Source of the DNA: a virus
IMG/VR virus record: IMGVR_UViG_3300039448_000007
Coordinates: 1 to 25,857 of that record
DNA: 25,857 nt
Direction: 5' to 3' (one strand)
Notes under the pieces: model-generated
What the model was told of the DNA's origin: nothing
The model's database searches: none
The model's input: only the letters and a program-made list of their open reading frames with translations
Position numbers and translations under genes: made by a program
In this document: positions 1 through 25,857 of the stretch, piece by piece
Layout of the letters: each line of letters opens with the position of its first letter
Numbering within the stretch: the stretch's first letter is position 1

Positions 1-600
1 ATCCCCGGTTTCCATGCGGCACTTGAGGCGCAGCTGGTCTACAACTACCAGCGCGCCTACGTCGTGGTGGCCCCGGATATTTGGCATGAGAGAGACACGA
101 ATAGCTGTTTCGCTTTCACCAATCGCGCTCACATTCCCGACTTGATGCAGCCGGTCGCCCAGAGTGATGTAGTGCCCTGGCCAAAGCTGAGACAGCGTGG
201 GCTTGTCGATATCGATGTAGCTGTCTCGATGCGATGCCGCCGCGCGCAGCGTGAAGCCGTCAAACGGATCATTCGCAAAGCCGACATGATCGAATGTCCA
301 TTCCGGAGCAGAGCCATTCGGCGCCAGCATCCGACCGCTTGCATCGTTCGGCCGCCATTGCGTGCAAACCGGGACAACACAGGTTGCCCCTGCAGCTTCC
401 ATCTGAGTGACAAAGGACGATAGCGCCAAATGCCCCTGCATCCCGATCGCAGCGATATCGAGGTCCAGCTTCCAGTGCCCGTTCAGCGTTGGCGTGGCGA
501 AGCTTTCCCCGTCGATATTGGTGAACGGGGAAAACCGCATCCCGCTGAGTTTCGGGGTGCTGGATTGCACTTTCACCGGGTATGGAAACGCAATCTGCAT
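1..600 (-). CDS. Tail protein after the tape measure, distal-tail-like (3' end cut off)
   Basis: The frame is open for 200 codons from ATG at 600 to the window edge with no stop, so the C-terminus is missing. The start overlaps the tape-measure stop by one base (TGATG), which indicates translational coupling. The visible part is a soluble, beta-rich protein without signal peptide or membrane segment. Its last visible stretch (about residues 165-200) has the pattern of alternating hydrophobic residues seen in tail-tip proteins. In siphoviruses the gene after the tape measure usually encodes the distal tail protein or another tail-tip component joining tube and baseplate. That position is the main basis for this call, because I do not recognise a specific family. 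GTA systems have a DUF2460 protein here, but I see no clear DUF2460 signature. Confidence 0.6.
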   Translation of the reverse strand, partial: MQIAFPYPVKVQSSTPKLSGMRFSPFTNIDGESFATPTLNGHWKLDLDIAAIGMQGHLALSSFVTQMEAAGATCVVPVCTQWRPNDASGRMLAPNGSAPEWTFDHVGFANDPFDGFTLRAAASHRDSYIDIDKPTLSQLWPGHYITLGDRLHQVGNVSAIGESETAIRVSLMPNIRGHHDVGALVVVDQLRLKCRMETGD

Positions 601-3026
601 CAGCGGCCCCCGCTCAGGTACTTGTTATCAGCTTTGACTCGGTTGCTTGCGGCCATCCTTGCCTCAGTGATGCGGAGAGAAATGCTCTGGGTCTCTTGGC
701 GTTGCTCTGCGCTCAAGCCCGGCGGCAGGATCAATTCCACCACTGCCTTTTGAAGTTGCATAGGTGCGCTGCCAGTTTGCCCATTCGGAATGACCCGCTC
801 ACCACGCTCGAGGATCGCCGGTACTTCATTGGGCCGCAGCCCTGCGATCCCGCCCTTGTGGTAGCGCGGCGCGCCATTGAATACCGCAGGCGCAACAGAC
901 CGCCCGTGGCCGTAGCCATCTTTGCCGGCCGTGCCGCCGCTGTGAAGAATGCCCGGGATGATTGCCCCGCCCAGCAAGCCGCCCTTGCCTCCACCGCCAA
1001 GCCATCCCGTGCCGGTGCCGCTGGCAAACGGCCCTTCATTGAACAGCATCGCTTGTAACGCAGCTTTCGCGAGTGACTTCGCGAGGTTTTCCAGCACGCC
1101 CGCGAGGCTCTCGCCCTCGACGATCGCGTCAATGAACCCGTTCTTCAGGTCTTGCTGCACCCCTTCGAAGAACGCCGCGCGTTCACGCGCCTGCTCATAC
1201 TTCTCGGTGAGGTCGCCAATGCTCGCTGCCTGTCTGTCGATCTGCTCACGCAGCGTTTCGCCGGTCGCAGCCTGACGGGCGTCGAGGTTCAGTCCGCGCT
1301 CTTTGGCTTCATCCAGCAGCTTATATTTGGCGGTCAGCTCGGCAATCTCGGCCTTGGTCTTACCGATCATCTCAATCTGGCGCTGGATGCCTACGAGCTC
1401 CTCTTCAGACGCCTTAAAGAGAGGGTCTTGTTTGGCTTTCTTTTTAGCCCGTTTTTTCGCCTCTGCGTCCGCCTCCCTTTGAGCCTTGTTGAGGTCTGAT
1501 ATTTCACCGCGAGCATCGGCCGTTGCAGCCGCAATCTCACCAGCGTCCTTAATCAACTTCTCACGAGCGGCCACCGGCAATGTCACGCCTGCGGCATCCA
1601 ACCCTTGACGCTTTTCGATTTCCGCCAGCTTGCGAGCGACCTCAACCCGATCGGTACCGGCTTTGACCAAGTCGCGCTCTGCTTCGGCAAGCTCCCTCTG
1701 ATCAGATGCTTTCATGTTGGCCATCTGGGCCCGCCCCAGTACGCTCAGGAGCGTCTGCGCCTGTCCGATCATCCCGCCAATCTTACCAGAAAGGGCATTC
1801 GCTCCGCTGATCGCATTGTCGAAAGAGATCCCCGCGATGCTTCTGGAAAGATCTTCCGAAGCTAAGGCGGCGTTACTACTTTCGTTAGCCAGATCGAGCG
1901 CACCTAAAGCCGCCTCTGCCGTAGAGCGCGCGATCGAGATGAGGTTCTCGTTTGTCTCATCCGCGCCTCTGGCCGCCTCAGTAAGGAAAGTCGACATGGC
2001 TTGGAGGGCCGCCGCCTGAGCATCAAGGGAATCCGCGCTTTGATAGTCGCTCATCAGCGCAACGAGTTGCCGCGCTTGACCCAGCGTCAGGCCGTACTCT
2101 TCTTTGATCTTGCGTACCTGTCGCACAGCTGCCGGTTCGCTTTCGGAATAGCCCTGCTGCAATACTTGATCGAAACGATCTAAGCGCCCCTGCAATTCAT
2201 CGAAAGCCTCAAGAACCTGAGCGCCACCCTTGCGGATGCTTTCAATCGCGTCCAGGCGGGCCAATTGGCTCAGTACGCGCAGGAGGTTTCGCGCCTTATC
2301 AGATGCCCTGCCGTACTTTTCCGCCAGTTCATCAGTCGGTGAGTTCGCCCGCTCAACCGCGCTGTTGTAGTCGGAAACTGCTGATCTAAGGTCACCTACC
2401 GCGTCCTCAAGGTCGCCTGCAGCATCGCCAGATTTCAGGAACGATGACGCCAGTGGAATCGCCACAGCCACCACCGCGCCGAGAACTGCACCCAAGACAC
2501 CCATCCCGCCAAGCAACTGTGGCAACTGCTGACCAAGGGCAATCGATGCCGAGGTACCAGCGCCAACCTGTACCGCAAAATCGCCGATCTGATAGGCTGC
2601 GTTTTGGATACCGCCGCCCATGCCGCGCGTGGCCCCCGCTGCACGCGCGTTCGCCCCCGCAAGCCGCTGAGCGCCGCCAGTTGCCCGCATGTACTCAGCG
2701 TTGAGCCGCTCTAGGGCCGCGTCATACTGTTGAGTATTCAGGGCGCCGACCTTTTGCGCCCTGTTCAACTCAGAGAGCTCAGTCTCATACCGCTTGGACG
2801 CAGCAAAGAGCGGGTCATACTTCGCCCGCAGCCGGTCCATTTCCTTGCCGATGGACTGCGCGCTGGCCTCGGCATTCCTAGCCATTTTCCGATTGCTCGC
2901 GGCGAACTTTTGGTCCCAGTCGGTTGTGAACTTGTTCACCACGTGTTGACCGCGTGCCATTTGCTTCTCAAACTTAGCAAGGGACGCCTCCAGACGCAGC
3001 ATCAAGGCGGTTTCGACGTCGGCCAT
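600..3026 (-). CDS. Tail tape measure protein
   Basis: An 808-aa protein with tape-measure architecture. The Lys/Arg/Glu-rich helical N-terminus spans about residues 1-120. A Gly/Ala-rich hydrophobic stretch follows at about 140-200, then long coiled-coil helices at about 205-650. The C-terminus is Gly-rich and carries HSGG, YHKGG and GLRPNEVPAILERGERVIP-type segments, typical of lambda gpH-like proteins. It sets tail length, fills the tube during assembly and probably helps DNA cross the host envelope. At the rough rule of 1.5 angstrom per residue it would give a tail of about 120 nm (inference). It is the longest gene here and sits right after the tail chaperone, the canonical place. The ATG overlaps the chaperone stop (TAATG). 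Confidence 0.95.
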   Translation of the reverse strand: MADVETALMLRLEASLAKFEKQMARGQHVVNKFTTDWDQKFAASNRKMARNAEASAQSIGKEMDRLRAKYDPLFAASKRYETELSELNRAQKVGALNTQQYDAALERLNAEYMRATGGAQRLAGANARAAGATRGMGGGIQNAAYQIGDFAVQVGAGTSASIALGQQLPQLLGGMGVLGAVLGAVVAVAIPLASSFLKSGDAAGDLEDAVGDLRSAVSDYNSAVERANSPTDELAEKYGRASDKARNLLRVLSQLARLDAIESIRKGGAQVLEAFDELQGRLDRFDQVLQQGYSESEPAAVRQVRKIKEEYGLTLGQARQLVALMSDYQSADSLDAQAAALQAMSTFLTEAARGADETNENLISIARSTAEAALGALDLANESSNAALASEDLSRSIAGISFDNAISGANALSGKIGGMIGQAQTLLSVLGRAQMANMKASDQRELAEAERDLVKAGTDRVEVARKLAEIEKRQGLDAAGVTLPVAAREKLIKDAGEIAAATADARGEISDLNKAQREADAEAKKRAKKKAKQDPLFKASEEELVGIQRQIEMIGKTKAEIAELTAKYKLLDEAKERGLNLDARQAATGETLREQIDRQAASIGDLTEKYEQARERAAFFEGVQQDLKNGFIDAIVEGESLAGVLENLAKSLAKAALQAMLFNEGPFASGTGTGWLGGGGKGGLLGGAIIPGILHSGGTAGKDGYGHGRSVAPAVFNGAPRYHKGGIAGLRPNEVPAILERGERVIPNGQTGSAPMQLQKAVVELILPPGLSAEQRQETQSISLRITEARMAASNRVKADNKYLSGGR

Positions 3027-3559
3027 TACTTCAGCGCCTCCGGCTCATACTTGGCGAGGATTTCATCGAACTCCTCCTCGGTCGGTGGTTCGGCTTTCTT
3101 GCTGCCGGCATTGAAGCCGCGCACCATGTTGATGAAATCCGCATAGGTCATCTCACGCAGATCGAGCGGCGACATATTGAACTCGCGGCAAATCTGGCTG
3201 ACCTCGGAGAACTGCATGGGCTCAACCTCCGCTTCGTCGTTGGAGCCGTCACCATCCTCCACACCCGCCATCAGGGCGATCAGGATATCGCCTGCCAGCG
3301 CCGCGTTGTCGTGCCACGGCTGGCGCTCGAACTGCGCTTCCATGAGATGCTTGGCCGCGACCTTGTTCTCACCGCCTCCAATCAGTGCGATGCGGATCGT
3401 GTGCCAGATATCCTCTGCTCGGAACTTCCCCGAGGAAACGCGCAAGAAGATCGCGCCGATGGCGTCCTTCCCGCAGGCTTCTTCGAGCTCAAGAACCCCG
3501 CCAAAGGTGAGCCGGAAAAGACGCTCTTTCCCGGCCCATTCTGCAATCACGTCAGCCAT
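3026..3559 (-). CDS. Tail assembly chaperone, GTA type, with a fused C-terminal domain
   Basis: A 177-aa protein. Residues 1-105 look like the GTA-family tail assembly chaperone (Phage_TAC_11 type): a short beta N-terminus containing RLTFGGVLELEEACG, then helices with FRAEDIWHTIRIALIGGG. An acidic linker (about 108-125) leads to a helical tail containing MSPLDLREMTYADFINMVRGF. Such proteins coat the tape measure during tube assembly. In lambda the two parts (G and GT) are joined by a programmed frameshift. Here both lie in one frame and I saw no slippery heptamer at the junction. It lies between the tube and tape-measure genes and overlaps each by one base. Confidence 0.85.
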   Translation of the reverse strand: MADVIAEWAGKERLFRLTFGGVLELEEACGKDAIGAIFLRVSSGKFRAEDIWHTIRIALIGGGENKVAAKHLMEAQFERQPWHDNAALAGDILIALMAGVEDGDGSNDEAEVEPMQFSEVSQICREFNMSPLDLREMTYADFINMVRGFNAGSKKAEPPTEEEFDEILAKYEPEALK

Positions 3560-4005
3560 CAGACTGCGTCAGTCCAGACGCGCTGACCGGCGCCCGAGAT
3601 GGTCGCGCTGAAGGTCACCTTGCCGCTGGTTTCCTTGCCGAGTTCAAGACCAGCGAGATAGGCGGGCAGGATCCAGTGGCCGCCATTGTTGGCGGCGTCT
3701 TCATCCAGCAGAATCTTGATGTTCTTCTCGCTTCCGGTGTCGGCCCAATCGCGCCATGTCGGCCATGCTTCGATGGTCACCATGCCGCTGAGCGTGACAC
3801 TGGTGTCTTGGCTCTCAAGGTGTCGCACGATCGATGCCGGCACATCGAGCGGGTCGTCGCAATCCAGTACGGTGTTTTCGCCGAGGTTGTTGCTCAGTGT
3901 GATGCCGAAGGTGTTCGCCCCGCAAGTATGCGCGAAGGTCTCGGTCGGGGTCACCCCGTCCCCCAGTTGCACGATCAGCCGCTTCGTCTGTTTGCCCGTT
4001 GCCAT
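3559..4005 (-). CDS. Major tail tube protein, TP901-1 type
   Basis: A 148-aa protein matching the TP901-1/GTA g9 tail-tube family (Phage_tail_2) in size and pattern. It starts MATGKQTKRLIVQLGDG, has a central segment with ASIVRHLESQDTSVTLSG and WPTWRDWADTG, and a C-terminal beta strand pair ending in GKVTFSATISGAGQRVW. Hexameric rings of this protein stack around the tape measure to form the non-contractile tube. The family assignment rests on these motifs and on the position between head-completion genes and the tail chaperone. It starts at ATG 4005, two bases after the preceding small ORF, and ends in a TGATG overlap with the chaperone. Confidence 0.93.
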   Translation of the reverse strand: MATGKQTKRLIVQLGDGVTPTETFAHTCGANTFGITLSNNLGENTVLDCDDPLDVPASIVRHLESQDTSVTLSGMVTIEAWPTWRDWADTGSEKNIKILLDEDAANNGGHWILPAYLAGLELGKETSGKVTFSATISGAGQRVWTDAV

Positions 4006-4006
4006 G

Positions 4007-4183
4007 TTATTTCCCCTTCGCGGAAGATGGTTTCTTGTCGCCGATCACCTCGGCCACGCCCCGCTCCACAAGCGCTTCTGCTGTTGCTTGCGGAACCGAT
4101 ACTTCTGAGCCCGCCTTGAACGATTGGCTTTTGCTCGAGCTGATGCGGTGATGCGCATCCCGTTTGATCTTAATCTTCATCAT
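4007..4183 (-). CDS. Small basic protein before the tail tube gene (58 aa)
   Basis: A short Lys/Ser-rich protein starting MMKIKIKRDAHHRI and ending in GDKKPSSAKGK. A longer reading from 4252 is possible, but ATG 4183 gives a typical 4-base ATGA overlap with the gp10-like gene, and AGGAAG lies just upstream. A second ATG at 4180 is equally plausible. The middle (SQSFKAGSEVSVPQATAEALVERGVAEVI) resembles the short beta-hairpin/helix proteins often placed before tail-tube genes in HK97-like phages. Those have no firmly assigned role. A head-tail joining or tail-tube accessory function is only inferred from position. Confidence 0.7.
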   Translation of the reverse strand: MMKIKIKRDAHHRISSSKSQSFKAGSEVSVPQATAEALVERGVAEVIGDKKPSSAKGK

Positions 4184-4587
4184 GCTTCCTTGATTGCTTT
4201 GTTGATGTTTCGCGTCAGTCGCGACTTCACGCGCCGCTTGCGCGTGCGCCACACCGGAAAGAAGAACGGATTGGCCGGCATGTCCTTGGTCCCGAACTCT
4301 TGGAAGCGGGCGTAGAATGCATCCCCTCCGCCTGCGTAGATTGTGATGCGAAGGGTCGAATATTCCTTACCGCCCACTGTACCGATCACCATCGCGCCCT
4401 CCGGCGCATCGCCCCAGGTCCAGCCGATCGAATTGACCAGATCGAGGCTTTCGCCTTTCGGGGCCAAGCGCTTCATATCCGCCACGATCTCTTCGGCGTT
4501 TTGCTCAAGCGTGTCCCGGGCAGCCTGTCGGACCTTGGCAGGGATTGCCCCCCACCGGCGATTGAACTCTGCAAGCCCCTTAACCAT
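4180..4587 (-). CDS. HK97 gp10-like tail completion protein
   Basis: A 135-aa protein with the family hallmarks: an N-terminal helical half (VRQAARDTLEQNAEEIVADMKRLAP) and the C-terminal block FQEFGTKDMPANPFFFPVWR, followed by a basic helix. HK97-gp10 proteins cap or complete the tail end that joins the head. The strong FGT...PANPFF motif makes the family call secure. The ATG at 4587 overlaps the stop of the DUF3168 gene by one base. The order is unusual: gp10-type genes normally precede the DUF3168 gene, but here they follow it. Confidence 0.93.
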   Translation of the reverse strand: MVKGLAEFNRRWGAIPAKVRQAARDTLEQNAEEIVADMKRLAPKGESLDLVNSIGWTWGDAPEGAMVIGTVGGKEYSTLRITIYAGGGDAFYARFQEFGTKDMPANPFFFPVWRTRKRRVKSRLTRNINKAIKEA

Positions 4588-4991
4588 TACGCTTCCTCCA
4601 AATTGGCTGTGACCGTCACGATGCCGTGGCCGGTGATCCCATCGCGGTCACGCATGACGCGCACCGCCTCCACGGTCATCGTGATCAGGGCGCTATCGCC
4701 CGCGTCGACCTCGTATTGGTGAAGCGCCTTTTTAACCGCGTCTGCGATCTCCTTTGCCGGCCGAAGCCGCCCGTGATCCTCCGCCCAGCAATCCAGCTGG
4801 AGCGTCTCATCCCGACCTTCGATGCAATCCATGTCATTGGGGCTATAGTCAGACGGGCCGAAGGTAATGCAGGGATAATCTGCGTCTGCTGGCATCCGGT
4901 CGAAAATGCGATCCCCCACCAGCGCGTGAACGCGCGCATCTGCGACGAGGCGCTCGTAAATCAGGGTTTGCAGGTCGATTGAGGTGCTCAC
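4587..4991 (-). CDS. DUF3168 tail completion protein
   Basis: A 134-aa protein of DUF3168 type (RcGTA g8, the tail terminator group). Visible features are the N-terminal LQTLIYERLVADARVHALVGDRIFD, then DADYPCITFGPSD, DETLQLDCWAEDHGR followed by a helix of AKEIADAVKKALH type, and a C-terminal strand pair ending GIVTVTANLEE. These proteins form the ring ending the tail tube and contacting the head-closure protein. It overlaps the upstream head-tail adaptor by four bases (ATGA), consistent with a coupled head-tail joining module. Confidence 0.9.
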   Translation of the reverse strand: MSTSIDLQTLIYERLVADARVHALVGDRIFDRMPADADYPCITFGPSDYSPNDMDCIEGRDETLQLDCWAEDHGRLRPAKEIADAVKKALHQYEVDAGDSALITMTVEAVRVMRDRDGITGHGIVTVTANLEEA

Positions 4992-5314
4992 ACCATCACC
5001 CCGCTCTCACAGGTCAATTCGATGAAGAGCCGGTCATCTGACGGAACCGCCGTGCGGATGTTGTACGCCGTGCCGCGGCGGGTATCGCGCATCTGCCATT
5101 GCGGCGTGATTGCGCGCGTGTTGCTGTTCGCGCGAACAGTGACAACCACCGGCTGTTTGCCTTGCAGCCGCGCGGCGATCACCGCCTCACTGCCGCGCAG
5201 GTAGCGGAAATGGGCCCGGGTGGTGAACTGCTCGACCCAATCGAGGGTTTCGCCGCCGGATCCATCCGGAAGACCTGCAAGCGCGTCGAATGCGACGGCC
5301 TCGATGAGCTTCAC
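4988..5314 (-). CDS. Head-tail adaptor (head closure protein)
   Basis: A 108-aa protein resembling the phage head-tail joining family (PF05521-like; SPP1 gp16/RcGTA g7 group). It has a helical start, the segment WVEQFTTRAHFRYLRGSEAVIA, a central VVVTVRANSNTRAITPQWQMRD and a C-terminal beta region with DDRLFIELTCES. Such proteins seal the portal vertex after packaging and provide the tail docking surface. The gene overlaps both neighbours by four bases. The family call is based on length, motif pattern and position between connector and tail-completion genes. Confidence 0.88.
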   Translation of the reverse strand: MKLIEAVAFDALAGLPDGSGGETLDWVEQFTTRAHFRYLRGSEAVIAARLQGKQPVVVTVRANSNTRAITPQWQMRDTRRGTAYNIRTAVPSDDRLFIELTCESGVMV

Positions 5315-5883
5315 AACATCACCCAGCGGTGCTTCCCGAGCAGCACATCGACAGCGAAGGGCATAGGCCGCTGCTCTTTGTCCGAGGCTGCCGAACGCTG
5401 TTCATACCAGTGCGCCACCAGCATGCAGATCGCGGCCTTGATATCCCATGGGACGTTTTCAGGCGCGCCATAGCCCGCCGTGAAGGTGACCTGCACCGGC
5501 GTCAGAGACCGCCCGAGCGACGGCGCTGAGAAGTCGCTCAGAAACTGAACCCGCACGCCGCGCGGGTCGGTGATGACCTGATAGTCGGTAGCAGGCACCG
5601 TCTGAGTTGCCCCGTCCACGTCGGTGTATTCTACCTGAACCGCCGAGACGTTCGGAAACGGCAGACGCAGGCAGGATGCCCAGCCGTTATAATCCTGACG
5701 CCACTGCTGATTGACGATGCAACGACCCAAGATACCGGTGAAGCCGTCGAGGTGGTCTGTCGCAGCCATGATCAGTCGCTCGACCAGACCATCGTCATCG
5801 GCAAAGTCGATGATCGTATGATCCTTGGCTTCCTGCACCGTGACGGGAAATGCGGCGGGCGCTGTGACACGGACGGGGGTCAT
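5311..5883 (-). CDS. Head-tail connector, phiE125 gp8/HK97 gp6 type
   Basis: A 190-aa protein with the typical connector N-terminus: a short Pro-rich lead, FPVTVQEAKDHTIID, then DDGLVERLIMAATDHLDGFTG. The central beta part contains LRLPFPNVSAVQVEYTDVDG and the C-terminal helix contains VPWDIKAAICMLVAHWYEQR. This pattern matches the phiE125 gp8 family. Members form the ring directly below the portal and anchor the head-closure protein. It follows a 46-aa gene with a 3-base gap and overlaps the adaptor gene by 4 bases. A GGGA sequence lies about 10 bases before ATG 5883. Confidence 0.93.
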   Translation of the reverse strand: MTPVRVTAPAAFPVTVQEAKDHTIIDFADDDGLVERLIMAATDHLDGFTGILGRCIVNQQWRQDYNGWASCLRLPFPNVSAVQVEYTDVDGATQTVPATDYQVITDPRGVRVQFLSDFSAPSLGRSLTPVQVTFTAGYGAPENVPWDIKAAICMLVAHWYEQRSAASDKEQRPMPFAVDVLLGKHRWVML

Positions 5884-5886
5884 TGC

Positions 5887-6027
5887 TTATTTCCCGCCGT
5901 AGGGGAATGGATCAAGGCCCAGCTTCTTCGCCTGCGCGGCTGTCATGCTGACCTTGGGGCCCGGCTTTTTCGTAGACTTCGCGGTCGGCTTCTTTTCTTC
6001 CGGGACTGGTTTCTTTTCGTCGCTCAT
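5887..6027 (-). CDS. Lys/Pro-rich small protein between capsid and connector (46 aa)
   Basis: A short gene: ATG at 6027-6025, TAA at 5889-5887, and GGAG eight bases before the start. The protein begins MSDEKKPVPEEKKPTAKSTK, is very rich in Lys and Pro, probably disordered at its N-terminus, and ends with a more ordered MTAAQAKKLGLDPFPYGGK-like tail. Small Lys-rich proteins between the capsid and connector genes occur in many HK97-like phages, but I cannot name a family. Its role may be head decoration or assembly (inference only). The RBS, the tight fit between neighbours and the biased composition argue that it is real. Confidence 0.7.
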   Translation of the reverse strand: MSDEKKPVPEEKKPTAKSTKKPGPKVSMTAAQAKKLGLDPFPYGGK

Positions 6028-6053
6028 CTTTTCAACTCCATTGAGAGAGGGGA

Positions 6054-6076
6054 GCCCCGGCCATCGCGGCCGAGGC
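6054..6076 (-). terminator. GC-rich hairpin after the capsid gene
   Basis: On the minus strand, nine bases (GCCTCGGCC) pair with GGCCGGGGC across a 5-base loop, starting about 7 bases after the capsid stop. One pair is G-U. No T-run follows; the next bases are a TCCCCTCTCTC stretch. It may therefore act as an mRNA-stabilising hairpin or partial terminator that raises capsid yield over downstream genes, rather than as a full stop. Confidence 0.45.
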
Positions 6077-6083
6077 GATTGGC

Positions 6084-7319
6084 TTAGATGCCGTCATCCA
6101 TTTGGAGGATGCGGATAGCTTTGGGATCGACCACAGCCCCGCCGACGCGCTTGGTGGTGTAGAACAGCACCTTTGGCTTTGCGGTGAACGGGTCGCGCAG
6201 TACGCGCACGCCGGTACGATCGACGATCAGATAACCGCGGGCGAAGTTGCCGAAGGCGATCGGCGTGGTGTTGGCGGCCATGTCGGGCATGTCCGGCATC
6301 TCGGTGACCGGATATGCCAGCAGCTGCGAGGGCTGACCTGCGACGCTGGAGGGCTGCCACAACTGGCGGCCATCGGCGTCGCGCAGTTTGCGGATTTTGC
6401 CCAGAGTGGTCCGGTTCATGACAAAGCGCGCGCCGTTGGTGTAGCTGGCCGGCGTTCCGTAGATGAGATCGAGGAGCTCATCCTCGGTCACAGCGGTTGT
6501 CGCTGCGGCAGGGTCAACACCGATGGCACCCAGTGGGTTCGCCCCGGCATTCGCAGCCCCGCTCGCGTAGCTCAGGAAACCATTCGGCTTGTTGACGCCA
6601 TTGCCCGCGACGAAGGCCAGACCTTCTTGTTTGGCGAACTCGGTCTGAACCTCATTGGCCAGCCAGCTCTCCAGATCGATTGCGGCATCGTCAAGCATCC
6701 CCTGCGTCGCGCCGGGGTTGGCGTAGATTTCGCCAGGGGTGATCACCATCGAGCCGAAGGTCGGTGTGCTGGTTTCCGGGCGCGCATCTTCCTCGCCAAC
6801 CCAGCCGGAGCCAGTGCCGCGCAGGTTGAACAGCTTGGTGAACCCGGCCGTCGAGATGTTCTGCACCGATGCGATCGAACGCATGGCCGACACTTCCACA
6901 AGCTTGTCGGTGATCGTGCGGTCCCATTCCACCGGCGCCAGAAAGCCTCCTTCAGGATCGGCACCTTTGTTCAGGTTGGCCTGAACTTGGCCCTTGGCGA
7001 AATGCGCTTGGAACGCCTCGGTGTATTCCGCGTCTTTCACCGCGCCGGGGCCGGTGCCGCTCAGCGACATGGCCGCGATCTTGGCGTTGGCTGTATCGAT
7101 GGCCGCCTGAAGTTCGCCTACGCTCGAGTTGAGCCGGTCAACCTGTTCAGACTGGACCACATCGCCCATGCCTTTTTTCAGGTCATCCAGTTCCTTCTTA
7201 TGTGCGGCCTTGAACGCCTCGAAGGTTTTGCCCTGCTCTTCGATCAGAGCCTTGATATCGGTGCTGGCATCAGCGCGCACACCGACAAGCCCGCGAACGG
7301 GTTGTTTGAAGTGTTTCAT
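6084..7319 (-). CDS. Major capsid protein, HK97 family
   Basis: A 411-aa protein, normal for HK97-fold capsids that carry their own scaffold. Residues about 20-85 form the charged helical delta domain that guides prohead assembly and is removed by the protease. The mature region starts near residue 115-120 (GADPEGGFLAPVEWDRTITDKLVEVSAMRSIASV), the classic phage capsid start. It continues with GWVGEEDARPETSTPTFG, an E-loop-like segment, then NGVNKPNGFLSY and a C-terminal GVRVLRDPFTAKPKVLFYTTKRVGG beta segment. The ATG at 7319 has AAAGGGG upstream. It follows the ClpP-like protease, as in HK97-like phages and RcGTA. No obvious cross-linking Lys/Asn pair could be assigned. Confidence 0.97.
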   Translation of the reverse strand: MKHFKQPVRGLVGVRADASTDIKALIEEQGKTFEAFKAAHKKELDDLKKGMGDVVQSEQVDRLNSSVGELQAAIDTANAKIAAMSLSGTGPGAVKDAEYTEAFQAHFAKGQVQANLNKGADPEGGFLAPVEWDRTITDKLVEVSAMRSIASVQNISTAGFTKLFNLRGTGSGWVGEEDARPETSTPTFGSMVITPGEIYANPGATQGMLDDAAIDLESWLANEVQTEFAKQEGLAFVAGNGVNKPNGFLSYASGAANAGANPLGAIGVDPAAATTAVTEDELLDLIYGTPASYTNGARFVMNRTTLGKIRKLRDADGRQLWQPSSVAGQPSQLLAYPVTEMPDMPDMAANTTPIAFGNFARGYLIVDRTGVRVLRDPFTAKPKVLFYTTKRVGGAVVDPKAIRILQMDDGI

Positions 7320-7330
7320 TTGAAACCCCT

Positions 7331-8161
7331 TTAGATTTTCAGTTTTTCGGTGTTGCCGCGAAGCGCGGCGATGATGTCAGCGCTCGGCATGACGTCAGGA
7401 GGCGATACGTCAGCCCCCCCTTGCAGTTCCGCGAGGAGGCTACGGCGCTCCCGGCGGGACAGTCCCTGTGCGGCCATGCTGGCCTCGATCTTGGCAATGG
7501 CCGAAGCACGTTTGCCGTTGTCCTTGTCCTGTTCGATCTCGGCGTCAGACAAATACCCATCCGCAAGCCCGGTCTTCACCGCATCCTCACCCGTGAAGAA
7601 GGTCTCGGCATCCATCCACGCCTCAACATCTTCGGCTTTTGATCCGGAACGCTCGGCGTAGAGATCCCGCATCGCGCGGTCGAAGGGCTCCATCATTGCC
7701 GCTGCCGCCTGCATATCGTGCCGGTTGCCGATCGTGATGCCCCAGGCGTTGTGGATCATCAGGAAGCCGGTCTTTGCCACTTTGATTTCATCACCGGCCA
7801 TGGCGATCACCGAGGCAGCAGACGCGGCAAGGCCCAGCACATTCACTGTGACCTTGGCCTTGTGTTCGCGCAGCATGTTGTAAATCGCCACGCCCTCAAA
7901 GAAGTCGCCACCGGGGCTGTTGATATCAACCCGAACGTCACGCTCGCCAATCGAACGCAGCGCCCCGGCGATCCGCTTGGACGTGACACCGTCGCCATAG
8001 TCGCCGCCCCCAATCTCGCCGAGGATGGAGATTGACGCTTCGTCGCTATTGGCGGCGTGGATGCCCGCGTTCCAGCGGTCGACCACATCGGTGCGCGGTT
8101 GCCATTCCATATTGGACAGGGCTTTGAACGCTTTGATCTCGGGAAGTTTACGCAGGCTCAT
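7331..8161 (-). CDS. Head maturation protease, ClpP-like (S14 family)
   Basis: A 276-aa protein with a ClpP fold core at about residues 40-205. The visible landmarks are INSPGGDFFEGVAIYNML (80-97), nucleophile Ser114 in GLAASAASVIAMAGD, His137 in MIHNAW, and a likely acid at Asp184 in MDAETFFTGEDAVKTGLADGY. The charged C-terminal tail (210-276) may bind proheads. In this phage class the enzyme cleaves the capsid delta domain and itself inside the prohead. The start overlaps the portal gene by 14 bases, and GGAGGG lies just before ATG 8161. Its use of the S14 rather than the U35 fold matches many alphaproteobacterial phages. Confidence 0.95.
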   Translation of the reverse strand: MSLRKLPEIKAFKALSNMEWQPRTDVVDRWNAGIHAANSDEASISILGEIGGGDYGDGVTSKRIAGALRSIGERDVRVDINSPGGDFFEGVAIYNMLREHKAKVTVNVLGLAASAASVIAMAGDEIKVAKTGFLMIHNAWGITIGNRHDMQAAAAMMEPFDRAMRDLYAERSGSKAEDVEAWMDAETFFTGEDAVKTGLADGYLSDAEIEQDKDNGKRASAIAKIEASMAAQGLSRRERRSLLAELQGGADVSPPDVMPSADIIAALRGNTEKLKI

Positions 8162-9395
8162 TCTGCCCTCCTATCTTTTGTTGGCCCAGTGCCGCCGGCA
8201 GATCATCCCGGCGCGGCAGGTCCATCCAATCGCGCGGCTCATCAGGATGCAGCCATGGCGTCTGGCCGCCCGCACCAAGCCCCTTGGCGAAGAACTCCGC
8301 CTGATCTTTCATGGACCCGCGCAGCAAAGCGCCGGCGTTGAACTTCACCTCATATTCATCGGCTTCGCTTTCGGTCAGCAGAGAGCGTTCAATCGCCTGC
8401 TGCCAAGCCTCGAACCAAGGGTTCAGACCATAGCGGACGAAGAACTGGCCCAGCACATCGATGCCCGAGCCCCATGACGTATCGTCGACACCCAGAAGCG
8501 GACGCGGAACGCCGAAGGGGCGCGCTGTTTCTTCGATCTGATGCTTGCGGTTCTCCAGCCCCTGCCCGTCTCGGCCGGGATGCTGGTTTGGAACGAGATC
8601 CATGCCTTCCTCGAGGATCTTCCACTTGTGCGCATTCTCGGCGCCCGCATCATCGTTCATGCTGGCCTTGAGCCGCTCATAGGCCTCGGGCGAGAGCTTC
8701 TCTTTGTGCTTCAGCGCCCCCCCGATGATCATACCGTTGCGGAACATGCGCGCCGCGGACTTCTCGGCCTGTAGGGCCAAGCCAATGGCTTCCGCAGACT
8801 GCTTGACCAGCGACAGGCCCGTGATCCCGTCATCCGACAGACCATAGCGCAGATGGAACACTTCGGACTGCGGCAGCGTGATGGGGCCGCGGCTGCCCCG
8901 TGTTACCACGTACTCCAGCGCCCAATCGTCGCGCTGCTTCACCGTCACCCGTTCCCCGGCGATTGGCACGAGCTGCATGACGCGGTTGCCGCTGCGCACG
9001 ATCATCGCGAAGGCATCGCCATCGGTCAGCGCGCGCTGCTGCATCAGGCTGCGGAACTCGAATGCGGTCTGCCATGCGTTCGGCTTGCGGTGCAGCACCC
9101 GAAACAACGGGTGATCGCTGGCCTTCGACTTGTCCCCCTTGCGCTGCATGTGCAGCGGCAGCATTCCGATGCTGAAGGCGATGAGCGACACGCAGCGCAG
9201 GATGGTGGTGTTCTTCATCGCCGACTTGGCGTCGATATGCGCCCCGGATTCCGTCATGCCGCCGCCGCCCGTGCGCATGAACTCCAAGAGCGCCGGATCA
9301 TCCAACCCGCTGAACACAGCCCCGCCTGGAACGCTGGCCTGCACCTCCTTTTTGCTCTCTGCGGCAGGGCGCCGGAACAGATTTAGAATTCCCAT
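8148..9395 (-). CDS. Portal protein, HK97 family
   Basis: A 415-aa protein with the usual HK97-type portal course: MGILNLFRRP start, the helical segment ILRCVSLIAFSIGMLPLHM, a FEFRSLMQQRALTDGDAF block, IGLALQAEKSAARMFRNG in the stem/crown region, and a C-terminal block with EETARPFGVPRPLLGVDD. Twelve subunits form the channel at the unique vertex through which TerL pumps DNA. It is preceded by AAGGCGG before ATG 9395 and follows TerL by ten bases. The C-terminal helix and tail (about 350-415) are Gln/Gly-rich. Confidence 0.96.
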   Translation of the reverse strand: MGILNLFRRPAAESKKEVQASVPGGAVFSGLDDPALLEFMRTGGGGMTESGAHIDAKSAMKNTTILRCVSLIAFSIGMLPLHMQRKGDKSKASDHPLFRVLHRKPNAWQTAFEFRSLMQQRALTDGDAFAMIVRSGNRVMQLVPIAGERVTVKQRDDWALEYVVTRGSRGPITLPQSEVFHLRYGLSDDGITGLSLVKQSAEAIGLALQAEKSAARMFRNGMIIGGALKHKEKLSPEAYERLKASMNDDAGAENAHKWKILEEGMDLVPNQHPGRDGQGLENRKHQIEETARPFGVPRPLLGVDDTSWGSGIDVLGQFFVRYGLNPWFEAWQQAIERSLLTESEADEYEVKFNAGALLRGSMKDQAEFFAKGLGAGGQTPWLHPDEPRDWMDLPRRDDLPAALGQQKIGGQNEPA

Positions 9396-9404
9396 AACAC
9401 CGCC

Positions 9405-11114
9405 TTAAAACGTCAGAATGCCGCGCTCTTCGTAAACCGATGGCCCACCGTGCCCGACTGGGTTCCAGCTCATCAGCATCACGGCGTTGAACAGCGCCAT
9501 GAGCGGGTCGATCTTTGCCGAGCCGCTGCGCGCCTTGGTCACCAGCACGGCATTGCCGCGGGTCTCTGTCTTCGCATTGCCCACACACCACCGCATGAGC
9601 CGCTGGTCGCAATGCACCAGCGTCTTGTTCTTCAGTTTGACCGGCGTTCCCTTGATCGCCGCGTTCAGCTTGTAGCCTTGGCTGATCGCCCGGATGTCCT
9701 CGATCTCAAACCCGGCCTCGATCAGCGCGTCGACGATCGAGGCCACACCTTCGGGATCCATGCCGATCCCGTCTTCCTCCGGCAGCAGCCCCGCCTCTTG
9801 TAGCCGCTGGCAAATCGCCACGATCTCGGGGTTGGCCTCGGCATCCAGGTTATCGACCAGCGTCAGATCGCCGGCCTCGACCAGTTCGTGCAGTTCGGGC
9901 GCGATGCTCTTGCGCAGCGTCAGCACACCGCGATCCGCCCAGGCCCTGCCCCAGTGCATCCAGCGCTTGGTTTCCGCGTGACGCCCCAAGACCGAAACGC
10001 CCAACAGATCGTCCAGCCCACCGCCGTCGAGGCCAACAACGCAAACCTCGGAAGAGGCGATGATCTCATCCAGCGTCATTTCCGGCCGCCCGGCCCCGGC
10101 CCAGTGGTCCGCGCCGATCCAGCGCTCGGAGTGCAGGCCCAAGCCGATCTCGATGTTGAGATGCTGGCTCATCCAAATCTGTTCGGCCTCGGGACTGATC
10201 GCCCCGTTGTTCGTGTAGTCGTCTTCCAGACGCTGCTGGCTGATGGAGCGGCCGAGGTTCGGCAGCACCATTGGCCAGTTCTCACGGTTGCGCCAGTACC
10301 GCTCCTTTTTCTGCAGCGCCTCCGGAAACTCATAGAGCACCGGCAACATGATCGGCCGCGCGCCCGCCTTACCGTCCCGGATCGCCCGGGCCTTGCCGAT
10401 CTCGGCCTTCCAAATACCCGCCGGCTCTTTGTCTGACTGGGTGGTGATCATCATCAGCTGACCACCGGTCATGGTGATCCCGCCGCCCCTGATCTGCTGC
10501 ATGACCTGCTGCGCCCCGTTCTTCTTACCGAGTTCGTGCAGCTCATCGATGATGGTCATGATCGGGATTTCCCCGGTCACGATCGAGGTGTCGAAGGTCT
10601 TCACCTCCAGTTCCGTGCCTGTCTTGTATCGTGTGATCGTCTTCGTGTGGTCCTGAACCCGGAAGACCTTGGCCAGTTTCTCATCCAGCCGGATCATGCC
10701 CTGCGCCTGATCGAAGAGCCGGTTCGAGATGTTCTGCGATGGCCCGATCAGCAGCATCTGACCGTTGGGCGACTCGTTCATATAAAGCGCGGTCAGGGCG
10801 AGACCCGCGCTATAGGTTGTCTTCGAGCTCTTCTTCGGAACCATGCAGAGCAGTTCCCAGACGAGCCTTTCCTTCGTCTCCGGATCCTCGCTGGCCAGAA
10901 AGGCGACCAGCACATCGCGGAACCAATCGCCGCAGGCTTCACTCATTGGCGGGTTGCCTGCGACATCCGGCAACCGCAGCCGGTTGAAGAAAGCCAGCGC
11001 CTTGCGCGCCTTGGCCTCATTCAGCGGCACATCCGCCATCGGCGTTTCTCGGCGGCGTAGCCGCTCCCACCAATCCGGACAGGCGAACCGCGGCAGCGGT
11101 TCAGTGCAGTCCAT
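9405..11114 (-). CDS. terL: Terminase large subunit (packaging ATPase/nuclease)
   Basis: A 569-aa terminase of the HK97/phage Terminase_1-like group. The Walker A motif is VPKKSSKTT at residues 92-100 (deviant P-loop, as usual here). Walker B with the catalytic carboxylate is IMTIIDE at 185-191. The C-terminal nuclease half has GLDGGGLDDLLGVSVLG as the first acidic motif and FEIEDIRAISQG with a late basic helix. It drives DNA into the prohead and makes the cuts at packaging start and end. ATG 11114 overlaps TerS by 14 bases. A shorter start at residue 26 (MADVPLNEAK) is possible, but the Trp-rich N-terminus looks natural. Confidence 0.96.
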   Translation of the reverse strand: MDCTEPLPRFACPDWWERLRRRETPMADVPLNEAKARKALAFFNRLRLPDVAGNPPMSEACGDWFRDVLVAFLASEDPETKERLVWELLCMVPKKSSKTTYSAGLALTALYMNESPNGQMLLIGPSQNISNRLFDQAQGMIRLDEKLAKVFRVQDHTKTITRYKTGTELEVKTFDTSIVTGEIPIMTIIDELHELGKKNGAQQVMQQIRGGGITMTGGQLMMITTQSDKEPAGIWKAEIGKARAIRDGKAGARPIMLPVLYEFPEALQKKERYWRNRENWPMVLPNLGRSISQQRLEDDYTNNGAISPEAEQIWMSQHLNIEIGLGLHSERWIGADHWAGAGRPEMTLDEIIASSEVCVVGLDGGGLDDLLGVSVLGRHAETKRWMHWGRAWADRGVLTLRKSIAPELHELVEAGDLTLVDNLDAEANPEIVAICQRLQEAGLLPEEDGIGMDPEGVASIVDALIEAGFEIEDIRAISQGYKLNAAIKGTPVKLKNKTLVHCDQRLMRWCVGNAKTETRGNAVLVTKARSGSAKIDPLMALFNAVMLMSWNPVGHGGPSVYEERGILTF

Positions 11115-11583
11115 GGCTCGATTCTTGGCTCAGCTCGCGCTCAAGTTCATCATCGGCCTCATGGCCCATGAGCTCGCGGCGCTGTTTAACCCCCGGCGAT
11201 TGCTGGCGCGGCTGCTCATTGCCCATCTCGCGCTCTGCGATGTCGCGCTCCGCCTTTTCGAGCAGTGGCTCCAAGGCGCGCATGGCCGAGACGCTGCCCT
11301 TGTCCGCCTGGGCATCGAGGCGGAGGATGTTGCGGGCGCGCATTTCTGCGATCGCCATCTCCCGCGCCATCTTGGCTTTGATTTTCCCACTTTGAAAATA
11401 ATGCTTCCTCAGCGTCGGTACGCTGATGCCCAGTTCCCGAGCGATTTGCGAGTTATTCAAACCCGCGACCAGCAAGGCTCTGATCTTGCTCGCATTTTTT
11501 GAAGTGGCGATGTGGCCGGTTCGACCCGGACCACCGCGCCCCTCAGGGATAGGGTCACCCAGTAAGTCAAATCTCTGATCCAC
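11101..11583 (-). CDS. terS: Terminase small subunit-like DNA-binding protein
   Basis: A 160-aa protein directly before TerL, overlapping it by 14 bases. An N-terminal helix-turn-helix (about residues 32-66, with LLVAGLNNSQIARELGISVPTLRKHY) is followed by a long charged helix (KIKAKMAREMAIAEMRARNI and on) and a polar C-terminal tail. This HTH-plus-oligomerisation-helix plan fits small terminases that select viral DNA. It starts at GTG 11583; a GGAG sits about 11 bases upstream with a seven-T run between. It could be misread as a stand-alone regulator, but the position makes TerS much more likely. Confidence 0.82.
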   Translation of the reverse strand: MDQRFDLLGDPIPEGRGGPGRTGHIATSKNASKIRALLVAGLNNSQIARELGISVPTLRKHYFQSGKIKAKMAREMAIAEMRARNILRLDAQADKGSVSAMRALEPLLEKAERDIAEREMGNEQPRQQSPGVKQRRELMGHEADDELERELSQESSHGLH

Positions 11584-11643
11584 CAGAAAAAAATCTCCGA
11601 ATGATGGGGCTGCCGGTTTCCGCTCTGGCGGGGTGGCAGACTT

Positions 11644-11997
11644 TTACCCCCCCTCCCCTCGGCGCTCCTGCCGCTGCTTCTCGCTGTCGTGGCAGGCTTT
11701 GCAGAGGCACTGCAGGTTATTGCGATCCCAGAACAGCTCCGGATCGCCTCGATGTGCGCGCTTATGGTCAGCCACCAGCTTTGATGTGTTCGCTTCGATC
11801 CGTTTGCACCAAGCGCAGGTGAAGCGCGCCTCTTCGAGCACCGACCAGCGCAACCGACGCCAGCGGGCGAGCGAGTACCACCGGTGCGACGAATGACGCG
11901 GGCCTTCGGCTTTGACAGGCTTCTTTGGGTCCGCGTTCAGCCGCGAAGCAGTCCGGCCGATCCGTGAGCCCATGCCCCGACCAGCAAGCCTACCCAT
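11644..11997 (-). CDS. HNH endonuclease next to terminase
   Basis: A 117-aa protein with a complete HNH fold: zinc ligands C61-x2-C64 (CAWC) and C99-x2-C102, catalytic Asp77-His78 (VADHKRAHRG), Asn near 93-94 (DRNN) and terminal His103 (ACHDSEKQ). The frame is open further upstream to 12156, but ATG 11997 is preferred. GGAGG lies six to seven bases before it, and an intrinsic terminator occupies the upstream stretch. HNH proteins beside the terminase genes are needed for cos-type cleavage and packaging in HK97-like phages. The basic N-terminus (residues 1-50) probably binds DNA. Confidence 0.92.
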   Translation of the reverse strand: MGRLAGRGMGSRIGRTASRLNADPKKPVKAEGPRHSSHRWYSLARWRRLRWSVLEEARFTCAWCKRIEANTSKLVADHKRAHRGDPELFWDRNNLQCLCKACHDSEKQRQERRGEGG

Positions 11998-12016
11998 GCG
12001 ACACCTCCGCCCACCC

Positions 12017-12057
12017 GCAAACGCAAAACGCCCAGCGAGGATCATCCTCACCGGGCG
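12017..12057 (-). terminator. Intrinsic terminator before the packaging/late genes
   Basis: On the minus strand, CGCCCGGTGAGGAT pairs with ATCCTCGCTGGGCG with a very small loop. The 14-base arms (12044-12057 and 12029-12042) pair fully when two G-U pairs are allowed. The stem is followed at once by TTTTGCGTTT. The two wobbles pair only on the minus strand and would be mismatches on the plus strand, which points to a leftward transcript. It lies 38 bases after the stop of the 219-aa gene and 20 bases before the HNH start, so readthrough or antitermination would gate the late block. Confidence 0.85.
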
Positions 12058-12095
12058 CGATTGGGGTATTTGTTCTATGTCTAGGGGGGGCAGAA

Positions 12096-12755
12096 TTATT
12101 CGGCAAGAGCTTTTTTCCAAGGCGTGCGGGGCGGCAGCTCGTGCGAGACATTCCAACGCGACATATCATTTTGAATTTGCAGACAAACTCGAAGCTCCAG
12201 CAGCGCTGACCACCACTGCAAATAATTGCGACGCGCCGCTGCGATCTGATCCGCAGCAGGACGGAACACAACCGGACACACCCGAATGTCATGGCGCTTC
12301 ACCTTGCGACCACTGCAGTCAGCGACCTGCCCGAGCGTTTCAGTTACAGCACGCCGACCGTGCTGGTTCTCGCGCCACCCGATGGGCTCACATCGCGTGA
12401 CCGCCCCGACATAGGCTTCCGGCACAGCACGCGCACGCGCCAACTCAGCGATCTGCACCGCCATGCGCCGGCCACCGCAGCCTTCGGGCAGCACGGCCAC
12501 CGCTGAGGCAACGATGTCAGCATCATGGTCCGGATATGAACGGCCACCGCCATCGATCTTGCAGCCCAGCAAACCGCGCTGCGCCATGCGGTAGGCGTTG
12601 CCTACATGGCCATAGCCCGGCGCCAATGTGCCTTCATCCTCGAAGTCGATCGAGGCGCACTCATCGGCGAATGCCCATTCCAACAGCCGCTGGATAGAGA
12701 TCCGCTTGCGCACGCGGCCCATCGCCTCGGCCTTCAGTGGTGCCATCTGCATCAT
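12096..12755 (-). CDS. Phage protein of unknown function (219 aa)
   Basis: A 219-aa protein starting MMQMAPLKAEAMGRVRKRIS. The N-terminal part RISIQRLLEWAFADECASIDF looks like a short helical DNA-associated segment. The middle contains HDADIVASAVAVLPEGCGGRRMAVQIAELARA. The C-terminal part has a Trp pair (NYLQWWSALLEL). I recognise no family or catalytic motif. It overlaps the previous gene by four bases (ATGA) and is the last gene before the terminator, so it belongs to the early-middle leftward transcript. Its location just before the late block is where a late regulator or antiterminator would sit, but nothing in the sequence proves that. Confidence 0.85.
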   Translation of the reverse strand: MMQMAPLKAEAMGRVRKRISIQRLLEWAFADECASIDFEDEGTLAPGYGHVGNAYRMAQRGLLGCKIDGGGRSYPDHDADIVASAVAVLPEGCGGRRMAVQIAELARARAVPEAYVGAVTRCEPIGWRENQHGRRAVTETLGQVADCSGRKVKRHDIRVCPVVFRPAADQIAAARRNYLQWWSALLELRVCLQIQNDMSRWNVSHELPPRTPWKKALAE

Positions 12756-13372
12756 GCGCCTTTCTCATCCAGCCAGCCGCGGAGCATGGCTTCGGTTTCG
12801 TGATAGCGCCGCAGCCAGTTCCGCTCTTCGCCAGTCACCAGCACGCCACGCGCTTGCCGATCCTCAATCAACTCGACCCGACGCGCATAGTCCGCGGCCC
12901 GCTCGTTGATCCCGGCCCATTCGCGATCCGCGAGCGGTGGCCGCTTGTGGCTCTTCCAGAAGGCATATTCAGCGACCAATCGGCCCTGCACTGCGGCTGC
13001 CTTGCGACCGGCTGCCGAGACGAACCACGACCGCAGCCCCGGCACATCCTCCAACGGCATGCGCTCTCGCGCCTCAGCAAATCCCAGAAGGCTGACCCGG
13101 CTGGGCCAGAACACCTTGTTCGTGCCTTCGCCCTTGGTGCGCATGCAGGCAGCTAGCACCCGTAGGGACTCGTCCGAGAGATAACCGAGATCATCCGCCA
13201 TCTGATCCAGCTTGCGCCGCTGATCGTCAGCCGAGGTGTGATGCTTGAACCGCATCCCATCCTTGACCAGTGGATCGATGAAGAGCCTGCGGACCCGGGC
13301 CCGGTTGGTTTCCTGCGGCGCGGCGGCTTCCTGCGCGCTGTCGGTGCTTGTGATCTGATCCATTTGCCCCAT
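12752..13372 (-). CDS. Phage protein of unknown function (206 aa)
   Basis: A 206-aa, mostly helical and highly charged protein. It starts at ATG 13372, with a second in-frame ATG at 13363 (MDQITSTD) that has a more usual distance to the AGGGG upstream. Recognisable blocks are RRLFIDPLVKDGMRFKHH, LSDESLRVLAACMRTKGEG, WPSRVSLLGFAEARER and a C-terminal NWLRRYHETEAMLRGWLDE. It may be a replication accessory protein given its place just after the putative replication gene and origin-like repeats (inference). No known motif is visible. It overlaps the next gene by ATGA. Confidence 0.85.
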   Translation of the reverse strand: MGQMDQITSTDSAQEAAAPQETNRARVRRLFIDPLVKDGMRFKHHTSADDQRRKLDQMADDLGYLSDESLRVLAACMRTKGEGTNKVFWPSRVSLLGFAEARERMPLEDVPGLRSWFVSAAGRKAAAVQGRLVAEYAFWKSHKRPPLADREWAGINERAADYARRVELIEDRQARGVLVTGEERNWLRRYHETEAMLRGWLDEKGA

Positions 13373-13395
13373 TCCCCTTTTCTCAGCTTCGCAAG

Positions 13396-13404
13396 TTATC
13401 CACA
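13396..13404. other. DnaA box
   Basis: TTATCCACA at 13396-13404 is a perfect match to the strict bacterial DnaA-box consensus (TTATNCACA). It covers the stop codon of the 65-aa ORF. It lies 127 bases from the start of the phased 11-bp repeats, and the stretch between holds further TGTC-type repeats. A single box can arise by chance, but the neighbourhood makes a replication role plausible. Confidence 0.6.
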
Positions 13405-13593
13405 GGCGATCCGCCTGCTGTGGTACGCAACGGTCTTTGTCTGTGTTTTGTCTCTGTCTATGTCCCTGTCGTGTAGGACACTTCGAGACAGATTAAGCAG
13501 GTTGCTGATTTCATTGGACAATCCTGAAACACTGTCCTCAGACTGTCCTGCAACTGTCTCAAGAGTGTCCACCGGACAGTTCACGACACTCAT
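13396..13593 (-). CDS. Small ORF over the iteron region (65 aa)
   Basis: ATG at 13593 overlaps the upstream replication-like gene by four bases (ATGA), and GGGGTGAG lies close before it. The 65-aa product begins MSVVNCPVDTLETVAGQSED and ends with a basic HSRRIACG tail. The central stretch HDRDIDRDKTQTKT is produced by a hexanucleotide repeat, and the first third lies over the 11-bp iteron-like repeats. I know no family. The overlap supports translation, but the DNA repeats suggest the sequence is under selection as DNA. The ORF may be a simple leader or may be non-functional. Confidence 0.5.
   Translation of the reverse strand: MSVVNCPVDTLETVAGQSEDSVSGLSNEISNLLNLSRSVLHDRDIDRDKTQTKTVAYHSRRIACG
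13449..13470. repeat. Four TGTC units at 6-base spacing
   Basis: TGTC occurs at 13449, 13455, 13461 and 13467, exactly six bases apart (units TGTCTC, TGTCTA, TGTCCC, TGTCGT). They share the TGTC core of the nearby 11-bp repeats, so the whole 13.44-13.59 kb stretch looks like one binding region. Confidence 0.6.
13531..13580. repeat. Iteron-like 11-bp tandem repeats plus inverted copy
   Basis: Four directly adjoining 11-bp units start at 13531, 13542, 13553 and 13564: ACTGTCCTCAG, ACTGTCCTGCA, ACTGTCTCAAG and AGTGTCCACCG. An inverted GGACAGT follows at 13574-13580, forming AGTGTCC-ACC-GGACAGT. Further weaker cores are GGACAAT at 13516 and GACACT at 13585. The 11-bp period is about one helical turn and is not a multiple of three, so it cannot result from a repeated peptide. 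This suggests protein binding to one DNA face, as in iterons of phage and plasmid origins. Confidence 0.75.
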
Positions 13594-14237
13594 GGTCTCA
13601 CCCCGCGCCGAATGCCCTGACGCATATCCATCATGTGGTCCGACCACGCGAGCATCGCCTGCTCTACCCATGACGTGTTCCGGTATCCGACATCCTGCTT
13701 GACTAGCCACTCATCCATCCAGCGCACTGCGGCGTCGTTCTTGGCGAGATCAGCTTGCAAGCCCGCGACCGTGGTGCGCAGTCGCTGGACGCGCTTGACG
13801 GTGTTGGCTGCTTCCATCTTGGCGCGGTTGTCCTCTTTGCGAGACACCGCCTCGATCAGACTGTCCAACACCACCGGATGCATCAGCCGCAGCTCATCGC
13901 CGCAGCGGCACAGCCGCCACTTGTGCAACGGTCCGTACTCCAGCTGGCACAGGGCGCGGAAATCGCCCTCTGGTACCATCAAGAGTTTGGCCAGAACCTC
14001 CATGTCATTCGGCAGCGTGCCGACAGGGGATTGGTCATAGGCGATGTTGATCAGATCGAAGTAGAGCGCCCGGCTCTCTGGCCGCGCCTTCAATCGCATG
14101 TCCGAATTTAGCCAGCGACGCCGCTCCCACACCATGAAGAAGTGGCTGTTGAGCCGATCATCACGGCTCAGCGGATACGCATCGATTTCCGCAGCCTCCA
14201 CCAGTTCGAAGGCTGCCCGTCCCACTCTTAGGTCCAT
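13590..14237 (-). CDS. Putative replication protein (DUF1376-like)
   Basis: A 215-aa protein from ATG 14237, which overlaps the preceding stop (TGATG). A TTG at 14240 is the only nearby alternative. The N-terminal half has the feel of phage replication proteins of the DUF1376/winged-helix type: FFMVWERRRWLNSDMRLKA, then ESRALYFDLINIAYDQSPVGTLPND, followed by MEVLAKLLMV and a second HTH-like region. Next comes CRCGDELRLMHPVVLDSLIEA, then a coiled coil with KMEAANTVKRVQRLRTTV and a C-terminal helix. It would bind the origin and recruit the host helicase. The adjoining iteron-like repeats fit this idea. The assignment is from pattern, not from a certain motif. Confidence 0.6.
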   Translation of the reverse strand: MDLRVGRAAFELVEAAEIDAYPLSRDDRLNSHFFMVWERRRWLNSDMRLKARPESRALYFDLINIAYDQSPVGTLPNDMEVLAKLLMVPEGDFRALCQLEYGPLHKWRLCRCGDELRLMHPVVLDSLIEAVSRKEDNRAKMEAANTVKRVQRLRTTVAGLQADLAKNDAAVRWMDEWLVKQDVGYRNTSWVEQAMLAWSDHMMDMRQGIRRGVRP

Positions 14238-14761
14238 CAATTCCCCCCCAAATCCGAAATGTTCGACGCTTTGCGCGCCTGTTGATCGCGGCGATTACGC
14301 TCGCGCATGACAGCGCCAAGAATGGCCTGCAGGGCAGACGGGGATTGCCGCCTGAGCGCGAGCGAGACGTAGCCCCGCTTGAAACCGAGAACCCGATCGG
14401 CCTCGGACATTGATGCAAAGCGCATACCCGCGAGCATCACCGGCTTGGATTTCGCTCCGTTGTAGCGTTGCGGCCGTGCGAGGTTGTCAAGCTTGCCGCG
14501 CATCATCGCGGTATGCACCGCGGAGCGCGTAACACCGAAGTAAGCCGCTGCTGTCTTGACGGAATCGAAACGTTGGCCCCGGATCAGAACTGGCATAGGC
14601 TCGACACCGCCTTGACCTGTGCCAACCCGGTGCAGAGTGCCCCGGCGGGCCGCCACACGGATGGCCTGATCGCTAACGCCGTGCGCCGCAGCTGCTGCCT
14701 GAGTTGTTGGGTAAATAGTGCCCCGTATATTAAGGTCAGTGTATCTCAGCCGAGCATCCAT
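14237..14761 (-). CDS. Protein with three HTH-like (IENR1/NUMOD1-type) repeats
   Basis: A 174-aa basic protein. The start at 14761 is favoured by GGAGG seven bases upstream and by a TGATG overlap with the methyltransferase. Three related units are visible at about residues 11-48 (GTIYPTTQAAAAAHGVSDQA), 58-95 (RGQRFDSVKTAAAYFGVTRS) and 108-141 (AGMRFASMSEADRVLGFKRG). Each has a beta lead with an aromatic residue followed by an AA..G(V/F) helix-turn-helix. Such modules occur as DNA-binding tails of intron-type homing nucleases, but no nuclease domain is attached here. It may be a sequence-specific DNA-binding regulator or replication accessory factor. The C-terminus is basic and helical. Confidence 0.75.
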   Translation of the reverse strand: MDARLRYTDLNIRGTIYPTTQAAAAAHGVSDQAIRVAARRGTLHRVGTGQGGVEPMPVLIRGQRFDSVKTAAAYFGVTRSAVHTAMMRGKLDNLARPQRYNGAKSKPVMLAGMRFASMSEADRVLGFKRGYVSLALRRQSPSALQAILGAVMRERNRRDQQARKASNISDLGGN

Positions 14762-15465
14762 CAGGCGACCTCCGCCATAGCGGCCTGGACGCGGGCACAA
14801 GCCGCTTCAAAATGCTCAGGGTTCTTCTCGATCCCAATGGCACGGCGACCCAGCTGAGTCGCTGCAATCAGCGTGGTGCCGGACCCCATGAAGGGATCCA
14901 GCACCAGATCGCCCGCGCGGCTGGAATTTGCGATATAGCGCCCCATGAGCTCGACCGGCTTTTGCGTCGGATGGACGGCCCCCGCAGGGCGCGCCATGCG
15001 CGTGATCCGTTTATCGCCACCGTAGGTGATGTCTCTTGCGCGGCCTTTCCACAAATACAGCGTGAACTCGCCATCTTTCATGTAATAGCGCGTTCTGGAG
15101 GGGACGATCTTGTCCCAAGTCAGCAGACTGTGAAACCGGAACCCTGCCCCCAGAAACCCCGCATGCGCGGCAAACAGGTTCTTGTCATCGCACATCACAT
15201 AGGCGTCGGCATCCGGTGACAGGGCGCGGTAGATCGGCCCGCCGATATCGGCCCATTCGACCACATCCATCAGCAAACCGCTGTTATCGTAATTAGCAGC
15301 GGATAGTTTGCCGCCCATCGCACCGACACGGTTGCCGCCCGAGGTCAGCCGGTAGGGCGGATCAGTGACCAGCAAATCAGCCTGCCCTTCAAGTTCCCGC
15401 AGAACTTCCAGCGCATCACCGAGATAGAGCCTGCACGGCCCGATATGACGCACGGCAACGCTCAC
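14761..15465 (-). CDS. DNA methyltransferase (N6-adenine/N4-cytosine type)
   Basis: A 234-aa enzyme with catalytic motif DPPY at residues 35-38 (LLVTDPPYRLTSGG) and the SAM-binding motif DPFMGSGTT at 190-198, preceded by HPTQKPVELM. The order IV then I places it in the beta-type amino-methyltransferases. The putative target-recognition part lies at about 80-160. No partner nuclease is near, so it is a solitary phage enzyme, perhaps for protecting phage DNA or for regulation. It begins at GTG 15465 in a GTGA overlap with the ParB-like gene. It lacks the C-terminal extension of cell-cycle enzymes such as CcrM, so the target site cannot be inferred. Confidence 0.92.
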   Translation of the reverse strand: MSVAVRHIGPCRLYLGDALEVLRELEGQADLLVTDPPYRLTSGGNRVGAMGGKLSAANYDNSGLLMDVVEWADIGGPIYRALSPDADAYVMCDDKNLFAAHAGFLGAGFRFHSLLTWDKIVPSRTRYYMKDGEFTLYLWKGRARDITYGGDKRITRMARPAGAVHPTQKPVELMGRYIANSSRAGDLVLDPFMGSGTTLIAATQLGRRAIGIEKNPEHFEAACARVQAAMAEVA

Positions 15466-16322
15466 ACCGGCTTCCTCAGCCCTTTGTTGAAGTCGCGCAG
15501 CAGCAACTCACCGCCACGCTGTGTGGTTTGCCCACCAGTCAGCTTGACCATGTGGCTGGCATTATCCTTCAAAGTTTCGAAATCCGTTCGGACCAGCACC
15601 TCATGGAGCCGATCGAGATCGCCCCCCTTTTCGATGACCCGCGCCACGACAATGGACGTGACCTCGATAGCAAATGCTGTCAGCAGGTTCTTTTGATCCG
15701 GTTGAGCGTCACGCAGCATTTCCAAAACGGTAAAGGCAATGCCACGCCCGTGTTTCTTAACGATACGCTCCAGCTTGGACACGGCGCGTGTCTGGTGCGG
15801 AGCAAGCGCCGTCCCTGCGGCGACATCGGTGCTGATGCCGAGATCATTGAGAATGCCATCGACGGTTACGGCCTCCGCATCCCCTGCCGTGACACGCGCG
15901 CGGAACTTGTCGATTGAGGCGACAGAACTGCGCGTCGAATTGATACCCACAAAGGCTACCGCCTGCCCCACGACATTGGCGCGAACAACGATACAGGGAA
16001 CCGATACAACGCCGAGCGCCGAAGCTGCTATCGCTCGATGCTGCCCGTCGATGACAGCATAGTTCCCGACGTCCAACTCTGCGACGATAAGGGCCCCAAA
16101 CTTCACCCAATCGAAATCCCGGATCAGTTTGCGAATCTTCGTCCGGCCATTGTCCGAGATCATACGTTGATAGCGCCCGTCGACGATCAACTGACCAGGC
16201 GCCAGGAATTCGGTCCGGATTACATCCTCCGGGGCAGGAACACCGCCGCACTGCGCCGCTGGCGCTACAACCTTCAAGTCGCACACCACTTGGGCGACAG
16301 CCATCTGTCCACGTTCGGTCAC
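15462..16322 (-). CDS. ParB-like nuclease-domain protein (DGQHR type)
   Basis: A 286-aa protein with a ParB/Srx N-terminal domain: VDGRYQRMI near residue 48, then YAVIDGQHRAIAAS with DGQHR at 92-96. The rest, about 130-286, is helical and has no recognised HTH. ParB/Srx domains are nucleotide-dependent modules, and phages often fuse or pair them with DNA methyltransferases, as here with a 4-base GTGA overlap. It starts at GTG 16322 because GGAG lies eight bases upstream; ATG 16304 has only a weak site. Possible roles are DNA modification, control of the methyltransferase or DNA binding. Confidence 0.82.
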   Translation of the reverse strand: MTERGQMAVAQVVCDLKVVAPAAQCGGVPAPEDVIRTEFLAPGQLIVDGRYQRMISDNGRTKIRKLIRDFDWVKFGALIVAELDVGNYAVIDGQHRAIAASALGVVSVPCIVVRANVVGQAVAFVGINSTRSSVASIDKFRARVTAGDAEAVTVDGILNDLGISTDVAAGTALAPHQTRAVSKLERIVKKHGRGIAFTVLEMLRDAQPDQKNLLTAFAIEVTSIVVARVIEKGGDLDRLHEVLVRTDFETLKDNASHMVKLTGGQTTQRGGELLLRDFNKGLRKPV

Positions 16323-16630
16323 AAGCTGCTCTCCACAAAAATGGGCGCGCAGCCGCTGCCAGCTACACGCCCTAGTTCAACAGGGAGTAGACCCCGACGC
16401 CGCACCACAGGCTGGCCCGGCGCCGGGCGGGGCTTTACGCGACACCGCGCCCCATCGGTGAGGGAAAGCGCATGAAACGCCCTGCCACGCAAATTGGACG
16501 GGGCGGCGCGCATCCCCAGACGCTGCACACCACCCCGGAACCGCGGTTCGACGGAGAGAGGATCGCAACGATGTCCCTCCGGAGCCTGCGGATGGCAAAA
16601 TCGAACAACCGAGACCGCTGAATTGGTCAC
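16319..16630 (-). CDS. Small Arg-rich ORF between regulator and ParB-like gene (103 aa)
   Basis: A 103-aa reading frame opening at GTG 16630 (GTGA overlap with the regulator stop) and closing with TGA in a GTGA overlap with the next gene. It contains 15 Arg and 4 Cys, and segments such as RGGVQRLGMRAAPSNLRGRA and PVVRRRGLLPVELG. There is no family I can name. The coupling at both ends is the best evidence that it is translated. The composition is unusual, and a 14-bp palindrome (16415-16428) lies inside it, so a structured RNA or other DNA element is an alternative. Confidence 0.5.
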   Translation of the reverse strand: MTNSAVSVVRFCHPQAPEGHRCDPLSVEPRFRGGVQRLGMRAAPSNLRGRAFHALSLTDGARCRVKPRPAPGQPVVRRRGLLPVELGRVAGSGCAPIFVESSL

Positions 16631-17073
16631 ACCCCACCGCCTTTGCGCACAACAGACGGTTTCCCGCCTGCGATCGGGGCCAGCAACTCCATCAGTTCCA
16701 CGGCGATCGGCCGCAGCACAGCAGCTTCCCGATGATCGACGTGGCCATCATTCAGCGCTTCCGCCAGAAGCGACGAAAACGCGGTCGCGGCGCAGAGCGT
16801 CGGCATATGCTCAGGCTGGCAGCCCTCAGCTTTCCGGGCTGATTGCCCCACCATGCCTAAAATGTCGGATGTGAAGCCCGTCCCCAGTGCGGCGAAAAGC
16901 GACATCAGGCCAGCGGCGGTCGGCGTCACCCCCTCTTCATAGCTGCGAAGGGTCCGAGCCTTGATTCCCGTGACCTCTTCCAAGGCTTCAAACGAGTAGG
17001 TCTTGCCGTGGCCGACCCGAAGACGAAGCGCGGCGTCGATCTTGTCTGAAAGGGCTTGGCTGGAAATCTTCAT
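16627..17073 (-). CDS. HTH transcriptional regulator, CII-like position
   Basis: A 148-aa protein if the start is ATG 17073 (MKISSQALSD, with GGAAAC before it); ATG 17085 gives four residues more. The N-terminal half is an XRE-type helix-turn-helix: KTYSFEALEEVTGIKARTLRSYEEG at about 25-50, then helices with PTAAGLMSLFAALG. The C-terminal half is helical and Ala/Leu-rich (FSSLLAEALNDGHVDHREAAVLRPIAVELMELL). As the second gene of the leftward operon after cro it occupies the place of lambda cII, and may control early genes or replication. No ligand or protease domain is visible. Confidence 0.8.
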   Translation of the reverse strand: MKISSQALSDKIDAALRLRVGHGKTYSFEALEEVTGIKARTLRSYEEGVTPTAAGLMSLFAALGTGFTSDILGMVGQSARKAEGCQPEHMPTLCAATAFSSLLAEALNDGHVDHREAAVLRPIAVELMELLAPIAGGKPSVVRKGGGV

Positions 17074-17161
17074 GTTTGTTTCCATGGTTTTGATGCGGTG
17101 ACCAACGGAGGTTCAGCGCATGACGGGGCATTATGACAAAGAGGGAGGCAGGGGCGCGGCA

Positions 17162-17368
17162 TCAGGCGGCGTCCTTAGGCTTAGAGAGAAGCGCCGACAT
17201 CGGGACTTTCCCTTCCGTATGTTCTTCGATTTTAGCTGCAACAGAGAGGCTTGGGCACTTCCCGCCCTTCACAATCTCATTCATGTAGGAAGCGGACACC
17301 CCAATAGCTCGCGCAAATTCGCGTTGGGTTTGCTGGGATTGCTTCAAAAACTGATCCAGAGTTGTCAT
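17162..17368 (-). CDS. Cro-like HTH repressor
   Basis: A 68-aa protein with a single Cro/C1-type helix-turn-helix: LDQFLKQSQQTQREFARAIG, then VSASYMNEIVKGGKCPSLSV and a short tail. The size fits Cro proteins. The start at 17368 is chosen because the HTH begins right after it; ATG 17395 would read through the operator palindrome. No clear Shine-Dalgarno is seen, so the mRNA may be leaderless. It diverges from the CI-like gene across an operator cluster, the classic lysis-lysogeny arrangement. Confidence 0.85.
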   Translation of the reverse strand: MTTLDQFLKQSQQTQREFARAIGVSASYMNEIVKGGKCPSLSVAAKIEEHTEGKVPMSALLSKPKDAA

Positions 17369-17376
17369 GTTTAGAA

Positions 17377-17462
17377 GTTCGCAAATGGCGAACAATAACG
17401 CAAGCGCAAAAGTTCGCTATAAGCGATTAGCGATTTCGAAGCCTTCATGGCAAATTGCGAAC
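17377..17462. promoter_or_regulatory. Left operator/promoter region between cro-like and cI-like genes
   Basis: A perfect 17-bp palindrome, GTTCGC-AAATG-GCGAAC, lies at 17377-17393. A related site GTTCGC-TATAA-GCGATT is at 17412-17428, and a degenerate one, CATGGC-AAATT-GCGAAC, at 17446-17462 directly abuts the CI-like start. The middle site includes TATAAG, a good -10-like hexamer for a rightward promoter, although no matching -35 is obvious. GCGATT is repeated at 17423 and 17430. The outer sites flank the starts of the two divergent genes, so repressor binding would control both. Confidence 0.8.
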
Positions 17463-17774
17463 ATGCATTTACGCTTGAAAACACTCAGAAAAGAGCGCGG
17501 CTGGACAGCTGAGGTTCTCGCGGCCAAGGCGGGAAGCAGTAAGAGCTACATCTCCGAAATAGAGAATGGAAAAAAATTTCCAAGCGGGCGCCTCCTTAAG
17601 AGGTTCGCCGATGAACTGGGTGTTTCAGTTTACGACCTAATAGACAGTGACGACTTAGCCGATGAGATCCGGGCCCACATTGAGATCATGAAGGATTTGA
17701 GCGTTGAGGATCGGCGAGCAGTCTCTCGTCATGCTGCCGGCCTTCTCGAACAAGCCTCCGAGCCATCGAAATAA
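17463..17774 (+). CDS. CI-like prophage repressor without peptidase domain
   Basis: A 103-aa XRE-family protein. The HTH covers about residues 2-58 (LRLKTLRKERGWTAEVLAAK, then GSSKSYISEIENGKKFP and RFADELGVSVYDLI). A charged C-terminal helix (DLADEIRAHIEIMKDLSVED, RRAVSRHAAGLLEQ) probably mediates dimerisation. ATG 17463 is favoured because the HTH follows directly, although no Shine-Dalgarno is present and the start abuts an operator half-site. It probably keeps the prophage silent by binding the GCGAA-type palindromes at both control regions. The S24 autoproteolysis domain of lambda CI is absent, so induction probably works otherwise. Confidence 0.85.
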   Translation: MHLRLKTLRKERGWTAEVLAAKAGSSKSYISEIENGKKFPSGRLLKRFADELGVSVYDLIDSDDLADEIRAHIEIMKDLSVEDRRAVSRHAAGLLEQASEPSK

Positions 17775-17853
17775 CGGATTTCCGCTCGCGAGAAGACAAC
17801 GCAAGTAATTTTGCAACTTCATCCGCCACTTCAATGTCAGTCATATTTACCAT
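17686..17853 (-). CDS. Possible small ORF antisense to the repressor 3' end (55 aa)
   Basis: ATG at 17853 (or 17844) opens a 55-codon frame, beginning MVNMTDIEVADEVAKLLALS and ending LLADPQRSNPS, on the strand opposite the CI-like gene. It overlaps the last 89 bases of that gene. The segment VADEV...LSSRERKSVISMARRLV loosely echoes the C-terminal LADEI...LSVEDRRAVSRHAAGLL of the repressor. No good RBS is present. An 18-bp palindrome lies 64 bases upstream. It may be a chance ORF. I list it because of the repressor-like composition and the otherwise empty region. Confidence 0.25.
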   Translation of the reverse strand: MVNMTDIEVADEVAKLLALSSRERKSVISMARRLVREGRQHDERLLADPQRSNPS

Positions 17854-17916
17854 CCAAGTTCACCATACGTTCACGCTATCCGGGTGTTTCGATGGCGGTC
17901 AATAGCGCCCGCAAAA

Positions 17917-17972
17917 TCTTTCAAATTTGAAAGAATAACCAAGGAAAGGGCCAATGCCTTCTCTATGGTTAT
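17917..17972. repeat. Perfect 18-bp palindrome adjoining a 38-base hairpin
   Basis: TCTTTCAAATTTGAAAGA (17917-17934) is a perfect inverted repeat. Immediately after it, 17935-17972 folds as ATAACCA...TGGTTAT (7 bp) with inner arms AGGAAAGG and CCTTCTCT (7 of 8 pairs, one G-U) around the loop GCCAATG. No T-run follows, so it is not a classic terminator. It could be an operator plus a small structured RNA. Confidence 0.6.
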
Positions 17973-18113
17973 GCTTGGATACCCCGCCGTCTAGGACGTG
18001 TTGAGCTGTCGACAACAGCCGCGAATCGCTAATGCGCTCTCAGTGCTTATGAAATTGAGATGGACCCCGGCGAATCGGCAGCAATAAGCACAACTAGGAT
18101 TGTGCACTAAAAA

Positions 18114-18164
18114 ATTCGCAAATGGCGAACTGGGTTATTGCGCAAATATTCGCTATGTGCGAAC
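18114..18164. promoter_or_regulatory. Right operator region of the early operon
   Basis: Two palindromes of the same type as at the cro/cI locus: ATTCGC-AAATG-GCGAAC at 18114-18130 and ATTCGC-TATGT-GCGAAC at 18148-18164. Their centres are 34 bases apart. A shorter palindrome, TTGCGCAA at 18138-18145, lies between them. The first site matches the left perfect operator in 16 of 17 bases including the spacer. The sites end 35 bases before the first early gene, where they can block its promoter. No convincing -35/-10 pair could be assigned. Confidence 0.8.
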
Positions 18165-18199
18165 TTACCTCCATACCACCCCGGTAATGGAGATGGAAA

Positions 18200-18469
18200 A
18201 TGCAAAACCGCAGCACCGAAACCGCCCGCGCGGTCGTCACGAACCCTGAACACTTTCACACGCGACCCGCCATCCTCGCCTGCGCATGGGACATCCTCAT
18301 GGCCGAGCGCGGCAAGCGCGTAGACCTCGATCGCCTCGGCCCGCCTGCGCATATCGTCAAAACCCAACCGTTCAATCCGGTACTGGCTGACTTCGACAGT
18401 CGCACCCCGCGTATCCTCGCTCGCATCCGTCGCCACGTGGCACAGAGCACCGGCGGTGATGCGGCATGA
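18200..18469 (+). CDS. First gene of the rightward early operon, unknown (89 aa)
   Basis: An 89-aa basic protein that starts at ATG 18200 with GGAG seven bases before it. It has no recognised domain. The central part (HFHTRPAILACAWDILMAER, then GKRVDLDRLG) is helical, and the C-terminus is Arg-rich (RTPRILARIRRHVAQ). Being first behind the operators, it should be expressed immediately on induction. Early first genes often act on host functions or defence, but nothing in this sequence identifies such a role. It overlaps the next gene by ATGA. Confidence 0.8.
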   Translation: MQNRSTETARAVVTNPEHFHTRPAILACAWDILMAERGKRVDLDRLGPPAHIVKTQPFNPVLADFDSRTPRILARIRRHVAQSTGGDAA

Positions 18470-18753
18470 AGCTCACATTTCCCGACATCAACAGCGCCAT
18501 CGCCGCCGCGAAGAATGCTGGGTTTAGCATCGGCACGCCCCACCGGAATGAGCCGATCGGCCTGATGCACGGCAGCTTCCATATTGCGAAATGGCGCAGC
18601 CTTCACCGCTGCGACCGCAAGCTCTGTCATGCCGTGATCCACCAATGCCACCCCGGCGCGGTCACCGTGGTTTTGCAGGCCACCTGCCCCAAAGCGCCAG
18701 CTACCGCGCTTTGCACGGCTGCGGTTGCCGCGTCGCCAAAAGAGGTGGCGTGA
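18466..18753 (+). CDS. Early protein of unknown function (95 aa)
   Basis: A 95-aa protein starting MKLTFPDINSAIAAAKNAGF, with four Cys (CDRKLCHAVIHQCH and CPKAPATALC) and several His in its second half. That could bind zinc, though the spacing fits no standard finger. The first half looks like a small alpha/beta domain (GFSIGTPHRNEPIGLMHGSF). It overlaps its neighbours by ATGA upstream and TGATG downstream, so translation is coupled. No family is recognised. Confidence 0.8.
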   Translation: MKLTFPDINSAIAAAKNAGFSIGTPHRNEPIGLMHGSFHIAKWRSLHRCDRKLCHAVIHQCHPGAVTVVLQATCPKAPATALCTAAVAASPKEVA

Positions 18754-18971
18754 TGTCCGAGCTTCCCCAATTCGCGCGCTTCTGGATGATTTGCCGGAAA
18801 CCTTCCGGCCCCGGCGCCCGGACCGAGCCGCGCCAGCGCTACAGCACCTTCAACGATGCCGAACATGCCGCCAGCCAGTTGGCGGAAAGCACCGGCGCCC
18901 CGCACCTCATTCTCGAAAGCGTCGCCATCATCCGCCCCGGCGACGATACGCAGAGGGGATTGTTCCCGTGA
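18753..18971 (+). CDS. Early protein of unknown function (72 aa)
   Basis: A 72-aa protein from ATG 18753, which overlaps the preceding stop (TGATG). A longer frame opens at 18591 but would run through the upstream gene. The sequence (FARFWMICRKPSGPGARTEP, RYSTFNDAEHAASQLAESTG, APHLILESVAIIRP) fits a compact beta-alpha-beta protein of the type often seen in small phage proteins. These resemble short domains with a FxxFxDAExAAxxLA helix. The function is unknown. It ends in TGATG with the next gene. Confidence 0.8.
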   Translation: MSELPQFARFWMICRKPSGPGARTEPRQRYSTFNDAEHAASQLAESTGAPHLILESVAIIRPGDDTQRGLFP

Positions 18972-19147
18972 TGACCAAGGATGAAGCCGACCTCGCCCAT
19001 GCCCGCGGTATTATCGCGGATTGCTGTCACTATTCCGATGCCGCCGTGATCGCTGCCTGCAACACGATCCTCTTGCTCGATCGGAACGGCGAGGATGCTC
19101 ATCGTGCGCGGACACTGCGCGACACCCTTGAGAAGACAGCGGCATGA
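18971..19147 (+). CDS. Small helical early protein (58 aa)
   Basis: A 58-aa protein beginning MTKDEADLAHARGIIADCCH and composed of about three helices (SDAAVIAACNTILLLDRNG, then AHRARTLRDTLEKTAA). It contains three Cys. It starts in a TGATG overlap with the previous gene and ends in an ATGA overlap with the membrane-protein gene. No family is recognised. The size and helical nature would suit a binding protein that acts on a larger partner, but that is only a guess. Confidence 0.75.
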   Translation: MTKDEADLAHARGIIADCCHYSDAAVIAACNTILLLDRNGEDAHRARTLRDTLEKTAA

Positions 19148-19464
19148 GCGCCCCGCTCAGCCACAGTCGCCCCGACCTCACCAAAGCATTGGAGGAAATG
19201 ATGGCAGTCCAACGCGAAGAACAGCGGCAACAAGATCAGCATGCCAATACACTCGCAAAACTCCGCGCGATGGAAGGCAGCGGACCATGGCTGCATGAGC
19301 CCTCGCGCTGCGTCCAGTCCCGCCGCTGGCCTGCCTATCTCGGCGTCATTCTGTTCGCCCTACTGCTCGCCGCGATGATCGCCGGCATCGCGACCGCAGC
19401 AACTACCGCGATCGCGCAAATCCAGATTACGCCAAACCTCGCGCTCTACTGTGGCGCTTGCTGA
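19144..19464 (+). CDS. Single-pass membrane protein with coiled-coil N-terminus (106 aa)
   Basis: Residues about 10-42 form a charged helix (DLTKALEEMMAVQREEQRQQ and on) that can make a coiled coil. A basic Arg-rich stretch near residue 60 is followed by one transmembrane helix at about 64-85 (YLGVILFALLLAAMIAGIAT). The positive-inside rule places the N-terminus in the cytoplasm. The short C-terminal part ends with two Cys. It could be a superinfection-exclusion or membrane-anchoring factor, but no family is known to me. It is coupled to the upstream gene by ATGA and is followed by a 19-base gap. Confidence 0.8.
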   Translation: MSAPLSHSRPDLTKALEEMMAVQREEQRQQDQHANTLAKLRAMEGSGPWLHEPSRCVQSRRWPAYLGVILFALLLAAMIAGIATAATTAIAQIQITPNLALYCGAC

Positions 19465-19483
19465 ACCCAATAGGGAGGAACCT

Positions 19484-19912
19484 ATGATGACCAAAGAATT
19501 TAACTGGAATTGGTGGGTGGGCCACGACGATGAGCGCTACCACACCGAATGCGTGACCCGCGAGGAAGCAGTTAGGGTCGCCACCGAAGAGTATGACGGC
19601 GGATACATCGTCGAGGCGATGAAACCTGCCAATATCAAGATCAGCCGATACTTTGATGTTCACTCTTTTACGGAAGCTGCCGAACAAAGTGCGTTCGATG
19701 ATCACGGCGACCCAGAGGGCGACATCCCTATCTTTGACATCACAGCGGAACATGCGCGCGACCTTCAAGATATGGTCCGCGCCACGCTTGACGCTTGGCA
19801 GGAAAAGCACGGCCTGACCTTCACAGGCTTTATGTTTCAGGCCTCGCGAAACCACGAGTACATCCCAGCCCCTGATGCCGCGTCCAGCCACACTGAAAAG
19901 GAAACACCATGA
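19484..19912 (+). CDS. Acidic protein of unknown function (142 aa)
   Basis: A 142-aa acidic protein with a strong RBS (GGAGG before ATG 19484; a second ATG follows directly at 19487). It starts MMTKEFNWNWWVGHDDERYH, then has TREEAVRVATEEYDGGYIVE, ISRYFDVHSFTEAAEQSAFD and a C-terminal AWQEKHGLTFTGFMFQASRN. The middle resembles small phage proteins with a repeated sandwich of aromatic and acidic residues. No catalytic motif is visible. The gene ends in ATGA with the lipoprotein gene, suggesting joint expression. Confidence 0.85.
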   Translation: MMTKEFNWNWWVGHDDERYHTECVTREEAVRVATEEYDGGYIVEAMKPANIKISRYFDVHSFTEAAEQSAFDDHGDPEGDIPIFDITAEHARDLQDMVRATLDAWQEKHGLTFTGFMFQASRNHEYIPAPDAASSHTEKETP

Positions 19913-20340
19913 AATTCAAGTTAATCTCCGGCGCGGCTCTTGCCGTTATGCTGCTATCCGCGACCTCATGCCAAAAGGCGGCGGATGTAGCGTCTCGCAA
20001 CCTGTCGACCGCCGCCGACAACTTTGAAGTCGCGCGCCGCATCACGTTTTATAACGGCATCACCGATAAGGTTGTACTGGTTACAGAGGGCTATTGTTCG
20101 CTGGGGAACAGCGACACTGCGCAACGCCTGTCGGTCACCTGCAAAACAGGCGACAACACCTACCTCAAGAATTACCTCGGCCTATCGGACAACGTGTTCT
20201 TTGTTTCCGAACAGCTTGAGGACGTGAATGCGTCAGAGTTCCACTATCGCATGGTGTTCCGTCCCCAGTCGCTCATTCCCGACATCGATTTTCAGGGAAG
20301 CGCGGAAGAATTGACCAACAACAAGAATACCAACGGATGA
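19909..20340 (+). CDS. Early-operon lipoprotein
   Basis: A 143-aa protein with a typical signal peptide: MKFK, a hydrophobic core (LISGAALAVMLL), and ATSC with the lipid-attachment Cys at 21. The -3 residue is Ala rather than the usual Leu, a small deviation from the lipobox. The mature part is beta-rich (ARRITFYNGITDKVVLVTEG, then YCSLGNSDTAQRLSVTCKTG) with two further Cys. Prophage lipoproteins expressed in lysogens often block infection by related phages. That role is inferred here from location and type only. It starts in an ATGA overlap. Confidence 0.8.
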   Translation: MKFKLISGAALAVMLLSATSCQKAADVASRNLSTAADNFEVARRITFYNGITDKVVLVTEGYCSLGNSDTAQRLSVTCKTGDNTYLKNYLGLSDNVFFVSEQLEDVNASEFHYRMVFRPQSLIPDIDFQGSAEELTNNKNTNG

Positions 20341-20352
20341 GCCTGAGGGGTG

Positions 20353-20371
20353 TCGACGCCTACTCGACGCC
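20353..20371. repeat. Direct repeat before the ParB-family gene
   Basis: TCGACGCC occurs at 20353-20360 and 20364-20371, exactly 11 bases apart, in the 70-base gap before the ParB-family gene. The first copy overlaps the palindrome GTCGAC. This may be an operator or a binding site for the ParB-like protein, but two copies can be chance. Confidence 0.35.
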
Positions 20372-20410
20372 CTGCCGAGCTACTCCCCAAAGCATAGATG
20401 GAGAAGGCAA

Positions 20411-22258
20411 TTGACCGACCAATCCCCCATGTCGACCACCCGCACTGTGCCGCTTGATGATCTCTCACTGCACGCACTCAATCCGCGTCAGGTTCACGAC
20501 CCCGAAGACATCGCCGCGCTGGCGAAATCGCTGGCCATCAATGGCCTGATGCAGAACCTCAATGCGCTGGATGAGGGCGGAAAGTTCGGCATTGTCGCTG
20601 GCGGCCGGCGGTTGGCAGCACTGCTTCACCTGCGCGCCCAAGGCAGCGATTTCGCAGACAGCGCGGACATCGACTTCGAGGCAATCCCGGTGAACGTGAC
20701 CACCGATCCCGCGCTGGCCCGCAGCTGGGCGGGATCGGAAGGCGCCACACAGCGCCCGCTCCACCCGGCTGATGAAATCCGCGCCTATGCCGCCATGGCT
20801 GACCATGGCAGCGATGCCGATCAGATCGCAGCGGCATTCGGCCAGACCCGGGCCCACGTCCAGCGCCGCCTGAAACTGGCAGGATTGTCGGCCTCCACGC
20901 TCGATGCTCTACGATCCGGCGACATCACCCTCGACATCGCTCAGGTGCTCACCGTGACCGGCGGCGCAGAGCGCGAGGCACAGGCTTTGAAGCTGGCGAC
21001 AAAGCATCGCTATTCTGCCGATCGGCTGCGCCACCAGCTGATGGAAGGCAATGTGCCTTCATCGGATCGCCGCGTGCAGTTTATTGGACTGGACCTTTAC
21101 CGGGCCGAGGGCGGCACGCTCGACGAGGACCTGTTCAGCGATCAATCCCGGCTCCACAACGCGGAACTGATCCATCAGCTGTTTGAGACAAAGCTGATCA
21201 AGGCTGCCGAAGACCTGCAAGCAAGCGAGGGTTTCGCCCGGGCCATTCCTGTTTTTGAATCGTGGGTTGGCTACCAGCACACCGAAGGCATGACGCGGAT
21301 TTACCGTCAGGCCATCGACTTGCCCGAAGCGGATGCCATCCGACATGCAGAGCTTTGCGAACTTGGCGAAACGCAGACCTTCACCGACGCCGAGAAGGCT
21401 GAGTTCGACGCGCTCGAAGAGCGGATGCTTGGCGACTACAAAGACGAAGAGCGGGAGGCTGCCACCGTCTTCGTACTGGTGGACCGCGATGGCAAGCTAG
21501 AGGTCAGCTCCGCCTACCTGCCCGCTCAACAGCGCGCCGGCTCAAATTCCGGCGCTGAGGACGATGAGGTCGAGAAGATCGCTCCGAAGCCACCGATCAC
21601 CCAAGCCGGGATCGAGGACTTGCGCCGTATTGAGCGGCTCGCCCTGCAAGCACGGATGATCGCCCAGCCAGAACTGGCCCTCGATCTGCTTGCCTTCCAG
21701 CTTTGGACCGAGATGCCAAGTTTCACCGGCCCGTTCAACATCCGCGCTGAAGAGCAGCTGAGCCTGCCCGAAGTTGCCAATAGCGTCACCGTCGACAAGC
21801 GCGTGACCGGCGAAGACGACGATCAAGCTGCTGACCCACGCGAAGACTTCGACGTGGCTTTCGATGCCTTCATCGCCAAAGGCAAAAAGCACCGCAATCA
21901 GGTGCTGACCACCCTGCTCGCCCGGACCATGAACGCGCCCTTTGCCAGCGCAGCCAACCGCGCTCTGCTGCGTCGGCTGGATGTCAGCCCTCGCAGCATC
22001 TGGACACCCACAGCCGAGAGCCTGTTCAACGCCTGCCGCTCCGAGATGCTGGACAGCATCTGGCGCGAACTGGTGGTGACCGAAGAGCGAGAGGATCAAA
22101 TGGAACGCTTTGCCAAGCTGAAGGTCGGCGAGAAACGCAAGGAACTCGAAAAACTGTTCAACGACGCCAGCACGCAGGAAGCCTTGCGGCTGAGCCGCGC
22201 CGAGGTCGCAGCGATCGACAGCTGGCTGCCTGAGGTCATGAGGGGAGAGGTTGCGTGA
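20411..22258 (+). CDS. Large orphan ParB-family protein
   Basis: A 615-aa protein with a ParB N-terminal domain (about 15-110: VPLDDLSLHALNPRQVHDPE, GLMQNLNALDEGGKFGIVAG, GRRLAALLHL) and a KorB-like HTH (about 118-180: PADEIRAYAAMADHGSDADQ, then AFGQTRAHVQRRLKLAGLS). A long C-terminal part follows that I cannot assign. The start is probably TTG 20411, as GGAGAAGG lies just upstream; ATG 20429 has no RBS. There is no ParA next to it, and the length is well above the usual 280-350 of chromosomal ParB. Such large ParB proteins occur on plasmids and integrative elements. It may bind DNA for partition, silencing or regulation. Confidence 0.88.
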   Translation: MTDQSPMSTTRTVPLDDLSLHALNPRQVHDPEDIAALAKSLAINGLMQNLNALDEGGKFGIVAGGRRLAALLHLRAQGSDFADSADIDFEAIPVNVTTDPALARSWAGSEGATQRPLHPADEIRAYAAMADHGSDADQIAAAFGQTRAHVQRRLKLAGLSASTLDALRSGDITLDIAQVLTVTGGAEREAQALKLATKHRYSADRLRHQLMEGNVPSSDRRVQFIGLDLYRAEGGTLDEDLFSDQSRLHNAELIHQLFETKLIKAAEDLQASEGFARAIPVFESWVGYQHTEGMTRIYRQAIDLPEADAIRHAELCELGETQTFTDAEKAEFDALEERMLGDYKDEEREAATVFVLVDRDGKLEVSSAYLPAQQRAGSNSGAEDDEVEKIAPKPPITQAGIEDLRRIERLALQARMIAQPELALDLLAFQLWTEMPSFTGPFNIRAEEQLSLPEVANSVTVDKRVTGEDDDQAADPREDFDVAFDAFIAKGKKHRNQVLTTLLARTMNAPFASAANRALLRRLDVSPRSIWTPTAESLFNACRSEMLDSIWRELVVTEEREDQMERFAKLKVGEKRKELEKLFNDASTQEALRLSRAEVAAIDSWLPEVMRGEVA

Positions 22259-22467
22259 ACAACCTCGCACCGACCGTGACCGCAGTGGCCGACGACAACG
22301 ATCACGCCCTGCTGAAAGCAGCGCGGGAGATTGGCTGCAATGATCCCTTGGTCCAGCAGCTAGCTGATCGCCTAGAGGCGCTACGCGTCAGCATGACCGC
22401 TATCGGCATGAGCTCTTCGTTGAGTTCCTGCCATCTGATCGCAACGCAATCCCTGAAAGGCTGCTGA
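22255..22467 (+). CDS. Small protein after ParB (70 aa)
   Basis: A 70-aa protein starting at GTG 22255 in a GTGA overlap with the ParB-family stop, with AGGGGAGAGG directly before it. The sequence (HALLKAAREIGCNDPLVQQL, ADRLEALRVSMTAIG, then a Ser/Cys-rich end) is helical. No family is recognised. Coupling to the ParB gene suggests a joint function, for example a regulatory partner. Confidence 0.7.
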   Translation: MNNLAPTVTAVADDNDHALLKAAREIGCNDPLVQQLADRLEALRVSMTAIGMSSSLSSCHLIATQSLKGC

Positions 22468-22468
22468 T

Positions 22469-22711
22469 ATGACGCAGGTGGTCACAGGCAGCCCGAAACT
22501 CAAAACTCAGTTGCCGACTTCCAACAAGAACCGCGTTCGGTTCCGCGACCCGAAAACGAAGGAGTATCTACACCTTTCCGGGGCTGGGCGGACAAGGGGC
22601 ACAAACTATGCATGGATCGGCACCCGCGCCCAAGCCCGTGCGATCCGCGATCGCGCGCTGTCCGAGGACCAACCGTGGCCCTTTATCGCGGTGAGGCCCA
22701 AAGGTGCCTGA
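22469..22711 (+). CDS. Small basic protein (80 aa)
   Basis: An 80-aa basic protein that starts one base after the preceding gene, with AAGG about 10 bases upstream. It reads NKNRVRFRDPKTKEYLHLSG and GTRAQARAIRDRALSEDQPW, so it has a small beta hairpin followed by a helix, and an overall positive charge that would allow nucleic-acid binding. No family is recognised. It overlaps the next gene by eight bases. Confidence 0.75.
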   Translation: MTQVVTGSPKLKTQLPTSNKNRVRFRDPKTKEYLHLSGAGRTRGTNYAWIGTRAQARAIRDRALSEDQPWPFIAVRPKGA

Positions 22712-22928
22712 GGATCACACCACATCTCGGCGCTTCGGGAAGGTCCGCTACGCGACCATCCGCAGGGATTTCCAGCAGCTACGGCTCGCGATCCGCGCGC
22801 ACGACAGCTTCGCGGCCGAGGAAGCTTGGGAGAAATGCGAGCGCTGGCTGGAGGCGATTTCACCCGCCGCGCTGCGCGCGCTCGACGCAGAAGAGAAAGA
22901 CAGGAGGACAAGTGATGCCGCTTTTTGA
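22704..22928 (+). CDS. Small charged helical protein (74 aa)
   Basis: A 74-aa protein starting at GTG 22704, eight bases after GAGG. The sequence consists mainly of two charged helices (YATIRRDFQQLRLAIRAHDS and AAEEAWEKCERWLEAISPAA). No family is recognised. It overlaps both neighbours, so it is coupled to the small membrane protein after it. A similar two-helix layout is seen in small phage protein-binding factors, but that is not evidence of a role. Confidence 0.7.
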   Translation: MPEDHTTSRRFGKVRYATIRRDFQQLRLAIRAHDSFAAEEAWEKCERWLEAISPAALRALDAEEKDRRTSDAAF

Positions 22929-23016
22929 GAGGCTGCTCTGTATTGCGACCCCGGCTCTAGCGGTCAGCCTTGCGCTGATCGCTCTGACAACGCTGGCTTT
23001 GGGGGTGCTGGCATGA
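22915..23016 (+). CDS. Tiny single-pass membrane protein (33 aa)
   Basis: ATG 22915 with GGAGGACAAGTG directly upstream opens a 33-aa frame that ends in an ATGA overlap with the next gene. The protein starts MPLFERLL and then has one long hydrophobic helix (residues about 9-32, with PALAVSLALIALTTLALG). The strong RBS and overlaps on both sides support it as real. A small membrane protein of this type may act on the inner membrane, in exclusion, signalling or lysis timing, but I cannot say which. Confidence 0.7.
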   Translation: MPLFERLLCIATPALAVSLALIALTTLALGVLA

Positions 23017-23225
23017 CCCAGATCACAACCACCCGCCCGACGCCGAGAACCGATCGCCAACAAGAGACCGGCGATCCAGTCGCTGTCGACCCAGCCACAT
23101 CGGCCTGCGACATCGCGCTGGAGGGCATGATCGTTCTTCTCGCGCGCCATATTTCCCGCGAGATGACGTCTGTCGATGAGCGCCAAGCAATGACGGGCAC
23201 GGCCGCTCTGAACTTTAAGCCCTAA
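23013..23225 (+). CDS. Small protein of unknown function (70 aa)
   Basis: A 70-aa protein with a Thr/Pro/Arg-rich, probably disordered N-terminus (TQITTTRPTPRTDRQQE) and a helical second half (ACDIALEGMIVLLARHISRE, DERQAMTGTAALN). It starts in an ATGA overlap with the membrane microprotein. No family is recognised. A 70-base gap without features follows. Confidence 0.7.
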   Translation: MTQITTTRPTPRTDRQQETGDPVAVDPATSACDIALEGMIVLLARHISREMTSVDERQAMTGTAALNFKP

Positions 23226-23295
23226 GCCCAAAACGACGCTTCAGGAAAAACGTACAAGTGTATCTTCAATCGCTGTCCAGATCGGAGCAACTATT

Positions 23296-23493
23296 ATGAA
23301 AGATTACCAGCGCCACATCGTTAATACGCACCTTGACCACGAAGACGAGGCGCTTTGCGGAGCAAAGCTGACCAGAATGGAGTGGGTGTTCATCAGCATA
23401 GACCACGCCTTCATTTCCGCGCCAAAGGACAGGATGCAACCGTGCCCGGAATGTGCCGAAGAAGTAATGCGCGTATTCTCTAAAGCTGAGTGA
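23296..23493 (+). CDS. Small protein with a likely zinc site (65 aa)
   Basis: A 65-aa protein with GGAG nine bases before ATG 23296. It starts MKDYQRHIVNTHLDHEDEAL and contains CGAKLT and a C-terminal CPECAEEVMRVF. The C-x2-C pair together with the earlier Cys and His residues could bind one zinc ion. Proteins of this kind with a short treble-clef look are common in phages and often bind nucleic acids or proteins. No family could be named. Confidence 0.75.
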   Translation: MKDYQRHIVNTHLDHEDEALCGAKLTRMEWVFISIDHAFISAPKDRMQPCPECAEEVMRVFSKAE

Positions 23494-23512
23494 ACTGAAA
23501 AAGAGCACGGTC

Positions 23513-23938
23513 ATGTCTTGGTCAAACTTCACGCCGAAAGAAATTGAACGCCGCCGCCTTGCATCAGTCGATTCGATGAAGGCGCGCGACCGTGAAGCCT
23601 TCGACAAATGGTATCAGGAGAAATGCGACCGCATGTATTGGGCGCAAGGCCAGTGCTGCGCAGGATGCGACCATTGGCAAAGCGACATGGGCCTAACCGG
23701 GCGCTGCCAAAGTGGCGGGATACTTTCTGGACATGATGTGATGATGTCGATCACTGGCGGTGGGTTTTCATCCTACACGCCCCCGCCGGGCTATCCATAC
23801 CGCGATGCGGATCATTGGTGCTCGTTATTCAAAGACGATTTCGATTGGTCCAGCCTTGAGCCTGAATACCTGCGCTCGGTGGGTGCTCTGAAGCATGGTG
23901 AGTTGCGGGATAAGCCGCCTCCGCCTCATCAGACCTAA
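23513..23938 (+). CDS. Cys/Trp-rich protein of unknown function (141 aa)
   Basis: A 141-aa protein with a charged helical N-terminus (TPKEIERRRLASVDSMKARD), then a Cys-rich centre (CCAGCDHWQSDMGLTGRCQS) with one more Cys near DADHWCSLFKDDF. The Cys/His layout (QCCAGCDHW, GRCQ, HWC) suggests a metal-binding fold. A Gly-rich loop and a Pro-rich stretch (YTPPPGYPYRD) separate the parts. The RBS is weak (AGAG before ATG 23513). I recognise no family. It lies 19 bases after the previous small gene. Confidence 0.75.
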   Translation: MSWSNFTPKEIERRRLASVDSMKARDREAFDKWYQEKCDRMYWAQGQCCAGCDHWQSDMGLTGRCQSGGILSGHDVMMSITGGGFSSYTPPPGYPYRDADHWCSLFKDDFDWSSLEPEYLRSVGALKHGELRDKPPPPHQT

Positions 23939-23959
23939 TTAACCAACCCCGGAGACTTT

Positions 23960-24196
23960 ATGCAGCCCTTAAGAATAACCAACGCCACGCGCGTACTGGC
24001 CGAGGCACAAGACGAATACTATGCACTCGCCATCCTCGATGAAGTGATCGATGGCACCCCTCATATGACCAGCGTTTGGGAACCCACCCCCAAGGAACTG
24101 GCGATGCTTCAAGAAGGCGGCGCTGTGCGTCTCTCCATCATTGGCACAGTGCACCCACCGGTAATGATTACCACGCAGCCAGCGCCAAAAATGTAA
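23960..24196 (+). CDS. Small acidic protein (78 aa)
   Basis: A 78-aa protein with GGAG before ATG 23960. It reads TRVLAEAQDEYYALAILDEV, MTSVWEPTPKELAMLQEGGA and VRLSIIGTVHPPVMITTQPA, which suggests a short mixed alpha/beta fold. No family is recognised. It is the last gene of the rightward run before the integrase. The following 114 bases contain inverted repeats. Confidence 0.75.
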   Translation: MQPLRITNATRVLAEAQDEYYALAILDEVIDGTPHMTSVWEPTPKELAMLQEGGAVRLSIIGTVHPPVMITTQPAPKM

Positions 24197-24240
24197 GCCC
24201 TGCCAACCCTGACCCGACCCGAACTTTAACTTGCCGCCCC

Positions 24241-24267
24241 GGCGGGATGCATGCCATCCATTCCGCC
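24241..24267 (+). terminator. Hairpin in the gap before the integrase gene
   Basis: GGATG (24245-24249) pairs with CATCC (24255-24259) and an outer GGCGG (24241-24245) can pair with CCGCC (24263-24267), sharing one base and leaving a small bulge. GCATGC is present in the loop and again a few bases later. No T-run follows directly (TTTT only 20 bases on). It could end the early transcript weakly or be part of a recombination site. Confidence 0.3.
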
Positions 24268-24310
24268 GCATGCTGGCCGATTGCCTTTTCTCATCGCAAG
24301 GACCCCCTCT

Positions 24311-25857
24311 ATGCCCACAAAATCCGCATCAACCGCCCTTCGCGCATGGGTCTATGCCCGCTACTCCACCAACAAGCAGACACAGAAATCCCTCGATGAT
24401 CAGATTTCAGAATGTCAGCGGTTCGCCGATCGACACGGCTGGCACATCGAACGCATCCTGACCGACGCGGAGCTCACGGGGTATAGCGACCACCGACCCG
24501 GATATCAGGAACTGCTGCGCGGCATCGAGGGCGGCCTGGTCGAGGTTGTGGTAGCCGAGAACATTGAGCGCCTGACCCGCGACGGTGAGCACAGCGCTCA
24601 GCTGGAAAAGCTTTGCGCCTTTCATGACGTCAAGATCATGACGATCATCGATGGAGAGGCGAACGCGCTGAACATGGGGCTGAAGTCGCTAATGAGCGGC
24701 GCCTTGTTGAAATCCATCGCCCTACAGGCCCACCGCGGCCTGGCGGGCAACATCGCAGCGGGGAAAAGCGCCGGCGGACGTTCTTACGGCTATGTCATCC
24801 CCAGAGATGAACGAGGCGACAAGATCAAAGGCGCGCTCGTCATCGATGAGGGCGAAGCCCAAATCGTTCGCCGCATCCTGACAGAGTTTGCCGAGGGGAT
24901 ATCGCCCAAGAAGATCGTCGACCAGCTGAACCAAGACGGAATCCCAAGCCCGAGCGGAAAAGCATGGCGCCAGAATACTGTCTTCGGCAATCGCAGACGC
25001 GGCACCGGTATCCTAAACAACGAACTCTATATCGGCGTCAGGGTCTGGGATCGCCTCGAGTACCGTCGACACCCCCAAACACAAAAGCGGGTCTCCCGCC
25101 TGCGGCCTGAGGAAGAATGGGTTCGCGTTGAGGTTCCGGAGCTGAGGATTATCGACGATGACCTCTGGGCGAAGGTCAAGGCGCGCCAAGACAGTTTTCA
25201 GGTCAAACCCCGGCGGGGCTCCAACAGCGGCGGCGTCGGCCCCCGTCCCAAGTTTCTTCTGTCCGGCTTCCTCCGCTGCGCCAAATGCGGCGGGCCCTTG
25301 ACGATCGCTGGCACCGTGCACAAACGCTACTACTGCAAAACGGCCAAAGAACAGGGGCCCACCCAATGCACCGGCATGACAGGGCTCTTGAAGGACGAAG
25401 CAGAACAGGCCGTCTTGGGCGGCGTAAAACGCGCGCTGCTCGGTTCGGATGCGTTCAAGCGTTTCCGTGAGGAGTATGCGCGGGCGCTCACTGATGCGAC
25501 GCAGTCGCTTCAGGCCGACCGCGCTTCGGTCACCCGCCAGCTCCGCGCGGTGGAGACTGAAATCCGTAACGGAACCGACGCGATCCTCGCCGGCGTGAAC
25601 AGCCCTGCCCTCATTGAAGCCCTGTCGAAGGCTGAAGCGCGGAAGCTCAAATTACAGGCCCAACAGCGGCAGATTGAAGACGCCCGGCCGATGCTGCCAA
25701 CCGACCTGGAAGAGGTCTACGCTACGCATGTCAGAAAGCTGGAAACGATCCTCGCAGAACCCGAATTGGTCATCCATGCGCGCGATATTCTGCGGGTTCT
25801 GGTGGAAACCATCAGCGTCGAGGAAGTCGAGGAAGGCGGGCACCTTCTGGGCATCGA
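24311..25857 (+). CDS. Large serine recombinase, likely integrase (3' end cut off)
   Basis: The frame is open for 515 codons from ATG 24311 (AAGGA eight bases upstream) to the window edge. The resolvase-type catalytic domain comes first: WVYARYSTNKQTQKSLDDQI with Ser19 as the nucleophile, and AENIERLTRDGEH further on. A recombinase domain follows (GRSYGYVIPRD, GISPKKIVDQLNQDGIPSPS, NNELYIGVRVWDRLEYRR). A zinc ribbon has Cys323, Cys326, Cys342 and Cys353 (LRCAKCGGPL, YYCKT). A coiled coil comes after (about 385-470). It should join attP and attB without supercoiling; excision would need a directionality factor, which may be one of the small early proteins. Confidence 0.95.
   Translation, partial: MPTKSASTALRAWVYARYSTNKQTQKSLDDQISECQRFADRHGWHIERILTDAELTGYSDHRPGYQELLRGIEGGLVEVVVAENIERLTRDGEHSAQLEKLCAFHDVKIMTIIDGEANALNMGLKSLMSGALLKSIALQAHRGLAGNIAAGKSAGGRSYGYVIPRDERGDKIKGALVIDEGEAQIVRRILTEFAEGISPKKIVDQLNQDGIPSPSGKAWRQNTVFGNRRRGTGILNNELYIGVRVWDRLEYRRHPQTQKRVSRLRPEEEWVRVEVPELRIIDDDLWAKVKARQDSFQVKPRRGSNSGGVGPRPKFLLSGFLRCAKCGGPLTIAGTVHKRYYCKTAKEQGPTQCTGMTGLLKDEAEQAVLGGVKRALLGSDAFKRFREEYARALTDATQSLQADRASVTRQLRAVETEIRNGTDAILAGVNSPALIEALSKAEARKLKLQAQQRQIEDARPMLPTDLEEVYATHVRKLETILAEPELVIHARDILRVLVETISVEEVEEGGHLLGI

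Follow-up and report, generated by a model that had tools for sequence, protein, structure and literature searches.

In plasmids RK2 and F, the iterons are bound in double-stranded form by Rep proteins of the winged-helix type, which also bind one strand of the unwinding element, and DnaA boxes lie nearby (PMC4081077). In phage lambda and in Stx phages, the iterons are bound by the phage's own O protein (PMC7466680). The locus described here shares with RK2 oriV/TrfA and F oriS/RepE a winged-helix initiator (predicted in the present case), direct repeats, an AT-rich element, and a nearby DnaA box (PMC4081077), whereas it differs from them in its phage setting, its single DnaA box, an A-rich block built of 6-bp units rather than 13-mers, and an initiator that belongs to a different family. 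With lambda, it shares short iterons adjoining an AT-rich tract and the order of an initiator gene and a second replication-module gene, located after cI/cro/cII-like genes (PMC7466680). The lambda origin, with four iterons, lies inside gene O, whereas the present array lies outside the coding region, between two genes. Lambda iterons are about 18–19 bp long; unlike lambda, the units here are 10–11 bp long, and the DnaA box occurs in about half of the family.

The Paracoccus phages vB_PsuS_Psul1 and vB_PbeS_Pben1 carry a homologous initiator and downstream gene in the same architecture as the locus described here. According to the available passages of the paper on the Paracoccus virome, both were recovered as mitomycin-C-induced phages, and phages with this type of origin are therefore productive (PMC6536676). 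In those passages, Pben1_p32 is annotated as a replication protein, none was found in Psul1, for which p21 was suggested, and no origin is described; the word "iteron" is missing from the main text. A search of the open-access literature, with subscription journals mostly outside its scope, returned no description of the origin formed by this array.

The array and its flanking genes

The window analyzed here is the complete stretch of IMG/VR virus record IMGVR_UViG_3300039448_000007, 25,857 bases in length. Its genes are arranged in a siphovirus-like manner: tape measure, capsid, portal, terminase, and HNH precede the early region, in which CI/Cro-like and CII-like regulators are encoded at 16.6–17.8 kb. 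No tyrosine integrase was found in the window record, which may be a fragment. The relatives of the locus are almost all from Rhodobacteraceae, and the host family was therefore inferred to be Rhodobacteraceae. The segment at 13396–13590 is, judging from its sequence and that of its relatives, very probably the replication origin of a temperate phage. The features are as follows.

12752..13372, minus strand: downstream gene, 206 aa, predicted all-helical, family present in all loci
13396..13404, plus strand: DnaA box TTATCCACA, which reads TGTGGATAA in the initiator-gene sense; the window has no other exact match
13434..13470, minus strand: A-rich, T-poor block with a 6-bp step, GACAGG GACATA GACAGA GACAAA (ACACAGACAAAGA), candidate DNA unwinding element
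13476..13491: two further cores, CTGTCTCGAAGTGTCC in the rep sense, at the start of the most conserved stretch, TGTCCTRCACGACAGNGACA
13516..13589: iteron block, in which four direct units follow one another at intervals of exactly 11 bp
13531: 11-bp unit 1, ACTGTCCTCAG
13542: 11-bp unit 2, ACTGTCCTGCA
13553: 11-bp unit 3, ACTGTCTCAAG
13564: 11-bp unit 4, AGTGTCCACCG
13574–13580: inverted GGACAGT, after the four units
13590..14240, minus strand: candidate replication initiator, 216 aa, with a PHROG 22470 match, a winged-helix-like model, and a homologue in all 68 loci
14237..14800, minus strand: 187-aa multi-HTH/NUMOD-like protein, encoded next to the initiator gene on its upstream side, in the position of Psul1_p21
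15462–16322 and 20411–22258: two ParB-like proteins

The four 11-bp units, the inverted GGACAGT, and the perfect DnaA box, all reported in the initial annotation, were confirmed by direct reading of the sequence. The array follows closely on the 3' end of the 216-aa gene, inside a conserved non-coding gap of ~200 bases, and its block reads GTGTC, CTGTCC, GGACACT, GAGACAGT, GGACAGT, GGACAGT, and ATTGTCC in the rep sense. The 241-nt gap contains 14 copies of TGTC/GACA and 7 of TGTCC/GGACA, counts that were reached in 0 of 5000 dinucleotide shuffles and 0 of 5000 shuffles, respectively. The window average predicts 1.55 TGTC/GACA per 200 bp, and no other 200 bp of the window are as rich in this motif as the array region, the runner-up bin containing 6.

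The helical spacing of direct repeats expected of an iteron origin was observed both in the four 11-bp steps of the window and in its relatives. Across 39 relatives, the spacing of adjacent cores in the same orientation peaked at 10 bp (88 pairs) and 11 bp (45 pairs), bearing out the 11-bp period that had been proposed, and a second peak at 6 bp (77 pairs) arose from the GACANN repeat of the A-rich block. In the 39 loci with the protein closest to that of the window, the window included, TGTCC/GGACA occurred 6.4 times per gap, compared with 0.8 in shuffles. The additional TGTC/GACA cores noted between the iterons and the DnaA box are indeed present, but the 6-bp GACANN repeat formed by them had been overlooked. 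The proposed extent of the origin, iterons plus DnaA box, was likewise too small, as the origin also includes the strand-asymmetric A-rich block at 13434–13470. A GC-skew change, which had been suggested as a check, was absent at the array, the skew being negative on both sides; in a phage, this is weak evidence that neither supports nor refutes an origin.

The 216-aa protein matches the PHROG 22470 family "replication protein" (E 2e-6). Its score for Pfam DUF1376 (PF07120) was 16.9 bits, under the gathering cut-off of 30.1, which was not reached by the relatives tested either (at most 21.3 bits), suggesting only distant kinship with DUF1376. An AlphaFold2 model (pLDDT 83.6), for which, as for the other structure model, the alignment was built from the window and the collected loci only, exhibited the order helix-strand-helix-helix-strand-strand, with a predicted winged-helix-like domain at about residues 54–120 followed by a long helix. 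In the PDB, no significant match was found by fold or sequence, and the best, non-significant fold matches were winged-helix regulators of the MarR/ArsR type. The family match and the winged-helix-like model together support the earlier proposal that the neighboring gene is the replication-protein candidate. The 206-aa downstream protein was modeled as confidently helical (pLDDT 92), with no significant fold or sequence match in the PDB; its position suggests that it is perhaps a replication partner, as a candidate helicase loader. In Pfam and PHROG, neither protein matches lambda O or P.

Conservation of the layout among relatives

With the 216-aa protein as the query, 24 viral and 18 genome loci were obtained, and the gap directly after the gene carries the array wherever the sequence reaches far enough. 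In the gene sense, the gap consists of three parts: TGTCC/GGACA iterons at 10–11 bp steps, some of them inverted; a very conserved run, TGTCCTgcacGACAggGACAtaGACAgaGACAaaaca, with GACA every 6 bases; and a leader, which in many loci contains the DnaA box TGTGGATAA and has GCTGAGAA shortly ahead of the next start codon. Exact matches to the array core were found by DNA search in 24 contigs, in all of which the downstream gene follows the core; the upstream gene lies 15–115 nt before the core in 23 of them, and the remaining contig is cut by the locus edge. Loci with diverged initiators were gathered with the downstream family as the query. After removal of near-duplicates, 68 non-redundant loci with gaps of 120–280 nt were kept. 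An upstream homologue of the 216-aa protein is present in 68/68, and nearly all exhibit the layout of upstream protein, iterons, A-rich block, DnaA box (where present), and downstream protein.

An A+T-rich element adjoining the repeats, as expected of an iteron origin, is seen in the base composition of the 68 loci. Between −100 and −81 nt relative to the downstream start, in the gene sense, the A content is 0.59, T 0.07, and GC 0.34, with an AT skew of +0.78, whereas the GC content around the block is ~0.5–0.6. This composition fits the expectation for an unwinding element in which the strand is fixed, and the unwinding role is putative. Conservation of the block extends to more loci than that of the DnaA box. 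Tested by itself within the single window, the DnaA box was not significant. Among the 68 loci, TGTGGATAA was found in 37, against a shuffle mean of 0.02, and was absent in 31; in the 37 loci it occurs in one orientation only, 32–46 nt before the downstream start. Because of this excess, the single orientation, and the narrow position, the DnaA box appears to be a real but dispensable element. The GCTGAGAA motif, which immediately precedes the downstream gene's ribosome-binding site (13373–13395 in the window), was also found in 37/68 loci, against a shuffle mean of 0.37.

For Psul1, the protein is 58% identical to that of the window and is accompanied by the same array. The comparison points to p22 as the Psul1 initiator and to the p22–p23 gap as its origin, whereas Psul1_p21 (L045 8507–8986), the protein named as the putative replication protein, corresponds by position to 14237–14800 of the window and not to the initiator. 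For Pben1, the protein is ~29% identical, and CTGAAAT/CTGTAAT repeats occur at the same place; despite the different repeats, the A-rich GACA-containing block and the DnaA box are kept. For Achromobacter CF418P1, a protein match with 26% identity, no comparable array was found beside the gene.

Co-variation of the iterons with the adjacent gene

The sequence of the iterons differs according to the group of the upstream protein across the 68 loci, as listed below.

TGTCC: the group of the window
CTGAAAT/GTGAAAT: Pben1, L062, L098, L103, and L107
GGAAGG: L067, L070, L080, L093, and L095
GGAACAG: L054
TCACGGAA: L109 and L120
GTAACAG: L082

Single-linkage clustering merged all 68 upstream proteins into one family, and average linkage and a matrix test were therefore chosen. 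In rank Mantel tests of iteron k-mer similarity against protein similarity, the iterons correlated with the upstream protein with r = 0.77 (P = 0.0005), part of which is physical linkage, because any sequence beside a gene shares some of its history. Given the downstream gene, the partial correlation with the upstream protein was 0.75, whereas that with the downstream gene given the upstream protein was −0.03, indicating no positive relation. The co-variation persisted outside the group of the window (r = 0.57, 28 loci) and within the TGTCC group (r = 0.50). The correlation with the upstream protein became weaker farther from the iterons: it was 0.75 for the iterons themselves, 0.59 in the A-rich block, and 0.26 in the DnaA-box leader. 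This gradient must in part be plain linkage, because the iterons lie nearest to the gene.

Thus, a repeat specific to the adjacent initiator, a further property of iteron origins, is observed as sequence co-variation (r = 0.75–0.77, P = 0.0005). This is the outcome predicted for the check named in the initial annotation, which asked whether changes in the 11-mers accompany changes in the replication gene among relatives, and it was obtained in 68 non-redundant loci. Near-identical repeats of one array that change in concert with a protein display, at the level of sequence, the behavior of binding sites, and the repeats and the gene would therefore be an exchangeable pair, like lock and key.

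In the family alignment, the segment WERRRWLNSDMRL (residues 38–50 in the window) hardly varies within the TGTCC group and differs in loci with changed iterons, which makes it a lead to the specificity residues. In L078 and L086, WDIDDWLYS replaces WERRRWLNS, and the iterons are altered too (GGCAACA, GACACTTTT); the change in the protein is a candidate specificity change.

Alternative explanations and proposed initiation steps

The array could instead consist of operator sites from which the 216-aa protein, as a regulator, controls the downstream operon. The position of the array directly before the next gene, the resemblance of the protein to MarR/ArsR-type regulators, non-significant as it is, and the phasing of the repeats, which would also fit cooperative repressors, are in line with this explanation. 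It is nevertheless unlikely, since the protein matches a replication family, a search of the region returned no sigma-70-like promoter, a −10 element on the sense strand would hardly fit into the T-poor block (T 7%), and an operator would need neither the A-rich block nor the DnaA box. More generally, no promoter or terminator was found in the array region. A role in partition, with the array as a centromere to which a ParB-like protein would bind, is still less probable. Repeated short sites are usual at centromeres, and the window encodes the two ParB-like proteins listed above, but no ParA was found among the window ORFs scanned, no ParB is annotated in the region inspected in Psul1 and Pben1, both of which carry the array, the repeats co-vary with the winged-helix gene beside them across 68 loci, and the DnaA box and A-rich block would be left unexplained.

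The greater folding stability of the 195-nt stretch compared with shuffles (z −4.0 sense, −3.4 antisense) might indicate a structured RNA or antisense control element. However, when TGTC/GACA was kept and only the other bases were shuffled, the z of the window was only −0.5, and several relatives were at or above zero, with a minority below −3. The stability is thus mostly explained by the pairing of inverted motif copies; in addition, both strands fold alike and no Rfam match was found. We therefore rejected an RNA element as highly improbable. The least credible explanation is a small gene of 65 codons with a repetitive protein sequence, for which the open frame at 13396–13593 on the minus strand, starting just after the upstream gene, is the only indication. 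A frame of at least 50 aa occurs in 13/39 relatives and is missing in 26/39, the gap lengths fall into all three residue classes modulo 3, and no significant family match was found; this candidate was rejected because the frame is unconserved.

The tracking of the initiator gene by the iterons in 68 non-redundant loci supports the interpretation of the segment as an origin. Read in this way, the array is a well-delimited iteron origin, not a new kind of origin. By analogy with RK2, F, and lambda, the order of the steps is most likely as follows. The 216-aa winged-helix protein would bind duplex DNA at the phased TGTCC/GGACA iterons; once occupied, the array would destabilize the neighboring A-rich, T-poor block (13434–13470), leading to melting. 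The initiator may then hold one single strand of the block, as suggested by the strand asymmetry and the 6-bp GACANN repeat. Host DnaA at the distal DnaA box would assist in phages having one, and the replicative helicase would be loaded next, possibly with the 206-aa protein.

A more far-reaching proposal, which we consider doubtful, is that the proteins form a diverse winged-helix initiator family with a readable recognition code, in which at least six iteron classes are paired with variants differing notably around residues 38–60 (WERRRWLNS and its variants), and that the 6-bp GACANN block is a previously undescribed single-strand loading element, recognized by the initiator and not by DnaA.

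Through this comparison, a probable origin and a likely initiator can be assigned to a widespread group of temperate Rhodobacteraceae phages that includes Psul1, whose authors, in the available passages, could not identify a replication protein (PMC6536676). The 68 loci constitute a natural panel of matched initiator–iteron pairs with shared neighbors, and origin specificity and module exchange are therefore testable by swapping. The panel is also natural material for the study of an initiator–iteron recognition code, and laboratory vectors for marine alphaproteobacteria could draw compatible replicons from it.

A record titled Nocardioides marinus (L028) carries a Rhodobacteraceae-type replication module and is probably a misnamed or contaminated assembly. 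At L124:3200–3500, a complete TGTC-type array with its A-rich block and DnaA box precedes another A-rich block and another DnaA box, which resemble those of the CTGAAAT class; the tandem has the appearance of a site at which two origin modules recombined. The contig IMGVR_UViG_2687453539_000006 contains two loci with the module (L125:1340–1640 and L126), and in L125 a doubled TGTCC array is arranged around a DnaA box.
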